A DNA stretch of 64,000 nt from Streptomyces lydicus (GTDB lineage: Bacteria > Actinomycetota > Actinomycetes > Streptomycetales > Streptomycetaceae): contig NZ_CP017157.1 in assembly GCF_001729485.1 (NCBI RefSeq), positions 1,984,001-2,048,000 on the forward strand, written 5' to 3'. The notes beneath the pieces were generated by a model, which searched no databases, was not told where the DNA came from, and was given only the letters and a program-made list of their open reading frames with translations. The translations under genes and the position numbers were made by a program. Numbering within the stretch: the first letter of the stretch is position 1; each line of letters starts with the position of its first letter. This document shows positions 1 to 64,000 of this stretch, in pieces.

Positions 1-384
1 GGCATCGCCGCCGGCAGCTCCGACTCCTACGACCTGCCGGTCTACTGGGCCACCCGGGTGACGTGGAGCGGTGAGTACGTCCACGCCGCACCCTGGTCCG
101 TCGGATCGCAGGGCGCGGCGAACGTCAGCCACGGCTGTACGGGCATGTCCACCAGCAACGCCCAGTGGTTCTTCAACACCGTGCGGGTGGGCGACCTGGT
201 CACGGTCATCAACAGCGGCGGGGACACCATGACGCCGTTCGACAACGGCTTCGGTGACTGGAACATGCCCTGGAAGGAATGGCGGGCCGGCAGCGCGCTG
301 AAGAACAAGGCAGGCAGCACCACAGGGGCCGCGGAGCGCCAGCAGGACCCGGGCAGCGACGCCCGGCTCCGGCCGAGGATCTGA
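1..384 (+). CDS. L,D-transpeptidase (YkuD domain), C-terminal part
   Basis: The window opens inside this gene, so only its last 127 residues are present. They read in frame from base 1 and contain the YkuD catalytic signature SHGCTGMS, with the nucleophilic Cys and an upstream catalytic His (YVHAAPW). This family makes 3-3 cross-links in peptidoglycan outside the membrane, usually as lipoproteins or secreted proteins with Ig-like domains ahead of the catalytic domain; those N-terminal parts lie outside the window. The tail after the catalytic domain (NMPWKEWRAGSAL and a polar end) is typical of Streptomyces members. The family call is firm; the exact paralogue cannot be given. Confidence 0.9.
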   Translation, partial: GIAAGSSDSYDLPVYWATRVTWSGEYVHAAPWSVGSQGAANVSHGCTGMSTSNAQWFFNTVRVGDLVTVINSGGDTMTPFDNGFGDWNMPWKEWRAGSALKNKAGSTTGAAERQQDPGSDARLRPRI

Positions 385-431
385 GCCCGCTCAGCGGCCG
401 CCCAGGCCCCGCCCCGGGCCGGGCCCGCCGC

Positions 432-833
432 TCAGACCTGCACGAGGTTCTTGCGGCGCAGCAGCCCCGCCAGGGCGTCGGCAAAGGCCACCGGGTCGAT
501 CGGATGCGGCACCGCCGCGTCCGCCCGGCTCCAGGTGGCCAGCCAGGCGTCCTGGGGGCGGCCGATCAGCAGCAGCACCGGCGGGCACCGGAAGATCTCG
601 TCCTTGATCTGCCGGCAGACGCCCATCCCGCCCGCCGGCGCGGTCTCGCCGTCCAGCACGCAGACGTCGATACCGCCCTGTTCCAGGGCTTCGAGGACCG
701 CCGGCGCGGTGGCGCACTCCAGGATCTCGATCTGCGGGGCATCGGCGGCGGGGCGCCGTCCGGCCGCCAGCCGGACCTGCTCGCGGGTGTGGGCGTTGTC
801 GCTGTAGACCAGCACCGTGGCAGTCGCCTGCAT
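432..833 (-). CDS. Degenerate receiver-domain (response-regulator-like) protein
   Basis: A 133-residue protein made of one receiver-like alpha/beta domain with no output domain. The start is the ATG at 833, chosen because GGAGG stands just upstream; an in-frame ATG further out lacks one. The phosphoacceptor-like Asp is kept (VCVLDGE), but the N-terminal acidic pair is reduced (VLVYSDN) and the usual Lys-Pro near the C-terminus is replaced by VPHPID. It may therefore act as a pseudo-receiver or protein-interaction module rather than as a normal phospho-switch. It is divergent from ctaE with about 270 bp between them. Its partner is unknown. Confidence 0.75.
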   Translation of the reverse strand: MQATATVLVYSDNAHTREQVRLAAGRRPAADAPQIEILECATAPAVLEALEQGGIDVCVLDGETAPAGGMGVCRQIKDEIFRCPPVLLLIGRPQDAWLATWSRADAAVPHPIDPVAFADALAGLLRRKNLVQV

Positions 834-1107
834 CGTTCCTCCACGCTCCTCGTAGCGGCAGAGCATCGGGTGGCGCTCTTGGGCCGGATGCTACTCCCGC
901 GGCCCCTGGGCGCAGGAGGGGTTGGGCGGATCCAAGATCTGCCCGACAGTCCGTCAGCACCGGCGTACGGGGGCCGGGCGGGCCGCGGCGCCCGGTCCGC
1001 GTCCCCCCTTCGGGCGACCGCCGAAACGGTCCGTACGAGCAGGGCATACGTCCTTGACACACCGAACGGCACCCCCCGGAGTGAGGGCGGGATAAGCGAC
1101 CGACATA

Positions 1108-1728
1108 ATGTCGGTCGTGGCGACAGCAACGACAGTAGAAACCGGGCACGCGCACCCGTCGGTCAATCGGCCGAACCTCACCAGCGTCGGAACCATCATC
1201 TGGCTGAGTTCCGAGCTGATGTTCTTCGCGGCCCTCTTCGCGATGTACTTCACCCTTCGATCGGTGACCGGATCCGCGTATTGGAAGGAATCCGCCAGTG
1301 CGCTGAATCTTCCGTTCTCCGCGACCAACACCACGATCCTGGTGCTCAGCTCGCTGACCTGCCAGCTCGGCGTTTTCGCGGCCGAGCGCGGCGACGTCAA
1401 GAAGCTCCGCGCGTGGTTCGTGGTCACCTTCATCATGGGTGCGATCTTCATCGGCGGTCAGGTCTTCGAGTACACGGAGCTGGTCAAGCACGAGGGCCTG
1501 TCGCTCTCGTCCGGCCCGTACGGCTCGGTGTTCTACCTGACCACCGGTTTCCACGGACTGCACGTGACGGGCGGTCTGATCGCCTTCCTGCTGGTCCTGG
1601 GCAGGACGTACGCGGCCAAGAGGTTCACCCACACGCAGGCCACCGCGGCCATCGTTGTGTCCTACTACTGGCACTTCGTCGATGTCGTCTGGATCGGCCT
1701 CTTCGCCACGATCTATCTGATCCGGTAA
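1108..1728 (+). CDS. ctaE: Cytochrome c oxidase subunit III
   Basis: A 206-residue integral membrane protein, subunit III of the aa3-type terminal oxidase. Motifs typical of the subunit are visible: [17 protein letters not shown] in the first helix, [15 protein letters not shown] in the middle, and the closing [15 protein letters not shown]. The length and roughly five hydrophobic segments fit the short actinobacterial form. It is followed directly by qcrC, qcrA and qcrB, so the oxidase subunit and the bc1 complex are encoded together, as expected for actinobacteria where the two form a supercomplex. Other oxidase subunits (ctaC, ctaD, ctaF) are not in the window. Confidence 0.97.
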
Positions 1729-1816
1729 CCGGTACCGGGGCCTGGTTCCCGGGTCCGCACATCAGACAGACATAGCCAAAGCATCGACGCAGAAGATCCT
1801 GACACCGGGGTAATCC

Positions 1817-2626
1817 GTGAAAAAGCTCTCCGCACGACGGCGCCATCCGCTGGCGGCGCTCGTCGTCCTACTCTTCGCGCTGGCGGTCACCGGGGGGCTG
1901 TACGCCGCGTTCGCGCCGGCGGACAAGGCTCAGGCCGATGACACCGCCCAGTCCCTTGCCATCAAGGAGGGCAAGAAGCTCTACGCCGTCGGCTGCGCAA
2001 GCTGCCACGGCACCGGCGGTCAGGGCACCTCTGACGGCCCGAGCCTGGTCGGCGTGGGCGCCGCAGCCGTTGACTTCCAGGTCGGTACCGGCCGCATGCC
2101 CGCCCAGCAGCCCGGCGCCCAGGTGCCGCGGAAGAAGCCGATCTACAACAACGCCCAGCGCGAGCAGCTGGCGGCGTACGTGGCCTCGCTGGGCCCCGGC
2201 CCGTCCGTCCCGGACAAGTCCGAGTACAGCTCCGACGGTGCCAACATCGGCAAGGGCGGCGAGCTGTTCCGCACCAACTGCGCGCAGTGCCACAACTTCA
2301 CCGGTAAGGGCGGTGCCCTCACCAACGGCAAGTTCGCACCGACGCTCGAGGGCGTGGACCCGAAGCACATCTACGAGGCCATGCAGACCGGCCCGCAGAA
2401 CATGCCCTCCTTCGGTGACGGCTCGCTGAGCAAGCAGAACAAGAAGGACATCATCGCGTACCTCGGCGCCGTCAACGGCGATGAATCCGAGAGCCCCGGC
2501 GGCCTCGACCTCGGCGGTCTCGGCCCGGTCAGTGAGGGTCTCTTCGGCTACATCTTCGGCCTGGGCGCGCTGGTCGCGGTCGCCATCTGGGTCGCAGCCC
2601 GGACTACGAAGGCCAAGAAGTCATGA
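1817..2626 (+). CDS. qcrC: Cytochrome bc1 complex diheme cytochrome c subunit
   Basis: A 269-residue diheme cytochrome c that carries electrons from the Rieske protein directly to the oxidase, replacing a soluble cytochrome c. It has an N-terminal signal/anchor segment (about residues 11-33), two CXXCH heme sites (CASCH at 60-64 and CAQCH at 155-159), a Met-containing loop after each as possible sixth ligand (GRMPAQQ, QNMPSFG), and a C-terminal membrane helix. The start is GTG at 1817. Its stop overlaps the qcrA ATG by four bases, so the two are probably translationally coupled. Confidence 0.97.
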   Translation: MKKLSARRRHPLAALVVLLFALAVTGGLYAAFAPADKAQADDTAQSLAIKEGKKLYAVGCASCHGTGGQGTSDGPSLVGVGAAAVDFQVGTGRMPAQQPGAQVPRKKPIYNNAQREQLAAYVASLGPGPSVPDKSEYSSDGANIGKGGELFRTNCAQCHNFTGKGGALTNGKFAPTLEGVDPKHIYEAMQTGPQNMPSFGDGSLSKQNKKDIIAYLGAVNGDESESPGGLDLGGLGPVSEGLFGYIFGLGALVAVAIWVAARTTKAKKS

Positions 2627-3684
2627 GCGAGACTGGACGACACGAAGACGTGCCAGAAGAAATTCTTCCCGGTGAGCAGTCGGCTCACAAAGGCGCGGTG
2701 AGCACGGCGGACAACCCGTTCGCCGACCCGGGGCTGCCGGCCCACGAGCACCGCGCCCAGGACATCGACGAGCGGGCCGCCCGGCGCTCCGAGCGCACGG
2801 TCGCCCTGCTCTTCCTGGTGTCCATGATCGCGACGGTCGGCTTCATCGCCGCGTACGTGGCGATCCCGATCGACAAGATCGTGTTCATCTGGCCGATCGG
2901 GCACATCAGCGCGCTGAACTTCGCGCTCGGCCTGACGCTGGGTGCCGCCCTCTTCTGCATCGGCGCCGGCGCGGTCCACTGGGCCCGCACGCTGATGTCG
3001 GACGTGGAGGTCGCCGACGACCGTCACCCGATCGAGGCCGAGCCCGAGGTCAAGGCCAAGGTCCTGGCCGACTTCAAGATGGGCGCGGAGGAGTCGCAGT
3101 TCGGCCGCCGCAAGCTGATCCGCAACACGATGTTCGGCGCGCTGGCCCTGGTGCCGCTCTCCGGCGTCGTCCTGCTGCGTGACCTCGGGCCGCTGCCCGG
3201 CACGAAGCTGCGGACCACCAACTGGAAGAAGGGCGTCCGGCTCGTCAACCAGTCCACGAACCTTCCGCTGCGTCCCGAGGACATCGCGGTCGGCTCCCTG
3301 ACCTTCGCCAAGCCCGAGGGCCTGGAGGAGGACCAGGAGGACTTCAACGAGAAGATCGCCAAGGACGCCCTGATGCTCGTGCGGATCCAGCCGCAGGACA
3401 TCAAGGACAAGAAGGAACTCGCCTGGTCCCACGAGGGCATCGTGGCGTACTCGAAGATCTGCACCCACGTGGGTTGCCCGATCAGCCTGTACGAGCAGCA
3501 GACGCACCACGTGCTCTGCCCCTGCCACCAGTCGACCTTCGACCTGTCCGACGGCGGTCGGGTGATCTTCGGTCCGGCCGGTCACGCCCTGCCGCAGCTG
3601 CACATCACGGTGAAGGACGGCTTCCTCGAGGCCGCTAGCAGCTTCGCGGAGCCCGTCGGCCCGAGCTTCTGGGAGCGCGGATGA
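2623..3684 (+). CDS. qcrA: Cytochrome bc1 complex Rieske iron-sulfur subunit
   Basis: A 353-residue Rieske protein. The 2Fe-2S ligands are in CTHVGCP (around residue 280) and CPCHQS (around residue 298), each giving one Cys and one His plus the disulfide Cys pair. Ahead of this lies a long N-terminal region with three hydrophobic segments, the actinobacterial form, where canonical Rieske proteins have one helix. The polar N-terminus is acidic and disordered-looking. It is co-transcribed with qcrC and qcrB through four-base ATGA overlaps on both sides. Confidence 0.97.
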   Translation: MSETGRHEDVPEEILPGEQSAHKGAVSTADNPFADPGLPAHEHRAQDIDERAARRSERTVALLFLVSMIATVGFIAAYVAIPIDKIVFIWPIGHISALNFALGLTLGAALFCIGAGAVHWARTLMSDVEVADDRHPIEAEPEVKAKVLADFKMGAEESQFGRRKLIRNTMFGALALVPLSGVVLLRDLGPLPGTKLRTTNWKKGVRLVNQSTNLPLRPEDIAVGSLTFAKPEGLEEDQEDFNEKIAKDALMLVRIQPQDIKDKKELAWSHEGIVAYSKICTHVGCPISLYEQQTHHVLCPCHQSTFDLSDGGRVIFGPAGHALPQLHITVKDGFLEAASSFAEPVGPSFWERG

Positions 3685-5318
3685 GTAACGAGACAACCGC
3701 GACCACCACGCGCCGGGGCCCGGCGCCACGGGGTGAGCGGATCGCCGACTGGGCGGACGGCCGGCTGGGCATCTACAGCCTCGCCAAGTCCAACCTGCGC
3801 AAGATCTTCCCGGACCACTGGTCCTTCATGCTGGGCGAGGTCGCGCTCTACAGCTTCGTCATCATCATCCTGACCGGTGTCTATCTGACGCTGTTCTTCC
3901 ACCCGAGCATGGCCGAGGTGACCTATCACGGTTCCTACGTGCCCATGCAGGGAATCCGGATGACCCAGGCGTTCGAGTCGACGCTGAACATCAGCTTCGA
4001 CGTCCGCGGTGGTCTGCTCATCCGGCAGATCCACCACTGGGCCGCGCTGGTCTTCCTGGCCGCGATGATGGTCCACATGATGCGGGTGTTCTTCACCGGC
4101 GCCTTCCGCAAGCCGCGTGAGGTCAACTGGCTGTTCGGCTTCCTGCTGTTCGTGCTGGGCATGTTCACCGGCTTCACCGGCTACTCGCTCCCCGACGACC
4201 TGCTCTCCGGCACCGGCGTGCGGTTCATCGAGGGCGTCATCCTGGCGATGCCGCTGGTCGGTTCGTACCTGCAGATGTTCATCTTCGGGGGCGAGTTCCC
4301 CGGGCACGACATCATCCCGAGGTTCTTCACGGTCCACGTGCTGCTGCTGCCCGGCATCATGCTCGGCCTGCTGGTCGCGCACCTGATCCTGGTCTTCTAC
4401 CACAAGCACACCCAGTTCCCGGGGGCCGGCAAGACCAACGACAACGTCGTGGGCATGCCGCTGATGCCGGTCTACATGGCCAAGGCCGGAGGCTTCTTCT
4501 TCCTGGTCTTCGGTGTGATCTCGGCGATCGCCGCGATCGCCAGCATCAACCCCGTGTGGGCCATAGGGCCGTACCGGCCGGACCAGGTCTCCACTGGTGC
4601 GCAGCCGGACTGGTACATGGGCTTCGCCGAGGGCCTGGTGCGTGTCATGCCGGGCTGGGAGTGGAACTTCTGGGGCCACACCGTCAACTTCGGCGTGCTG
4701 ATCCCGATCCTGATCTTCCCCCTGGTCCTGGTCGCCATCGCGGTCTACCCGTTCGTCGAGTCCTGGGTCCGCGGCGACAAGCGCGAGCACCACATCCTGG
4801 ACCGCCCGCGCAACGTCCCCACCCGCACCGGCTTCGGTGTGGCCTGGCTGGTCGCGTACTTCGTGATGCTGATCGGCGGCGGCAACGACCTGTGGGCGAC
4901 GCACTTCCACCTGTCGATCAACTCGATCACCTGGTTCGTCCGGATCGCGTTCTTCGTCGGGCCGGTGCTGGCCTTCATCGCCACCAAGCGGATCTGCCTG
5001 GGCCTGCAGCGGCGGGACCGCGACAAGGTGCTGCACGGTCGCGAGACCGGCATCATCAAGCGCCTGCCGCACGGTGAGTTCATCGAGGTCCACGAGCCGC
5101 TTGACCAGGAGCAGCTGCACGTCCTCACGCAGCACGAGCAGCCCAAGCCGCTCGAGCTGGGTCCGGAGGTCGACGAGAACGGCGTGGAGCGCAAGCTGAA
5201 GCTGTCGCAGAAGCTGCGCGCCAAGCTCTCGCGGGCCTACTACGAAGAGGACAACGTCATTCCCAAGCCCACGGTGGAGGAGTACAAGGAGATCAGCAGC
5301 GGCCACGGCCACCACTGA
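3681..5318 (+). CDS. qcrB: Cytochrome bc1 complex cytochrome b subunit
   Basis: A 545-residue cytochrome b forming the quinone-binding membrane core of the bc1 complex. Heme-binding helices show RQIHHWAALVFLAAMMVHMMR and FFTVHVLLLPGIMLGLLVAHL, and the GYSLPDDLLSGTG segment belongs to the quinol site. The C-terminal 110 or so residues are hydrophilic (rich in Glu, Lys, His), an extension usual in actinobacteria. Last gene of the ctaE-qcrCAB block and followed by a strong hairpin at 5363-5395. In mycobacteria the homologue is the target of bc1 inhibitors (family knowledge). Confidence 0.97.
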   Translation: MSNETTATTTRRGPAPRGERIADWADGRLGIYSLAKSNLRKIFPDHWSFMLGEVALYSFVIIILTGVYLTLFFHPSMAEVTYHGSYVPMQGIRMTQAFESTLNISFDVRGGLLIRQIHHWAALVFLAAMMVHMMRVFFTGAFRKPREVNWLFGFLLFVLGMFTGFTGYSLPDDLLSGTGVRFIEGVILAMPLVGSYLQMFIFGGEFPGHDIIPRFFTVHVLLLPGIMLGLLVAHLILVFYHKHTQFPGAGKTNDNVVGMPLMPVYMAKAGGFFFLVFGVISAIAAIASINPVWAIGPYRPDQVSTGAQPDWYMGFAEGLVRVMPGWEWNFWGHTVNFGVLIPILIFPLVLVAIAVYPFVESWVRGDKREHHILDRPRNVPTRTGFGVAWLVAYFVMLIGGGNDLWATHFHLSINSITWFVRIAFFVGPVLAFIATKRICLGLQRRDRDKVLHGRETGIIKRLPHGEFIEVHEPLDQEQLHVLTQHEQPKPLELGPEVDENGVERKLKLSQKLRAKLSRAYYEEDNVIPKPTVEEYKEISSGHGHH

Positions 5319-5362
5319 TCCCTCGCGCGCCTCGTAGCGCACCGTAGGGAGTACGCCACCCA

Positions 5363-5395
5363 GAGGGCCCCGTCCGAGCATCGAACGGGGCCCTC
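5363..5395 (+). terminator. Terminator after qcrB
   Basis: A perfect 11-bp stem (GAGGGCCCCGT pairing with 5385-5395) with an 11-base loop lies 44 bases after the qcrB stop. No long T run follows, as is common in Streptomyces. It separates the respiratory operon from trpD. Confidence 0.8.
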
Positions 5396-5458
5396 CGGCA
5401 TGCCCGCCCGATCGATAGGGTGACGGCATAAGCAGGACAGACACCAGGAGCGTGGACC

Positions 5459-6523
5459 ATGAACGTTGTGACCCCGGCAGGCGGCGACAGCGTGGCGGCC
5501 CACACCTGGCCCGGCATCCTGAACGCCCTGCTCGACGGCCGGGACCTCTCCGCCGACGACACCGCCTGGGCGATGGACAAGATCATGCGCGGCGAGGCCG
5601 GCGACGCCCAGATCGCCGGGTTCGCGGTGGCCCTGCGCGCCAAGGGCGAGACCGTCGCGGAGATCTCCGGACTCGTCCGGACCATGTACGCGCACGCCCG
5701 GCTGATCGAGGTGCCCGGCCCCAGCGTCGACATCGTCGGCACCGGCGGTGACGGCGCCAAGACCGTCAACATCTCCACGATGTCCTCCATCGTGGTCGCC
5801 GGTACCGGAGCCAAGGTCGTCAAGCACGGCAACCGCGCCGCCTCCTCGGCCAGCGGCGCCTCCGACGTCCTGGAGAAGCTCGGCGTGAACCTGGACCTCA
5901 CCCCGCGGCGGGTCGTCGAGGTCGCCGAGGAGGCGGGCATCACCTTCTGCTTCGCGGTGAAGTTCCATCCCTCGCTGCGGCACGTCGCCAACGCCCGCGG
6001 CCAGCTCGGCATCCGCACCACCTTCAACGTGCTGGGCCCGCTGACCAACCCCGCCCGGGTCCGCGCCCAGGCGACCGGCGTCGCGGACGCCCGGATGGCG
6101 CCGATCCTGGCCGGGGTGCTCGCCGAGCGCGGCTCCTCGGCGCTGGTCTTCCGCGGCGACGACGGCCTGGACGAGCTGACCACGACCGCGACCTCACGGG
6201 TGTGGATCGTGCGGGACGGCGCGGTGCGCGAGGAGCCGTTCGACCCGCGTGACGTCGGCATCCCGCTGGTGCCCGTGGAGGCCCTGCGCGGCGCGGACGC
6301 CTCGTACAACGCCGATGTCGCCCGGCGCCTGCTGGACGGCGAGACCGGGCCGGTACGCGACGCGGTGCTGCTGAACGCGGCGGCGGCCCTGGTCGCGCTG
6401 GAACCGTCCGGGGGGTCCCTGGCGGACCAGATCGGGGCCGGCATCGCCAAGGCCGCCGCCTCGATCGACTCCGGCGCCGCCAAGCGGGCGCTGGAGCGCT
6501 GGGTGACCGCCAGCAACGCCTGA
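5459..6523 (+). CDS. trpD: Anthranilate phosphoribosyltransferase
   Basis: A 354-residue enzyme joining anthranilate to PRPP in tryptophan synthesis. The PRPP/Mg site [14 protein letters not shown] starts near residue 94, followed by KHGNRAASS and [11 protein letters not shown] of the anthranilate site, and the second metal region DGLDELT. Length is normal. It stands alone here, bounded by hairpins at 5363-5395 and 6552-6578, away from the other trp genes apart from trpEG about 26 kb further on, as in S. coelicolor and M. tuberculosis. Confidence 0.97.
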
Positions 6524-6551
6524 GCGGCCGGTGACGCAGGGTGTGACACAG

Positions 6552-6578
6552 GGCTCAGTCCGTCATCCGGACTGAGCC
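6552..6578 (+). terminator. Terminator after trpD
   Basis: An 11-bp perfect stem (GGCTCAGTCCG with 6568-6578) and a TCATC loop begins 28 bases after the trpD stop. It isolates trpD from the riboswitch transcript that follows. Confidence 0.8.
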
Positions 6579-6613
6579 TTGCGCGTCAATGCTCTTGTGG
6601 CATGATTCTGCGC

Positions 6614-6722
6614 AGGTCACGAGTGACAGCGACACAGGCCCCGGCCCGCTGTCCGGCAACCCTCCTTCCGTGGCGGGGTGCCCCGGGTGATGACCAGGCC
6701 GCAGGCAGCGAGGTCTGCGGCA
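6614..6722 (+). ncRNA. SAM-IV riboswitch
   Basis: The core is closed by GGTCA (6615-6619) pairing with TGACC (6691-6695). Inside are CACGAGTGACAGCGACA, the SAM-box-like CCGGCAACCCTCC, and GGCGGGGTGCCCCGGGTGA, the conserved order of the actinobacterial SAM-IV class. A 3' hairpin CCGCAG (6699-6704)/CTGCGG (6715-6720) follows. Downstream, GGATCCC (6728-6734)/GGGATCC (6741-6747) competes with an alternative pairing of CCCTCG (6732-6737) and CGAGGG (6755-6760), which could be the expression platform. A weak hairpin at 6790-6803 with TTTT after it may be a terminator. It controls the class V aminotransferase starting at 6913. Confidence 0.88.
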
Positions 6723-6912
6723 AGCGCGGATCCCTCGCCAGGGATCCTGGTCCCCGAGGGAGAACTTCCGTGAATCAGCGAATGCGATAGGGCTCGACGG
6801 CCCCTTTTCCGCACCCTTTTTCTTTCACGCTGCGCCGCCGCGCCGTGCGCTTCCGCACACCTGTCGCGCGCCTTTCCGCAGCGAATTCGCTTACCTCTTA
6901 CGGGAGTTCGCC

Positions 6913-8286
6913 ATGTCTGTTTCCGCCGTTGCCACCGACCCCGCCGTCTGCGCCCCGCTGCCGGTCCTCGGCCGGGACGTCCGGGTCCCGCTCGTCACCG
7001 GCGGCGAGGTCGACTACGCCGCGCTGGACTACGCCGCCAGCGCACCGGCACTGCAGCGGGTCTGGGACGATGTGGCCGCCTACGCCCCGTACTACGGCAG
7101 CGTGCACCGCGGGGCGGGCTACCTCTCGCAGCTGTCCACCGACCTCTTCGAGAACAGCCGCCGCACCATCGCCGAGTTCCTCGGCTGCCGCGCCGACGAG
7201 CAGGTGGTCTTCACCCGCTCCACCACCGACTCCCTCAACCTGCTCGCCGCCGTGCTCCCGCAGGACACCCGGGTGTTTGTCTTCGAGACCGAGCACCACG
7301 CCTCCCTCCTGCCCTGGGAACAGCGCGCCGACCTGACGGTGACGTACCTCAACGCGCCCCGCACGCCCGCACAGGCGGTGGCCACCCTGGAACAGGCGCT
7401 GGCCGACAGGGAGCCCTACGGCCCGGCGCTGGTCTGCGTCACCGGCGCCTCCAACGTCACCGGCGAGCTCTGGCCCGTACGGGAACTGGCCGCCGCGGCG
7501 CACGCGCACGGCGCGCGGATCGTCCTGGACGCGGCGCAGCTCGCCCCGCACCACCCCGTCGACCTCGCCGAACTGGACGTCGACTGGATCGCTTTCTCCG
7601 GCCACAAGTTGTACGCGCCGTTCGGCGCCGGCGTGCTGGCCGGGCGGGCGGACTGGCTGCAGGCGGCCGAGCCGTACCTGGCGGGCGGCGGCGCCAGCCG
7701 CAAGGTCTCCCGGCGCACGGACGGCGGTGTGGACGTCGAGTGGCACACCACGGCGGCCCGCCACGAGGCCGGCTCGCCCAACGTCATCGGCGCCTACGCG
7801 ATCGCGTCCGCGTGCAAGGCCCTGACCGAGGCCGGCTTCGACAGCCTGGTGGCCCGCGAGCAGGAACTGATCACCCGGGTCCGCGAGGGCCTGGCCGAGG
7901 TGCCCGAGGTACGCGTCCTCTCCCTCTTCGGCGACGACGCCCCGCGCGTCGGGGTCCTCTCCTTCGTCGTCGACGGCTGGAACAGCTCGCACTTCGCGGC
8001 GGCGCTCTCCGCGGAGTACGGCATCGGCGTACGCGACGGCCTCTTCTGCGCCCACCCGCTCGTCCGCACCCTCCTGGGCACCGACCCGCAGGACCCGGGC
8101 GAGTGCGGCGCCCCCGAAGCGGCCCCCGGCGAACTCTCCCTCAACGCGATCCGGGTCTCCTTCGGCGCCGGCACCCCCGACGAGCACGTCGACCGCTTCC
8201 TCCGCGCGGTCAAGGAACTCGTCACGAACGGCGCCCGCTGGAACTACCGCACGGTGGACGGCCGTTGCGTTCCGGCGACGGTTTGA
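6913..8286 (+). CDS. Class V aminotransferase (cysteine-desulfurase-like PLP enzyme)
   Basis: A 457-residue fold-type I PLP enzyme of the NifS/Csd class. The PLP Lys lies in AFSGHKLYAPFGAGVL, the cofactor-binding Asp/Gln in RIVLDAAQLAPH, and the substrate-side His in FVFETEHHASLLPW. No typical desulfurase Cys loop is obvious, so the reaction (desulfuration, lyase or transamination) is open. The start ATG at 6913 follows GGGAG at 6901-6905. Control by a SAM-IV riboswitch about 200 bases upstream points to sulfur amino acid metabolism, repressed when SAM is abundant. It ends against the palindromic element at 8297-8668. Confidence 0.88.
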   Translation: MSVSAVATDPAVCAPLPVLGRDVRVPLVTGGEVDYAALDYAASAPALQRVWDDVAAYAPYYGSVHRGAGYLSQLSTDLFENSRRTIAEFLGCRADEQVVFTRSTTDSLNLLAAVLPQDTRVFVFETEHHASLLPWEQRADLTVTYLNAPRTPAQAVATLEQALADREPYGPALVCVTGASNVTGELWPVRELAAAAHAHGARIVLDAAQLAPHHPVDLAELDVDWIAFSGHKLYAPFGAGVLAGRADWLQAAEPYLAGGGASRKVSRRTDGGVDVEWHTTAARHEAGSPNVIGAYAIASACKALTEAGFDSLVAREQELITRVREGLAEVPEVRVLSLFGDDAPRVGVLSFVVDGWNSSHFAAALSAEYGIGVRDGLFCAHPLVRTLLGTDPQDPGECGAPEAAPGELSLNAIRVSFGAGTPDEHVDRFLRAVKELVTNGARWNYRTVDGRCVPATV

Positions 8287-8296
8287 CTGACCCCCC

Positions 8297-8668
8297 ACGT
8301 TGTTGTCCGTCCCGCCGTGGTGGTTTCTCGCCGTTGCGCCTGCGGCGGGCGTGGGTGGTCGGGTGCGGTGCCGCTCCTCCGGACTTCGTCCTGCGGCGCG
8401 CCCCCTCCCGTAGTGGATAAGAAAAGGCCGGTGGGGGCGAGCGTCAGTTAACGACGCTCGCCCCCACCGGCCTTAACTTTCCCTCCCGCGGGAGGGGCCG
8501 GACCGCAGGACGAAGTCCGGAGGGCCGGCACCGCACCCGACAACAACCGGCCCGCCGCAGGCGCAACGGCGAGCAACACCCACGGCGGGACGGAAAACAA
8601 CGTGCGGGGGCGCCGCAAAGCGCAACGGCGAGCAACACCCACGGCGCCGCAGACAAAAACGTGGGAAG
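8297..8668. repeat. Large palindromic intergenic element, copy A
   Basis: Fills the gap between two convergent genes. Bases 8297-8604 form one nested imperfect palindrome: a perfect 22-bp core stem (8424-8445 with 8453-8474, 7-base loop), then CCCCTCCCG (8402-8410)/8489-8497, then a perfect 19-bp arm (8378-8396 with 8503-8521), a GTCGGGTGCGGTGCCG arm, a roughly 24-bp arm beginning at 8327, and outer arms ACGTTGTTGTCC/GGAAAACAACGT. Bases 8605-8668 partly repeat the outer module (CGCAACGGCGAGCAACACCC occurs twice) without a left partner. A longer relative lies at 40722-41166. No protein-coding signal was seen; the short frames inside are by-products of GC bias. Confidence 0.9.
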
Positions 8669-8685
8669 AACCGGCGCCACGCGCC

Positions 8686-8967
8686 CTACGCTTCGAGCCC
8701 GATCGCGAAAGCCGCCTCAAGGTCGTGCTGCGAATACGTGCGGAAGGCGATGTGCGTCTCGGTGGAGGCGACGCCGGGGATCTTGCTGATGCGGCCGGGG
8801 ATGACGTCCGCGAGGTCGTCGTGCCGGGCGACGCGCACCATGGCGATCAGGTCGTGGGCGCCGGTCACCGAGTAGACCTCGCTGACGCCCTCCAGCGCGG
8901 CGATCTTCTCGGCGATCTCCGGGATCTGGTCCACGCTGGTCTTGATGAGCACGATCGACGTGATCAC
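8686..8967 (-). CDS. Stand-alone AsnC/RAM ligand-binding domain protein
   Basis: A 93-residue protein equal to the C-terminal effector-binding domain of Lrp/AsnC regulators (GVSEVYSVTGAHDLIAMVRV, GVASTETHIAFRTY), without the DNA-binding half. Such stand-alone domains are thought to bind amino acids or to co-assemble with full-length Lrp proteins. The GTG start overlaps the rhomboid gene's stop by four bases (GTGA), so it is the second gene of a coupled pair. The palindromic element follows it immediately. Confidence 0.9.
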   Translation of the reverse strand: MITSIVLIKTSVDQIPEIAEKIAALEGVSEVYSVTGAHDLIAMVRVARHDDLADVIPGRISKIPGVASTETHIAFRTYSQHDLEAAFAIGLEA

Positions 8968-9767
8968 GGCTGGCTCTCTCCCTCGGTCGCCCGGTCGTTC
9001 CCCCTGGTGGCCCCCACACTATCCCTCCGGTAGCGGGCCCATGCGTAGAGGAAGCCGAGCGCGAAGCCGACGACATGGGCGAGGTAGGCGACGCCCGGGC
9101 CGTGGGGGTCGTCCTGGGCGGCCTGCCACTGGAGGAAGAACCAGAACAGCAGGACGGCCCAGGCGGGGAAGCGCAGCGGGAGGAAGAAGAGGAAGGGGAA
9201 GACGCTGGTGACGCGGGCCCTGGGGAAGAGGTACAGGAAGGCGCCGAGGACGCCGGCGATCGAGCCGGACGCGCCCACCAGCGTCTGGTTCGAGGCGGCG
9301 TGCGCGGCCGCGTAGCCGAGCAGCGCCAGGTATCCGATGATGAGGTAGAAGGCGGCGAACGTCAGCCGGCCCATGCGCGCCTCGGTCATCCCGCCGAAGA
9401 CGTAGAGGAACAGCATGTTGCCGAGCAGATGCAGCCAGCTGCCGTGCACGAACAGTGCGGTGAGCGGAGTGATCAGCGCCCGCAGGGAACCGCTCCACAG
9501 CTCCAGCGGGACCACGCCCCACCGCTCGAAATAGGCGGTCTGGGCCTTCAGCAGCGCGTCGCCGGTGCCGTACATCCGGTTCAGGCCGGCGGCGGGGCCG
9601 AGGACGAAGACCGCACAGCACAGGCCGATCAGCACATTCGTCAGCCGCGAGAGCGCCGCGGTCAGGGACCGGGTGGGGTGCGGCGGGCGGCGGAGGAGGC
9701 CGGACGGGAACAGAGAACGGAAGCGGGGGGAACGGGGTGAACGGGGTGGGGGAGCCGGCGCCGTCAT
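8964..9767 (-). CDS. Rhomboid family intramembrane serine protease
   Basis: A 267-residue membrane protein with about six hydrophobic segments. The catalytic serine is Ser167 in LVGASGSIAGVLGAF and the catalytic His is His231 in YLAHVVGFALGFLYAW. The oxyanion/structural region WLHLLGNMLFLYVFGGMTE is the family hallmark. The start at 9767 (MTAPAPPPRSP) was preferred over a longer frame to 9854 because the extra residues are Arg-rich and family members begin near here; the ribosome site is weak, so the start is uncertain. Substrates cannot be told from sequence. Confidence 0.92.
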   Translation of the reverse strand: MTAPAPPPRSPRSPRFRSLFPSGLLRRPPHPTRSLTAALSRLTNVLIGLCCAVFVLGPAAGLNRMYGTGDALLKAQTAYFERWGVVPLELWSGSLRALITPLTALFVHGSWLHLLGNMLFLYVFGGMTEARMGRLTFAAFYLIIGYLALLGYAAAHAASNQTLVGASGSIAGVLGAFLYLFPRARVTSVFPFLFFLPLRFPAWAVLLFWFFLQWQAAQDDPHGPGVAYLAHVVGFALGFLYAWARYRRDSVGATRGNDRATEGESQP

Positions 9768-9958
9768 GAAGTGATCATGGCGTAATGCGGGCAATCGGGA
9801 CAGAGTGCCTCGCCGTGTCCCGGCTCCTGGGCGGGGCCCGCGCCGGCCCCCCATCAGGCCGTAGGGTTGCAGGCAGTACTTTGCGTACTTCCGCAGTCCG
9901 ACGGCGCACCGCGTGAACGGCGCAGCAGCACGAGATCGACACGAAAGAGGACGACAGG

Positions 9959-10198
9959 ATGTCTGTTCCCCTGCCGACGGCCGAAACCCGGTGGCGCTGC
10001 ACGCTGTGCGGAAACCTCACGCGGTTCGACGTGACCCGCCAGGCCAAGGTCGTGGAGTACGTCCACCTGGACCTGGCCGGTGAGCCGAAGGTGGAGGAGC
10101 GCGAGGTCCTCAGTGAGACCATCGAGTCCGTGCGCTGCCGCTGGTGCAACGCGGTCGACCAGATCGAACTGGTGGACCGCCCGGGCGCGAGCGCCTGA
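9959..10198 (+). CDS. Small zinc-ribbon protein
   Basis: A 79-residue protein with two Cys pairs (WRCTLCGN near residue 13 and VRCRWCNAV near residue 59), spaced like a zinc ribbon around a charged beta-rich middle. It is a conserved actinobacterial hypothetical with no assigned role. It lies 18 bases before the NYN-domain gene on the same strand, so the two are probably co-transcribed; a nucleic-acid-related function is a reasonable inference but no more. AAGAGGACGACAGG just before the ATG contains a plausible ribosome site. Confidence 0.82.
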   Translation: MSVPLPTAETRWRCTLCGNLTRFDVTRQAKVVEYVHLDLAGEPKVEEREVLSETIESVRCRWCNAVDQIELVDRPGASA

Positions 10199-10216
10199 GA
10201 TCGGAGCGATGCAGCC

Positions 10217-11590
10217 GTGGTGGACCGTCCAGCAGGGGAGTCGGGGGCCGAGCGTCACGACGTACCCGAGGGTGCGGCGGACGAGGTGCTCGACCGGCCG
10301 CTGCCCGAGGGCGTGCGGCGCCGGGTCGTGGCGCTCACCGCGGAGTCGTTCGGCGCGCTGACGATCGCCGAACTCCCCGCGCCACTGCGGCAGTACGCCC
10401 GTTTCACCCCGACCCGCCGGGCCAAGTTCGCCGGGAACGCGATGGCCGCGACGCTGGAGAGCGACGCGGTCTTCCGGCAGCGGATCGCCGGAAAGCTGCG
10501 CGAGAGCCAGCCGGAGCTGGCCGAGGCGCTGGAGCACGGCACCCCGCCCGCCGCCGCCGATCCGCTCGATGTCGCCGCGGCCGCCTATGTGCTGCGGCCC
10601 GAGGGCTGGGTCAAGCTCGTCGCGGCGGCCGGTGAGGAGGCCCAGCGGGCGAGCGCCGAACGGGCCGGCGAGGAGGCCGAACGGGAGCTGGCGCGGCTGC
10701 GCGAGGAGCTGGCGCAGGCGCGTGGCGAGGCCCGCGCGGACGCCGAGCGGATCCGCGCCGACCTGGACGCCGTCCGCCGGGAGAACGAGTCGCTGCGGCG
10801 CAAGCTGCGCAGCGCGCAGAGCGACGTCAAGCGGGGCGAGGCGGCGGTGCGCAAGGCCGAGGCGGCGGTCGCCGAGGCGCGCGACCGGGCCGCCACGGAG
10901 AAGACCGCGGCGGACAGCGAGATGCGCCGGCTGAAGGCCCGGATCACCGAGGTCGAGACGGCGCTGGAGACCAGCAGGCGGGCCACCCGCGAGGGCCGCA
11001 GCGTCGAGGACATGCGGCTGCGGCTGCTGCTGGACACCGTCCTGGACGCGGCGCAGGGGCTGCGCCGCGAGCTGGCGCTGCCGCCCGCCAACGTCCATCC
11101 GGCCGACACCGTCGAGGCGGTCGCGCCGGGCCGGATGACGCCCAAGGACATCGCGACGCGGGCCCTGTCGGACATGGATCCGGCGCTGCTCGACCAGCTG
11201 TTGGCGCTGCCGCAGGCGCATTTGGTGGTGGACGGCTACAACGTCACCAAGACCGGCTATCCGACCATGCCGCTCGACAAGCAGCGGCTGCGGCTGCTGG
11301 GCGGGCTGGCGGTGCTGGCCGCGCAGACCGGCGCGGAGATGACCTGCGTCTTCGACGGCGCCGAGCTGGCGGCGCCGGTGCTGCTCGCGCCACCCCGGGG
11401 CGTACGGGTCCTTTTCAGCAAACCGGGCGTAACGGCCGATGAGTTGATTCGTCAGCTGGTACGGGCCGAACCGCCCGGCCGACCGGTCGTGGTGGTCTCC
11501 ACGGACCGGGAAGTGGCCGACGGCGTGGCGAAGGCCGGGGCCCGGCCGGTCTCATCGGCATTGCTCCTCAAGCGACTTGCCCGGACCTGA
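10217..11590 (+). CDS. NYN-domain (PIN-like) RNA-binding/nuclease protein
   Basis: A 457-residue protein. Residues about 1-130 are a conserved helical N-terminal region (FTPTRRAKFAGNAMAATLE), residues 135-250 a long Arg/Glu/Ala-rich coiled coil (ELARLREELAQARGEARAD onwards), and residues about 335-457 a YacP-type NYN domain. The acidic residues expected at the NYN metal site are present: LVVDGYNVTKTG, TCVFDGAEL and VVVSTDREVADGV. Homologues are ubiquitous in Streptomyces and have been proposed to act in RNA processing, but no substrate is known. Start is GTG at 10217, 18 bases after the zinc-ribbon gene. Confidence 0.88.
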   Translation: MVDRPAGESGAERHDVPEGAADEVLDRPLPEGVRRRVVALTAESFGALTIAELPAPLRQYARFTPTRRAKFAGNAMAATLESDAVFRQRIAGKLRESQPELAEALEHGTPPAAADPLDVAAAAYVLRPEGWVKLVAAAGEEAQRASAERAGEEAERELARLREELAQARGEARADAERIRADLDAVRRENESLRRKLRSAQSDVKRGEAAVRKAEAAVAEARDRAATEKTAADSEMRRLKARITEVETALETSRRATREGRSVEDMRLRLLLDTVLDAAQGLRRELALPPANVHPADTVEAVAPGRMTPKDIATRALSDMDPALLDQLLALPQAHLVVDGYNVTKTGYPTMPLDKQRLRLLGGLAVLAAQTGAEMTCVFDGAELAAPVLLAPPRGVRVLFSKPGVTADELIRQLVRAEPPGRPVVVVSTDREVADGVAKAGARPVSSALLLKRLART

Positions 11591-11802
11591 CGCAGGGCCT
11601 CCCGAAGAGGTCGGCCGGGGGGAATTGCGGCCCTCATTCGTCTCTGAGCGTCAATTGGCGCTTACTGCCTGTGTGATGTTGGTAAAGGATGGGGTTTGTG
11701 GCGCAGATTTTTCCCGTGAGGATTTGAAGCGATCACAGCTCGGTTACTAAGGTCAGGGCGAACCTTCATACAGGTGATCATCCAACCGGGATGAACAGTG
11801 AA
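11591..11802 (+). other. Intergenic leader region before the first NlpC/P60 gene
   Basis: About 210 bases without coding signal, noticeably less GC-rich than the surroundings (for example 11655-11765). This is where the promoter and 5' leader of the downstream cell-wall hydrolase must lie. Partial self-complementarity is present (AGGTGATCATCC), but I cannot identify a promoter or a complete structured RNA here with confidence. Confidence 0.5.
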
Positions 11803-11866
11803 GGTACCGCCGAGTCCGCAGCGTTGACGCGGAGCCGGGGTTCGCCCCCACTTCCCGGTAGGCGGC
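11803..11866 (+). ncRNA. Shortened ydaO/yuaA (c-di-AMP)-like riboswitch element
   Basis: Contains blocks seen in Streptomyces c-di-AMP riboswitches: CCGCC (11807-11811) pairing with GGCGG (11861-11865), GAGTCCGC paired with GCGGAGCCGGGG, and the 3' tail CCCGGTAGGCGG. The large central part usual for the class, including the GGGGTGAAT block, is absent, so the element is only about 64 nt. It directly precedes the ribosome site AAGGAG of an NlpC/P60 hydrolase, the gene type this riboswitch controls in actinobacteria. It could be a degenerate relic or a variant; binding of c-di-AMP is not established by sequence. Confidence 0.5.
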
Positions 11867-11890
11867 TGGAGGAAGAAGGAGCTCGCCCCC

Positions 11891-12916
11891 GTGGCGTCCC
11901 ACCGTCGACCCAAGCAGCCGAGCCGTACTCGCGTGACCGTGCTCACCGCCACCGCCGCGGCGGCCGTCGCCCTCTCGTCCCAGGCCGCCCAGGCCGACCC
12001 CCACCAGTCGAAGAAGGACGTCAAGTCCGAGGTCGACAAGCTCTACAACGAGGCCGAGCAGGCCACGGAGAAGTACGACGGGGTCAAGGAGCAGCAGGAC
12101 AAGCTCCAGAAGGAGGTCGACGCCCTCCAGGACAAGGTGGCCCGCGGCCAGGGTGACCTCAACCAGCTCCGCAAGGGCCTCGGCGCGGTGGCCTCCGGCC
12201 AGTACCGCAGCGGCTCCATCGACCCCTCGGTGCAGCTCTTCCTCTCCGGCGACCCGGACACCTACCTCGAAAAGGCCGCCACGCTCGACCAGTTGAGCGG
12301 CAAGCAGGCCGAACAGCTCAAGACCATCGCGGACAAGCAGCGCCGGCTCGCCCAGGAGCGCGCCGAGGCCGCGGCCAAGATCAAGGACCTCTCCGACACC
12401 CGTAAGGCGCTGGGTGACAAGAAGGACGAGATCAAGGGCAAGCTCGCCAAGGCGCAGCAGCTGCTCAACCAGATGACGGCCAAGGAGCGGGCGGCCATGC
12501 AGGCCGAGGAGAACCGCGCCAACCGCAGCAACGAGCGCGTCAACCTCGGTGACGACGTGCCCGCTTCGCAGCGCGGCGCGGCCGCCCTGTCCGCCGCCCA
12601 GTCCAAGATCGGTTCGCCGTACGTCTGGGGCGCCACCGGCCCGTCGTCCTTCGACTGCTCCGGTCTGACCTCCTGGGCCTACGCGCAGGCCGGCCAGTCC
12701 CTGCCGCGCACCTCCCAGCAGCAGGCCAACGCCGGTACCCGGATCAGCTCGGAGAGCGCCCTCAAGCCCGGCGACCTGGTGCTCTTCTACGGCGACCTGC
12801 ACCACATCGGCCTGTACGCCGGCAACGGCACGGTGCTGCACGCCCCGAAGCCCGGTGCCGCCGTGCGCTACGAGTCGATCAACAACATGCCGTTCCAGTT
12901 CGGTGTGCGGGTCTGA
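11891..12916 (+). CDS. Secreted NlpC/P60 peptidoglycan hydrolase (paralogue 1)
   Basis: A 341-residue exported protein. It starts with a signal peptide (MASHRRPKQPSRTRV, hydrophobic stretch, cleavage near AQADP), continues with an extended coiled coil (about residues 40-215, rich in Lys, Glu, Gln and Ala), and ends with an NlpC/P60 domain. The catalytic Cys is in SSFDCSGLTSWAY and the catalytic His in GDLHHIGLYAGNG, in the family order. Such DL-endopeptidases trim peptidoglycan stems during growth and sporulation. Start GTG at 11891 follows AAGGAG. A paralogue follows at 13235. Confidence 0.93.
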   Translation: MASHRRPKQPSRTRVTVLTATAAAAVALSSQAAQADPHQSKKDVKSEVDKLYNEAEQATEKYDGVKEQQDKLQKEVDALQDKVARGQGDLNQLRKGLGAVASGQYRSGSIDPSVQLFLSGDPDTYLEKAATLDQLSGKQAEQLKTIADKQRRLAQERAEAAAKIKDLSDTRKALGDKKDEIKGKLAKAQQLLNQMTAKERAAMQAEENRANRSNERVNLGDDVPASQRGAAALSAAQSKIGSPYVWGATGPSSFDCSGLTSWAYAQAGQSLPRTSQQQANAGTRISSESALKPGDLVLFYGDLHHIGLYAGNGTVLHAPKPGAAVRYESINNMPFQFGVRV

Positions 12917-13032
12917 CGCAGGGCGCCGCGGTCGGGTAACCGGCCAACGGGCCGACGCACGGGTCTGAAAAGCCTCACAACACTCTCAACCTGCCGCCCG
13001 AACGGGCGATTTGCGGCTCCCCCCGCTGACCT

Positions 13033-13078
13033 GCCGCCCCGCCGGTGACCTGCACAGTCACCGGCGGGGCGGCTTTTT
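13033..13078 (+). terminator. Strong intrinsic terminator after NlpC/P60 paralogue 1
   Basis: A perfect 17-bp stem (13033-13049 with 13057-13073), 7-base loop CTGCACA, then TTTTT at 13074-13078. This is the most canonical Rho-independent terminator in the window. It means the second NlpC/P60 gene has its own promoter in the next 150 bases. Confidence 0.92.
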
Positions 13079-13168
13079 GCGTACGAAATGCGGTCTTTGG
13101 CCGGTGTGGACCGGCGCCGTTACTGTCTGCCCTCGCAGCATCCGGTCACCGCACGCCCTCCGGCGGCA

Positions 13169-13215
13169 GGGGCTTCCCCCCAGCTCCCGGCTGCGCTCGC
13201 ACAGGGGACCCCCAT
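13169..13215. repeat. Short GC-rich Streptomyces repeat, intergenic copy
   Basis: The segment CCCCCCAGCTCCCGGCTGCG followed by CTCGCACAGGGGACCCCCAT matches a short repeat family that I recall as scattered through Streptomyces intergenic regions. It can fold (CCCCC with GGGG). It lies just upstream of the AGAAGGAG ribosome site of the second NlpC/P60 gene. Relatives in this window are at 20974-21016 and 21399-21455. Confidence 0.65.
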
Positions 13216-13234
13216 CAGAAGGAGTGTGGCTCTC

Positions 13235-14281
13235 GTGGCGTCCCACCGCCGTACGTCGCAGCACGGTCAGGCCACCCTCGCCGGGGTCACCGTACTGTCG
13301 GCGGCCCTGGCCACCGCGGCCGCCGCACTGGCGGCCCCGCCGGCCTCGGCCACCCCCGCGGACCAGCCGGCCGCGAAGAGGGAAGCGGCGACCGCCCGGG
13401 TCGACAGGCTCTACGCGCAGGCGGAGCGGGCCACCGAGAAGTTCAACGGCGCCGACGCCCGGGCCAAGCGGCTGCGGGGCGAGGTGGCCGCCCTCCAGGA
13501 CCGCACCGCCCGCGCCCAGGAGCGGGTCAACCGGATGCGCGGCCGGCTCGGCGCGCTGGCCGCCGCCGAGTACCGGGCCGGCGGCATCGACCCCACCGTC
13601 CAGCTGATGCTCTCCGAGCGGCCGGACAGCTATCTGGAGAAGGCCGCCACCCTCGACCGGCTCGGCACCGACCGGGCCGCCCGGCTGCGCGAACTGCGCT
13701 CGGCGCAGCGCTCCCTGGAGCAGCAGCGCCGGGAGACCGCCGGCAAGCTCGCCGAGCTGGAGTCCAGCCGCCGGCAGGTCGCCCGGCACAAGAAGGAGGT
13801 CCAGCGCCGCCTCGCCGCCGCGCAGCGGCTGCTGAACGCGCTGCCACGGGGCGCCAGGGCGGCCTACGAGCGGGCCGCCAGGAGCGACGGGCACGCCGAG
13901 GCGGTTCCCGACCTGGGCGGCACGGTGCCGGCCTCGGGGCGCGCGGCCGCCGCCGTCGCCGCGGTGCGCGCCGCCGTCGGCTCCCCGTACGCCTGGGGGA
14001 GCGCCGGTCCCGGCACCTTCGACTGCTCCGGACTCACCCAATGGGCCTACCGGCGGGCCGGTGTCTCGCTGCCGCGCACCTCGCAGGCCCAGCGCGGTGC
14101 CGGCCGGCCGGTGCCGCTCGGCCAGGTGCGCCCCGGGGACCTGGTCATCTACCGCTCGGACGCCAGCCACGTCGGCATGTACGTCGGAAACGGCCAGGTC
14201 GTGCACGCCCCCTACCCGGGAGCGCGGGTGCGCTACGACCCCATCGGCATGCTGCCGGTCTCGGCGGTCACCAGGCCCTGA
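13235..14281 (+). CDS. Secreted NlpC/P60 peptidoglycan hydrolase (paralogue 2)
   Basis: A 348-residue protein with the same plan as its neighbour at 11891: N-terminus MASHRRTSQHG, signal peptide ending near ASATP, Arg/Ala-rich coiled coil, and an NlpC/P60 domain with catalytic Cys in GTFDCSGLTQWAY and His in SDASHVGMYVGNGQVVHAP. The start GTG at 13235 follows AGAAGGAG (13217-13224). The two genes look like a tandem duplication; this copy has swapped many Lys for Arg, and it lacks the ydaO-like leader, so the two are probably expressed under different conditions. Confidence 0.93.
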   Translation: MASHRRTSQHGQATLAGVTVLSAALATAAAALAAPPASATPADQPAAKREAATARVDRLYAQAERATEKFNGADARAKRLRGEVAALQDRTARAQERVNRMRGRLGALAAAEYRAGGIDPTVQLMLSERPDSYLEKAATLDRLGTDRAARLRELRSAQRSLEQQRRETAGKLAELESSRRQVARHKKEVQRRLAAAQRLLNALPRGARAAYERAARSDGHAEAVPDLGGTVPASGRAAAAVAAVRAAVGSPYAWGSAGPGTFDCSGLTQWAYRRAGVSLPRTSQAQRGAGRPVPLGQVRPGDLVIYRSDASHVGMYVGNGQVVHAPYPGARVRYDPIGMLPVSAVTRP

Positions 14282-14333
14282 GGCGGCCACCCAGCGTTTT
14301 TGCCCCGGCCGGGCCGGAATTACGATCGGCCGC

Positions 14334-15722
14334 ATGTCGGAGCAGCGGGCGGGACGGCCGTCGCGGGCCCGGGCGGCGGGCTGCGCCGTCCTGTGCGGTG
14401 TCGTGCTGCTCGCGCCCCTGACCGGCTGCGGCCCCAGGACCTCGTCCGCGGCCCGCTTCCCGGACGTGCAGCGGATGCTCGACGCCCGGGCGCGGGCCGT
14501 CCAGCACCGCGACGAGGCGGGCTTCCTCGCCGCCGTCGACCCCCGGGCCGCCGCCTTCCGCGCCCGCCAGCGCGCGACCTTCGGCAATCTGGCGGGCGTC
14601 CCGCTGACCGACTGGCACTACGACCTGGAGTCCATCGGCGCCTTTCCGCTCCCGGACGGCACCGCCGGCGAACGGCTGGCCGCCAAGATCCGGCTGCGCT
14701 ACCGCCTCAAGGGCTACGACAGCGCCCCGGTCAACGCCGTCCAGTACCTCACCCTCACCGAGCGCGACGGGCGCTGGCTGATCTCCTCGGACACCGACGG
14801 CGCCGCGAGCGGCCGGGTCGGCACCCGCCAGCTGTGGGACCAGGGGCCGGTCCGGCTGGTCCGCGGCCGCCACAGCCTGGTGCTCGGCGGCGCCGGGCAC
14901 CAGGCCCGGCTGAAGGACCTGGCGCGCCGGGCGGACCAGGCAGTGCCCGCGGTCTCCGCCGCCTGGAAGGGCGAGTGGGCCGGGAAAGTGGTGGTGGAGG
15001 CGCCGGACTCGGTCGAGCGGATGGCGCAGCTGATGGGCAGCGACGACCCCTCCGGGTACGTGGGCATCGCGGCGGTCACCACGGGTGAGGCCGGGGTGCG
15101 CGCGGCCGCGCCCGCGGACCGCGTGATCATCAACCCCGACGCGTACGAGGAGCTCAACGACCTCGGCCGCAGGGTGGTCCTCACCCACGAGACCACCCAC
15201 GTCGCCACCCGTACCGTCACCACCGCGGACACCCCGTTGTGGCTCTCCGAGGGCTTCGCCGACTGGGTCGCCTACCGGGGCACCCGCCGCAGGGCCACCG
15301 TCGCCGCCCCCGAACTGACCCGCGCGGTCCACAACGGCGACCTGCCCGACCGGCTGCCCACCGACGCCGACTTCGGCTTCCGCGCCGGCGCCGACCGGCT
15401 GGCGAAGGCGTACGAGGGCAGCTGGCTGGCCTGCCGCATGATCGCCGCGAAGTGGGGCGAGGCCAAGCTGCTCGCGTTCTACCGGGCGGCGGGGCAGGGC
15501 GTGACGAAGGCGTCGGTGGGCGGCGCGGCGGGGCCGATGGAGGCCGCCACCACGGCGCCGACGCCCGCAGGCCCGGCCCCGCCGGCCACCGGCGCACGGC
15601 ACCGCAAGCCGGCCCGCGCGGACCGCACGGACCGTGCGCTGCGGTCCCAACTGGGCGTCGGGCTGGCGGAGTTCACCCGGCAGTGGCGGGCCTACGTCCG
15701 CAAGGTGCTGCGCTCCGGCTGA
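14334..15722 (+). CDS. Lipoprotein with HExxH metallopeptidase-like domain
   Basis: A 462-residue protein. The N-terminal signal ends in a lipobox (LAPLTGCG), so the mature protein is probably membrane-anchored outside the cell. A SnoaL-like/NTF2-type half (about residues 40-170, FPDVQRMLDARARAVQHRDE) precedes a peptidase-MA-like half with VVLTHETTHVATR (HExxH zinc motif) and WLSEGFADWVAYR (third ligand Glu and turn). A Pro/Ala/Thr-rich loop interrupts the C-terminal region. The family is common in Streptomyces and its substrate is unknown. It follows the NlpC/P60 gene by 52 bases and may be co-transcribed. Confidence 0.82.
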   Translation: MSEQRAGRPSRARAAGCAVLCGVVLLAPLTGCGPRTSSAARFPDVQRMLDARARAVQHRDEAGFLAAVDPRAAAFRARQRATFGNLAGVPLTDWHYDLESIGAFPLPDGTAGERLAAKIRLRYRLKGYDSAPVNAVQYLTLTERDGRWLISSDTDGAASGRVGTRQLWDQGPVRLVRGRHSLVLGGAGHQARLKDLARRADQAVPAVSAAWKGEWAGKVVVEAPDSVERMAQLMGSDDPSGYVGIAAVTTGEAGVRAAAPADRVIINPDAYEELNDLGRRVVLTHETTHVATRTVTTADTPLWLSEGFADWVAYRGTRRRATVAAPELTRAVHNGDLPDRLPTDADFGFRAGADRLAKAYEGSWLACRMIAAKWGEAKLLAFYRAAGQGVTKASVGGAAGPMEAATTAPTPAGPAPPATGARHRKPARADRTDRALRSQLGVGLAEFTRQWRAYVRKVLRSG

Positions 15723-15766
15723 GGGCGTGCGCGGCAGGCCGCCGGTGCGGTGGGCGGCGTCGGCCG

Positions 15767-17062
15767 TCACACGGGGTGGCGCGCGGTGTCGGTGACCGGG
15801 GCCTCGCGGGCCGGTACCAGGGCGGCCCGGGGCCCGGCCGCCCCGCGCGTCGAGACCCACAGCCGGCGGCAGGCGAGCAGCGACGCGGCGACGAGCAGGC
15901 CGTTGCGCACCGCGAGCAGGGCGATCCCCGCCGGCGCGCTCGCCACGACGTCGGCGAACCGGACCGGGAACTCCAGCAGCGTCACGCCGGTGGCGAGCAG
16001 CACCAGCACCGCCGGCAGCCCCTGCCGCGTGGCGCGTACGGTCAGGCACACCGCGGCCAGGCCCACCAGCCACAGCAGGTACTGCGGGCTGATCACCCGG
16101 CTCGTGGTGGTGAAGAGCAGGGTGGCGGTGAAGGCCGCCTCGCACAGCGTCGTCCCGGTCAGCTTCCCGGCCCGCGTCCGCCACAGGACCAGCCAGCCCA
16201 GCGCGGCCCCGCTCAGCACCATCGCCAGAGTGCTCACCAACGGGACGCCCGGGCCGAGGAACTCCACCGAGCCGTAGTTCAGCAGCACCTCCCCGCGCCA
16301 CCCGAAGTGCCGGGCGACATGGAAGACCAGGCCGCCGAGCGACTCGATCTCCGTGCCGCGGTCGCGCTGGAACGTCAGGAAGGCCAGCGCGCCCGGCGCC
16401 GCGGCCGCGCACGCGACGGTCAGCCCGGCCGCGACACCGCCCGCGGTGCGCCACAGGGCGCGCGCCCGGCGGCCGCGCAGCGCCGCCCCGGTCAGCAGCA
16501 GCGCCGGCCAGACCTTCAGCAGCGCGCCGAACGCGATCAGCGCGCCCGCCACCCGGGGCCGCCGCACGGCCGCGAAGAGCGCCGCGACGGCCACCGCGGT
16601 GACCATCACGTCGTAGCGGGCGTACGCGGTGGGGCCCAGCAGGGTGACCCCGGCGATCCACGCCCAGGCGCCGGCGGGCCGGTTGCCGGGCCGCCGGCCG
16701 GCCCGCAGGAAGAGCGCGAGGGTGGCCGCGTCCGCGGCCAGTGCCAGGGCGAAGAACGCCGGGGCGTAGTCCAGGAACGGCAGCAGCCCGGGGGAGAGCA
16801 CGGCCAGCGCCGCGGCCGGCGGGTACTGCCAGGTCACGTCGTTCAGCGGGTAGCTGCCGCTCTTGAGGACCTCGAACCAGCCCTGGTAGATGACCGACAC
16901 ATCCGTGGTGACATCGGGCCCCGGCAGCACCAGCACCCTCAGTACGCACAACATCACCACGGTCCGGGTCACGGCCCAGGCCGCGACCGGTCCCCACACC
17001 CCGCGCCCGCCGCCGGCCATCGCCACCTCGCCGCTGCCCTTGATCACTGCTCCCCGCATCAT
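15767..17062 (-). CDS. GT87-type polyprenol-phosphate-mannose alpha-mannosyltransferase
   Basis: A 431-residue integral membrane protein with about ten hydrophobic segments and the acidic loop after the first helix (PDVTTDVSVIYQGWFEVLKSG) plus NDVTWQYPPAAALAVL, both hallmarks of DUF2029/GT87. Family members transfer mannose from polyprenyl-phosphate mannose to glycolipids or glycans on the outer face of the membrane; the M. tuberculosis relative Rv2181 lies in the corresponding neighbourhood. It is divergent from the PimB-like gene. The start at 17062 is one of two adjacent ATG codons; a later ATG (MAGGGRG) is possible. Confidence 0.87.
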   Translation of the reverse strand: MMRGAVIKGSGEVAMAGGGRGVWGPVAAWAVTRTVVMLCVLRVLVLPGPDVTTDVSVIYQGWFEVLKSGSYPLNDVTWQYPPAAALAVLSPGLLPFLDYAPAFFALALAADAATLALFLRAGRRPGNRPAGAWAWIAGVTLLGPTAYARYDVMVTAVAVAALFAAVRRPRVAGALIAFGALLKVWPALLLTGAALRGRRARALWRTAGGVAAGLTVACAAAAPGALAFLTFQRDRGTEIESLGGLVFHVARHFGWRGEVLLNYGSVEFLGPGVPLVSTLAMVLSGAALGWLVLWRTRAGKLTGTTLCEAAFTATLLFTTTSRVISPQYLLWLVGLAAVCLTVRATRQGLPAVLVLLATGVTLLEFPVRFADVVASAPAGIALLAVRNGLLVAASLLACRRLWVSTRGAAGPRAALVPAREAPVTDTARHPV

Positions 17063-17196
17063 GCCGGTACCGGCCGGTGACGACCGTAGTGCAGGCGCGG
17101 CGTGGCGGGGCGGCCGGACCCCGGCCCGCGACTGCCCGGTACTGTCGGCCCCGACCGCCGAGACCGACCGCTCGGACCGACCGTCGAGAGACCATC

Positions 17197-18339
17197 GTGC
17201 ACAAGACCTTGATCGTCACGAACGACTTTCCGCCCCGGCCCGGCGGCATCCAGGCATTCCTGCACAGCATGGCGCTGCGCCTGGACCCGGACCGGGTGGT
17301 GGTCTACGCCTCGACCTGGAAGCGCACCGAGGAAGGTCTCGCGGCCACCGCCGCCTTCGACGCCGAGCAGCCGTTCCAGGTGATCAGGGACCGTACGACG
17401 ATGCTGCTGCCCACCCCGAGGGTGACCCGGCGGGCCACCGCGCTGCTGCGGGAGCACGGCTGCTCGTCGGTCTGGTTCGGCGCCGCGGCGCCGCTCGGCC
17501 TGATGGCGCCCGCGCTCCGGCAGGCCGGCGCCCGCCGCATCGTGGCGAGCACGCACGGGCACGAGGCGGGCTGGGCGCAGCTGCCGGGCGCCCGCCGCCT
17601 GCTGCGCCGGATCGGCGAGGGCACCGACACCCTCACCTACCTCGGCGAGTACACCCGCTCCCGGATCGCCGCCGCGCTCACCCCGGCCGCCGCCGCCCGG
17701 ATGGTCCAACTCCCGCCCGGCGTCGACGAGAAGACCTTCCACCCGGGCTCCGGCGGGGACGCCGTACGGGCCCGGCTCGGGCTCGCCGGCCGCCCGGTCG
17801 TGGTGTGCGTCTCGCGGCTCGTGCCGCGCAAGGGCCAGGACACCCTCATCGAGGCGATGCCGGCCGTCCGCGCGGCGGTGCCCGACGCGGCCTTGCTGAT
17901 CGTCGGCGGCGGCCCGTACGAGAAGGAACTGCGCGCGCTGGCCCGGGAGAAGGGCGTGGCGGACGCCGTGCACTTCACCGGCGCGGTCCCGTGGGAGGAG
18001 CTGCCGGCCCACTTCGGCGCCGGCGACGTCTTCGCGATGCCGTGTCGCACCCGCCGCGGCGGCCTCGACGTCGAGGGCCTCGGCATCGTCTACCTGGAGG
18101 CGTCGGCCACCGGACTGCCCGTCGTGGCCGGTGACTCCGGGGGCGCGCCGGACGCCGTCCTCGACGGGGAGACCGGCTGGGTCGTCCCCGGCAACGCGCC
18201 GACCCCCACCGCCGAACGCCTGGTCACCCTCCTGAAGGACCCCGCGCTGCGCCGCAGGATGGGCGACCGCGGCCGCGCGTGGGTGGAGGAGAAGTGGCGC
18301 TGGGACCTGCTGGCGGAGCACCTGAAGGAACTGCTGTAG
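17197..18339 (+). CDS. GT4 mannosyltransferase, PimB-like
   Basis: A 380-residue GT-B glycosyltransferase of family GT4. Seen: N-terminal acceptor motif TNDFPPRPGGIQAF, HGHEAGW, the nucleotide-sugar segment VCVSRLVPRKGQDTLIEAMP, and the GT4 E-x7-E region DVEGLGIVYLEASATGLPVV. Its closest functional relatives are PimB (second mannosylation of phosphatidylinositol) and MgtA. Position next to FadD15-like and GT87 genes matches Rv2188c, which supports PimB. Start is GTG at 17197, chosen because the residues upstream are Arg/Pro-rich and non-conserved. A shared bidirectional hairpin lies after it. Confidence 0.87.
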   Translation: MHKTLIVTNDFPPRPGGIQAFLHSMALRLDPDRVVVYASTWKRTEEGLAATAAFDAEQPFQVIRDRTTMLLPTPRVTRRATALLREHGCSSVWFGAAAPLGLMAPALRQAGARRIVASTHGHEAGWAQLPGARRLLRRIGEGTDTLTYLGEYTRSRIAAALTPAAAARMVQLPPGVDEKTFHPGSGGDAVRARLGLAGRPVVVCVSRLVPRKGQDTLIEAMPAVRAAVPDAALLIVGGGPYEKELRALAREKGVADAVHFTGAVPWEELPAHFGAGDVFAMPCRTRRGGLDVEGLGIVYLEASATGLPVVAGDSGGAPDAVLDGETGWVVPGNAPTPTAERLVTLLKDPALRRRMGDRGRAWVEEKWRWDLLAEHLKELL

Positions 18340-18368
18340 GCGCGGCCCCCGGTGGACCGTCCCGGCAA

Positions 18369-18410
18369 CGGGAAACCGCCGCCGCGGCAGTGCCACGACG
18401 GCGGTTCCCG
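18369..18410. terminator. Bidirectional terminator between convergent genes
   Basis: CGGGAAACCGCCG (18369-18381) pairs with CGGCGGTTCCCG (18399-18410), leaving one bulged A. It lies between the ends of the PimB-like gene (18339, plus strand) and the acyl-CoA synthetase gene (18428, minus strand). Confidence 0.75.
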
Positions 18411-18427
18411 TCCGGTGCCGGACGGCG

Positions 18428-20224
18428 CTACCCGCGGTAGATCGCCTCGATGTCCTCGGCGAAGTCCTTCGCCACGACGTTCCGCTTCAGCTTCAGCGAC
18501 GGGGTGACGTGTCCCGACTCCTCCGTGAACTGGGTCGGGAGGATACGGAACTTGCGCACCGACTCCGCCTTGGAGACGGCCGCGTTGCCGTCGTCGACCG
18601 CGCGCTGCACGGCGGCCAGCAGTTCGGGGTCGTGGGCGATCTCGGCGGGCGAGACGTCGGCGGGGTGGCCGTGCTCCTCGGCCCAGCGGGGGAGGAACTC
18701 CTCGTCGAGGGTGACCAGCGCGCCGATGAAGGGGCGGCCGTCGCCGACGACCATGCACTCGGCGATCAGCGCGTGCGCCCGGATACGGTCCTCGATCACG
18801 GCCGGTGCGACGTTCTTGCCGCCCGCGGTGACCAGGATCTCCTTCTTGCGGCCGGTGATGGCGAGGTAGCCGTCCTCGTCGAGGGTGCCGATGTCGCCGG
18901 TGTGGAACCAGCCGTCGGACAGCGCCTCCGCGGTGGCCGAGGGGTTGTTCCAGTACTCGGTGAAGAGGTGCTCGCCGTGCAGCAGCACCTCGCCGTCGTC
19001 GGCGATCCGCACGACCGAGCCGGGCAGCGGCTGGCCGACGGTGCCGATCTTCTGGCGGTCCCAGGGGTTGAAGGCGGTGGCCGCACAGGACTCCGTCAGG
19101 CCGTAGCCCTCCAGGGCGGTGAAGCCGATGCCGCGGTAGAAGTGGCCGAGCCGGTCGCCGAGCGGCGCGCCGCCGGAGATGGCGTGGGTGGCCCGGCCGC
19201 CGAGGACGGCGCGCAGCTTGCCGTAGACCAGGCGGTCGAAGACCTTGTACTTGATCTTGAGGCCGAGCGGCGGGCCGTCCGGGGTGTCCAGCGCGCGGCT
19301 GTAGGCGATCGCGGTGTCCGCCGCCTTGTCGAAGATCTTGCCCTTGCCGTCCGCCTGCGCCTTGGCCCGCGCCGAGTTGTAGACCTTCTCGAAGACCCGG
19401 GGGACGCCGAGGATCAGCGTGGGCCGGAAGGAGGCCAGGTCCTCGGTGAGGTTCTTGATGTCGGGCGCGTGGCCCAGCTTGATGGGGGCCATCACGGAGG
19501 CCACCTGCACCAGCCGGCCGAAGACGTGCGCGATGGGCAGGAACAGCAGGACGGAGGAGTCGCCCGTACGGAACAGCGGCCGCAGCCGCTCGACCACGTT
19601 GCCGCACTCGGCGAAGAAGCTGCGGTGGCTGAGCACGCAGCCCTTGGGGCGGCCGGTGGTGCCGGAGGTGTAGACGATGGTGGCCGGCGAGTCCGCGTCG
19701 GCGAGCGCGCTGCGGGCGTCGACCTCGTCGTCGCTCAGCGCCGCCCCCGCGGCCCGCAGCCGGGCGATGGCGTCGCGTTCGATCTGCCAGATGTTCGCCA
19801 GGTCGGGCAGCCGGTCGCGCACCGACTCGACGGTCGCCTCGTGCCCCGGCGTCTCCACCAGGCAGGCCACCGCACCGGAGTCGCCGAGTATCCACTGGAT
19901 CTGCTCGGCCGAACTGGTCTCGTACACCGGGACGGTGATCGCGCCGGCGCTCCAGATGGCGAAGTCCAGCAGCGTCCACTCGTAGCGGGTGCGCGACATC
20001 AGGCCGACCCGGTCGCCGGGCTGGACGCCGGAGGCGATCAGGCCCTTGGCGGCGTCCCGGACCTCGGCGAGGAAGGCGGCGGCGGTGACGTCCTGCCACT
20101 CGCCGTTCACCTTGCGCCCCATGACGGCAACATCCGGGTGCTGCGCGGCATTTCGGCGGATGAGATCCGTCAGGTTGCCGTCCGCGGGGACCTCGTACAG
20201 GGCCGGAAGGCTGAACTCGCGCAA
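18428..20224 (-). CDS. Long-chain fatty-acid-CoA ligase, FadD15-like
   Basis: A 598-residue ANL-superfamily enzyme that adenylates a fatty acid and passes it to CoA. Motifs: P-loop ATIVYTSGTTGRPKGCVLSH, A5 region EGYGLTESCAATAFNPW, the ATP/ribose Asp in GWFHTGDIGTLDEDGYL, linker TGRKKEILVTAGGKNV, and a C-terminal Lys in SKAESVRKFRIL. The length and AAAFLAEVRDAAKGLIASG N-terminus fit the FadD15 group. Starts at ATG 20224 and is divergent from the phosphoesterase gene with about 275 bp between them. Confidence 0.95.
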   Translation of the reverse strand: MREFSLPALYEVPADGNLTDLIRRNAAQHPDVAVMGRKVNGEWQDVTAAAFLAEVRDAAKGLIASGVQPGDRVGLMSRTRYEWTLLDFAIWSAGAITVPVYETSSAEQIQWILGDSGAVACLVETPGHEATVESVRDRLPDLANIWQIERDAIARLRAAGAALSDDEVDARSALADADSPATIVYTSGTTGRPKGCVLSHRSFFAECGNVVERLRPLFRTGDSSVLLFLPIAHVFGRLVQVASVMAPIKLGHAPDIKNLTEDLASFRPTLILGVPRVFEKVYNSARAKAQADGKGKIFDKAADTAIAYSRALDTPDGPPLGLKIKYKVFDRLVYGKLRAVLGGRATHAISGGAPLGDRLGHFYRGIGFTALEGYGLTESCAATAFNPWDRQKIGTVGQPLPGSVVRIADDGEVLLHGEHLFTEYWNNPSATAEALSDGWFHTGDIGTLDEDGYLAITGRKKEILVTAGGKNVAPAVIEDRIRAHALIAECMVVGDGRPFIGALVTLDEEFLPRWAEEHGHPADVSPAEIAHDPELLAAVQRAVDDGNAAVSKAESVRKFRILPTQFTEESGHVTPSLKLKRNVVAKDFAEDIEAIYRG

Positions 20225-20499
20225 GACTGCTGCTCCTCGAAAGCGCCGGCGCCACGACGCTGTGTGGTGCGCCGGCTGCGGTCCATGATCATGCAGGGGG
20301 ATTGGACTGCCCGGACGTTACCCATGGGTATCACTGTTGGTATAGGGGGTTGCGGCCAGATGTTCGATGCGTCACATGCTTGAGGACACGCCAATGGGGA
20401 CTGTTGCGCGCAGACTAGACCAGCCGGTCGGTGACCCGAAAGTAACCGGGTGCCCGGCCACCCCTCCCTCCACCCGCCGACGCGTTTTAGGCTGCCGCC

Positions 20500-21315
20500 A
20501 TGCGCGTGCATGTGGTGAGTGACGTACACGGAAACAGCCGGGACCTCGCGACGGCGGGGGACGGCGCCGACGCCCTGGTCTGCCTCGGTGACCTGGTCCT
20601 CTTCCTCGACTACGCCGACCACTCGCGCGGCATCTTCCCCGACCTCTTCGGCGCCGCCAACGCCGCGGCGCTGGTCGCGCTGCGCACCGACCGCCGCTTC
20701 GAGGAGGCCCGCGCGCTCGGCCGCCGGCTGTGGGGCGAACTGGACCGCACGGGCGCCGGTCGGGAGTCCGTCATCGAGGCGGCGGTCCGCCGGCAGTACG
20801 CCGAACTCTTCGCGGCCTTCCCGACCCCCACGTACGCCACCTACGGCAACGTCGACATCCCGCGCCTGTGGCCCGAGTACGCCGGGGACGGCACCACGGT
20901 CCTCGACGGCCAGCGGGTGGAGATCGGCGGCCGGGTGTTCGGCTTCGTCGGCGGCGGCCTGACCACCCCCATGCCCCCCCGAGCTCTCAACTCCGTTCGA
21001 GCAGGGGGTACCCCCATCCCGTACTTGATCAGCGACGAGGAGTACGCCGCCAAGATCGAGGCGGTCGGCGAGGTCGACGTGTTGTGCACCCACATCCCGC
21101 CGGACGTCCCCGAGCTGTGCTACGACACCGTCGCCCGCCGCTTCGAGCGGGGCAGCGCGGCCCTGCTGCACGCCATCCGCACCACCCGGCCCCGCTACTC
21201 CCTCTTCGGCCACGTGCACCAGCCGCTGGCCCGCCGGGTCCGCATCGGGGGCACCGAATGCGTCAATGTCGGCCACTTCAACGCGACCGGAACCCCCTTC
21301 GTCCTGGAGTGGTGA
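20500..21315 (+). CDS. Calcineurin-like metallophosphoesterase
   Basis: A 271-residue metallophosphoesterase with the full set of metal-site motifs in order: VVSDVHGN, CLGDLVLF, YGNVDIP, THIPPDV and GHVHQP. It likely hydrolyses a phosphomonoester or cyclic nucleotide; the substrate is unknown. A stretch of about 14 residues in the middle (PRALNSVRAGGTP) is encoded by a short Streptomyces repeat at 20974-21016 that sits in frame between two conserved segments (GGGLTTPMP and IPYLISDEEY), so this copy carries an insertion relative to what the family would need. Function may be unaffected because the site is a loop. Confidence 0.88.
   Translation: MRVHVVSDVHGNSRDLATAGDGADALVCLGDLVLFLDYADHSRGIFPDLFGAANAAALVALRTDRRFEEARALGRRLWGELDRTGAGRESVIEAAVRRQYAELFAAFPTPTYATYGNVDIPRLWPEYAGDGTTVLDGQRVEIGGRVFGFVGGGLTTPMPPRALNSVRAGGTPIPYLISDEEYAAKIEAVGEVDVLCTHIPPDVPELCYDTVARRFERGSAALLHAIRTTRPRYSLFGHVHQPLARRVRIGGTECVNVGHFNATGTPFVLEW
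20974..21016. repeat. Short GC-rich Streptomyces repeat inserted in a coding sequence
   Basis: The bases CCCCCCGAGCTCTCAACTCC then GTTCGAGCAGGGGGTACCCC form a repeat type I recall as frequent between Streptomyces genes. Here it is inside the metallophosphoesterase gene and keeps the frame. CCCCC and GGGGG ends can pair. Same family as 13169-13215 and 21399-21455. Confidence 0.7.
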
Positions 21316-21398
21316 GCCCGGCCGCGTCCGCCCGCCATCCCCCGCGCGGTAGCCTTCAGCAGCACAGACACCGCGCAACGGAGTCTCCCCTGATCTTT

Positions 21399-21455
21399 GG
21401 GTCCCCCCGCTCGAATCGAAGCCGAGAACGGGGCGGGGCCGAGAGCTGGGGGAAG
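21399..21455. repeat. Short GC-rich Streptomyces repeat, inverted intergenic copy
   Basis: Read on the minus strand this gives TTCCCCCAGCTCTCGGCCCC and then TTCGATTCGAGCGGGGGGAC, the same repeat type as at 13169 and 20974 but in the opposite orientation. It lies in the gap before the SRPBCC gene. Confidence 0.62.
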
Positions 21456-21497
21456 GGTCGGCGGACCGGAACGAATCGGTATGGAGGAGTCACGGCG

Positions 21498-21974
21498 ATG
21501 GCCGAACACACCAGCTCGAGCATCACGATCGAGGCGGCACCCGCCGAAGTGATGGGCGTGATCGCCGACTTCGACCGCTATCCGGAGTGGACCGGAGAGG
21601 TCAAGGAAGCCGAGGTGCTCGCCAAGGACGACCAGGGCCGCGCCGCGCAGGTGCGCCTGCTGCTGGACGCCGGTGCCATCAAGGACGACCACACCCTCGC
21701 CTACACCTGGACCGGTGCCAACGAGGTCAGCTGGTCGCTGGTCAAGTCCCAGATGCTGCGTGCCCTCGACGGCTCCTACCGCCTCGCGTCGCTCAGCGGC
21801 GGGGCCCGTACCGAGGTCACCTACCAGCTCACCGTCGACGTCAAGATCCCGATGCTCGGCATGATCAAGCGCAAGGCCGAGAAGGTCATCATCGACCGCG
21901 CGCTGGCCGGGCTGAAGAAGCGCGTCGAGAGCGGTCCCGACGCCGGCCCCGCCGACGAGGCGGAGAAGCACTGA
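21498..21974 (+). CDS. SRPBCC (START-like) family protein
   Basis: A 158-residue protein of the polyketide cyclase/dehydrase-like SRPBCC fold (SSSITIEAAPAEVMGVIADFDRYPEWTGEVKEAEVL at the start; only the first part need be recognised, DFDRYPEWTGEV being the signature). These form a ligand-binding cavity, often for lipids or aromatics. The start ATG at 21498 follows GGAGGAG at 21483-21489. It is two bases ahead of the ArsA-like ATPase gene, the same pairing as Rv2185c-Rv2184c in M. tuberculosis, which suggests that the two act together. Confidence 0.87.
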   Translation: MAEHTSSSITIEAAPAEVMGVIADFDRYPEWTGEVKEAEVLAKDDQGRAAQVRLLLDAGAIKDDHTLAYTWTGANEVSWSLVKSQMLRALDGSYRLASLSGGARTEVTYQLTVDVKIPMLGMIKRKAEKVIIDRALAGLKKRVESGPDAGPADEAEKH

Positions 21975-21976
21975 GC

Positions 21977-23239
21977 GTGCGCACCGTCCTCGTCACGGGC
22001 CCGGGCGGCGCCGGCCGCACCACGCTGGCCGCCGCGACCGCCCTGGCCGCCGCCCGCAAGGGCGCCCGGGCCCTGCTGCTCACCACGGAGAGCAGCGCAC
22101 CGGAAACGGTGCTGGGCACCGCGCTGGGCGCCGAGGCCCCCACCCCGATAGCGCCCGGCCTGCACGCCCGGCGCATCGACCCCGGTGACCGCTTCCGCCA
22201 GGAATTCCTCGCCTTCCAGGAGCGCGCCGGCGCCGCCCTCGACCTGCTGGGCGCCGCCCCCCTCGACGAGGACGAACTCACCGAACTCCCCGGCGCCGAG
22301 GACTTCGCGCTGCTCCAGGCGCTGCGCGCCGAACACGCCTCGGACGCCTGGGACACGGTCGTCGTCGACATGCCCTCGGCAGCCGAAACGATCCGGCTGC
22401 TGGCGCTGCCGAACCAGGTGCGCCGCTACCTGCGCCGGCTGCTGCCGCCCGAGCGCCAGGCCGCCCGCGCGCTGCGCCCGGTCCTCGCCCAGCTCGCCGG
22501 CGTCCCGATGCCCGCCCAGAAGCTGTACGAGGCCGCCGAACGCTGGGAGACGGAACTCAGCGCCGTCCAGCGGGTGATCGACGACCCCGGCACCTCGGTA
22601 CGCCTGGTCACCGAGGCCGGCCCGGTCGCCGCCGCCAACCTGCGCGCCATCCGCGCCGGCCTCGCCCTGCACGGCCGGCGCACCGACGGGGTGGTCGTCA
22701 ACCGGCTGCTGCCCACCGGCTCGGCCGACCCCTTCCTCGCCGCGCTCTCCGGCAGCCAGCAGACCGCCCTGAAGGCCCTGCGCGAGGAGTTCCCCGACGT
22801 CCCCGTGCACGAGGTGCCGCACCTGGGGCGCGACCCGCAGGGCGTCGCCGAACTCGACGAACTGATCGACGGACCGGCCGGCGAGATCGGCGACACCGGG
22901 ACCGGCGACACCGGGGAAACGGGCGAGCCCGGGGAGACCGGCGACCGCGGCCGGAACGGTGAGACGGCCGGGCCCCGCCCCGACCCCTGGACCGTCGAGG
23001 ACCGGCTGGCCACCGACGGCCTCCTGGTGTGGCGGGTGCCGCTCCCGGGCGCCGAGCGCCGGGGCCTCGGTCTGGTGCGCCGCGGCGACGAGATCGTGGT
23101 GACCGTCGGCCGCTTCCGCCGCATCCGCACGCTGCCGTCCGTACTGCGCCGCTGCACCGTCTCCGGCGCCGGGCTGCGCGACGGCGTCCTGGAGATCCGC
23201 TTCAGCCCGGATCCCGACCTGTGGCCCAAGAGCGACTGA
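21977..23239 (+). CDS. ArsA/GET3-like P-loop ATPase with altered Walker A
   Basis: A 420-residue protein related to anion-transporting ATPases (Rv2184c type). The P-loop reads TGPGGAGRTTLAAA: the signature Lys of the deviant Walker A is Pro and the phosphate-binding Lys is Arg14. Other parts remain, such as VVVDMPSAAETIRLLALPNQVRRYLRRLL. Residues around 301-332 are a Gly-rich tract with repeated G-x-T/G-E-T triplets (DTGTGDTGETGEPGETGD). The C-terminus (residues 335-420) is a small beta-rich domain resembling the ArsA-associated HSP20-like region (RVPLPGAERRGLGLVRRGDE). It starts at GTG 21977, directly after the SRPBCC stop. Confidence 0.82.
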   Translation: MRTVLVTGPGGAGRTTLAAATALAAARKGARALLLTTESSAPETVLGTALGAEAPTPIAPGLHARRIDPGDRFRQEFLAFQERAGAALDLLGAAPLDEDELTELPGAEDFALLQALRAEHASDAWDTVVVDMPSAAETIRLLALPNQVRRYLRRLLPPERQAARALRPVLAQLAGVPMPAQKLYEAAERWETELSAVQRVIDDPGTSVRLVTEAGPVAAANLRAIRAGLALHGRRTDGVVVNRLLPTGSADPFLAALSGSQQTALKALREEFPDVPVHEVPHLGRDPQGVAELDELIDGPAGEIGDTGTGDTGETGEPGETGDRGRNGETAGPRPDPWTVEDRLATDGLLVWRVPLPGAERRGLGLVRRGDEIVVTVGRFRRIRTLPSVLRRCTVSGAGLRDGVLEIRFSPDPDLWPKSD

Positions 23240-23370
23240 ACGGGCAACCACCGTTCGGGTAACGTCGAGGGTGAGCCGCCGGTCCGGCGTGCCCGCCTCG
23301 ATGCGCCTTGTCCCGACGGGCCCGCCGCACCCTTCGCCGTACCGCCTCGCCGCAGTCCACGGAGTTCATC

Positions 23371-23862
23371 ATGAGTGATGCCACCGAGCGCCCCGCCGAC
23401 CACCGGGCCGAGCCCGATGCCGACGCCTGGGAGACCGCCTGCGCCGAGGACCTCGCGGCCGAGCAGGCCCGCCGCCGGACCGAGTACGGCCCCCAGCCGG
23501 GCAGCGCCGCCGAGGAGCTGCGCAAGCTCGCCGAGGCGGTGACCGACAAGCTCGCCGGCATCCAGCTGCCCGGGGCGCTCGGCGGGATGGCCGCCCAGAG
23601 CGCCGTCAGCCAGCTCTTCAAGCAGGCCAAGGCCGCCGTCGAGCCGGTCATCGAGCGCAACCCCGACATCTTCGACCACCTCGCCGCGGCGGGCTCCGAG
23701 TTGCTCGCCGCCTACCGCTCCGCCGTCGAGGGCAGCGAGCGCCGCTGGACCCGGGACGACCCCGACGACCGGACCGCCCGCCAGGGGCAGGATCCCCGCG
23801 ACTCCCGTGACCCCCGCGACGACGACGGTCCCACCGGCACCGAGCGCATCGATCTCGACTGA
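23371..23862 (+). CDS. DUF5304 protein upstream of glkA
   Basis: A 163-residue, acidic and largely helical protein with a conserved middle (EELRKLAEAVTDKLAGIQL, VSQLFKQAKAAVEPVIERNP) and a disordered Asp/Arg-rich tail. Orthologue of the small gene before glkA in S. coelicolor (SCO2127), reported to influence glkA expression and glucose repression. No catalytic motif is visible. ATG at 23371; the ribosome site (CACGGAG) is reasonable. About 85 bases separate it from glkA. Confidence 0.82.
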   Translation: MSDATERPADHRAEPDADAWETACAEDLAAEQARRRTEYGPQPGSAAEELRKLAEAVTDKLAGIQLPGALGGMAAQSAVSQLFKQAKAAVEPVIERNPDIFDHLAAAGSELLAAYRSAVEGSERRWTRDDPDDRTARQGQDPRDSRDPRDDDGPTGTERIDLD

Positions 23863-23947
23863 CCCCGCCGCCTGATGAGCGCGGGAGCCACCCCCCGCTC
23901 CGGTACGGTGGGTCTCGGCGGGGTTCGAGCGAAAAACTGAGGGACAC

Positions 23948-24889
23948 ATGGGACTCACCATCGGCGTCGACATCGGCGGCACGAAGATCGCGGCCGGCGT
24001 GGTCGACGAAGAGGGTTCGATCCTTGAGACGTGCAAGGTACCGACCCCGCACGCCACCGACGCGCTGACCGAGGCCATCGCGGACGCGGTCCGCACCGTC
24101 GGGGCGGGCCACCGCGTCGAGGCGGTCGGCATCGGCGCGGCCGGCTACGTCGACGAGAAGCGGGCCACGGTCCTGTTCGCACCGAACATCGACTGGCGCC
24201 ACGAACCGCTCAAGGACAAGGTCGAACAGCGCGTCGGCCTCCCCGTCGTCGTCGAGAACGACGCCAACGCCGCGGCCTGGGGCGAGTACAAGTTCGGAGC
24301 CGGCCAGGGCCACAGCGACGTCATCTGCATCACCCTGGGCACGGGCCTGGGCGGCGGCATCATCATCGGCAACAAGCTGCGCCGCGGCCGCTTCGGCGTC
24401 GCCGCGGAGTTCGGCCACATCCGGGTCGTGCCCGACGGCCTGCTGTGCGGCTGCGGCAGCCAGGGCTGCTGGGAGCAGTACGCCTCCGGCCGCGCCCTGC
24501 TGCGCTACGCCCGCCAGCGCGCCTTCGCCACCCCCGAGAACGCGCAGATCCTGCTGTCGCTCGGCGACGGCACCTCCGAGGGCATCGAGGGCCGGCACGT
24601 CAGCGAGGCCGCCCGCCAGGGCGACCCGGTCGCCATCGACTCCTTCCGCGAGCTGGCCCGCTGGGCCGGCGCCGGCCTGGCCGACCTCGCCTCGCTCTTC
24701 GACCCGTCGGCCTTCATCGTCGGCGGCGGCGTCTCGGACGAGGGCGAGCTGGTGCTCGAACCGATCCGCAAGTCCTTCCGCCGCTGGCTGGTCGGCAACC
24801 AGTACCGGCCGCACGCCCAGGTGCTCGCCGCCCAGCTCGGCGGCAAGGCCGGACTGGTCGGCGCCGCCGACCTGGCGCGCCAGGGCTGA
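23948..24889 (+). CDS. glkA: ROK-family glucose kinase
   Basis: A 313-residue ROK kinase that phosphorylates glucose with ATP. Seen: N-terminal phosphate loop VDIGGTKIAAGVVDE, catalytic Asp in VENDANAAAWGE, GTGLGGGIIIGNKL, sugar-binding Glu/His in AAEFGHIRVV, and the zinc-binding CGCGSQGCWEQYASG. In S. coelicolor GlkA also mediates carbon catabolite repression, so this is a regulatory as well as metabolic gene. Gene order DUF5304-glkA-nuclease is as in that species. Start ATG at 23948 after GAGGGACAC. Confidence 0.95.
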   Translation: MGLTIGVDIGGTKIAAGVVDEEGSILETCKVPTPHATDALTEAIADAVRTVGAGHRVEAVGIGAAGYVDEKRATVLFAPNIDWRHEPLKDKVEQRVGLPVVVENDANAAAWGEYKFGAGQGHSDVICITLGTGLGGGIIIGNKLRRGRFGVAAEFGHIRVVPDGLLCGCGSQGCWEQYASGRALLRYARQRAFATPENAQILLSLGDGTSEGIEGRHVSEAARQGDPVAIDSFRELARWAGAGLADLASLFDPSAFIVGGGVSDEGELVLEPIRKSFRRWLVGNQYRPHAQVLAAQLGGKAGLVGAADLARQG

Positions 24890-24894
24890 CCGCG

Positions 24895-25653
24895 GTGGTG
24901 GCTGAGCACACCGGACTTCCGGCGTCCGGCACCGAGGAGGACGCCGCGGTCGTCCGTGTGCTCAGCTACAACATCCGCTCGATGCGCGACGACCGGGCGG
25001 CGCTGGCCAGGGTCATCCGGGCCTGCGCCCCCGATCTCGTGCTGATCCAGGAGGCGCCGCGGTTCTTCCGCTGGCGCAAGGCCGCCGAGCGGCTGGCCCG
25101 CGCGGCGGGCCTGCACTACGTCACCGGCGGGGCCACGACCGCGGGCCCGATGATCCTCTCCACCCTCCGCGCCCATGCGGAACGCGCGGACGACGTCCTG
25201 CTGCCCCGCACCCCCGGCCTGCACCAGCGCGGCTTCGCCACCGCCGTGGTCCGCGTCGGCCGGGCCCGGCTGGGCGTCCTCAGCTGCCATCTCAGCCTCG
25301 CCGACCGGGAGCGCTACGAGCAGGCCGGACTGCTGCTGGAGCACGTCGCGGCGCTGGGCGTGCCGCACGCGGTCGTCGGCGGCGACCTCAACGACCGGCC
25401 GGAGGGCCGCAGCTTCCGCCGGGTGGCGGGGGCGCTCACGGACTGCTGGGCCGCCGAGCCGTGGGGCGGGGAGTTCACCTCCACCCCCCAGGAGCCGCGG
25501 CAGCGGATCGACGCCCTCTTCACCACCGACGGCGTCGAGGTGCTCGGCTGCGGTGTGCCGCTCGGGCTGCCCGGTGTGCGCGACGCGGACCTGCGCGCCG
25601 CCTCCGATCACCTGCCGGTGCTGGCGGCGCTGCGGGTGCCGGCCGCGGACTGA
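24895..25653 (+). CDS. Endonuclease/exonuclease/phosphatase (EEP) family protein
   Basis: A 252-residue metal-dependent phosphoesterase of the EEP fold (DNase I-like). Motifs in order: VLSYNIRSM, the metal Glu in LIQEAPRFFRW, the His in LSCHLSLADRERYEQ, GGDLNDRPEGRSFRRV, and the closing SDHLPVLAAL. It could be a nuclease or a phospholipid/sugar phosphatase. Two adjacent GTG codons (24895, 24898) lie six to nine bases after the glkA stop; a start further in at the conserved VRVLSYN cannot be excluded. Likely co-transcribed with glkA. Confidence 0.87.
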   Translation: MVAEHTGLPASGTEEDAAVVRVLSYNIRSMRDDRAALARVIRACAPDLVLIQEAPRFFRWRKAAERLARAAGLHYVTGGATTAGPMILSTLRAHAERADDVLLPRTPGLHQRGFATAVVRVGRARLGVLSCHLSLADRERYEQAGLLLEHVAALGVPHAVVGGDLNDRPEGRSFRRVAGALTDCWAAEPWGGEFTSTPQEPRQRIDALFTTDGVEVLGCGVPLGLPGVRDADLRAASDHLPVLAALRVPAAD

Positions 25654-25654
25654 C

Positions 25655-26179
25655 TCACACCACCGCGCCGCCGCCCGGCAGGTGGTGGTCGCCGTCCTCG
25701 TCGTCGTTCTTCATCCGGGCCACCAGCGTGGCGAAGCCGCCCAGGAAGCCGCCGATGCCCAGCACGGTGATCCACCACGTCACCGGCTGCTGGAGGATCA
25801 CCATCACCACCAGCAGCAGCGGGCCGCCGAGCACCGCGAGCCAGGCGAACTTCGCGGTGACGTCGGCCTTCGGCAGCGGGGGCGGCTCGGGCGGGGTGAA
25901 GTGGCCCTCGTCGGTCTCGTCGAAGTCGTCGTCGGAGGCGTCCGCCGCGGACCAGTCGCGCGGACCGACCCCCGGCGCGTAGACCACGAAGCTGCCGGGG
26001 GCCGGGCTTTCGCCCTTGCCCTCGCGCTTTCCGGCGGGGCCGTCCGTACGGGGCTGCTGCTCGTCCGTCCCGTCCTTGGCCGGGAACGACGGCTGCTCGC
26101 CGTAGCCCGCGACGATCTCGGCCCAGGCGGCCTCCTCGTCCAGCGGGTCCCGGGGGTCGCCGGGGCTACGCTCCGCCAC
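25655..26179 (-). CDS. Small membrane protein with acidic N-terminus
   Basis: A 174-residue protein. The first 100 residues are hydrophilic and disorder-like (DPRDPLDEEAAWAEIVAGYGE conserved start, then Pro/Asp/Glu-rich). Two hydrophobic helices follow (FAWLAVLGGPLLLVVMVIL and WWITVLGIGGFLGGFATLV) and a short acidic tail with DDEDGDHHL. No family function is known to me. The gene overlaps the end of the upstream hydrolase gene by 14 bases, so they are coupled. It converges on the EEP gene, whose stop lies one base from its own end. Confidence 0.75.
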   Translation of the reverse strand: MAERSPGDPRDPLDEEAAWAEIVAGYGEQPSFPAKDGTDEQQPRTDGPAGKREGKGESPAPGSFVVYAPGVGPRDWSAADASDDDFDETDEGHFTPPEPPPLPKADVTAKFAWLAVLGGPLLLVVMVILQQPVTWWITVLGIGGFLGGFATLVARMKNDDEDGDHHLPGGGAVV

Positions 26180-26987
26180 TGGCCGCCGTCCCCTCGTGGG
26201 CGCCCGCTTCCGCGGACCCGGCCCGCGTACCCGTGCCCGCCTCCGGCGCGAGCCGCGAGATGAAGGCGAAGGTCTCCCGGAAGATCTGCTCGGCGTCGTG
26301 GTCCAGCGTCGCGACGTGGTAGCTGCGCTCCAGCAGCGTCTGCCGCACGTCCGTCGAGGAGACCCGGGCGAGGATTCGCTCGGAGTCCACCGGCCGGACG
26401 ACGTGGTCCTGCGGGCTGGTCATCACCAGCAACGGCTGGGTGACGCGGGGGAGTTCGGAGTCGACCTGCTGGAAGAACCGGCGCAGTGCGTACGCCGCGT
26501 GCAGCGGCACCCGGTCGTAACCGACCTCCCGGGCGCCGGGCTTGGCGATGTCGCTGGTGATGCCCTTGGTGCTCCGTACGACGTGGCGCAGCACCGGCAG
26601 CAGCGGCGCGGCCGCGTCGTGGATCTTGTTGCCCGGGTTGACCACCGCCACCCCGCTGACCGCGTCACCGTGCTTGGCGGCCAGCCGCAGCGCCAGCGCG
26701 CCGCCCATCGACAGCCCGCAGACGAAGACCTTGCTGCACCGCTCGGTCAGCGCGCGCAGCTCGCGGTCGACTTCCGCGTACCAGTCCTGCCAGGTCGTGA
26801 TCTGCAGCTCCTGCCAGCGGGTGCCGTGACCGGGCAGCAGCGGGAGGGCGACCGTCAGCCCCTGGTCGGCCAGATATTCGGCCCAGGGGCGTACGGACTG
26901 GGGGGAGCCGGTGAAGCCGTGGCACACGAGGACGCCGACCTCTCCGCCGTCACGGCGGAACGGCTCGGCTCCGGGAAGGAGCGGCAC
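26166..26987 (-). CDS. Alpha/beta hydrolase (carboxylesterase/monoacylglycerol lipase-like)
   Basis: A 273-residue alpha/beta hydrolase. The oxyanion-hole segment is VLVCHGFTGSPQS, the nucleophile Ser sits in VCGLSMGGALA, the acid Asp is in TSPQDHVVRPVDS, and the His is in SYHVATLDHD. The order and length resemble small carboxylesterases such as Est30 rather than lipases with large lids. Position beside the acyltransferase gene suggests lipid or acyl-ester turnover. Starts at ATG 26987 and is divergent from the acyltransferase gene (about 210 bp between). Confidence 0.88.
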   Translation of the reverse strand: MPLLPGAEPFRRDGGEVGVLVCHGFTGSPQSVRPWAEYLADQGLTVALPLLPGHGTRWQELQITTWQDWYAEVDRELRALTERCSKVFVCGLSMGGALALRLAAKHGDAVSGVAVVNPGNKIHDAAAPLLPVLRHVVRSTKGITSDIAKPGAREVGYDRVPLHAAYALRRFFQQVDSELPRVTQPLLVMTSPQDHVVRPVDSERILARVSSTDVRQTLLERSYHVATLDHDAEQIFRETFAFISRLAPEAGTGTRAGSAEAGAHEGTAASGGA

Positions 26988-27197
26988 CGGGAGACTCCGA
27001 TCGATGAGGGGACCTGGCGAGTTACCTCAGGGTACGCAAAGTGACGGCGAGCGGGTAGGTCCGGCGCCCGCGGGACGCGCGGGCGGCCCGCGCGCGGGCG
27101 CCGCCCGGCCGCCGGCGCAACCGGGAGGGGCCCGGCCGGGGCGAGCGTGTCACCGGGGCAGGTTAAGGTCTTTGCGTCACACACAGGAGGCAGTCGG

Positions 27198-27944
27198 TTG
27201 ATCTACGGCGCAATGAAGTTTTCCATCGGCGGGTCGCTGAAGCTTGCCTTCAGGCCCTGGGTGGAAGGCATCGAGAACGTTCCCGCCGAGGGTCCGGCGA
27301 TCCTCGCGAGCAACCACCTGTCCTTCTCGGACTCCTTCTTCCTGCCCGCGGTGCTCGACCGTAAGGTCACGTTCATCGCGAAGGCCGAGTACTTCACCTC
27401 GCCCGGCGTGAAGGGCAAGCTGACCGCCGCGTTCTTCAAGGGCGTGGGCCAGCTCCCGGTCGACCGCTCGGGCGGCCGGGGCGCGGGCGAGGCCGCGATC
27501 AAGAGCGGCATCGAGGTGCTGGAGCGCGGTGAGCTGTTCGGCATCTACCCGGAGGGCACCCGCTCCCCGGACGGCCGGCTCTACCGCGGCAAGCCCGGTG
27601 GCCTGGCCCGGGTGGCGCTGGCCACCGGCGCGCCGGTCATCCCGGTGGCGATGATCGACACCGAGAAGGTGCAGCCTCCGGGCAAGATCGTGCCGAAGAT
27701 GATCCGGCCGGGCATCCGCATCGGCAAGCCGCTGGACTTCACCCGTTATCAGGGCATGGAGGGCGACCGCTTCATCCTGCGGTCGGTCACCGACGAGGTC
27801 ATGTACGAGATCATGAAGCTGTCCGGCCAGGAGTACGTCGACATCTACGCGACGGCCGCCAAGCGGCAGATCGCGGACGCGGCGAAGGCCGCGGAGGCGA
27901 AGAAGAAGGCCGAGGAGCAGGCCAAGAAGGCCGCCGCCGAATAG
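27198..27944 (+). CDS. 1-acyl-sn-glycerol-3-phosphate acyltransferase-like protein
   Basis: A 248-residue PlsC-family acyltransferase. The catalytic NHxxxxD motif reads SNHLSFSDSFFLP and the substrate-binding EGTR motif reads YPEGTRSPDGRL; VIPVAMID is the usual block IV. The C-terminal 25 residues are a Lys/Ala/Glu-rich helix. It probably acylates lysophosphatidate or, given the M. tuberculosis Rv2182c context near mannosyltransferases, another envelope lipid. The start is TTG at 27198, with GGAGG at 27186-27190 seven bases upstream; the ATG at 27213 is an alternative. Confidence 0.9.
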   Translation: MIYGAMKFSIGGSLKLAFRPWVEGIENVPAEGPAILASNHLSFSDSFFLPAVLDRKVTFIAKAEYFTSPGVKGKLTAAFFKGVGQLPVDRSGGRGAGEAAIKSGIEVLERGELFGIYPEGTRSPDGRLYRGKPGGLARVALATGAPVIPVAMIDTEKVQPPGKIVPKMIRPGIRIGKPLDFTRYQGMEGDRFILRSVTDEVMYEIMKLSGQEYVDIYATAAKRQIADAAKAAEAKKKAEEQAKKAAAE

Positions 27945-28009
27945 GCGGCGGAGACGCACGGAGCCGAGGCCGGGCGTGGGGCACGCCCGGCGAGGGGTGG
28001 GGGCCGGCA

Positions 28010-29341
28010 ATGACGGATGCGGACATACGGACGGTGAGCGGCGGCGCCATGGCCGCCAGACGCCACGGCAAGCGCCCGCCGAAGGCGCTGCGGATGTCCG
28101 TCGAACTCCCGCTGTGGCGCGCCATCACCGGCTACCGCATCCTCACCCTCGTCTACACCCTGTGCCAGGTCGCGTTGTCCTACCGGCGCTACGAGCACCC
28201 GCTGGGCGCCGTCGCGTACATGGGCGCGCTGACCGTCTGGATGGCGCTGACCTGGCGCCGTACGACGTCCCCGGAGCGCTGCACCCGGCAATTCCTGATC
28301 GTCGACCTCGCCTTCGCCGTCGGCGGCATCCTCCTCACGTCGCTGGTCGACAGCCACGCCCGCATCATGGGCGGCGCACCGACGCTGCCCTCCATCTGGA
28401 CGGCGGGCGCCGTGCTGGGCTTCGCGATCAAGGGCGGCTGGCGCTGGGCGGCCGTGGCCTCCAGTGTGGTGGCGGTCGCCAACCTGGTCGAGCGCCAGCA
28501 ACTGGCCCGCGACACCCTCCGCAACGTGGTGCTGGTGTGGGTGGCCGGCGTCGCCATCGGCTATGTCGTCGAGGTGGCGCGCGCCAGTGAGCGCACCCTC
28601 GCCCGCGCCCTGCAGATCGAGGCCGCCACCCGCGAACGGGAACGGCTGGCCCGCGACATCCACGACAGCGTGCTCCAGGTCCTGGCGATGGTGCAGCGGC
28701 GCGGCACCGCGATTGGCGGCGAGGCGGCCGAACTGGGCCGGATGGCCGGTGAACAGGAGGCCGCGCTGCGGACGTTGGTCGCCGGCGGCCTGGTGCGGCC
28801 GGCCGGTGCCGCGGCGGTGGCGCCGTACGTACCGGGCCCGGCGACCGGGGCGCACGACGCGGTCGGGTCGGCGGTGGCCCCCGCGCGGAGCGTGCCGCCG
28901 CCGGCCGCCGACGGTTCCTGCGATGTCCGGGCGCTGCTGGCCCCGTTCGCCGGCGCCGGGGTCACCTTCTCCGAGCCGGGCGCCCCGGTGGAGCTGCCGG
29001 CAGCCGCGGCCGCGGAACTGGCGGCCGCTGTCAGTGCCGCGTTGGACAATGTGCGGGTGCATGCGGGGGACGGTGCCCACGCATGGATCCTGGTGGAGGA
29101 CGAACCGCACGCGGTGCTCGTGACGGTCCGCGACGACGGCCCCGGCATCCCCGAGGGCCGGCTGGCGGACGCCGAGCGCGAGGGCCGGCTGGGGGTGGCC
29201 CTGTCGATCCGCGGCCGGCTGCGGGACCTGGGCGGCACCGCCGCATGGGTGTCGGTCCCCGGCCAGGGCACGGAAGTGGAGTTGACGGTCCCCAAGGGCG
29301 CGGCGCCCGAGGGCGGAAGGCGGGGGAAGAGCCGGTCATGA
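28010..29341 (+). CDS. Sensor histidine kinase (MacS/HisKA_3 type)
   Basis: A 443-residue membrane sensor kinase. About five hydrophobic segments occupy residues 45-195 (MacS-like sensor region), then a HisKA_3 dimerisation helix with the phospho-His (His218) in ARDIHDSVLQVLAMVQ, and a HATPase_c domain with N-box AALDNVRVHA and G-box VRDDGPGIPEGRL plus GQGTEVELTVP. An Ala/Val/Pro-rich linker lies between DHp and ATPase. Its stop overlaps the response-regulator ATG by four bases. The signal sensed is unknown. Confidence 0.93.
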   Translation: MTDADIRTVSGGAMAARRHGKRPPKALRMSVELPLWRAITGYRILTLVYTLCQVALSYRRYEHPLGAVAYMGALTVWMALTWRRTTSPERCTRQFLIVDLAFAVGGILLTSLVDSHARIMGGAPTLPSIWTAGAVLGFAIKGGWRWAAVASSVVAVANLVERQQLARDTLRNVVLVWVAGVAIGYVVEVARASERTLARALQIEAATRERERLARDIHDSVLQVLAMVQRRGTAIGGEAAELGRMAGEQEAALRTLVAGGLVRPAGAAAVAPYVPGPATGAHDAVGSAVAPARSVPPPAADGSCDVRALLAPFAGAGVTFSEPGAPVELPAAAAAELAAAVSAALDNVRVHAGDGAHAWILVEDEPHAVLVTVRDDGPGIPEGRLADAEREGRLGVALSIRGRLRDLGGTAAWVSVPGQGTEVELTVPKGAAPEGGRRGKSRS

Positions 29342-30009
29342 ACGAGCAGACGGGCCTGAAGGTCATGGTGGTCGACGACCACCCGATGTGGCGCGACGCG
29401 GTCGCGCGGGACCTGGCGGAGGCCGGTTTCGAGGTGGTGGCGACGGCCGGCGACGGCCTCCAGGCGGTCCGCAGGGCGCAGGCCGCCGCACCCGACGTAC
29501 TCGTCCTGGACCTCAATCTGCCGGGGCTGCCCGGCGTACGGGTCTGCAAGGAACTGGTCGGCGCCAACCCGGCGCTGCGGGTGCTGGTGCTGTCCGCCAG
29601 CGGTGAGCACGCCGACGTCCTGGAGGCGGTCAAGTCCGGTGCCACCGGCTACCTGCTGAAGTCGGCGAGCACCGAGGAACTGCTGGACGCGGTGCGGCGC
29701 ACGGCCGCCGGGGACGCGGTGTTCACCCCCGGCCTGGCCGGTCTCGTCCTCGGCGAGTACCGCCGGCTGGCGACGGAGCCCGCCCCGGCGGCGCCGGACG
29801 AGCCGGGCGCACCGCAGCTGACGGAGCGCGAGACCGAGGTGCTGCGGCTGGTCGCCAAGGGGCTCTCGTACAAGCAGATCGCCGAGCGCCTGGTCATCTC
29901 GCACCGCACGGTGCAGAACCACGTCCAGAACACCCTGGGCAAGCTCCAGTTGCACAACCGCGTGGAGCTGGTGCGCTATGCGATAGAGCGCGGCCTCGAC
30001 GAGGCATGA
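29338..30009 (+). CDS. NarL/LuxR-family response regulator
   Basis: A 223-residue two-domain regulator and cognate partner of the kinase just upstream (ATGA overlap). The receiver has the acidic pair Asp13-Asp14 (VVDDHPMW), phosphoacceptor Asp58 (VLVLDLNLPG) and Lys108 (YLLKSAS). The DNA-binding domain is a standard LuxR helix-turn-helix (LTERETEVLRLVAKGLSYKQ to RTVQNHVQNTLGKL). Targets cannot be read from the window. Confidence 0.95.
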   Translation: MNEQTGLKVMVVDDHPMWRDAVARDLAEAGFEVVATAGDGLQAVRRAQAAAPDVLVLDLNLPGLPGVRVCKELVGANPALRVLVLSASGEHADVLEAVKSGATGYLLKSASTEELLDAVRRTAAGDAVFTPGLAGLVLGEYRRLATEPAPAAPDEPGAPQLTERETEVLRLVAKGLSYKQIAERLVISHRTVQNHVQNTLGKLQLHNRVELVRYAIERGLDEA

Positions 30010-30209
30010 GGAGCAAGCTCACCGGGCGGCGTCACCGGTCGCCCGGCAGGGCCCGCCCGTACGGGTGAACACCGCACGTCAACTCGCCGGAAAATCCCCG
30101 GAATCGGGGTTTGTCCCATCCCTGAGTGACCCAGATCACCATTAGCGTGACCGCCGTCGGATCGACCACGGCCGCGCGCGGCCACTGACGGGATGTAGGT
30201 GAGGACACG

Positions 30210-31238
30210 ATGCGGGTCGGAGTACTGACCGGAGGCGGCGACTGCCCGGGGCTGAACGCGGTGATCAGGGGCATCGTCCGCAAGGGCACCCAGGAGTACG
30301 GATACGAGTTCGTCGGCTTCCGGGACGGCTGGCGCGGACCGATGGAGAACGACACGGTGCCGCTCGACATCCCCGCGGTGCGCGGCATCCTGCCCCGCGG
30401 CGGCACGATCCTCGGCTCCTCGCGGACCAACCCCTTCCAGCAGGACGAGGGCGTCCGCCGGATCAAGGAGACGCTCGCCAAGCAGGAGGTCGAGGCGCTG
30501 ATCGCGATCGGCGGCGAGGACACCCTCGGCGTCGCGGCGCGGCTCGCCGGCGAACACGCCGTCCCCTGCGTGGGCGTCCCCAAGACCATCGACAACGACT
30601 TGTCGGCCACCGACTACACCTTCGGCTTCGACACCGCCGTGGGTGTCGCCACCGAAGCCATCGACCGGCTGCACACCACCGCCGAGTCCCACATGCGCGT
30701 CCTGGTCGTCGAGGTGATGGGCCGGCACGCCGGCTGGATCGCGCTGCACTCGGGACTGGCCGGCGGCGCGAACGTCATCCTCATCCCCGAGCAGCGCTTC
30801 GACATCGAGCAGGTCTGCCGGTGGATCGACTCCCGCTTCAAGGTGCGCTACGCCCCCATCGTGGTGGTCGCCGAGGGCGCGATGCCCAAGGACGGCCAGA
30901 TGGTCCTCAAGGACGACTCCAAGGACTCCTTCGGGCACGTCCGGCTGTCGGGCGTGGGGGAGTGGCTGGCCAAGGAGATCGAGGCGCGCACCGGCAAGGA
31001 GGCCCGTACGACGGTGCTCGGGCACACCCAGCGCGGCGGCACCCCGAGCGCCTTCGACCGCTGGCTGGCCACCCGCTTCGGGCTGCACGCCATCGACGCG
31101 GTGCGCGACGGCGACTTCGGCAAGATGGTCGCGCTGCGCGGTACGGACATCGTCCGGGTGCCGATCGGGGAGGCGACCGCCAAGCTCAAGACCGTCGATC
31201 CGGCGCTCTACGCCGAGGTCGGGGTGTTCTTCGGCTGA
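30210..31238 (+). CDS. pfkA: 6-phosphofructokinase with PPi-type active-site residues
   Basis: A 342-residue group III phosphofructokinase. The nucleotide/PPi site reads IAIGGEDTLG with Asp at position 104 and Glu at 103, and the catalytic segment is VPKTIDNDL with Lys125. In the family, ATP-using enzymes have Gly at both of these positions (GGDG, PGTIDND), whereas Asp plus Lys is the pattern of pyrophosphate-dependent enzymes. Fructose-6-phosphate residues (MGRHAGWIAL, GHTQRGGTPSAFDR) are intact. The reaction is glycolytic and reversible if PPi is used. Starts at ATG 30210 about 200 bases after the response-regulator gene. Confidence 0.93.
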   Translation: MRVGVLTGGGDCPGLNAVIRGIVRKGTQEYGYEFVGFRDGWRGPMENDTVPLDIPAVRGILPRGGTILGSSRTNPFQQDEGVRRIKETLAKQEVEALIAIGGEDTLGVAARLAGEHAVPCVGVPKTIDNDLSATDYTFGFDTAVGVATEAIDRLHTTAESHMRVLVVEVMGRHAGWIALHSGLAGGANVILIPEQRFDIEQVCRWIDSRFKVRYAPIVVVAEGAMPKDGQMVLKDDSKDSFGHVRLSGVGEWLAKEIEARTGKEARTTVLGHTQRGGTPSAFDRWLATRFGLHAIDAVRDGDFGKMVALRGTDIVRVPIGEATAKLKTVDPALYAEVGVFFG

Positions 31239-31414
31239 CCGCCCTGTTTCCCCGCCCCGCCGGCACCGTTCCCGGGCGGCGCCGCCGGGCGAGCCGCCGT
31301 ATATTCGCACTGCACGGCATGTGCCGTACCTGCACCGACGGCGGTCCTCGCACACCGGCGGAGCCGCACCCCGGCGCGGACACCGAGAACCGGCGGGACG
31401 ACCCGGGAGGGCTC

Positions 31415-32431
31415 GTGGAGATCGTGGCCTTCGGCGTGCAGGCGGATGAGCGGCCGTTGCTGGAGAGGGCCTTCAGCGGCCCGCACCAGATCCGCGCCCT
31501 GCAGGTCTGCCTCAACCGCGACACCGCCCCCATCGCGCACGGGTACGAGGTCGTCAGTGCCGGCGTCAACGCCGACCTCGGCGCCGACGTCCTCCAGGTC
31601 CTCGCGGCCGGCGGGACGAAGATGATCGCCCAGCGCTCCACGGGCTTCAACAACATCGATCTGGAGGCCGCGGCCGACCTCGGTATGAGCGTCGGCCGGG
31701 TCTCCCACTACTCGCCGCACGCGGTCGCGGAGTTCGCCTGGGGCCTCGCGCTGGCCGTCAACCGGCGCCTGGTGCGGGCCGCCGGCCGCACCCGCCAGTT
31801 CGACTTCCGGCTGGACGGCCTGCTGGGCCGCGATCTGTACGGCCGGACGGCGGGCGTGCTGGGCACCGGCAGGATCGGCGAGGCGTTCACCCGGATCGCC
31901 CACGGCTTCGGCATGAACCTGCTGGGCTGGGACGTCGCCGAGAACCCGCGGTGCGTGGACCTCGGCATGACCTACGTCCCCCGGGAGCGGCTGTTCGCCG
32001 AGGCCGATCTGATCACCCTGCACGTCCCGCTGGTGGCCGACACCCGGCACCTCGTCGACGCCGCGGCGCTGGCCGCCATGAAGGACGACGTCATCCTGAT
32101 CAACTCCAGCCGCGGCGGACTCGTCGACACCCGTGCCCTCGTCGAGACGCTCAAGGCCGGCCGGCTCGCCGGCGTCGGCCTGGACGTCTACGAGGAGGAG
32201 GTCGGCTTCTTCCACCGCGACCGGTCCCTCGACGTCATCGACGACGACACCCTCGCCCGCCTGATGACCTTCGCCAACGTCCTCGTCACCTCCCACCAGG
32301 CGTACTTCACGGAGGAGGCGGTGGGCCAGATCATCGAGGCCACCGTGGCCAACGTCGAGGACTACCTGGCCCACCGCACCAACGAGAACATGCTGGTCAC
32401 ACGAGGACAGCTGCCAGCAGCTGCGCGGTGA
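31415..32431 (+). CDS. D-2-hydroxyacid dehydrogenase (D-lactate dehydrogenase-like)
   Basis: A 338-residue NAD-dependent dehydrogenase of the LdhA type. Rossmann loop AGVLGTGRIGEAFTRIAHGFG; catalytic Arg in LINSSRGGLVD, Glu in VGLDVYEEEVGFF, and His in VTSHQAYFTEEAVG. The N-terminal half (GVQADERPLLERAF, STGFNNIDLEAA) also fits D-lactate dehydrogenase rather than glycerate or formate enzymes. Start GTG 31415 follows GGGAGG at 31405-31410. It comes after pfkA on the same strand. The last 35 bases overlap the 3' end of trpEG on the other strand. Confidence 0.88.
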   Translation: MEIVAFGVQADERPLLERAFSGPHQIRALQVCLNRDTAPIAHGYEVVSAGVNADLGADVLQVLAAGGTKMIAQRSTGFNNIDLEAAADLGMSVGRVSHYSPHAVAEFAWGLALAVNRRLVRAAGRTRQFDFRLDGLLGRDLYGRTAGVLGTGRIGEAFTRIAHGFGMNLLGWDVAENPRCVDLGMTYVPRERLFAEADLITLHVPLVADTRHLVDAAALAAMKDDVILINSSRGGLVDTRALVETLKAGRLAGVGLDVYEEEVGFFHRDRSLDVIDDDTLARLMTFANVLVTSHQAYFTEEAVGQIIEATVANVEDYLAHRTNENMLVTRGQLPAAAR

Positions 32432-34352
32432 CCGCGGCGCCGTCCAGGGTCAGCACCGACTCCGGGTGGAACTGCACGCCGGCGAAGCCCGGACCGCGCA
32501 GCGCATGCACCTCGCCGGTCGCCGCGTCCCGGCTCAACTCCACACGGTGCATGGCCAGTTCGGCCTCCGTGCGGTCGTCGCAGCGGGCCGTGAAGGTGTT
32601 GTAGAAGCCGACCGTCTCCGGACGCCCGAAGAAGTCGATCCGCTCCTGCGCGCCCTGGAAGGGCACCTCCTTGCGCACGATCTCCAGCCCCAGCTCCGCG
32701 GCTAGCAGCTCGTGGCCCAGGCAGACGCCCAACAGGCCGTGCGTGTGGCGCGCGACCAGATCGGCGGTGAGCGACCGCAGGAAGCGCATCTTCGGGTCGG
32801 CCGTGTCGGACGGATCGCCCGGCCCCGGGCCCAGCACCACCGGCCCCTCGTGGGTGAGGGCGGCCTCGCGCAGCCCCGGCTCGTCGAAGCGGCGCACGGT
32901 CACCGTCAGCCCCGAGGTGCGCAGCAGGTGCGCCAGCATCGCGGTGAAGGTGTCCTCCGCGTCGATCACCAGCGCGTGGCCGCTCAGCTCCGCCGTCGGC
33001 GCGGTGGTCTGCATGCGCAGCCAGAACGGTGCCAGGTCGGCGCGGCGGGCGTCCAGCGCGGCCCGCACCCGCGGGTCGTCGGCCAGCCGCGCCGGCCGGC
33101 TCCCGTTCGCCGGGCGCGCGGGCGCCTCCCGTACGCCCAGCGCGGTCAGCACCCCGGCCGCCTTGGCGTGCGTCTCGGCGACCTCGGCGTACGGGTCGGA
33201 GGCGCGCACCAGGGTGGCGCCGACCGGCACCCGCAGCCGGCCCTCCGCGGTGATGTCGGCGGTACGGATCAGGATGGGCGAGTCCAGGGTCTGCGCGCCC
33301 CCGGCGTCCCGGCCGATCAGCGCCAGCGCGCCCGCGTAGTAGCCGCGCCCCCGCCCGTCCGGGGCCACCGGCTCGTGCCGCTCGATGACCCGGCAGGCGT
33401 TCTGCACCGGCGACCCGGTGACCGTCGCCGCGAACATCGTCTCCTTGAGCACCTCGCGCACATCGAGGGTGGACCGGCCGCGCAGCTCGTACTCGGTGTG
33501 CGCCAGGTGCGCCATCTCCTTGAGCCGGGGCCCGATCACCACCCCGCCGCGGTCCCCGACGGTGCACATCATCTTCAGCTCCTCGTCCACCACCATGGAC
33601 AGCTCCTCGACCTCCTTGCGGTCACCGAGGAAGGCCAGCAGGCTCTCGGGGGTGGGGCCGCCGGCCGGGTAGCGGTAGGTGCCGCTGATCGGATTCATCA
33701 CGACCGTCCCCCCGGTCATCCGCACGTGCACCTCGGGGCTGGCCCCGACCAGCGTGCGCACCCCGGGCCGGTGCACGACGTACGTCCAGTACGCGCCCCG
33801 CTCACCGGCCAGCAGCCGACGGAACAGCGCCAGCGCGTCGGCCGCCGAGAAGCCGTCGACGGTGCCCTCGAACGTCCGGCGGATGACGAAGTTCGCGCCC
33901 TCGCCGGTGCCGATCTCGTCCCGCACCACCCGGCCGACGATCCCGGCGTACTCCTCGTCGTCCACGTCGAAGGCGCCGTCCGCCACCGTCACGGCGTGCG
34001 CCGGCAGGGCCGCGAGCACCTCGTCCAGCGGCAGCTCACGGGTCTCGCGGGGCCGCAGCACGGCCAGCGGGGTGCCGTCGTCGTGCGCCCGGAAGCCGCG
34101 CTCGCGGATCTGCCGGAACGGGACCATCGCCAGCGCGTGGGTCACCGGGGCGCCCGGCGCCGCGTCACCCAGCGAAATGTCGGCGAGCCGCTCGACCTCG
34201 GTCACCTCGCCGATCAGCACCTCCACGGTGTCGGCCGCCTCCCGGCCGGGGGAGCGGCGGCGCAGCAGGGCGAACGGCGGGCAGGCGGGGTCGAGCAGCC
34301 GCCGGACGAGCGCGGCGGCGTCGGTGCGGGCGTCGTGGGTCTCGCGGTGCAT
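32397..34352 (-). CDS. Anthranilate synthase, fused TrpE-TrpG
   Basis: A 651-residue fusion. Residues about 1-430 are the chorismate-using synthase part (VGASPEVHVRMTGG, MNPISGTYRYPAGG, EELSMVVDEELKMMC, RGRGYYAGAL); residues about 455-651 are a class I glutamine amidotransferase with nucleophile Cys in LGVCLGHELLA and His/Glu in VQFHPESVL. The fused arrangement is also that of PhzE (ADIC synthase), so family alone is ambiguous, but the trp leader peptide and attenuator just upstream argue for tryptophan synthesis. The start at 34352 follows GGAAGGAAC. Its 3' end overlaps the convergent dehydrogenase gene by 35 bases. Confidence 0.9.
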   Translation of the reverse strand: MHRETHDARTDAAALVRRLLDPACPPFALLRRRSPGREAADTVEVLIGEVTEVERLADISLGDAAPGAPVTHALAMVPFRQIRERGFRAHDDGTPLAVLRPRETRELPLDEVLAALPAHAVTVADGAFDVDDEEYAGIVGRVVRDEIGTGEGANFVIRRTFEGTVDGFSAADALALFRRLLAGERGAYWTYVVHRPGVRTLVGASPEVHVRMTGGTVVMNPISGTYRYPAGGPTPESLLAFLGDRKEVEELSMVVDEELKMMCTVGDRGGVVIGPRLKEMAHLAHTEYELRGRSTLDVREVLKETMFAATVTGSPVQNACRVIERHEPVAPDGRGRGYYAGALALIGRDAGGAQTLDSPILIRTADITAEGRLRVPVGATLVRASDPYAEVAETHAKAAGVLTALGVREAPARPANGSRPARLADDPRVRAALDARRADLAPFWLRMQTTAPTAELSGHALVIDAEDTFTAMLAHLLRTSGLTVTVRRFDEPGLREAALTHEGPVVLGPGPGDPSDTADPKMRFLRSLTADLVARHTHGLLGVCLGHELLAAELGLEIVRKEVPFQGAQERIDFFGRPETVGFYNTFTARCDDRTEAELAMHRVELSRDAATGEVHALRGPGFAGVQFHPESVLTLDGAAVTAQLLAAVLV

Positions 34353-34406
34353 GGGCGGGGTTCCTTCCAGGTGGACCGGAAAGAGGGCACGGCCGCCGGA
34401 AAGGCT

Positions 34407-35962
<1,556 letters not shown>

Positions 35963-35978
35963 GGGCTGACGGAACGGG

Positions 35979-36011
35979 AGTGGGGCGCGGATCTGTGATC
36001 CGCGCCCCACT
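35979..36011 (+). terminator. Terminator after the DAHP synthase gene
   Basis: A perfect 14-bp stem (AGTGGGGCGCGGAT with 35998-36011) and a 5-base loop, 17 bases after the stop codon. Confidence 0.85.
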
Positions 36012-36058
36012 GCGCTGTTCGGACCCTGCCGGGCGTTGTCGCCACCCCACGGGCCAGG

Positions 36059-36077
36059 TAAGGTAAGGGTAACCTCA
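36059..36077 (+). promoter_or_regulatory. Iron box (DmdR/IdeR-type operator)
   Basis: TAAGGTAAGGGTAACCTCA matches the actinobacterial iron-repressor consensus TTAGGTTAGGCTAACCTAA at 15 of 19 positions, including both AGGT/ACCT half-site cores. It lies 60 bases before the bfd start, where a repressor would block the promoter under iron-replete conditions. Confidence 0.8.
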
Positions 36078-36136
36078 CTCAAGATCAGCTGGTCTGGTCG
36101 AGAGTCACCACCGAGCCGCCCAAGAGGTGAAACCGC

Positions 36137-36424
36137 GTGTACGTCTGCTCTTGCTTCGGCATCACCGAGCAGCAGGTCCGCGACCACGCGGACTCCGGCG
36201 CCTGCACGCCCCGCGAAATCGCCTCCGCCTGCAAGGCCGGCACCGACTGCGGCAACTGCGTGCGCCGCATCCAGGCACTCCTCGGCCGGGGTTCGTGCCC
36301 CCGCCGGGAGCTCGTCGAGAACGGGGCGTCCGACCCGCTGGCGTCCGAGGGCAGGGCCCGGGGACCGCAGCCGGTCGCGGAGGTGGCCGCAGTGGCGCCC
36401 GCGGTGCTCTCGGAGGCCGCGTAG
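36137..36424 (+). CDS. bfd: Bacterioferritin-associated ferredoxin-like 2Fe-2S protein
   Basis: A 95-residue protein. Residues 1-50 are a BFD-type 2Fe-2S domain with CSC near the N-terminus and CGNC at residues 34-37 (MYVCSCFGITEQQV, SACKAGTDCGNC). Residues 50-95 are an extra Ala/Val/Glu-rich tail not needed by the fold. In other bacteria Bfd reduces bacterioferritin to release iron; the adjacent bfr gene and the iron box support that. It starts at GTG 36137 with AGAGGTG upstream and converges with bfr. Confidence 0.9.
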   Translation: MYVCSCFGITEQQVRDHADSGACTPREIASACKAGTDCGNCVRRIQALLGRGSCPRRELVENGASDPLASEGRARGPQPVAEVAAVAPAVLSEAA

Positions 36425-36470
36425 GCCCCGGGGCCGTACGTCGCCGGGTCGCCGGCATCGCGCCGCTCGC

Positions 36471-36947
36471 TCAGCTGGGCTGCTCGATCACCTGGGCGAT
36501 GTACAGCGCTTCCCCGAGTTTCTCCACCAGCTCCAGCTGCGTGTCGAGGTAGTCGATGTGGTGTTCCTCGTCCGCGAGGATGTCCTCGAAGATGTTCGCC
36601 GACGTGATGTCGCCCTTGCCGCGCATCAGCTCGATACCGCGCTTGAGCCGGTCGATCGCCTCGACCTCGATCTGCCGGTCCGCCTGGAACATCTCGGTGA
36701 CGGTCTGGCCGACCCGTACGTGGAACAGCCGCTGGTAATTCGGCAGCCCTTCGAGGAAGAGAATCCGGTCGGTCAGGACCTCCGCGTGCTTCATCTCGTC
36801 GAAGGACTCGGCGCGGGTGTACTTCGCGAGCTTCGTCCAGCCGAAGTTCTCCTGCATCTTGGCGTGCAGGAAGTACTGGTTGATCGCGGTCAGCTCAGCG
36901 GTCAGCTGCTCGTTGAGGAATTCGATGACCTCGGGGTCGCCCTGCAT
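36471..36947 (-). CDS. bfr: Bacterioferritin
   Basis: A 158-residue bacterioferritin, the heme-containing 24-mer that oxidises and stores iron. Ferroxidase ligands Glu18, Glu51 and His54 are at standard positions (QLTAELT, SFDEMKHAEVL), with the second set in DRQIEVEAIDRLKRG and LADEEHHIDYL. The heme ligand Met52 is present, so the dimer interface should bind heme. ATG 36947 follows AAGGAGCC. It converges on bfd with about 46 bases between the stops; no iron box was found upstream of it. Confidence 0.97.
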   Translation of the reverse strand: MQGDPEVIEFLNEQLTAELTAINQYFLHAKMQENFGWTKLAKYTRAESFDEMKHAEVLTDRILFLEGLPNYQRLFHVRVGQTVTEMFQADRQIEVEAIDRLKRGIELMRGKGDITSANIFEDILADEEHHIDYLDTQLELVEKLGEALYIAQVIEQPS

Positions 36948-37092
36948 GGCTGCGGGCTCCTTCCACGCGAGTACGGGTCAGTGCCGCGCATCCTCGCACC
37001 GCCCGGAGGGGGCGTCCAGTAAGTTCACGCTTAGTACGAGTTGCCCGAATCTCTCCGTCCCTGGTCATCGGCATCCCTTCCGGTCTGACAAC

Positions 37093-37725
37093 ATGGAGGG
37101 CATGGGTCAGCCGGAAAGCCGCGGAGCAGAGCATCCTCAGCTGCCTCCGGGGCAGCGGCTCCAGCGGGGCTGGCCGGTGACGCACTACGGACCCGTCCCG
37201 AAGTTCCGCCCCGAACGCTGGGAATTCCGGGCCTTCGGCGCCACCGCGGACGCCGAGAAGCGCTGCTGGTCGCACGAGGAATTCACGGCACTGCCGTACG
37301 CCACGGTCGTCGCCGATATGCACTGCGTGACGAAATTCAGCATGCTGGGCGCCGAATGGGGCGGGGTGCTCACCAAGACCATCCTGGACCTCGCGCCGCC
37401 CGCGCCCGATGTCACCCATGTGATGGTGTGGGCCGAGTACGGCTTCAGCTCGAATGTGCGGCTGGAGGATTTCGCCGCGGAGAAGTGCATCTTCGCGACC
37501 CACCGCTCCGGTGAACTGCTCACCGCCGAGCACGGTTTTCCGGTCCGGTTGATCGTGCCCCATCTGTACGCCTGGAAAGGCCCCAAGTGGGTCCGCGGTA
37601 TCGAATACATGCGGGCCGACCGCCGCGGCTTCTGGGAGGAGCGCGGCTACCACAACCTCGGCGACCCCTGGCGCGAGCAGCGCTACTCCTACCAGGAGGA
37701 GCCCGGCGAGGGCCCCGAACTCTGA
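37093..37725 (+). CDS. Sulfite-oxidase-fold molybdopterin oxidoreductase-like protein
   Basis: A 210-residue protein of the sulfite oxidase/MsrP fold, with the molybdenum-ligand Cys in VVADMHCVTKFSMLGAEW and family motifs RLIVPHLYAWKGPKWVRGIE and GFWEERGYHNLGDPW. It has no signal peptide, dimerisation domain or heme domain, so it is probably a cytoplasmic oxidoreductase of unknown substrate. Two in-frame ATGs (37093 and 37102) exist; the first is chosen because the GGAGGG between them is too close to serve the second. Confidence 0.88.
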   Translation: MEGMGQPESRGAEHPQLPPGQRLQRGWPVTHYGPVPKFRPERWEFRAFGATADAEKRCWSHEEFTALPYATVVADMHCVTKFSMLGAEWGGVLTKTILDLAPPAPDVTHVMVWAEYGFSSNVRLEDFAAEKCIFATHRSGELLTAEHGFPVRLIVPHLYAWKGPKWVRGIEYMRADRRGFWEERGYHNLGDPWREQRYSYQEEPGEGPEL

Positions 37726-37788
37726 CCCCCGCGCGAGCGTGCGGCTCCGGCCCGGAACCGCACACCTCACGGGGGTGCTCCGCAAGGG

Positions 37789-38688
37789 TCAGGGCGCGCG
37801 CAGTTCCTTGAGGCGGGCCACGTCCGCGGCGTGCCCCTCCATGCCGCCCGGCGTCTCCACGACCAGCGGCACCCCGGCCGTCGCCGGGTGCGTGAACAGC
37901 TCCGCGAACGGCTCCGCGCCGATGTGCCCCGCGCCGATGTTCGCGTGCCGGTCCTTGTGGGCGCCCACCACGTCCTTGGAGTCATTGGCGTGGATCAGCT
38001 TCAGCCGGCCCTCGCCGGTGACCTCCACCAGCTCGTCCAGCAGCAGCTTCACCCCGCCGGGCGCCGCCATGTCGTGCCCGGCCGCGAAGGCGTGGCAGGT
38101 GTCGAGGCAGACGCCCAGCTTCGGGTGCCGGTCCAGCGCCTCGAAGTACGGCCCGAGGTCCTCCGCCAGCGCGCACAGCGAGGCGCCCTGCCCGGCCGTC
38201 GGCTCCAGCAGCAGCCACGGGTCCTCCGGGTGCGTCAGCTCCTCCAGCAGCGGCCGCATCCGCGCCCTGACCTGCGCCATCGCCTCCGCGCGCGGCCGCC
38301 CGCCGGTCGCCGAACCGGTGTGCACCACCACGCCCAGCGCACCGATCTCGCGGCCCCGGCGCAGCGAGTGCCGCAGCGACTCCACGGACCGCTCGACCGT
38401 CGCTTCGGTGTGCGAGCCGAAGTTGATCAGATACGGGGCGTGCACGTACACCGGCATGCCCTGCAGCGCACAGGCCGCGCGGAACGCCTCGTCCTGTGCG
38501 GGGCTGCCGGGCGGCGTCGCCCAGCCGCGCGGATTGGCGACGAAGACCTGGACGGCCTCGGCACCCATCTCACGGGCGTAGGGAAGACCGGTCTTCGCCA
38601 GACCGCCGGCCACCGGCACATGGCCGCCGACCGGATTGCGCAGACGGGCGCCGTCCTCGGCACCGAGGGGGAAAGGGGAGCTACTCAC
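37789..38688 (-). CDS. Endonuclease IV (deoxyribonuclease IV) family protein
   Basis: A 299-residue TIM-barrel AP endonuclease family 2 protein. Zinc-ligand segments are recognisable: YVHAPYLINFGSH, VVVHTGSATG, LLLEPTAGQG, VCLDTCHAFAAGHD, LIHANDSKDVVGAHKDRHANIGAGHIG and VVETPGG. It would cut at abasic sites in base-excision repair; the barrel is shared with sugar isomerases, but HANDS and H-A-N-I-G favour endonuclease IV. Start GTG at 38688 (VSSSPFPLG) is inferred; an extension to 38730 is less likely. Confidence 0.92.
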   Translation of the reverse strand: MSSSPFPLGAEDGARLRNPVGGHVPVAGGLAKTGLPYAREMGAEAVQVFVANPRGWATPPGSPAQDEAFRAACALQGMPVYVHAPYLINFGSHTEATVERSVESLRHSLRRGREIGALGVVVHTGSATGGRPRAEAMAQVRARMRPLLEELTHPEDPWLLLEPTAGQGASLCALAEDLGPYFEALDRHPKLGVCLDTCHAFAAGHDMAAPGGVKLLLDELVEVTGEGRLKLIHANDSKDVVGAHKDRHANIGAGHIGAEPFAELFTHPATAGVPLVVETPGGMEGHAADVARLKELRAP

Positions 38689-38742
38689 GCTCCCAAGCGT
38701 GCCAGGTGCCGCACACGGGCCGTACGGCACCCGGCAGGTCCG

Positions 38743-40701
38743 CTACAGCGCACCCTTGAGCTTGATGGTGATCGTGCCGCCCTTGGGCGCCTTCTGGCCG
38801 CCCTCGACGGACTGCGAGTCCACCTCGTCCTGCGGGAACAGCCAGGGCTTGTCCACCTTGACCTCGAAGCCGAGCGAGGTCAGCTCCTTCTTGGCGTCGT
38901 CGACCTTCTTGCCGGTGACGTCCGGCACGGTGATCATCTCCGGGCCCTTGGAGAGCGTCAGGGTGACGGTGTCGCCCTTGCCGAGCCGGCCGCCCTCGGC
39001 CGGCGTCTGCCGGGCGACGGTGCCCTTGTCCTCCGGCGAGAACACCGGCTGCTCGGCGAAGCGCACCTGGAAGCCGGCCTGCCGCAGGGTGCTCTCGGCG
39101 TCCGCGCGGTCGCTGCCGACCACGCCCGGCACGTCGACCGGCGCGCCCCGGCTGACGGTCAGCGCCACCGCGGTGTCGGGCCGCCGCTTGACGCCCGCCT
39201 TCGGGTCGGTACGGATCACCGACCCCTTGGCGACGTCCGTGCTGAACTCCCGCGTCACGGTGCCCGGCACCAGGCCCCGGTCGCGCAGCTTGCGCTTGGC
39301 GTCCGCGACCGGAGTGCCCGACAGGTCCGGGACGGCGACGATGTCGGGGCCCCGCGAGACGGTGATCGTGACCGTGCCCGTTCCGCGGATCCGCTTGCCG
39401 GTCTCCGGGTCCGTCTTCATGACGTGCCCGCGCTCCACGTTGGAGCTGAAGCCGCGGACGACCCTGACCCCCAGCCCGGCGTCCCGCAGCGTCGAGACGG
39501 CCTTGGCCTGCGGCATGTCCAGCACCGCGGGCACCGAGGTGAACTGGCCGGAGTTGATGTACCACACGCCCGTGCCGACCCCGAGGACCAGCAGCACCGC
39601 GGCGACGATCGTGGCCAGCCGGCGCCGCTGCAGCAGCCCGCCGGCAGGTGCCGCGGGAGCCGGCGCGGGGCGCAGCCGGGTGGTGTGCTCGGCCGGCGGG
39701 ACCTCCAGCCGGCTGGTGCGGTTCAGCTCCGCCTCGTCCGCCCCCGGCAGCGGCAGCTGTACGCCGGCGGGCCGCGGTATGACGTCCGTGGGCTCGGAGC
39801 CGTCGCCCGCGGGCACCGCCTTGGCCTGCGGCGGTACGAGGTCCAGCTGCTCGTCGGTCAGCTCCGCCCGGGCCGCCCGGGCCCTCGACAGCAGCACCAC
39901 CGCGTCCTGCGCCCGCTGCTCCGGCTCGCGGGCGGTGGCCAGCGCGACCAGCTCGTCCAGCTGCGGCGCGGTTCCCGGCACCCGCTCGGACGGCGGGAGC
40001 ACGTCCTCGTGCAGGTGCTGGTAGAGGACCTGGGCCACGGTGCCGCCGGTGTGCGGCTTGGAGCCGGTCAGCATCTCGTAGAGCACCACACCGCAGGCGT
40101 AGACGTCGACGCGGGCGTCCGCGGTGCCGTGCTCCAGCTGCTCGGGCGCCAGGTAGGAGACGGTCCCCAGGACCGAGCCCGTGGAGGAAGTGGTGTTGGT
40201 GTCGACCGCCCGCACCAGACCGAAGTCGGCGACCTTGACCCGGCCGTCGTCCCCGATCAGGACGTTCTCCGGCTTCATGTCGCGGTGCACCAGACCGGCC
40301 CGGTGCGCGGCCCCCAGGGCGGCCAGGATCGGCTCCAGGATGTCCAGCGCGGCCCGCGGCTGGAGCGCGCCCCGCTCGCGCAGCACGTCACGCAGCGTGC
40401 AGCCGGCGACGTACTCCATCGCCAGATAGACGTACGTACCGTCCGTGCCCTGGTCGAAGACGCCCACCACGTTGGGATGCGACAGCCGGGCGACCGACTT
40501 CGCCTCACGGATGAAACGGTCCACGAACTCGCCGTCCGCGGCGAGGCCCGGGTGCATCACCTTCAGCGCGAGCACACGGTCGAGCCGGGTGTCCACGGCC
40601 CGGTAGACCGTGGCCATACCGCCTGCCGCGATGCGTGCCTGGACGCGGTAGCGGCCGTCGAGCAGCTGGCCCACGAGCGGGTCTTCGAGCGTCGTATCCA
40701 C
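38743..40701 (-). CDS. Ser/Thr protein kinase with four PASTA domains
   Basis: A 652-residue receptor kinase. The kinase domain (residues 18-275) is complete: Gly-rich loop IAAGGMATVYRA, Lys47, Glu66, HRDMKPENV with Asp141, DFG at 159-161, and a Ser/Thr-rich activation loop. A Pro/Ala-rich juxtamembrane stretch and one transmembrane helix (LATIVAAVLLVLGVGTGVWYI) precede four PASTA repeats, which bind peptidoglycan fragments or lipid II outside the cell. It corresponds by position to PknL (Rv2176) and S. coelicolor PkaF. Start GTG 40701. The palindromic element 40722-41166 lies directly upstream, so the promoter must lie within or beyond it. Confidence 0.95.
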   Translation of the reverse strand: MDTTLEDPLVGQLLDGRYRVQARIAAGGMATVYRAVDTRLDRVLALKVMHPGLAADGEFVDRFIREAKSVARLSHPNVVGVFDQGTDGTYVYLAMEYVAGCTLRDVLRERGALQPRAALDILEPILAALGAAHRAGLVHRDMKPENVLIGDDGRVKVADFGLVRAVDTNTTSSTGSVLGTVSYLAPEQLEHGTADARVDVYACGVVLYEMLTGSKPHTGGTVAQVLYQHLHEDVLPPSERVPGTAPQLDELVALATAREPEQRAQDAVVLLSRARAARAELTDEQLDLVPPQAKAVPAGDGSEPTDVIPRPAGVQLPLPGADEAELNRTSRLEVPPAEHTTRLRPAPAPAAPAGGLLQRRRLATIVAAVLLVLGVGTGVWYINSGQFTSVPAVLDMPQAKAVSTLRDAGLGVRVVRGFSSNVERGHVMKTDPETGKRIRGTGTVTITVSRGPDIVAVPDLSGTPVADAKRKLRDRGLVPGTVTREFSTDVAKGSVIRTDPKAGVKRRPDTAVALTVSRGAPVDVPGVVGSDRADAESTLRQAGFQVRFAEQPVFSPEDKGTVARQTPAEGGRLGKGDTVTLTLSKGPEMITVPDVTGKKVDDAKKELTSLGFEVKVDKPWLFPQDEVDSQSVEGGQKAPKGGTITIKLKGAL

Positions 40702-40721
40702 GGCAGAGGAGTCTACTGTCG

Positions 40722-41166
40722 CCCACGTACTTGGCTTTCCCGCCGTGGTGGTTGCCGCCGCACGTTGTTGTCCGTCCCGCCGTGGGTGTTGCTCGCCGTT
40801 GCGCCTGCGGCGGGCGTGGGTGGTCGGGTGCGGTGCCGCTCCTCCGGACTTCGTCCTGCGGCGCGTCCCCTCCCGTGAGTGGATGGACAAAGGCCGGTGG
40901 GGGCGGGCGTCAGTAAGACGCTCGCCCCCACCGGCCTTCAACTTTCTCCCCCACGGGAGGGGACGGGCCGGAGGGGCCTGTTGTGTGGACGTAAAGCGAA
41001 GCAGTCCACACAACAGGCCCCGGAGGCTCGTCACCGCACCCACAACAACCCGGCCCGCCGCAGGCGCCACGGCGAGAAACAAACACGGCGGGACGGAAAA
41101 CAACGTGCGGGGCGCCGCAAAGCGCAACGGCGAGCAGCCACCACGGCGGGAAAGCCGAAAACGTGG
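40722..41166. repeat. Large palindromic intergenic element, copy B
   Basis: A 445-bp imperfect palindrome related to copy A at 8297. The outer arms CCCACGT...GGCTTTCCCGCCGTGGTGG (40722-40751) match the complement of the right end (41138-41166). The core stem 40890-40911/40917-40938 is the same 22-bp core with one G-T pair. The arm TCCGGACTTCGTCCTGCGG is kept on the left, but its right partner is replaced by a different perfect 18-bp hairpin (40973-40990 with 41004-41021, 13-base loop). It fills the gap between thiG and the PASTA kinase gene, both on the minus strand. Confidence 0.9.
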
Positions 41167-41173
41167 GAAGCCC

Positions 41174-42248
<1,075 letters not shown>

Positions 42249-42252
<4 letters not shown>

Positions 42253-43502
42253 ACGGGCTGCTCCTCCGGGAAGGGGGCGGGCTCGGGCTCCGCGGCGGGG
42301 ACGGGCGTTCCCTCGCGCCGTTCGGGCGTGCGGGAGAAGCGCTGCGGGGTGAAGGGACGGGCCTCCTCGGGCAGGCTCCCGGTGGCCAGCGCCTCGGCCA
42401 TCGCGTCTCCGGTGACCGGCGTCAGCAGGACGCCGTTGCGGAAGTGGCCGGTCGCCAGCTGGAGGCCGGGCAGCGCGGTCGGCCCCAGGAGCGGGGCGTT
42501 GTCAGGGGAGCCGGGGCGCAGCCCGGCGCAGCTCTCCACCAGCGGCAGCTCGGTGATGCCCGGGACCAGCTCGTGCGCGTCCCGCAGCAGCTCGTAGACG
42601 CCGCCGGCGGTGACGGTGGTGTCGAAGCCCAGCTCCTCGCTGGTGGCGCCGACGACCAGCTCGCCGCTCTCGCGCGGCACCAGATAGAGCGGATTGCCGC
42701 GGACCACGGCCCGTACGGTGCGCGACAGGAAGGGGGGAGAGCCGGCGGGCACCGTCGGCAGGCGCAGCCGCAGGACCTGGCCCTTGACCGGCCGTACCGG
42801 TGGCCGCACCTCCTCGGGCACCCCGGCCGGTTCCGCGCTGCGGCTGCCCGCCGCCAGGACGGTCTGCCCCGCCGACACCCTGGTGCCGTCGGCGAGCTCG
42901 GCGCCGCGGGCCCGCCCGCCCTCGACGGTCAGCCGCTCGGCGCGGCTCCGGTGGAAGACCACTCCGGCCCGCTCGCAGGCCACCAGCAGCGCGCTCGCCA
43001 GCCGCCGCGGATCGACCTGGTGGTCGCCGTCGACCCGCAGTCCGCCGCGTACGCCGGGGGCCAGCATCGGCTCCAGACGGCGGCACTCGCGGCCCGCCAG
43101 CCACTGCGAGTCCAGGCCCGACCGGATCTGCAGGGCGTGCAGCTCGCGCAGGTGGGCGCGGTCGTCGGCGTCCAGCGCGACCGCCAGCGTGCCGCACCGC
43201 CGGTAGCCGATCCGCTGCCCGCTGGCCTCCTCAAGCTCCTCGGTGAACCGCGGGTAGCGGCGGGCCGAGGCCAGGTTGAGGCCCAGCAGGGTCTGCTCGC
43301 CGTAGTGGAGTTCGGTGACCGCGGCGAGCATGCCGGCCGCGACGTACGCCGCGCCGCCGCCGGGCGCCGGGTCGGCCACCGCGACGGACATCCCGCGGCC
43401 GGCCGCCCGCCAGGCGGTGACCAGACCGATGACGCCGCCCCCGATGACGAGCACGTCGGGGTGCCCGGTGACGGGTTCCGATGGTGTGGCAGGTGGATGC
43501 AT
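42249..43502 (-). CDS. thiO: Glycine oxidase ThiO
   Basis: A 417-residue FAD-dependent D-amino-acid oxidase-fold protein producing the imine donor for thiazole synthesis. The FAD motif is VLVIGGGVIGLVTAWRAA near the N-terminus; the C-terminal part has SCAGLRPGSPDNAPLLG and ATGHFRNGVLLTPVTGDAMA, typical of ThiO. Start ATG 43502 follows GGGAGGAG, which overlaps the end of the TPP riboswitch. First gene of the coupled thiOSG operon. Confidence 0.95.
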
Positions 43503-43515
43503 GGGCGTCCAGCTC

Positions 43516-43605
43516 CTCCCTTCGCCGGCATGACCCGGATCAGGTTCGTACGGTCGGAGGCCGGCCAGCCTCCCTCTCAGCCCGGTGCGTCCGGGCTCCC
43601 GCGAG
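43516..43605 (-). ncRNA. TPP riboswitch (THI element)
   Basis: On the minus strand the conserved parts appear in order: CGGGAGCC, GGCTGAGAGGG, ACCTGATCCGGGTCATGCCG and GCGAAGGGAGG. These are the pyrimidine-sensor and pyrophosphate-sensor helices of the TPP class. The 3' end runs into the ribosome site of thiO (14 bases from the ATG), so control is probably at translation initiation. Confidence 0.95.
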
Positions 43606-43790
43606 TGCGTGTATCCGTCACCCTAATACGGTGGCGCGAAGCGCCGTAAGGCAATGCCCGGGTGCGCACGGGGGCGCCCGCCGGTGCCGGGCGCGGCCCG
43701 GGACACCGGTGCGCCGGTCCGTGACGCTGTGTCAGAGATCTCCTTGCGTGCTGCTGCGAGCGACATCCCCCACCGTCCTAGAGTGATCGG

Positions 43791-45086
43791 GTGAGCGAGC
43801 AGAGCACGTCCTCCCAGGCCCCTGACCACACGCCCCGCGTCGTGATCATCGGCGCCGGCATCGCCGGTGTGCAGACCGCGGTCGCCCTGCGCGAACAGGG
43901 CTGGCGCGGCGCGATCACGCTGTTCGGCGACGAGCCCCACCCGCCCTACGACCGCCCGCCGCTGTCCAAGGCGGTGCTGCTCGGCAAGGCCGACGGCTCG
44001 GCCTTCGACGTGGATTTCGAGGGGCTCGGCATCGAACTGCACCTCGGCCGCCGGGTCACCGCCCTGACGCCGGACCGCCGGCAGGTCGAGACGGCCGAGG
44101 GCCCGGTCCGCTACGACCACGCGGTGATCGCGACCGGCGCCGACCCCGTCGTACTGCCCGGCAGCCAGGGCCTGCCCGGCGTCCACCTGCTGCGCACCCT
44201 CGACGACGCCGAACGGCTGCGGCCGGTGCTCGCCGCCCAGCACGAGATCGTGGTCGTCGGAGCCGGCTGGATCGGCGCCGAATTCGCGACCGCCGCCCGT
44301 GAGGCGGGCTGCGCGGTCACCGTCGTCGAGGCCGCCGAACGCCCGCTGGCCGGTGCGCTGCCCGCCGAGGTCGCCGCCCACATGACCGGCTGGTACGCGG
44401 GCGCCGGCGCCGAGCTGCGCACCGGCGTGCGGGTCGCGTCGGTGACCCCGGGCGCGGTCACCCTCGCCGACGGCACGACGCTGCCCGCCGACGCCGTGGT
44501 CGTCGGCATCGGCGCCCGGCCCGCCACCGGCTGGCTGGCCGGCTCCGGCGTCGAGATCTCCGCCGAGGACGGTTCCGTGCTCGCCGACGAGCAGCTGCGC
44601 ACCTCGGTGCCCGACGTGTACGCGGTCGGCGACTGCGCCTCCTTCCCCTCGGCCCGTTACGGCAGCCGCCTGCTGATCCACCACTGGGACAACGCCCTCC
44701 AGGGCCCGCGGACGGTCGCCGAGAACATCGCCCGGGGCGGCATCGAAGGGCTGGTCTACGACCCGGTGCCGTACTTCTGGTCCGAGCAGTTCGGCCGCTT
44801 CGTGCAGTACGCCGGCCACCACGGGGAGGCCGACGAGATGGTCTGGCGCGGCGACCCGTCCGGCGCCGCCTGGTCGGTCCTCTGGCTGCGGGGCGAGGAG
44901 GGCCCGCGCGCCGCGCAGGCCGGCGGGGGCGAAGGCAGGTCAGGAGCCGGCCGGCTGGTCGCGCTGCTGGCCGTCGGGCGCCCGCGCGACCTCGCCCAGG
45001 GGCGCAAGCTGATCGAGCGGGGCGTCGCCCTCGACCGGGAACGGGCCGCGAACGCGGCCGTACCGCTGAAGGCCGCCGCCCGGTAG
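43791..45086 (+). CDS. NAD(P)/FAD ferredoxin-reductase-like oxidoreductase
   Basis: A 431-residue pyridine-nucleotide-dependent flavoprotein of the rubredoxin/ferredoxin-reductase group. FAD motif VVIIGAGIAGVQTAVAL and PPYDRPPLSKAVLLG at the N-terminus, NAD motif IVVVGAGWIGAEFATAA in the middle, and the second FAD segment VYAVGDCASFPS. No redox Cys pair is seen, so it is not a disulfide reductase. A Gly-rich insertion (RAAQAGGGEGRSGAGR) lies near the C-terminus. GTG start at 43791; no clear ribosome site. Divergent from thiO; the electron acceptor is unknown. Confidence 0.85.
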   Translation: MSEQSTSSQAPDHTPRVVIIGAGIAGVQTAVALREQGWRGAITLFGDEPHPPYDRPPLSKAVLLGKADGSAFDVDFEGLGIELHLGRRVTALTPDRRQVETAEGPVRYDHAVIATGADPVVLPGSQGLPGVHLLRTLDDAERLRPVLAAQHEIVVVGAGWIGAEFATAAREAGCAVTVVEAAERPLAGALPAEVAAHMTGWYAGAGAELRTGVRVASVTPGAVTLADGTTLPADAVVVGIGARPATGWLAGSGVEISAEDGSVLADEQLRTSVPDVYAVGDCASFPSARYGSRLLIHHWDNALQGPRTVAENIARGGIEGLVYDPVPYFWSEQFGRFVQYAGHHGEADEMVWRGDPSGAAWSVLWLRGEEGPRAAQAGGGEGRSGAGRLVALLAVGRPRDLAQGRKLIERGVALDRERAANAAVPLKAAAR

Positions 45087-45203
45087 CGGGCGGGCCCGGG
45101 CCCCGGGGTGCCCCGGGGCGCGGCGTCACCCACCGGTGTGCCGGCGGCCCCTGATGGCGAGGCCCGGCTACCGGCTGTCAGTGCGAGGTGGCACGCTTGT
45201 CCT

Positions 45204-45569
45204 GTGACCGAGATTGACGCAAACATCGATGGACTCGTCCCCGCCTGGCTCACCCTCCCCGACATCGCCGAACGCCTCGACGTCGAGGTGACGCGCGTCC
45301 GGCAGCTGGTCAAGGAGGGCCAGCTGATCGCGGTGCGCCGCGGGGAGAACAGGGTGCTCCAGGTACCCGCCGATTTCATCAAGGACGACAAGGTCGTGAA
45401 GGGCCTCGTCGGCACGCTCACGCTCCTCAAGGACGACGGCTTCACCGACGAGGAGATGCTGGAGTGGCTGTTCACCCCGGATGAGACCCTGCCCGGCACC
45501 CCCGCGCAGGCGCTGCGCGAGAATCGCGGCACGGAGGTGAAGCGCCGGGCCCAGGCGCTCGCCGTCTGA
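45204..45569 (+). CDS. Rv2175c-family DNA-binding protein
   Basis: A 121-residue protein with an N-terminal helix-turn-helix (WLTLPDIAERLDVEVTRVRQ) and a C-terminal helical domain (LLKDDGFTDEEMLEWLF, ENRGTEVKRRAQALAV). It matches Rv2175c of M. tuberculosis, a DNA-binding protein that PknL phosphorylates, and here too the PASTA kinase gene is nearby, about 4.5 kb away. A Thr at the N-terminus is the phosphosite in mycobacteria; here the N-terminus is MTEIDANID, so a Thr2 is available. GTG start 45204, no ribosome site. Confidence 0.88.
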   Translation: MTEIDANIDGLVPAWLTLPDIAERLDVEVTRVRQLVKEGQLIAVRRGENRVLQVPADFIKDDKVVKGLVGTLTLLKDDGFTDEEMLEWLFTPDETLPGTPAQALRENRGTEVKRRAQALAV

Positions 45570-45574
45570 GCCAC

Positions 45575-45610
45575 CCGGTGCGGCGCGCCCCCGACGGCCC
45601 GCCGCACCGG
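45575..45610 (+). terminator. Hairpin after the Rv2175c-type gene
   Basis: CCGGTGCGGCG (45575-45585) pairs with 45600-45610 (11 bp, 14-base loop) just after the stop codon. No T run follows. Confidence 0.6.
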
Positions 45611-45629
45611 CATCCATCACCACATCCGA

Positions 45630-45665
45630 GGGGCGTACGTGCCGGACCACCGGTCCGTACGCCCC
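45630..45665 (+). promoter_or_regulatory. Hairpin in the thiE leader
   Basis: GGGGCGTACG (45630-45639) pairs with CGTACGCCCC (45656-45665), 21 bases before the thiE ATG and right against its GGGGGAAG ribosome site. It is not a TPP riboswitch; its role, if any, is unknown. Confidence 0.45.
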
Positions 45666-45686
45666 TGACCTGGGGGAAGCCGCCCG

Positions 45687-46343
45687 ATGAGCACCGCACG
45701 ACAGGCCCTGTCCGACGCCCGCCTCTACCTGTGCACGGGCGCCCGCACCGACCGCGGCGACCTCCCGCAGTTCCTGGACGCGGTGCTGTCGTCCGGCGTG
45801 GACATCGTCCAGCTGCGCGACAAGGGCATGGAGGCCGGCGAGGAGCTCAGGCACCTGGAGGTCTTCGCGGACGCCTGCCGGCGGCACGGCAAGCTGCTCG
45901 CGGTCAACGACCGCGCCGACGTCGCACACGCCGTCGGCAGCGACGTGCTGCACCTCGGCCAGGGCGATCTGCCGGTCCCCGCCGCCCGCGCGATCCTCGG
46001 CCAGGACGTCCTCATAGGCCGCTCCACGCACGCCGAGGCCGAGGTGGACGCCGCGCTCACCGAGGACGGCGTCGACTACTTCTGCACCGGCCCCTGCTGG
46101 CCCACGCCCACCAAGCCGGGCCGCCACGCCCCCGGCCTCGACCTGGTTCGCTACGCCGCCGCGCGCGCCTCCGAGCGCCCCTGGTTCGCGATCGGCGGCA
46201 TCGACGCCGGCAATCTGGACGAGGTGCTCCAGGCCGGCGCCCGCCGGGTGGTGGTGGTCCGCGCGATCACCGAGGCCGACGACCCGGGCGCCGCGGCCGC
46301 CGCGCTGGCCAAGCGCATCCGGGAAGCCGCCGACGCCTCCTGA
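45687..46343 (+). CDS. thiE: Thiamine-phosphate synthase
   Basis: A 218-residue TIM-barrel enzyme that couples hydroxymethylpyrimidine diphosphate with thiazole phosphate. Motifs: [62 protein letters not shown] and [15 protein letters not shown]. With thiOSG 1.3 kb away, most of the thiazole branch is encoded here; the pyrimidine branch (thiC, thiD) is outside the window. ATG 45687 follows a GGGGGAAG site. Confidence 0.96.
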
Positions 46344-46440
46344 GACCGGGCCCCGGGCCGTGCTCCGGACGGCCGCACGGCCGGAAAATGTCCAACCAGT
46401 GGACACCAACCCGGCCAACCAGGCATAACGCCGATGACGG

Positions 46441-46469
46441 TTGGTGTGCGCCCGGGCGGTGGTTAACCT
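46441..46469 (+). promoter_or_regulatory. Probable promoter of metF
   Basis: TTGGTG (46441-46446) and TAACCT (46464-46469) are spaced by 17 bases. The -10 ends six bases before the metF ATG (46476), which would make the transcript leaderless or nearly so; metF has no ribosome site. Repeated CCAACC/GGTTGG words lie around the promoter (46394-46445). Confidence 0.5.
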
Positions 46470-46475
46470 GCCGGT

Positions 46476-47393
46476 ATGGCCCTAGGTACAGCTTCCACCA
46501 GGACTGATCGCGCACGGACCGTGCGTGACCTGCTCGCTTCCGGCAAGCAGTCCTACTCGTTCGAGTTCGCCGCCCCGAAGACCGAGAAGGGTGAGCGGAC
46601 CCTGTGGAACGCCATTCGTCGGATCGAGGCCGTCTCCCCGACCTTCGTCTCGGTGACGTACGGCGCCGGCGGCACCTCCCGTGACGGCACGGTCCGCGCC
46701 ACCGAACGCATCGCCACCGACACCACCCTCACCCCGGTCGCCCACCTGACCGCGGTCAACCACTCCACGGCGGATCTGCGCAACATCATCGGCCAGTACG
46801 CCGACGCCGGGATCCGCAACATGCTCGCGCTGCGCGGCGACCCGCCCGGCGACCCGATGGGCGAGTGGGTCAAGCACCCCGACGGCATCGCCTATGCCGC
46901 CGACCTGGTCCGGCTGATCAAGGAGTCCGGCGACTTCTGCGTCGGCGTCGCCGCCTTCCCCGAGATGCACCCGCGCTCGACGGACTGGGACACCGACGTG
47001 GCCCACTTCGTGGACAAGTGCCGGGCCGGCGCGGACTTCGCCATCACCCAGATGTTCTTCTACGCCGAGGACTACTTCCGGCTTCGGGAACGCGTTGCCG
47101 CCGCGGGTTGCTCGACACCGATCATCCCGGAGATCATGCCGGTGACGAACGTCCGTCAGATCGAGCGGTTCGCGCAGCTCAGCAATGCCGCCTTCCCGCC
47201 CGATCTGGCCGAGCGCATCCTCGCCGTCAAGGACGACCCGGCGGCGGTACGCTCCATTGGCATCGAGTACGCGACGGAACTGTGTGCGCGCTTGATGGCC
47301 GAGGACGTTCCCGGGTTGCACTTCATTACCCTGAACCACTCCACGGCGACCCTGGAAATCTACGAGAATCTGGGACTGCACCAGCAGTCCTGA
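46476..47393 (+). CDS. metF: Methylenetetrahydrofolate reductase
   Basis: A 305-residue FAD-dependent TIM-barrel enzyme giving 5-methyl-tetrahydrofolate for methionine synthesis. Family segments: [14 protein letters not shown] with the catalytic Glu, [52 protein letters not shown] and [17 protein letters not shown]. The length is that of bacterial MetF. ATG 46476 is directly behind a promoter-like sequence, suggesting leaderless translation. The neighbouring gene at 47432 starts 38 bases after its stop. Confidence 0.96.
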
Positions 47394-47431
47394 TCACGGT
47401 TGGCCGCCACAGCGGCGGAAGAGGGGCGTAT

Positions 47432-48622
47432 ATGGGCTGGACGATCCTCTACATCGCGTTCGGTCTGGTCGCTCTGTGGCTGCTGGGTGAGGTGCTGCTC
47501 CAGAACAAGGCGCGGCTGCGCTGGCGGCTGCTTGCCTTCGCCGGCTTCCTCGCGGTGGTCGTCGGAGTCGTCATCCCGTCGGTGATCGTCATCGGTGTCG
47601 GCCTGGTCGCCTTCGCCGTCGGCCAGACCAATGTGACCCTCTCCTTCAAGCGCGGCTTCACCGACGGCTGGGCGCTGCGCACCGGGGGCGGGGAGAGCCG
47701 CGGACGCCGGGGCCGCCGCGGCGGCCGGCCCGCCGCCGAACCGTCCCTTCAGGTCTCCGACGTGGAGGCGGTCCCGGCCGACGAGCCGCCCGCCGACGCT
47801 CCGGCCCGCCCGGCTGCCGACGGCGGCCCGGACACCTTCGAGAGCACCGGCGGCTTCCGGCGCGCCGCCGGCTTCCCGAACCAGGACACCTACGCCGGGC
47901 AGGGCTCGTACGACTACCAGGCGGGCGACCAGGCGGGCGGCTACCAGCCCGACGACTACACCGCCAACGGGTATCCGGCGGGCGGCGGTTACGGCGGCCA
48001 GGACCCCTACCAGGACCCGCAGGACCAGAGCGTCTTCGCCACCCAGTCGTTCCCCACCCAGTCCTTCGACGCCACCACCGTCTACGCCCCGCAGCCGATG
48101 CCTGACGAGACCGGCCAGTACGGCGTCTACAGCCCCGACGCCCGCGCCCAGCAGGGCGGTTACCCCGGATACGACGTCTACGGCACCCCCGCCGACACCG
48201 CCCGGGGCGACGCCAACGGCTATGCCTACGACGGCGGTTACGGCCAGCCCGCGGCCGGTCAGGACCCCTACGGCGATCCGTACGCGGCCTACGGCGACGG
48301 CCGGCAGCAGGGCTACACCGACCCGTACGCCGGCGCCCAGCAGTACGCCGCGTCCTACGACCCCTACGCGCAGCCCGATCCCTACGCGCAGCCCGACCCC
48401 TATGCGCAGCCCGACCCCTACGCCCAGGCGCCCTACGACGCGCAGCAGTACGGCGGTCAGGGCCAGCAGCCCGGGCAGCAGCCGGGCCAGGGCTACGGCG
48501 AGACACCGCCCGGCGGGGTCTGGGTCCCGCAGCAGCGCGACGGCGACCTCCCGCCCGAGCAGCAGCCGCCCTATCCGCCGTACCAGCAGCAGGGCTACGA
48601 CGGGCAGCAGTACCGCTACTGA
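47432..48622 (+). CDS. Membrane protein with long Tyr/Gln/Pro/Gly-rich low-complexity tail
   Basis: A 396-residue protein. Residues 1-70 hold two hydrophobic helices (MGWTILYIAFGLVALWLLG and LLAFAGFLAVVVGVVIPSV and beyond), then a basic patch ([10 protein letters not shown]). Residues 95-396 are intrinsically disordered and rich in Tyr, Gln, Pro, Gly and Asp, with a run of DPYAQP repeats (48356-48430, unit of 18 bp, three perfect copies and a partial fourth). Such tails can drive self-association or bind other disordered proteins. ATG 47432 follows AGAGGGG. Function unknown; the architecture is common in Streptomyces. Confidence 0.82.
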   Translation: MGWTILYIAFGLVALWLLGEVLLQNKARLRWRLLAFAGFLAVVVGVVIPSVIVIGVGLVAFAVGQTNVTLSFKRGFTDGWALRTGGGESRGRRGRRGGRPAAEPSLQVSDVEAVPADEPPADAPARPAADGGPDTFESTGGFRRAAGFPNQDTYAGQGSYDYQAGDQAGGYQPDDYTANGYPAGGGYGGQDPYQDPQDQSVFATQSFPTQSFDATTVYAPQPMPDETGQYGVYSPDARAQQGGYPGYDVYGTPADTARGDANGYAYDGGYGQPAAGQDPYGDPYAAYGDGRQQGYTDPYAGAQQYAASYDPYAQPDPYAQPDPYAQPDPYAQAPYDAQQYGGQGQQPGQQPGQGYGETPPGGVWVPQQRDGDLPPEQQPPYPPYQQQGYDGQQYRY

Positions 48623-48656
48623 ACCGCCGGGCCGGGCCACGCCGGCGGACGCCCGC

Positions 48657-50174
48657 TCATGTGGAGCCGTGCCAGTCGTCGCCGTTCACGATCAGACCCG
48701 CGACGAGCGCACCGGACATCCCGGCGTGCGCCAGCCCGCCGCCCGGGTGCGACCAGCCGCCGACCGCGTAGAGACCCGGTATGCGGGTGCGGTTGCCGGG
48801 CCGCAGAAAACGCCCGTCCCGGCCCGCCAGCGCCGGCCCCGGCACCAGCGTGTCAGCCGTGGCCGGTAGCACCTCCCGCCACAGCACCCGCTCCCGCAGC
48901 CCCGGAACCGCCGCCTCGGCGGCCGCCACCAGCCGGTCCGCCGCCGCCTCCGCGGCGGCGCCGGCCGGCCCGTCCGCCGGGCCCCGCGGCGCCACCGCAG
49001 CGCTCAGCGTCACGGCCTCATGGCCGGCGTCGGGCCGGGTGGCCGGGTCGTCCGGCCGCAGCACCGTCACCGTCGGCCGCACACACGGCACGCCCGGCGT
49101 GGCGCCGTCGCCGAACACGCCCGCCAACTCCGCCGCGCGGTCCGCGGCATGGACCACCGTGCGGTGCGCCGCCCCCGGCTCCCGCCCGCCGCGCAACGCC
49201 AGCGCCACCGTCAGCCGCGCCGCCGCCCCCTGCCCGGGGTGCTCCGGCGGCCGTACGTCGTCCTCGCCCCACGGCTGCCGCCCGCCGAGGAGGGACGGCA
49301 GCCGCGCCGGATCGAGGCCCGCGACCACGAACTCCGCGTCGACCAGACGTCCGTCGGCCAGCGCCACGCCCGCCGCCCGGCCGTCCTTCTCGGTCACGGC
49401 GGTCACCTCCGCGTCGAAGGTGAACTCCACCGAGCGCGCCAGGCAGCGCTCGTACAGCGCGTCGGCCAGCGCCCGCATCCCGCCGCTCGCGTACCAACTC
49501 CCGAAGCTCTGCTCCATGTACGGCAGCACCGCGGCGCTCGCCGGGGCGCTGCGCGGATCGAAGCCGTACGCCAGCGCATGGCTCTCCAGCAGCGCCACCA
49601 GCCTCGGCTCGGCCAGCTCGCGGCGGGCCACCTCGGCGAGGGTGGCGGTCGTCGGACCCTTGCCGCGGCCGAACAGCCCGCGCCTGCGCACCGCCGGATA
49701 CGGATCGCGCCCCAGCGCCCGCCACTCCCGCCGCAGCGGCTCCTCCAGAAGCGGCCGCCGGGTGGCGTCCCACGCGTCGCGGGCCCGCCCCACCAGCGCG
49801 CTCCACCGCTCACCGCAGCCCTCGCCCAGCGCCTCGTCCAGAGCCGCGAGGACACCGGCCCGCGAGGCGTTCGGCAGCGAGACGGCCGTGCCGTCGGCGA
49901 AGACATGGCGGCTCGCGGGATCGACCTGGGACAGCTCGACGCGGCTCTCCAGCGCCTCCCGTCCCGTCTTGAGGAACAGGTCGCGGTAGACCGCGGGCAG
50001 ATGCAGCAGGCCCGGTCCGGTGTCGAAGGCGAAGCCGTCCCGCGTCAGCCGCCGCACCGCGCCGCCGTACGTCGCGCCGCGCTCGAACACCGCCACTCGG
50101 TGGCCCGCGACGGCCAGCCGGGCAGCGGCCGCCATCGCGCCCATCCCGGCGCCGATCACCGCAATCCGTGCCAT
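48657..50174 (-). CDS. CrtI/phytoene-desaturase-fold FAD oxidoreductase
   Basis: A 505-residue FAD protein of the carotenoid desaturase/isomerase fold (IAVIGAGMGAMAAAARLAVAGHRV at the N-terminus, then GGAVRRLTRDGFAFDTGPGLLHLP, and the C-terminal GLYAVGGWSHPGGGLAHAGMSGAL). No other carotenoid genes (crtB, crtE, crtY) are nearby, so a role in carotenoid synthesis is not supported; related orphans occur in most Streptomyces. ATG 50174 is preferred over an extension to 50213. Confidence 0.85.
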   Translation of the reverse strand: MARIAVIGAGMGAMAAAARLAVAGHRVAVFERGATYGGAVRRLTRDGFAFDTGPGLLHLPAVYRDLFLKTGREALESRVELSQVDPASRHVFADGTAVSLPNASRAGVLAALDEALGEGCGERWSALVGRARDAWDATRRPLLEEPLRREWRALGRDPYPAVRRRGLFGRGKGPTTATLAEVARRELAEPRLVALLESHALAYGFDPRSAPASAAVLPYMEQSFGSWYASGGMRALADALYERCLARSVEFTFDAEVTAVTEKDGRAAGVALADGRLVDAEFVVAGLDPARLPSLLGGRQPWGEDDVRPPEHPGQGAAARLTVALALRGGREPGAAHRTVVHAADRAAELAGVFGDGATPGVPCVRPTVTVLRPDDPATRPDAGHEAVTLSAAVAPRGPADGPAGAAAEAAADRLVAAAEAAVPGLRERVLWREVLPATADTLVPGPALAGRDGRFLRPGNRTRIPGLYAVGGWSHPGGGLAHAGMSGALVAGLIVNGDDWHGST

Positions 50175-50249
50175 GCCTGCGACTTTATCCGGACCCACTG
50201 ACAACGCCCGCACGGCCGCCGCCGGTCACGGACCGGCCGCCCCGGGCGC

Positions 50250-50870
50250 TCAGCCCGCGGGCGGCACCGCGCTGCCCGCCGCGGCCGGCCGCTTCTCCGC
50301 ACGCCGCTGCCGCCGGCGCCGCAGGAAGCGGCGGATCCGCGACCACAGCACGATCACCAGCGTGAGGCCCGCGGCCAGCAGCGTCCCCGCGAGGACCGCG
50401 GCGGCCACCGGGTGGAAGACGGCGAAGGCGATGATCCCGGCGACGCCCAGATCCTCGACCAGGCTCAGCACGATGTTGCTGGCCGGCTCCGGCGAGGTGT
50501 TCACCGCGATCCGGGTCCCCGCCTTCACCAGGTGGCTCAGCAGCGCCGTCGAGCCGCCCACCGCACCTGCCGCCAGCTCGGGCAGCGAACCGTCGTGCCC
50601 GGCCAGCAGGGCCGCCACCACACCGCCGGCGACCGGCCGGATCACCGTGTGCACGGCGTCCCAGACCGAGTCCACGTACGGCACCTTGTCGGCGATGGCC
50701 TCGGCCACGAACAGCACCCCGGCCAGGATCAGCACATCGGGGCGCTGGAGCGCCGCCGGCACGTCATCGCTGAGGCCGGTCGCGCCGAGCAGACCGAGGA
50801 GCAGGACGACGGCGTAGGCGTTGATCCCGCTCGCCCAGCCGCTCGTGAAAACCAACGGAAGTACGGACAC
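50250..50870 (-). CDS. DUF4126 membrane protein
   Basis: A 206-residue integral membrane protein with about five hydrophobic segments and the family motifs SGWASGINAYAVVLLLGLLG, VPYVDSVWDAVHTVIRPVAGG and NTSPEPASNIVLSLVEDLGV. The C-terminus is Arg-rich (RIRRFLRRRRQRR). Transport or scaffolding role unknown. GTG 50870 is chosen; the frame continues far upstream without conservation and would cover the G-run region. Confidence 0.82.
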   Translation of the reverse strand: MSVLPLVFTSGWASGINAYAVVLLLGLLGATGLSDDVPAALQRPDVLILAGVLFVAEAIADKVPYVDSVWDAVHTVIRPVAGGVVAALLAGHDGSLPELAAGAVGGSTALLSHLVKAGTRIAVNTSPEPASNIVLSLVEDLGVAGIIAFAVFHPVAAAVLAGTLLAAGLTLVIVLWSRIRRFLRRRRQRRAEKRPAAAGSAVPPAG

Positions 50871-51056
50871 GACGGAGATCGTAGGCCCCCGCTGGGGGCC
50901 GGTGCTCAGGTTTGAGTATCCGTACTCAGACCGCCAGATGAGTAGGTACGCGGATGGGCCGGCGCCCGTCCGGAAGGAAGAGTGGGGGCCACGGAAGGGA
51001 AGCGGCGCCGCACCGCCGACACGGGGCGGCGGAACGGCGCGGCTCCTGACCGTGAC

Positions 51057-51102
51057 GGGGGAAATCGGGGGAGCACGGGGGCTCCACGGGGGAGCACGGG
51101 GG
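51057..51102 (+). repeat. Array of five G5 runs (G-quadruplex-prone)
   Basis: Five GGGGG runs at 51057, 51067, 51077, 51088 and 51098 are separated by five or six bases (AAATC, AGCAC, CTCCAC, AGCAC), giving a period of 10-11 bases. More G runs occur at 51173-51190. They fall in the 413-base gap between DUF4126 and the TetR gene, which shows no other feature I can support. Confidence 0.85.
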
Positions 51103-51283
51103 AAGCGCTGCCCTGGTCGGATCGGCGGGGGAACGATCCGTGCCAGGGTGGCGCACTCCTTTGTGCGGGCCCACGGGGGAAACGGGGGGTGCGCGCCGTA
51201 CCTGACCAACACGGTGCGCACTCACCTCGTCCCGCTGCTTCGCCGCCGGGCCGGAACCCGGCCGGCGCCACGGGGACCCGCCG

Positions 51284-51898
51284 CTACGAGGGACGCCCGC
51301 TGACCCGCCCCTGCAACAGCCGCGACAGCGCCGCGTGCACGTCGTCGATCGACCGGTCCGGCTGGTACGACTGCCAGTCCAGCGCGGCCACCAGCACCAT
51401 CCCGAACAGCGCCGACGCGGTCAGCGGGATGTCGATCTCCTCGCTCAGCTCGTCACGGGCCACCGCCTCCCGCAGCACGTCCTCCACCACCGTGATCGCC
51501 CGCTCGCGCACCACCATCAGCGTCGACTGCCAGGCCCGGTTGGTGCGCCACAGCTCGGCGACGTAGAGCTGGGTGAGCGCCGGGTAACGGGAGATGAAGT
51601 CGAGGCCGGCCCGGATCATCGCGTCCAGCGCGTCGACCCGGCTGCCGCCCCGGTCGGTGACCTCCTCGGCGGCCGCCTGCAAGGAGCTGGCGAGCAGCTC
51701 GATGCCGTGCCGCAGCAGCTCCTCGAAGAGAACGTTCTTGCTCGCGAAGTTGTAGTAGACCGTGCCCTTCGCGACCCCCGCCCGTTCGGCGATCTCGTCC
51801 ACCGTGGTGGAGGAGAAGCCCTGTTCGGCGATGAGCGTGACCGCGGCCTCGAAGAGCTTGCGCCGGGTGGCGTCGCGGCGTGTGTTGGAGCTGTCCAT
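51284..51898 (-). CDS. TetR-family transcriptional regulator
   Basis: A 204-residue TetR repressor. The DNA-binding domain is at residues 10-55 (RRKLFEAAVTLIAEQGFSST, VDEIAERAGVAKGTVYYNFASK); the C-terminal ligand domain is helical (LFEELLRHGIELLASSLQ, VVREAITVVEDV region). ATG 51898. It is the third gene of a minus-strand group ABC ATPase-YhgE/Pip-TetR, and the palindrome at 55187-55208 upstream of the first gene is a likely operator for it. Confidence 0.92.
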   Translation of the reverse strand: MDSSNTRRDATRRKLFEAAVTLIAEQGFSSTTVDEIAERAGVAKGTVYYNFASKNVLFEELLRHGIELLASSLQAAAEEVTDRGGSRVDALDAMIRAGLDFISRYPALTQLYVAELWRTNRAWQSTLMVVRERAITVVEDVLREAVARDELSEEIDIPLTASALFGMVLVAALDWQSYQPDRSIDDVHAALSRLLQGRVSGRPS

Positions 51899-52008
51899 GG
51901 GGGCGATTGTGCCGGTCCCGGCGGATCGGTGCGCGGCGCGTGGCGCCGCCGGCAGGGCGGCGGCGGGCCGCGGGCACCTCCCAGCGGTCGCCGGGGGAGG
52001 GTGGGCGG

Positions 52009-54216
52009 TCACAGGCTCAGCTCCGGGTGCAGGTCCTTCATGCGCACCACCTCGCGGCTGCGGGCCGTCAGCGACGTCAGCACGAGCGCCCCGACAGTGA
52101 ACGCAAGCAGCACCGCGCTGCCCTGCCACACGGGCGCGAGCTCACCGCCCGTGATGAGCCGCCGCAGCCCCTCCACGATGTAACTCATCGGCAGATAGGG
52201 GTGGATGGCGCCGAAGAAGCCGGGGCTGGTCTGCACCGGGTACGTACCGCCCGCCGAGGTCAGCTGGAGCATCAGCAGCGCCAGCACCAGGATCCGGCCG
52301 GCCGGTCCGAACTGCGCGTTCAGCCACTGCACGATCGCCGAGAAACAGGCCGTGACCAGTACCAGGAAGCCGATCGTGCCGGCCGCCCGCACCATCTGCA
52401 GGCCCAGCGCGAAGTGCAGCACGGACATCAGCGCCGCGGTCTGCAGCACCCCGATGCCGACCACCGGCAGCCACCCGGAGACCGCCACCCGCCACGAGGG
52501 CGCCCCCATCGCCAGCGCCCGCCTGTTCAGCGGCTGGATCAGCATGTACGCCACCATGGCGCCGACCCACAGCGACAGCGGGATGAAGTACGGGGCGAAG
52601 CCCGTGCCGTAGTTGGGAGCCTTGTGGGCGGAGTCCGACGCCAGCTGCACCGGGTCGGACATCACCAGGGTGCGCGCGTCGCGGTCCTTCTTGCCGTAGT
52701 CGGGGATCTGCTTCGCCCCGTCGTGCAGCCCGCCGGCCAGCTTCCGGGAACCGTCGGAGAGCTTGAACAGACCGCCGTCCAGGGTCTGGGCGCCGTTCTT
52801 GAGCTTGCCCACACCGGCGTCGAGGTCGCCCATACCGGACGCCGCCCGGCCCGTACCGTCGTGCAGCTGGTGCGCACCGTCGTCCAGCCGGTCCGCGCCG
52901 GCGGCCAACCGGGCGTTTCCGGCGGCCAGCTTGTGGGCGCCCGCGGACACCTTGTGCGCACCGTCGTTGAGGTCGTTGATCTTCTTCACCGCGGCGTCCA
53001 TGTCGGCGCCCAGCGTCGGCCCGTGCCGCGCCAGCTCACCGGCCAGGGTGTGCAGGGTCGCCAGGTCGCGGTCCAGCTGGTCCAGGTTCTTCTGGTCGTG
53101 GACGTACCCGCTGATCTTCTCGGCCTGGTCGGCCGCGGTGGCCGCCTGGTCCTTGAGCTGCTTCAGTTCGGAGCAGGAGTCGAGCAGGTCCACGCCGCCG
53201 GCGCAGTGCAGCCGGTAGTACGTGGCCAGATGGTCGGACATCCCCCGGGAGAGCTTCGCCCCGGTGGCGGCCGCGGCGGGCAGCTTGTCCAGATGGTCGC
53301 GGATCGCCTGCGAGCCGTCGGCGACCAGCCGCGCCGCCTCGCCGATCTCCTTGCCGTGCGCCCGGACGAAGGGGCCCACCTTGCCGGCGAAGCCGTTGAC
53401 GGTGTCGGCCAGCTGTTGCGTCCCGTCGGCCACCTTCCGGGAGCCGTCGGCCAGTTGGCGCGAGCCGCTCGCCGCCGTGCCCGCTCCCCGCGCCAGGTCG
53501 GAGCTGCCCCGGGACAGCTGCCCGGCGCCCGAGTCGAGGTCCCCGAGGCCGTTGACCAGTTTGCCGCTGCCGTCCTTCGCGGTGCCCAGGCCGTCGGCCA
53601 GTTTGCCGGAGCCGTCCTTGGCCCGCCCCAGGCCGTCCTTGAGCCGGTCCGCGCCGTCGGCCGCCTGCTCGGTCCTGCCGTGCAGCGTGGAGAACGAGAC
53701 GAAGATCTTGTCGAGGAAGGTGCGCGACGACTTCGCCGAGGCCGCCGCCCGCACCTCGGAGAACACCGTCCGGGAGATCTGTCCCACGATGTAGTTGTTC
53801 GCGTCGTTCGTGCGCACCTTGAGGGCGCCGGTCTCCGGGTGGTCCCCCGAACTGGAGGCGATCCGCCGGCTGAAGTCCTCCGGGATCGACAACGACAGGT
53901 AGTACCGGCCGTCCTCCACGCCCTCGGCGGCCTCCTTCGCGTCCACCGGCCGCCAGTCGAAGGTGTGGCTGCGGGCCAGCCCGTCGACGATGCTGTCGCC
54001 CGCCGAGACCCGCTTCCCGCCGACCTCGGCGCCCTGGTCCTGATTGACCAGCGCGACCGGTATCTTGTCCAGCCGCCCGTACGGGTCCCAGAAGGACCAC
54101 AGGTACAGCGCGCCGTACAGCAGCGGCAGCAGCAACAGCGCGGCCAGCGCCGCACGCGGCAGCTTCCCCCGCCCGAACCGCTTCAGCTCAAGCGCGGCCA
54201 GTTTCGGCGAACGCAT
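52009..54216 (-). CDS. YhgE/Pip-family membrane protein (ABC-2-type exporter half)
   Basis: A 735-residue protein with one N-terminal helix (LAALLLLPLLYGALYLWSFW), a long extracellular region (residues 40-520) containing many short repeats of the type KLADGLGTAKDGSGKLVNGL and GARKLAAG/DGAHQLHDG-like heptads, and about five C-terminal helices starting near FIPLSLWVGAMVAYML. YhgE/Pip proteins are related to phage-receptor Pip and to MmpL/ABC-2 systems and are often paired with an ABC ATPase, as here (overlap of 29 bases with the ATPase gene upstream). Substrate unknown. Confidence 0.88.
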   Translation of the reverse strand: MRSPKLAALELKRFGRGKLPRAALAALLLLPLLYGALYLWSFWDPYGRLDKIPVALVNQDQGAEVGGKRVSAGDSIVDGLARSHTFDWRPVDAKEAAEGVEDGRYYLSLSIPEDFSRRIASSSGDHPETGALKVRTNDANNYIVGQISRTVFSEVRAAASAKSSRTFLDKIFVSFSTLHGRTEQAADGADRLKDGLGRAKDGSGKLADGLGTAKDGSGKLVNGLGDLDSGAGQLSRGSSDLARGAGTAASGSRQLADGSRKVADGTQQLADTVNGFAGKVGPFVRAHGKEIGEAARLVADGSQAIRDHLDKLPAAAATGAKLSRGMSDHLATYYRLHCAGGVDLLDSCSELKQLKDQAATAADQAEKISGYVHDQKNLDQLDRDLATLHTLAGELARHGPTLGADMDAAVKKINDLNDGAHKVSAGAHKLAAGNARLAAGADRLDDGAHQLHDGTGRAASGMGDLDAGVGKLKNGAQTLDGGLFKLSDGSRKLAGGLHDGAKQIPDYGKKDRDARTLVMSDPVQLASDSAHKAPNYGTGFAPYFIPLSLWVGAMVAYMLIQPLNRRALAMGAPSWRVAVSGWLPVVGIGVLQTAALMSVLHFALGLQMVRAAGTIGFLVLVTACFSAIVQWLNAQFGPAGRILVLALLMLQLTSAGGTYPVQTSPGFFGAIHPYLPMSYIVEGLRRLITGGELAPVWQGSAVLLAFTVGALVLTSLTARSREVVRMKDLHPELSL

Positions 54217-55177
54217 CGGCCGCCCCTTCCTCGTCGTCGTGGCCTTCGGCGCGCCCGTCGGGGCCGTGCTCCTCGGCGCGGTCGCCGGCCTGGCCGCTGC
54301 CGTGGTCCGAGGCGTCCGAGTGGTCTGCGGTGTCCGTGGCGTCTGCGGTGTCCGTGGCGTCTGCGCGGCCTCCGGGGTCTACGGGGCCTGCGGTGTCCGT
54401 GGCGTCGGTGGGGGCCGCGGACGCGGTGGGGGCGGCCTTCCCGGGCGCCTGCGCCGGGCGGTCTCCCGTACGCACCAGCACCAGGTCCTCGCCCGGCGTC
54501 CCGCCCCCCTCGGGCGGTTCGCTGCACACCGCGAGCACCGTCGTGCCGGCCGCCGCCAGACCGCGCAGCATCGCCCAGGCCGCCGCGCGCTCCTCGTCGG
54601 ACAGCTTCAGATCCGTGTCGTCGACGGCCAGCAGCCGCGGCCGGCCGATCAGCGCGAGCGCCACGGACAGCCGCAGCGCCTCCAGCCGCTCCAGGTCGCG
54701 GACGGAGGTGCGGATCCCCTTGGGCAGCGACTCCGGGTCGAGCCCGGCCGCGTCGAGTGCGCCGTCCACGAGGGCGCGGGCCTCGGCCCGCCGCTCCCGG
54801 CGCGGACGCAGCAGAGCACGCAGCGAACCGCCGAAGCGGCCCTGGAGCAGGGCACGTTCGCGCAGATGCTCGCCGACGGTCAGCGCGGGATCGAGCTCGG
54901 CGACCCCCGGTACGTGGGCCAGCGCGCTCACCGCCCGGACGGCAGCCATCTTCTTGGGCAGCGGCAGCCCGCCGACCTCGGCGGTGCCCTCGGCCGGCTT
55001 CATCCGGCCGGTGAGCGCGAGCAGCAGACACGTACGGCCCGAGCCCGAGGGGCCCTGCACGGCGATCAGCGAGCCGGGTCCGGCGGTGAGGTCGATGTTC
55101 CGGAACGCCCATCCGCGGGGGCCCTTCAGCCCGAAACCCGCGGCCGTGACCGCCGCCCCGTGCGGGGTGCTGTCCAC
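54188..55177 (-). CDS. ABC-transporter-like ATPase with degenerate motifs
   Basis: A 329-residue protein. The Walker A reads GPSGSGRT with Arg48 where Lys is expected; the ABC signature LSGGQ is replaced by RDLERLEALRL (about residues 160-170); Walker B is PRLLAVDDTD, with Asp187 where the catalytic Glu should be. The fold is otherwise recognisable. The C-terminal 65 residues are a disordered repeat of ADATDT-type words and His/Asp/Gly. It precedes and overlaps the YhgE/Pip gene. GTG 55177 follows GGAGGG. Likely a regulatory or weak ATPase subunit. Confidence 0.85.
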   Translation of the reverse strand: MDSTPHGAAVTAAGFGLKGPRGWAFRNIDLTAGPGSLIAVQGPSGSGRTCLLLALTGRMKPAEGTAEVGGLPLPKKMAAVRAVSALAHVPGVAELDPALTVGEHLRERALLQGRFGGSLRALLRPRRERRAEARALVDGALDAAGLDPESLPKGIRTSVRDLERLEALRLSVALALIGRPRLLAVDDTDLKLSDEERAAAWAMLRGLAAAGTTVLAVCSEPPEGGGTPGEDLVLVRTGDRPAQAPGKAAPTASAAPTDATDTAGPVDPGGRADATDTADATDTADHSDASDHGSGQAGDRAEEHGPDGRAEGHDDEEGAADAFAETGRA

Positions 55178-55186
55178 GATCCCTCC

Positions 55187-55208
55187 TTGAACTGACTAGT
55201 CAGTTCAA
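55187..55208. promoter_or_regulatory. Perfect palindromic operator of the TetR/YhgE operon
   Basis: A 22-bp perfect palindrome with half-site TTGAACTGACT. It lies 10 bases before the ATPase start codon, next to its GGAGGG ribosome site. TGACT/AGTCA-type palindromes are typical TetR operators, and the TetR gene is the last of this operon, so autoregulation is the simplest reading. A symmetrical AT-rich continuation (AAAAAGTATG) on one side may be promoter. Confidence 0.85.
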
Positions 55209-55411
55209 AAAGTATGCAGCAACCCACCCCCCGTTCCGCAAGGGGAAGTTGCCGATCCTCCCGGGATCCGCCCGCCAACCGCCCGGCACCTGTCCCTCTT
55301 ACCCACGAAAGTGCAGCTCAGGGTCGATTGTCAGTGGTGTACCTCACGATGGGGTCATACGGTCCGAATCGGGATTCGGTCCAACCGGCATGCGACGACA
55401 GGAGGTTCGTC

Positions 55412-55897
55412 ATGGCAGCTCGTCCCCGCAGGGGCAGCTCCGCTGCGTACGGTCCCCCGAGCGATGTCCACCCCGTCCTGAGGCGGGCGGCCGCGCCACC
55501 CGCCGCCCTCGACCTGCTCACCAAGGCCCAGCACGGGCTTGCGGAAGCCCGCACCCTGGAGACCCCGAACGAGCAGTTCGCCACCGCCCATCTCGCCGCG
55601 CTGCGCACCGCCGCCGCCGTCCTCGCCGTACGGGGCCGGCCGGAGACCACGGTCCGCCGCAGGCAGCGTATACGGAGCGCCTGGGAGGTCCTGCCCGAGG
55701 TCGCCCCCGAACTCGCCGAGTGGAGCGCCCTGTTCGAGGCCGGCGCACCCCGCCGGGCCAAGGCGGAAGCCGGCATAGCCGGCGCGGCCAGCCGCCGCGA
55801 CGCGGACGATCTCCTGCGCGACGCCGCGATGTTCCTACGCCTGGTGGAGCGCATGCTGCTCCTCCAGCCCTCCCTGCCACCCCAGCGCGCGGGGTGA
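55412..55897 (+). CDS. SAV_6107-family HEPN protein
   Basis: A 161-residue all-helical protein of the SAV_6107 HEPN-type family (LDLLTKAQHGLAEARTLETP, FATAHLAALRTAAAVLAVRG, SAWEVLPEVAPELAEWSALF). HEPN proteins include RNases of toxin systems, but the RxxxxH catalytic motif is not clear here. ATG 55412 follows GGAGG at 55401-55405. No antitoxin-like partner gene is adjacent. Function unknown. Confidence 0.83.
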   Translation: MAARPRRGSSAAYGPPSDVHPVLRRAAAPPAALDLLTKAQHGLAEARTLETPNEQFATAHLAALRTAAAVLAVRGRPETTVRRRQRIRSAWEVLPEVAPELAEWSALFEAGAPRRAKAEAGIAGAASRRDADDLLRDAAMFLRLVERMLLLQPSLPPQRAG

Positions 55898-56549
55898 CAG
55901 TCCACGGCCGGGGCCGGGGCCGGGGACGGGAGTGAGAGCGGGAGCGGCCCACGGCCCCGGCCCTGGCCCCGGCCCTGGCCCCGGGGACGGAGGCACCTTC
56001 GGCCAAGGGAGCCGGAGAAGGCCCACGGCCACGGCCTCGGCCACGTCCACGGCGGCCACCCGGCGGCCATGCCCACGTCCGCGGTGGCCACGGCCACGGC
56101 CACGGCCTCGGTCATGGCCTCGGCCATGGTCATGGGCGCGGACACGGGAGCCCGACCTGATTCCGGCCGGCGGATGACGGGCTGAGCGGACCCCGGCGCC
56201 GCGGGACCGGGCCTCCGTGGGCCGGGGGCGTCCGGCCCACGGGTCGGGGCGGGGCGGGCAGAGCTGGGTCGGGGCGGCACGTGCCCGCGCCCTGCGGCCC
56301 GCCGGATCCGGCGGGCCGCAGGGCGCGGGGGAGCGGTCGCAGCGGGAGGGGGAGCGGTCGCACGGTGCTGGTGGTGGAGGTGGTGGGTGGGTTGGGGCGG
56401 GGCCCCGGGGGGAGGGGAAAGGAGAGCTGGGCCCCGCCGCAGCCTCCCCGCCGCACCCCTCCTCCGGCTCCGCGATCGGCGGATGGCGTGGGACGGAATA
56501 GGGTGGTGGGCGACTGGATGTTCATGCCCCCGCCGAGGAGCCACCCGCC
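55898..56549. other. Long non-coding low-complexity intergenic region
   Basis: 652 bases with no convincing gene. 55906-56000 is made of GGCC/CCGG words in short tandem arrays; 56015-56130 repeats GGCCACGGCC and GGCCTCGGCCA-like words in loose 6- and 12-base periods. Hairpins: 56215-56225/56232-56242 (11 bp), and the 46-base perfect palindrome at 56284-56329. Bases 56340-56440 carry G-rich runs. A start of transcription for the methyltransferase gene is expected near 56500 but no clear promoter was recognised. Confidence 0.7.
56284..56329. repeat. 46-bp perfect palindrome
   Basis: Perfect inverted repeat with 23-base arms and no loop, centred between 56306 and 56307 on GCCGGATCCGGC. It is almost entirely G and C. 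It could act as a bidirectional terminator for the upstream HEPN-type gene, or fold as a cruciform. Confidence 0.9.
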
Positions 56550-57305
56550 GTGTCTGACCCGCTGCGCCCGCGCGCTTCCCTTCGTACCGCCGTGGTCTGG
56601 GAGGTCCTCAAGGACGCCCTGGAGCGCCGGGTCAAAGCCGCCGGGCGCGACGCCCTCGACGTCCTCGACACCGGCGGCGGCTCCGGCAACTTCGCCGTGC
56701 CCGTCGCCCGCCTCGGCCACCGCGTCACCGTCGTCGACCCCAGCCCCAACGCCCTCTTCGCCCTGGAGCGCCGGGCCGCGGAGGCCGGTGTCGCCGACCG
56801 GGTGCGCGCGGTGCAGGGCGACGCCCACGGCCTGTTCGACGTCGTGGAGCGCGGCGGCTACGACGCGGTGCTCTGTCACGGCGTCCTGGAGTACGTCGAC
56901 GACCCGGCCGAAGGCGTCCGCAACGCCGCCGACGCGCTGCGCCCGGCCGGCACCCTCAGCCTGCTCGCGGCCGGTCTGGGCGGCGCCGTGCTGGCCCGCG
57001 CCCTCGCCGGCCACTTCACCGAGGCCCACCGGGCCCTCACCGACCCCGCGGGCCGCTGGGGCGAGGGCGACCCGATGCCCCGCCGGTTCACCGCCGAGCA
57101 GCTCCAGGAGCTGGTCTCCGCCACCGGCTTGGAGGTCGGCGCGGTCCACGGCGTACGGGTCTTCGCCGACCTGGTCCCCGGCGTGCTGGTCGACACCGAA
57201 CCGGGCGCCGTGGACGCGCTGCTGAAACTGGAGGCCGCCGCCGCCGAGCAGCCCGCCTTCCACGCCGTGGCCACTCAGCTCCACGTCCTCGCGGAGCGCG
57301 ACTGA
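56550..57305 (+). CDS. Class I SAM-dependent methyltransferase
   Basis: A 251-residue methyltransferase. SAM-binding motif I is VLDTGGGSGNFAVPVARLG, with VTVVDPSPNALFALE as motif II, YDAVLCHGVLEYVDDP as motif III/IV and LRPAGTLSLLAAG as motif V. The overall sequence resembles the SmtA/CmoM-like group of tRNA or small-molecule methyltransferases. GTG start 56550 with GAGGAG upstream. Followed about 260 bases later by DUF3040; substrate not deducible. Confidence 0.87.
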   Translation: MSDPLRPRASLRTAVVWEVLKDALERRVKAAGRDALDVLDTGGGSGNFAVPVARLGHRVTVVDPSPNALFALERRAAEAGVADRVRAVQGDAHGLFDVVERGGYDAVLCHGVLEYVDDPAEGVRNAADALRPAGTLSLLAAGLGGAVLARALAGHFTEAHRALTDPAGRWGEGDPMPRRFTAEQLQELVSATGLEVGAVHGVRVFADLVPGVLVDTEPGAVDALLKLEAAAAEQPAFHAVATQLHVLAERD

Positions 57306-57563
57306 CCCACGCGGTACACACGGCTACCGCGTGCAGTCGGCCACAGGCCACCCGATCAGCCCCTTCTCCCCGTATGATCGGGGTACGACGTTCCGGCATG
57401 ACGGACAGGCGGGTGGGGAATGCAGGCAGCATCACCACCGGCCGCTGCGGCGGCCCGGACAGTGAACTGGCGTCGAGGGGCGGGTTTCACGGGGGCGAAT
57501 CCCTGCCTATCCTGAAAGGGTCGCACCCGGTCGCCCCCCGCGACCGACGAGTAGGAGGACTCC

Positions 57564-57965
57564 GTGCCGCTCTCGGAGCACGAGCAGCGCATGCTCGAGC
57601 AAATGGAGCGAGCGCTGTACGCCGAAGATCCCAAGTTCGCGACAGCGCTTGAGGGAAGCGGGCTGCGTACGTACACCCGGCGACGGGTCTACCAAGCGGT
57701 CGCGGGCTTCCTGGTGGGTATCGCCCTGCTCATGGCCGGTATGGTCGCGCAGCAGATCTGGATCAGCGTGGTGGGCTTCCTCGTCATGCTCGGCTGCGCC
57801 GTGCTGGCGGTCACGGGATGGCGCAAAGCTCCGAAAGCCGGTGAGCAGCAGTCCGCCGGCGGACCGGGCGGACCGGCGCGCCCACAGTCCAGGCAGCGCC
57901 GCTCGATGATGAACCGCATCGAGGACCGATGGCAGCGGCGCCGGGACGAGCAACAAGGCCACTGA
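57564..57965 (+). CDS. DUF3040 membrane protein
   Basis: A 133-residue protein beginning with the family signature PLSEHEQRMLEQMERALYAEDPKFA, followed by two membrane helices (VAGFLVGIALLMAGMVAQQI, VVGFLVMLGCAVLAVTGW) and a basic tail rich in Arg. In actinobacteria DUF3040 genes often lie near the division and cell-wall cluster (mraZ side); here the neighbours are a methyltransferase and the MoxR operon. GTG 57564 follows AGGAGG. Confidence 0.92.
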   Translation: MPLSEHEQRMLEQMERALYAEDPKFATALEGSGLRTYTRRRVYQAVAGFLVGIALLMAGMVAQQIWISVVGFLVMLGCAVLAVTGWRKAPKAGEQQSAGGPGGPARPQSRQRRSMMNRIEDRWQRRRDEQQGH

Positions 57966-57982
57966 CGACGCCAGGGCCACCG

Positions 57983-58013
57983 AGCCGGAGGGCCGAGCGG
58001 GCCCCGGCTTTCT
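57983..58013 (+). terminator. Terminator after DUF3040
   Basis: AGCCGGAGGGCC folds on GGGCCCCGGCT with one mismatch, then TTTCTT (58009-58014). Placed 18 bases after the stop. Confidence 0.7.
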
Positions 58014-58020
58014 TCATCTC

Positions 58021-58061
58021 CGTGTGGTGGCCGCCCGACAGGATCGGGCGGCCACCACACG
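58021..58061. terminator. Bidirectional terminator between convergent genes
   Basis: A perfect 18-bp stem (58021-58038 with 58044-58061) and 5-base loop. It serves DUF3040 (plus) and the transglutaminase gene (minus). The remaining bases to 58196 hold no gene. Confidence 0.8.
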
Positions 58062-58196
58062 TGTGTCCGGCCGGTCCCGCACCACACCTCCACCTGCCGG
58101 TACGGCCCGGTCGCGCACCCCGTAGGCGGTGCCCCGCCCCTCCCGCGCCGAACTGACGCCGCCCGGCCCCCGGGCCCCCGGTGCGGCGCGGGGCCG

Positions 58197-60632
58197 CTAC
58201 GCCCGCTGCCGCCCCGGGCGGAGGGCCGTCGTGGCGCGCCGTACCGAGGCGACCGGGCGGCTGGTGCGGAACCGGAGCAGCAGGGCCGCCCAGCGGGCGG
58301 AGCAGGCCCAGCGGAGGCGGGCCGCGGAGCGCGGGGCCAGCCCGGCGCGGAGCCGTATGCCGCGGTTCGCGGCGGCCGCCAGCCCGGCCCGTACCCGTTG
58401 CACGTCGAGGGCCAGGCCGGTCGCCGGCCGGGGCTGCGGGGCGTACAGGACCTGCTCGACCGCTGCCGCGACCCGGTGGGCGGCAGCGGCCGCCTCCGGT
58501 TGCAGTTCTCCGATGCGAATGATCCGCGCCGCCGCGTTCCGCGGCGTGAGCGCGTCGTCCGGCAGGATGCCGAAGTCCCAGGCGGTGTCGAGCAGCTCGC
58601 GCCAGGCGGCGAGGGTGGCCGCCGCACCGTCCCCGTCCGCGCCGGCCTGCGTCATCCGCCGGGAGCGCGTCCGCAGCCGCCACAGCGACGGGACCGTGGG
58701 CAGCAGCAGGACGAGCAGGGCGGCCAGCGCGAGGGCGGCCGCGGCCCAGGGCGACGTGCCGTCGTCCGAGGGGCGGGCGCCGGACGCGGCGGGCAGCGCC
58801 GTGCACGTCGCCCCGGAGTCGGACCGTCGCTCGCCCGGCCCGCAGGAAGGTGCCGTCGTCGGCCCGTCCGACGGGGTCCGGGCCCGCGAGGGCTCCGGTG
58901 CCGGCCGGCCGGCGGCGTCGGGCCCCGAGGTGTCCTGGTAGGCGTAATCCGGGATACTGCCGCGGCTGGGCGTCGGTTCGAAGCGGGTCCAGCCGATGCC
59001 CTGGAAGTACAGCTCGGGCCAGGCGTGCGCGTCCCGGAGGCTGACCGAGGTCGTGCCGTCGGGCTGCTTCGTGCCGGGCGTGAAACCGACCGCGACCCGG
59101 GCGGGGATGCCCAGGGTGCGGGCCATGGCCGCCATCGAGAACGAGAAGTGGACGCAGAAGCCCTGCTTGTCCGTCAGGAAGCGGGCGATGGCCTGCGCAC
59201 CGCTGCCCGCCCGCACATCGGTGTTGTAGGTGAAGCCGCCGTAGAGCGCGAACCAGTCCTGGAGCTTGACGGCCTTGGCGTACGCGGTCGACGCGCCATG
59301 GGTGACCTGGCGGGCGGTGGACCGGACGATCCCGGGCAGCGAGTCGGGGACCTTGGTGTACTCCCGCAGCAGGTCCTCGGGCGGCGCCGGGGACGTGGCC
59401 AGCTGCCGTGCGGTGGGCCGGACCTGCAGGCTCTCGACCTGGTATTGCAGGCCGCGGGTGTTCTGCCCGCGGTCGCCGACGAGCGTGCGGCCCTGGGGCT
59501 CGTAACGCCAGCGGCCGGAGATGTCCACCCGGGACGCCGGGTAGGGGAGCGGCAGCCAGTTCTGGGCGTACCATCCCGCGGTCGATATGGAGGTGTTGAT
59601 CCGGGCGCGGTCGACCGTCGCGCTGAGGCCGGCCGGTTCGGGAAGCCGGTCGGGGACGTCGGTGACGGTGCGCTCGGACGGCTTCCAGCTCGCGCCGTCG
59701 AAGTGGTCGAGGGCGACGATCCGCAGATACAGGTCGCGGGTGTCGGCGGCGGTGGTGCGGTAGTTGAGGACTTCCTTGTCCACGGGCTGGTTGAGGCTGT
59801 CCTGGAGCGACACCACGGGGTTCACCGCGGAGATCGTGCCGCCTCCGCCGCCCGGGCCCGGGCCGCCGCCGGTGCGGGCGAGCAGCCCGCCGTCGAGGGT
59901 CGGCAGCGCGGCGGGCACCACCAGTGCGATGCCCAGTGCCAGGGCGCCGATCCGGCGGCCCGTACGGACCGGAGCCGGCGCCGGTCCGGCGTCCCCGAAG
60001 GGGAGGCCCCGGCCGTCCGGCCGGCCCGGACCGGCGGTGGCGCCGAACACCCGGCCCCACTGGGAGAGCCGGTCGCGGCCCTCGGCCAGCAGGAGCAGCA
60101 GATAGCCGGCCGCCGCGACCAGGAACCACAGCCAGTCCGCGCCGCCCTGCGACAGCCCCGCCGCGACGGAGTACAGCGCCAGCAGCGGCAGGCCGGCCGG
60201 CGCGGCGCTGCGGTACGTGACCGCGACCGCGTCCACGATCAGGCCGATCACCAGCACCCCGGCGACCAGCAGCAGCCGGATGCCGGGGGTGACGGGGGCG
60301 GGGATGGCGTACCGGCCGACGTCCTGGACACCGTCCCGCAGCAGCCGGCCGAACTCCGCCACGGCGTCCGGCCCCGGCACCAGGCCGAGGATGGCCTCAC
60401 CGGGCGCGAACAGGAACGTCAGCAGCACGACGGCGACCAGGACCTGCACGCCGATGGTCAGCGGCCTGGCCAGGGGCACCCGGCGGGCCAGCGCTCCCGC
60501 GCCGGTCATCAGCGCCAGCAGGGCCGCCGCCTGGAACATCCAGCTGACCGGGTCCACCAGCGGCAGCAGCGCCCCGGCGGCACACAGGGTGGCCACCGTC
60601 GCGCACAGCGCCAGCCGCGCCCGGCCGCTCAT
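58197..60632 (-). CDS. TgpA-type transglutaminase-like membrane protein
   Basis: An 811-residue protein. The first ~200 residues form about seven membrane helices; a large extracellular region follows with a transglutaminase core: catalytic Cys in GFCVHFSFSMAAMARTLGIP and catalytic His/Asp region in RDAHAWPELYFQGIGWTRFEP. A second membrane helix (AAAALALAALLVLLLPTV) and a cytoplasmic DUF4129-like tail close the protein. It forms the end of a MoxR-DUF58-transglutaminase operon, a widespread arrangement of unknown function with suggested roles in envelope protein assembly. ATG 60632 overlaps the stop of the mini-ORF upstream. Confidence 0.9.
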   Translation of the reverse strand: MSGRARLALCATVATLCAAGALLPLVDPVSWMFQAAALLALMTGAGALARRVPLARPLTIGVQVLVAVVLLTFLFAPGEAILGLVPGPDAVAEFGRLLRDGVQDVGRYAIPAPVTPGIRLLLVAGVLVIGLIVDAVAVTYRSAAPAGLPLLALYSVAAGLSQGGADWLWFLVAAAGYLLLLLAEGRDRLSQWGRVFGATAGPGRPDGRGLPFGDAGPAPAPVRTGRRIGALALGIALVVPAALPTLDGGLLARTGGGPGPGGGGGTISAVNPVVSLQDSLNQPVDKEVLNYRTTAADTRDLYLRIVALDHFDGASWKPSERTVTDVPDRLPEPAGLSATVDRARINTSISTAGWYAQNWLPLPYPASRVDISGRWRYEPQGRTLVGDRGQNTRGLQYQVESLQVRPTARQLATSPAPPEDLLREYTKVPDSLPGIVRSTARQVTHGASTAYAKAVKLQDWFALYGGFTYNTDVRAGSGAQAIARFLTDKQGFCVHFSFSMAAMARTLGIPARVAVGFTPGTKQPDGTTSVSLRDAHAWPELYFQGIGWTRFEPTPSRGSIPDYAYQDTSGPDAAGRPAPEPSRARTPSDGPTTAPSCGPGERRSDSGATCTALPAASGARPSDDGTSPWAAAALALAALLVLLLPTVPSLWRLRTRSRRMTQAGADGDGAAATLAAWRELLDTAWDFGILPDDALTPRNAAARIIRIGELQPEAAAAAHRVAAAVEQVLYAPQPRPATGLALDVQRVRAGLAAAANRGIRLRAGLAPRSAARLRWACSARWAALLLRFRTSRPVASVRRATTALRPGRQRA

Positions 60633-60706
60633 GACTCCGCCCCGCTCCGGACGGGCCCGGCTCCGGGCACCTCGGTGCCGTGCACCGGCCGCACGCTCCC
60701 CTTCAT
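60629..60706 (-). CDS. 25-residue ORF bridging DUF58 and transglutaminase genes
   Basis: A 26-codon frame (25 residues, starts MKGSVRPVHG, ends SGAES) fills the gap between the DUF58 and transglutaminase genes. Its ATG (60706) overlaps the DUF58 stop as ATGA, and its own stop (60629-60631) overlaps the transglutaminase ATG as ATGA. It has no recognisable domain. The exact fit at both ends suggests it exists to carry ribosomes from one gene to the next, though chance cannot be excluded. Confidence 0.5.
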   Translation of the reverse strand: MKGSVRPVHGTEVPGAGPVRSGAES

Positions 60707-62088
60707 GACCGTCCCCCCGCCGCCGTCCACGAGGCGCCGTCCTCCGCCGCCCCACTCCCTTCCCCTGTCCGTTCGCCCGCCCCCGCCCGGTCCGCCGCCG
60801 TCCGCCACAGGTCGGTGAGCGAGTCCCCGGGAGTGACCGGGAGGGCCGTCCAGCCCGCCCGCCGCAGCAGCCGCAGACGCTCGGCCACCGGGACCTGGCC
60901 GGTGGCGAACCTGATGCCGCCGGGGCCGCGGTGCCAGGCGTCGCCGTCCAGGACGAAGGCGATCGCCGCACCGCTGCGCCGGCGCATCTGCCCGGCGACC
61001 GCGGCCTGCTCCTCGTCCAGATCGCCGAAGAAGGCGACCAGCAGTCCCTCGCCGCCGCCCCGCAGTACGTCGTACGCCGCCGCGAGCCCCTCCTCCTCGG
61101 AGTGCTCCACGACGGCGAGGGTGTCCAGCAGCAGGCCGGCGGCGTCGGCGGAGTCCGTGCCGCCGGCACCGTCGGGGCCCGGCACGGACGTGCCGGTGTC
61201 GGTCAGCAGCCGGACCGAGAAGCCGCGCTCCAGGAGGTGCGCCGCGGCCGAGGCGGCCGCCGTCACCGCCCATTCGAAGGCCGAGTCGGGGCCGCTCCCG
61301 GGGTGTGCGGTGTCGCGGGTGTCGAGCAGGACCGTGCAGCGCGCCTTCTGCGGCTGCTCCTCCCTGCGGACCATCAGCTCGCCGTGGCGCGCCGTGGACC
61401 GCCAGTGGATCCGGCGCAGGTCGTCGCCGTGCCGGTAGCCGCGGGGGATGACGTCGTCGTCGCCGGCCAGCGCCAGCGAGCGCTGCCGTCCGTCGCCGTA
61501 CCCGGCCGTCTCGCCGGCCAGCCGGACCGCCGGGAGCGGCTCCACCCGCGGCACCACCGTCAGGATGTCGGAGGAACTGAAGGAGCGGGTCAGCTCGCAC
61601 ATGCCGAACGGATCGGACAGCTGCAGCTGCAGCGGCCCCAGCCGATAGCGGCCGCGCAGGTCGGAGCGGACGCGGTAGGACACCTCGCGGTGGCCGCCGG
61701 CCTCGACCCGGTCCAGGACGAAGCGCGGGCGGGGCCCGAGGACGTACGGCACCCGGTCCTGGAGCATCAGCACACCCGTGGGCAGCCGCGAGACGTTCTC
61801 CATCCGCAGGCGCACCCGCGACTCGGCGGCGGCCGGCACCCGGGCGGGGGAGAGCATACGGTCGGCGGCGACGCGGTAGCGGGTGCGGTGCAGGACCAGC
61901 ACGCACACCAGCGGCAGCGCCGCGAGCAGCAGGCCGACCCGCAGCAGATCCGGCTGCCCGAGGACGTACGAGCACACCGCGGCGGCGATCCCGGCGGCCA
62001 GGAACGACCTGCCGCGCGTCGTCAGCCCCCCGAGGGCGGCCCGCAGCCCGCCCGGCTCCGGTGTCGCCTCGCTCCCCCCTCCGTTCAT
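60703..62088 (-). CDS. DUF58 (VWA-like) protein
   Basis: A 461-residue protein with two N-terminal membrane helices (FLAAGIAAAVCSYVLG, VGLLLAALPLVCVLVL) and a DUF58/von Willebrand A-like cytoplasmic or extracellular domain containing the family signature DDLRRIHWRSTARHGELMVR. In MoxR systems DUF58 proteins are thought to receive the chaperone activity of MoxR. ATG 62088 shares one base with the moxR stop (TGATG). A Pro/Glu/Gly-rich tail is present. Confidence 0.92.
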   Translation of the reverse strand: MNGGGSEATPEPGGLRAALGGLTTRGRSFLAAGIAAAVCSYVLGQPDLLRVGLLLAALPLVCVLVLHRTRYRVAADRMLSPARVPAAAESRVRLRMENVSRLPTGVLMLQDRVPYVLGPRPRFVLDRVEAGGHREVSYRVRSDLRGRYRLGPLQLQLSDPFGMCELTRSFSSSDILTVVPRVEPLPAVRLAGETAGYGDGRQRSLALAGDDDVIPRGYRHGDDLRRIHWRSTARHGELMVRREEQPQKARCTVLLDTRDTAHPGSGPDSAFEWAVTAAASAAAHLLERGFSVRLLTDTGTSVPGPDGAGGTDSADAAGLLLDTLAVVEHSEEEGLAAAYDVLRGGGEGLLVAFFGDLDEEQAAVAGQMRRRSGAAIAFVLDGDAWHRGPGGIRFATGQVPVAERLRLLRRAGWTALPVTPGDSLTDLWRTAADRAGAGERTGEGSGAAEDGASWTAAGGRS

Positions 62089-63107
62089 CACAGCCCCCGT
62101 ACCCCCGGCGGCTGCCGGCCGTGGGTCCGCCACGGCTGCGCGGCCGGTTCGGGAACCGGGACCCGGCGCAGGATCTCCAGCACGATCTGTTCGGCGGTGC
62201 GGCGGTTCAACTGCGCCTGGGCGGTGGGCAGCAGACGGTGCGCGAGCACCGCCACCGCCAGCGACTGGAGGTCGTCCGGCAGGGCGTACTCCCGCCCCAG
62301 CAGCGCCGCGGACGCCTTGGCGGCCCGCACCAGATGCAGGGTCGCCCGCGGGGACGCGCCGAGCCGCAGCTCGGGATGGCTGCGGGTGGCCGCCACCAGG
62401 TCGACGGCGTATCTGCGCACCGTGTCGGCGACATGCACCTCGCGCACCGCGTCGATCAGCTTGACGATGTCGTGGGCGTGCGCCACCGGCTGGAGGTCGT
62501 CGAGCGGCGAGGCGCCGCCGTGCACGTCCAGCATCTGCAGCTCGGCCGCCGCGCTGGGATAGCCGATCGACACCCGCGCCATGAAGCGGTCCCGCTGCGC
62601 CTCGGGGAGCGGATAGGTGCCCTCCATCTCCACCGGGTTCTGGGTGGCGACGACCATGAACGGGCTGGGCAGCTCGTGGGTCTGCCCGTCCATCGTGACC
62701 TGGCGCTCCTCCATGGACTCCAGGAGCGCGGACTGGGTCTTGGGCGAGGCGCGGTTGATCTCGTCGCCGATGACGATCTGGGAGAAGATCGCGCCGGGCT
62801 TGAACTCGAATTCCCGCCGCTGCTGGTCGAAGATGCTGACGCCGGTGATGTCCGAGGGCAGCAGGTCGGGGGTGAACTGGATGCGCCGCACCGAGCAGTC
62901 GATGGAGCGGGCCAGCGCCTTGGCGAGCATGGTCTTGCCGACGCCCGGCACGTCCTCGATCAGCAGGTGCCCCTCGGCCAGCAGCACGGTCAGCGCGAGC
63001 CGTACGACCTCCGGCTTGCCCTCGATGACGCTCTCCACCGACCGGTGCACCCGCTCCGCGGTGGTGGTCAGATCTCCGAGGCTCGCTCGTTCGTCATACG
63101 TCGTCAC
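62088..63107 (-). CDS. MoxR-family AAA+ ATPase
   Basis: A 339-residue AAA+ ATPase of the MoxR group. Walker A is EDVPGVGKTMLAKALAR (Lys58), Walker B/sensor region GDEINRASPKTQSALLESMEE, sensor 1 VVATQNPVEMEGTYPLPEAQ, and a C-terminal helical lid. MoxR proteins act as chaperones for partner metal-binding or VWA proteins; DUF58 and transglutaminase follow. GTG 63107 is chosen because GAGGAGGGC precedes it. Confidence 0.95.
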   Translation of the reverse strand: MTTYDERASLGDLTTTAERVHRSVESVIEGKPEVVRLALTVLLAEGHLLIEDVPGVGKTMLAKALARSIDCSVRRIQFTPDLLPSDITGVSIFDQQRREFEFKPGAIFSQIVIGDEINRASPKTQSALLESMEERQVTMDGQTHELPSPFMVVATQNPVEMEGTYPLPEAQRDRFMARVSIGYPSAAAELQMLDVHGGASPLDDLQPVAHAHDIVKLIDAVREVHVADTVRRYAVDLVAATRSHPELRLGASPRATLHLVRAAKASAALLGREYALPDDLQSLAVAVLAHRLLPTAQAQLNRRTAEQIVLEILRRVPVPEPAAQPWRTHGRQPPGVRGL

Positions 63108-63336
63108 TCGGCCCTCCTCGGCCCTGTACTGCGGGCCGATGCCCCCTCTGCGGACCCGGCCCCTCCCCGAAAGCGCCGAGCCCGGCCACGGCCGGGACGA
63201 CGTCACCCACGCATTCTTGCTGCCCGCGCGGCCTCGCGTCATGGCCTGTGGATAACTCACAAGGTTCCGGCCGGGCCTTCCCGGCGAACCCGGCTTTTCG
63301 GGCCGGCCCGTGCGTCAGCCGGGCCGGCCCCGCAGG

Positions 63337-63897
63337 TCAGGCCCGGGCGTCGATCTCCCGCAGCAGACCCGTCTTCACGTCGAAGACGAAACCGCGGACG
63401 TCGTCGGTGTGCAGCAGGAAGGGCGAGGTGCGCACCCGCTCCATGGACTGCCGTACGTCCTCGTCGAGGTCCTTGAACGCCTCGACCGCCCAGGTCGGAC
63501 GCTGACCGACCTCCGCCGCCAGGTCGTGCCGGAAGTCCTCGGTCAGGCTGAGCAGTCCGCATCCGGTGTGGTGGATGAGGACGACCGAGCGGGTGCCGAG
63601 CGCGCGCTGGCTGATGGTCAGGGAACGGATGATGTCGTCGGTCACCACACCGCCCGCGTTGCGGATGGTGTGGCAGTCGCCGAGCTCGAGACCGAGGGCG
63701 GCGTGCAGGTCGATACGGGCGTCCATGCAGGACACCACGGCGACCTTGCGGACCGGCCGGGCATCCATTCCGGGGTCCGTGAAATCGGCGGCATAGCGCT
63801 GGTTCGCCTCGACGAGACGATCGGTGACCGTCTCCCCGGTGCGGTCCACGGCGCTGTCGGCGGACGGGGGCAGCGGCTGCGACGCAGGTATGGGCAT
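63337..63897 (-). CDS. Beta-class carbonic anhydrase
   Basis: A 186-residue beta-carbonic anhydrase interconverting CO2 and bicarbonate. Zinc ligands Cys57, His110 and Cys113 (SCMDARID, HHTGCGLL) and the Asp59-Arg61 dyad are all present. No signal peptide, so cytoplasmic. ATG 63897 lies about 100 bases from the window end; the sequence beyond is intergenic. Confidence 0.95.
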   Translation of the reverse strand: MPIPASQPLPPSADSAVDRTGETVTDRLVEANQRYAADFTDPGMDARPVRKVAVVSCMDARIDLHAALGLELGDCHTIRNAGGVVTDDIIRSLTISQRALGTRSVVLIHHTGCGLLSLTEDFRHDLAAEVGQRPTWAVEAFKDLDEDVRQSMERVRTSPFLLHTDDVRGFVFDVKTGLLREIDARA

Positions 63898-64000
63898 GCA
63901 TTCAAGGTAATAGTTCAGCGCGCTTTCGGCTGCACAGCAGGCCGGGCATAGGGGGCAACATCACTCCTTGTGAGGTAATGCACAGGCCCGCGCGCCCCGC
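63898..64000. other. Intergenic end of the window
   Basis: About 100 bases upstream of the carbonic anhydrase gene, including an AT-richer stretch (63904-63985). No gene or clear promoter could be supported. Confidence 0.4.

What the first reader, a model, noticed from the sequence alone, without database searches (positions are those of the whole stretch)
8297..8668. Multi-arm giant palindrome between convergent genes (copy A)
Seen directly: a 308-bp nested palindrome with a perfect 22-bp core, a perfect 19-bp arm and several more arms, followed by a half module without partner. It is too large and too layered for a terminator, and has no coding content. A family member with the same core lies 32 kb away. 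This looks like a non-autonomous mobile or structural intergenic element rather than a simple terminator; it may fold as a long double-stranded RNA or DNA cruciform.
Basis: seen in the sequence. Interest (0 to 1): 0.75.

Follow-up and report, generated by a model that had tools for sequence, protein, structure and literature searches.

The report
Fixed-site, word-swapping terminator palindrome family
The giant palindrome is one of a family of gene-end elements, probably transcription stop signals, in a group of Streptomyces species; the elements stay at the same chromosomal sites but appear to keep exchanging short pieces of sequence with each other, which is unusual for bacterial repeats.

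Summary
The palindrome is real (RNA fold -321 kcal/mol, z -25) and is one of 19 copies in this S. lydicus-like genome, with relatives in neighbouring species. It does not look like a hopping element: 16 own copies have a copy at the same site in S. lydicus (flanks 96.2% identical), two more sites hold core-less remnants there, 18 of 19 own copies lie next to a stop codon, and the 22-bp core scores as a terminator on both strands. The surprise is the contents. A copy is no more like its same-site counterpart in S. lydicus (90.6%) than like other S. lydicus copies (90.3%); the counterpart is the best match for 0 of 16. Within S. nigrescens (36 copies) linkage between variants falls from r2 0.29 at 1-5 bp to background beyond 80 bp. 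So sites are inherited while short words are exchanged. Arms carry one of two local hairpins; the long form has a near-constant 13-14-nt loop on a stem that changes freely but stays paired. Best reading: bidirectional gene-3'-end modules in a terminator slot, homogenised by ectopic exchange. The exchange mechanism and the termination itself are inferred. Novelty: new variant of a known kind.

The parts
8291..8665 (.). Copy A, whole element between two convergent genes
6913..8286 (+). Left neighbour, class-V-aminotransferase-like protein (name recalled, not searched); its stop codon is 4 nt before the element
8686..8967 (-). Right neighbour, Lrp/AsnC-like small protein (name recalled, not searched); its stop codon faces the element
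8291..8350 (+). Left outer module
   Evidence: arm I1; 60 nt, 92% complementary to 8550-8609
8550..8609 (-). Right outer module 1
   Evidence: arm I1
8620..8665 (-). Right outer module 2, the unpaired half module
   Evidence: direct repeat D1 and arm I3
8361..8370 (+). Left clamp GGGTGCGGTG
   Evidence: its constancy in alignment A1 is by construction: rows were picked with it
8381..8391 (+). Short arm hairpin GGACTTCGTCC (left)
8402..8411 (+). Inner clamp CCCCTCCCGT
8424..8474 (.). Core stem 22 bp with 7-nt loop; terminator-like on both strands
8488..8497 (-). Inner clamp, right side (GCGGGAGGGG)
8508..8518 (-). Short arm hairpin GGACGAAGTCC (right)
8529..8538 (-). Right clamp CACCGCACCC
40722..41170 (.). 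Copy B, second family member in the window, between co-directional genes
40890..40938 (.). Copy B core stem (22 bp, 95% complementary, 5-nt loop)
40973..41021 (-). Copy B long-arm hairpin: 18-bp stem, loop TGCTTCGCTTTAC at 40991-41003; opposite arm is of the short form, so the copy is a hybrid

Best explanation
A lineage-specific, modular gene-3'-end element that fills the terminator slot behind stop codons. SHOWN by computation: a core stem that scores as a terminator on both strands; flanking clamps and one of two local arm hairpins; variable numbers of outer modules; the same sites occupied in a sister species; sequence contents so thoroughly mixed among copies that site of origin is barely detectable and linkage is lost within tens of bases. 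INFERRED: (1) the core ends transcription, and the element is palindromic because two head-to-head 3'-end modules share one core, so that a transcript entering from either side meets arm hairpin then terminator in the same order; (2) copies are homogenised by non-allelic exchange (gene conversion or template switching), most plausibly because the palindrome forms hairpins during replication that break or stall, for instance by SbcCD cleavage, and are repaired from another copy. The enzyme in step 2 is a guess.
For: Terminator core: both strands in the scan, -56.9 and -58.7 kcal/mol. Position: a stop codon within 21 nt of my boundary for 18 of 19 own copies, within 35 nt for 11 of 14 anchored S. 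lydicus and 28 of 36 anchored S. nigrescens copies. Convergent neighbours: own 10 of 19, S. lydicus 8 of 14, S. nigrescens 17 of 36, against 10 of 56 adjacent pairs in the window. Slot use: at the L042 site S. nigrescens has an ordinary hairpin with a T-rich tail instead; at the copy-A locus 45 of the 66 genomes with the same neighbour have an intergenic region of 132 nt or less, many with one hairpin (by eye). Shared sites: 16 own copies with both flanks matched in S. lydicus, 10 in S. nigrescens, 2 more in S. lydicus with remnants. Exchange: same-site identity 0.906 against 0.903 for other pairs, p 0.12, best match 0 of 16; by layer similar; linkage decay, 0 of 500 permutations as low, 2687 of 3159 site pairs with four gametes. 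Hybrid copy B. Structure: 23 distinct outer stems 95.7% paired against 63.4% when dealt at random. SbcD present.
Against: No transcription data. The tails are weak (TTAACTTTCC, TTTTCTTATC). Two S. lydicus sites (of own L038 and L052) hold remnants without the core, so the core is not indispensable; half elements with one arm also persist (L054, L055). 3 of 14 S. lydicus and 8 of 36 S. nigrescens copies have no stop codon within 35 nt of my boundary, and 1 own and 3 nigrescens copies lie between divergent genes. The right outer layer keeps slight site memory (p 0.02). Arms of one copy are not more alike than arms of different copies (p 0.71, 0.92, 0.80), so the whole long palindrome is not shown to be selected. 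In the own arms alone linkage decay is not significant (194 of 1000 permutations). SbcD rings in 13 of 14 control genomes, so its presence is weak evidence.
Confidence: 0.57

Rival explanations
1. Non-autonomous transposable element (MITE- or REPIN-like) that spreads by insertion, helped by an unidentified transposase, with preference for hairpins or terminators; apparent exchange is repeated insertion into, and replacement of, older copies.
For: Inverted outer ends (TTCCCACGTTGT...ACAACGTGGGAA in several copies); more exact-pattern copies in S. nigrescens (47) than in own (13) or S. lydicus (13); 29 of 40 fetched nigrescens loci match no own copy's flanks, and 5 of 7 extra partial matches in S. 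lydicus lie elsewhere; tandem arrays of about 197-bp inner units in two other genomes show the unit can multiply; the own left middle arm is identical in all 17 copies that have it.
Against: Sites shared with S. lydicus for 16 own copies; no Y1 transposase; no clean empty site at 3 sites examined; no plasmid or phage match; word-level mosaicism finer than whole-element insertion would give. No other transposase family was searched.
Confidence: 0.2
2. Ordinary intrinsic terminators that have grown by duplication; similarity among copies reflects common ancestry and the mosaic look is homoplasy under strong pairing constraint.
For: Core and position behave as terminators; plain hairpins fill the same slot in relatives.
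Against: Shared multi-base words occur in many combinations and linkage is distance-dependent; same-site copies are not closer to each other than to others, although flanks are 96.2% identical.
Confidence: 0.12
3. Chromosome-structure or DNA-level element (protein binding, supercoiling or segregation) whose arms are read as DNA hairpins; termination is incidental.
For: A conserved loop on a co-varying stem is compatible with single-stranded DNA recognition; two orientations and several gene contexts are used; the core can be missing.
Against: Bias to positions next to stop codons and towards convergent pairs, and T-rich tails on both sides of the core, fit RNA 3'-end function better.
Confidence: 0.1

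Closest known systems
BOX elements of Streptococcus pneumoniae
   Same: Modular dispersed intergenic repeats that fold tightly and vary in module number (passages of PMC3049150)
   Different: No sequence relation tested; there described as sharing MITE features, with mobility proposed, 67-637 bp long; here sites are shared between species and words are mixed among copies
SPRITE, the terminator-like repeat of S. pneumoniae
   Same: Dispersed repeat resembling a Rho-independent terminator, enriched near the 3' ends of genes (passages of PMC3049150)
   Different: SPRITE is an 18-bp duplex followed by a U-rich tract; here a core nested in clamps, arm hairpins and outer modules
REP/BIME and REPIN-RAYT repeats
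   Same: Palindromic extragenic repeats; a 1988 review title in the reference list of PMC2267715 already asks whether REPs evolve by gene conversion
   Different: REPs are 20-40 bp with a GTAG end and RAYT transposases (abstract and passages of PMC3733652, listing); no Y1 transposase here. BIMEs are named from recall
Streptomyces intrinsic terminators (Term-seq atlas)
   Same: The most stable and longest hairpins, few U's and covariation are described for Streptomyces (passages of PMC12207403)
   Different: That atlas covers seven Streptomyces species, S. lydicus not among them; it reports the A-tracts of bidirectional terminators as virtually absent in Streptomyces; the passages I saw mention no nested 300-500-bp element

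Membership tests
Intrinsic transcription terminator | GC-rich stem followed by a T-rich tail | tested here: met
   20 pairs counted, both strands, tails TTAACTTTCC and TTTTCTTATC; 5 sites found in the 1.4 kb, 3 of them the core, against 0.8 +/- 0.8 in shuffles
Intrinsic transcription terminator | Location right behind stop codons | tested here: met
   18 of 19 own copies within 21 nt; 11 of 14 S. lydicus and 28 of 36 S. nigrescens copies within 35 nt
Intrinsic transcription terminator | Transcripts end there | not testable with these tools
   no RNA data held
REP / REPIN (RAYT-associated) | RAYT (Y1_Tnp) transposase in the genome | tested here: not met
   PF01797: no match at E 0.001; rings in 5 of 14 control genomes
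REP / REPIN (RAYT-associated) | Short 20-40 bp palindrome tagged GTAG at one end | tested here: not met
   own elements are about 238-498 bp by my boundaries; ends are of the CCCACGTT/AACGTGGG kind
MITE | Terminal inverted repeats | tested here: met
   outer modules; but their number varies from copy to copy and half elements lack one side
MITE | Target-site duplication and clean empty sites | tested here: inconclusive
   3 sites examined (L189, L186, L042), none a clean empty site
MITE | Related autonomous transposon | tested here: inconclusive
   own copies are too short to hold a transposase gene and no Y1 transposase was found; other transposase families were not searched
BOX element | boxA/boxB/boxC sequence modules | not tested
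   only the modular organisation was compared, from passages of PMC3049150
Rfam RNA family | Match above gathering score | tested here: not met
   7 matches at E <= 1, all to miRNA-precursor models and all below gathering scores

The most novel reading that the evidence does not exclude
A bacterial genome keeps a population of about 20 to 50 gene-3'-end cassettes at fixed addresses that exchange sequence in very short tracts (tens of bases) as if freely recombining, with a near-constant loop on freely changing stems acting as the recognition or exchange site of an unidentified factor: a dedicated, site-conserving shuffling system for 3' untranslated regions.
Probability: 0.15. Interest if true: 0.85.

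Novelty: new variant of a known kind. Interest (0 to 1): 0.6.

Why it matters
Concerted evolution of dispersed non-coding repeats at shared sites, down to linkage equilibrium over tens of bases inside one chromosome, gives a natural record of ectopic exchange in a bacterium. It makes two questions testable: whether long palindromes act as exchange hotspots through hairpin breakage, and whether Streptomyces uses composite bidirectional 3'-end modules. It also warns that such elements may break draft assemblies and mislead orthology of intergenic regions.

Tried and rejected
Mobile element by insertion: looked for a RAYT, plasmid and phage relatives, viral contigs with the 21-base loop motif and empty sites; nothing clean. 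Only 2 of the 29 nigrescens loci without an own counterpart, and 1 own site, were examined for empty sites. Known RNA family: only sub-threshold miRNA-precursor models, which I take to be what a long GC-rich hairpin gives. Correction between the two arms of one palindrome: tested and not seen. Selection bias: own copies were first found by similarity to copy A, which could inflate the likeness of paralogs; an anchor pattern found 13 places, all among the 19, and a nigrescens-type query returned all 19 places plus one weak extra match at 540367-540484, which I did not follow.

My first gene-context script was misled by open frames inside the element and was replaced. The stop-codon distances were cut off by the script at about 15 nt inside the element and looked too good (14 of 14 and 32 of 36); walks each frame to its real stop and gives 11 of 14 and 28 of 36. 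One search ended with an error in its last part, after those numbers were printed; reran that part. The two sites of own L038 and L052 that one search had not matched in S. lydicus turned out to hold core-less remnants.

Other limits. A first ortholog comparison fixed the orientation; one search repeats it allowing either orientation. Rows dropped: one search segmented 12 of 17 own, 13 of 16 lydicus and 10 of 10 nigrescens copies; one search used 9-12 per layer; one search used 36 of 40 fetched nigrescens loci; searches used 17, 14 and 36 copies; alignment A1 holds 22 of the 28 segments (the 6 left out have a long arm). In one search I cut the L180 sequence to its last 330 bases because it began with an extra coding stretch. 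In one search stems were extended while they paired, and for I picked 13 of 28 hairpins, so the percentage paired is partly by construction; one search uses fixed 14-base flanks instead. The genome searches scored at most 4 or 40 candidates per genome, so copy numbers from them are lower bounds. The S. lydicus genome is a draft. Element boundaries and the codon-composition gene calls are mine.

Full report
WHAT IS THERE. Between two convergent genes (ending at 8286 on + and 8686 on -) lies a nested palindrome. Its arms pair at 8291-8350/8550-8609, 8355-8410/8489-8544 and 8400-8445/8453-8498, and a second right-hand outer module (8620-8665) has no partner of its own on the left. As RNA it folds into one long hairpin of -320.7 kcal/mol, z -25 against 100 shuffles.

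A FAMILY OF 19. A whole-genome search with copy A gave 56 matches that I reduce to 19 distinct places in the 8.2-Mb chromosome. Because that search starts from copy A, I repeated it with an anchor pattern (inner clamps and a free middle): 13 exact places, all among the 19, control 0. A nigrescens-type copy as query returned all 19 and one weak further place. The anchor pattern gave 13 places in S. lydicus NRRL ISP-5461 (G150) and 47 in S. nigrescens HEK616 (G151), 4 and 2 in two other relatives and 0 in four. In a draw of 392 genomes of the genus, 6 had any match, own included, and one of those (G199) looks like chance by its sequence. A DNA search over 150 genomes of the genus had 23 with a match at E <= 0.001, own included; clear relatives (E below 1e-12) were in G090, G064, G036 and G048. 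No plasmid, phage or viral-contig relative was found.

ANATOMY. Reading inward: outer modules of about 59 nt starting CCCACGTT or a variant, usually one to three per side; a clamp GGGTGCGGTG; an arm hairpin; an inner clamp CCCCTCCCGT; the core stem; and the mirror image. The core scores as an intrinsic terminator on both strands and folds at -56.9 and -58.7 kcal/mol. In 22 own and S. lydicus rows (of 28 listed) 98.2% of cells pair and 6 of 69 pairs show changes on both sides, against 2.8 in shuffles; 36 of 45 arm pairs never vary and so say nothing.

TWO ARM HAIRPINS. Of 53 distinct arm segments in all loci held, the 20 short ones carry GGACTTCGTCC or a one- or two-base variant, and in 29 of the 33 long ones the best hairpin has the loop TGCT(TC, GAC or GTC)GCTTTAC closed by GGAC/GTCC. 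The stems outside this are free to change: 23 distinct outer stems are 95.7% paired, against 63.4% when right halves are dealt at random. On 13 chosen hairpins 58 cells show double changes against 17.9 in shuffles, 0 of 500, but that set was picked for pairing. Copy A has two short arms; copy B has one short and one long arm, so it is a hybrid.

WHERE IT SITS. By a codon-composition gene caller, own copies lie between convergent genes in 10 cases, tandem in 8 and divergent in 1 (it called L040 tandem, corrected by eye because it missed a short acetyltransferase-like gene). S. lydicus: 8 convergent, 6 tandem of 14 anchored of 16; S. nigrescens: 17, 16 and 3 divergent of 36 anchored of 40; the window's own gene pairs: 10, 37 and 9. 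A stop codon lies within 21 nt of my boundary for 18 of 19 own copies, and within 35 nt for 11 of 14 S. lydicus and 28 of 36 S. nigrescens copies.

SITES ARE SHARED. All 16 S. lydicus copies fetched have both flanks matching the flanks of an own copy, at 94.3-98.9%. Of 7 further partial matches in S. lydicus, 2 lie at the own L038 and L052 sites (flanks 96.9-97.6%) and hold short remnants without the core, and 5 lie elsewhere. At the last own site, L042, S. lydicus has an outer-module-like stretch and another gene. So S. lydicus has some form of it, or a trace, at all 19 own sites. Ten nigrescens copies match an own copy on both flanks and one on one flank, of 40 fetched. In the aligned stretch of the window, S. 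nigrescens and S. lydicus, clamps plus core occur only at sites A and B in all three. At the copy-A locus nested elements of this plan are seen by motif in 9 of 80 genomes (a tenth motif hit, L120, is coding sequence), among them S. lydicus, S. nigrescens and S. albospinus, and by eye in three more (L060, L062, L067); of 66 genomes with the same right neighbour, 45 have an intergenic region of 132 nt or less.

CONTENTS ARE NOT. With flanks at 96.2%, element identity at the same site is 0.906 and between different sites of the two genomes 0.903; the same-site copy is best-scoring for 0 of 16; p 0.12. With S. nigrescens, flanks 88.5%: 0.867 against 0.865, best for 1 of 10. By layers only the right outer layer shows slight site memory with S. 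lydicus, p 0.02; the other nine tests gave p 0.13-0.92. Within S. nigrescens, 80 variable sites in 36 copies: mean r2 0.292 at 1-5 bp, 0.122 at 5-10, 0.066 at 10-20, 0.033 at 40-80, 0.029 at 80-160 and 0.028 beyond, where 1/n is 0.028; correlation with distance -0.251, 0 of 500 permutations as low; four gametes in 2687 of 3159 pairs. The pooled arms of S. lydicus and S. nigrescens and the own core show the same decay (1, 0 and 1 of 1000 permutations); own arms alone do not (194 of 1000). Left and right arms of one copy are no more alike than those of different copies. I read this as one shared pool of short words.

SLOT REPLACEMENT RATHER THAN SIMPLE INSERTION. At the own L042 site S. nigrescens has a plain hairpin with a T-rich tail. 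At two nigrescens-only sites own and S. lydicus have other content, by eye including extra genes. None is a clean empty site, so insertion is neither shown nor excluded there.

MECHANISM. The palindromic plan has a simple reading: two head-to-head 3'-end modules sharing a core, so that a transcript from either side meets the arm hairpin first and then the terminator. This is inferred. For the exchange, long palindromes form hairpins during replication that SbcCD cuts, and breaks at interrupted ones are repaired by recombination (E. coli; abstract and passages of PMC4245961). An SbcD gene is present at 4825497-4826225. That repair uses other copies here is a hypothesis; the SbcD family rings in 13 of 14 control genomes (8 over the cut-off), so its presence is weak evidence.

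LITERATURE. Closest published kinds are BOX and SPRITE repeats (passages of PMC3049150), REP/RAYT repeats (passages of PMC3733652) and Streptomyces terminators (passages of PMC12207403). Nine searches listed no paper that, by its title or the start of its abstract, describes this family; the library is open-access only, lists were capped, and I read no paper whole.

Noticed in passing
L273:2327-3294 (G048) and L274:1676-2410 (G036): Tandem arrays of 197-bp and 196-bp units (4.9 and 3.8 copies) related to the inner part of this element, in two other Streptomyces genomes; by eye the first begins about 40 nt behind a stop codon.
   Followed up: partly
L217:2066-2427 (S. nigrescens): An element whose two halves are separated by what reads by eye as a small open frame of about 70 codons.
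   Followed up: no
L051, L052, L053 and L057 (arm region): A 38-base sequence CTCCCCCACTGCCT(G/A)AAGGGCGTGGGAGGTACCCCCAG replaces a stretch of the arm, in one arm or (L053) both; it may be a separate dispersed repeat.
   Followed up: no
L054, L055, L084: Half elements: core plus one arm, the other arm missing up to the stop codon (L060 is a similar partial case).
   Followed up: partly
L277 about 2100-2290 and L280 about 1935-2074 (S. lydicus): Core-less remnants at the sites of own copies L052 and L038; L277 keeps outer modules, a clamp and a long-arm hairpin.
   Followed up: partly
G152 contig ends, e.g. C102:47-176, C91:27-184: Many matches in this draft genome lie at contig ends, as if the element breaks short-read assembly.
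   Followed up: no
window 54918 (- strand): An isolated outer-module-like motif (CCCACGT...), with one also at 56488 (- strand) of the joined S. lydicus stretch.
   Followed up: no
G000:C1:540367-540484: A weak twentieth match to a nigrescens-type copy, about 5 kb from the L050 copy.
   Followed up: no
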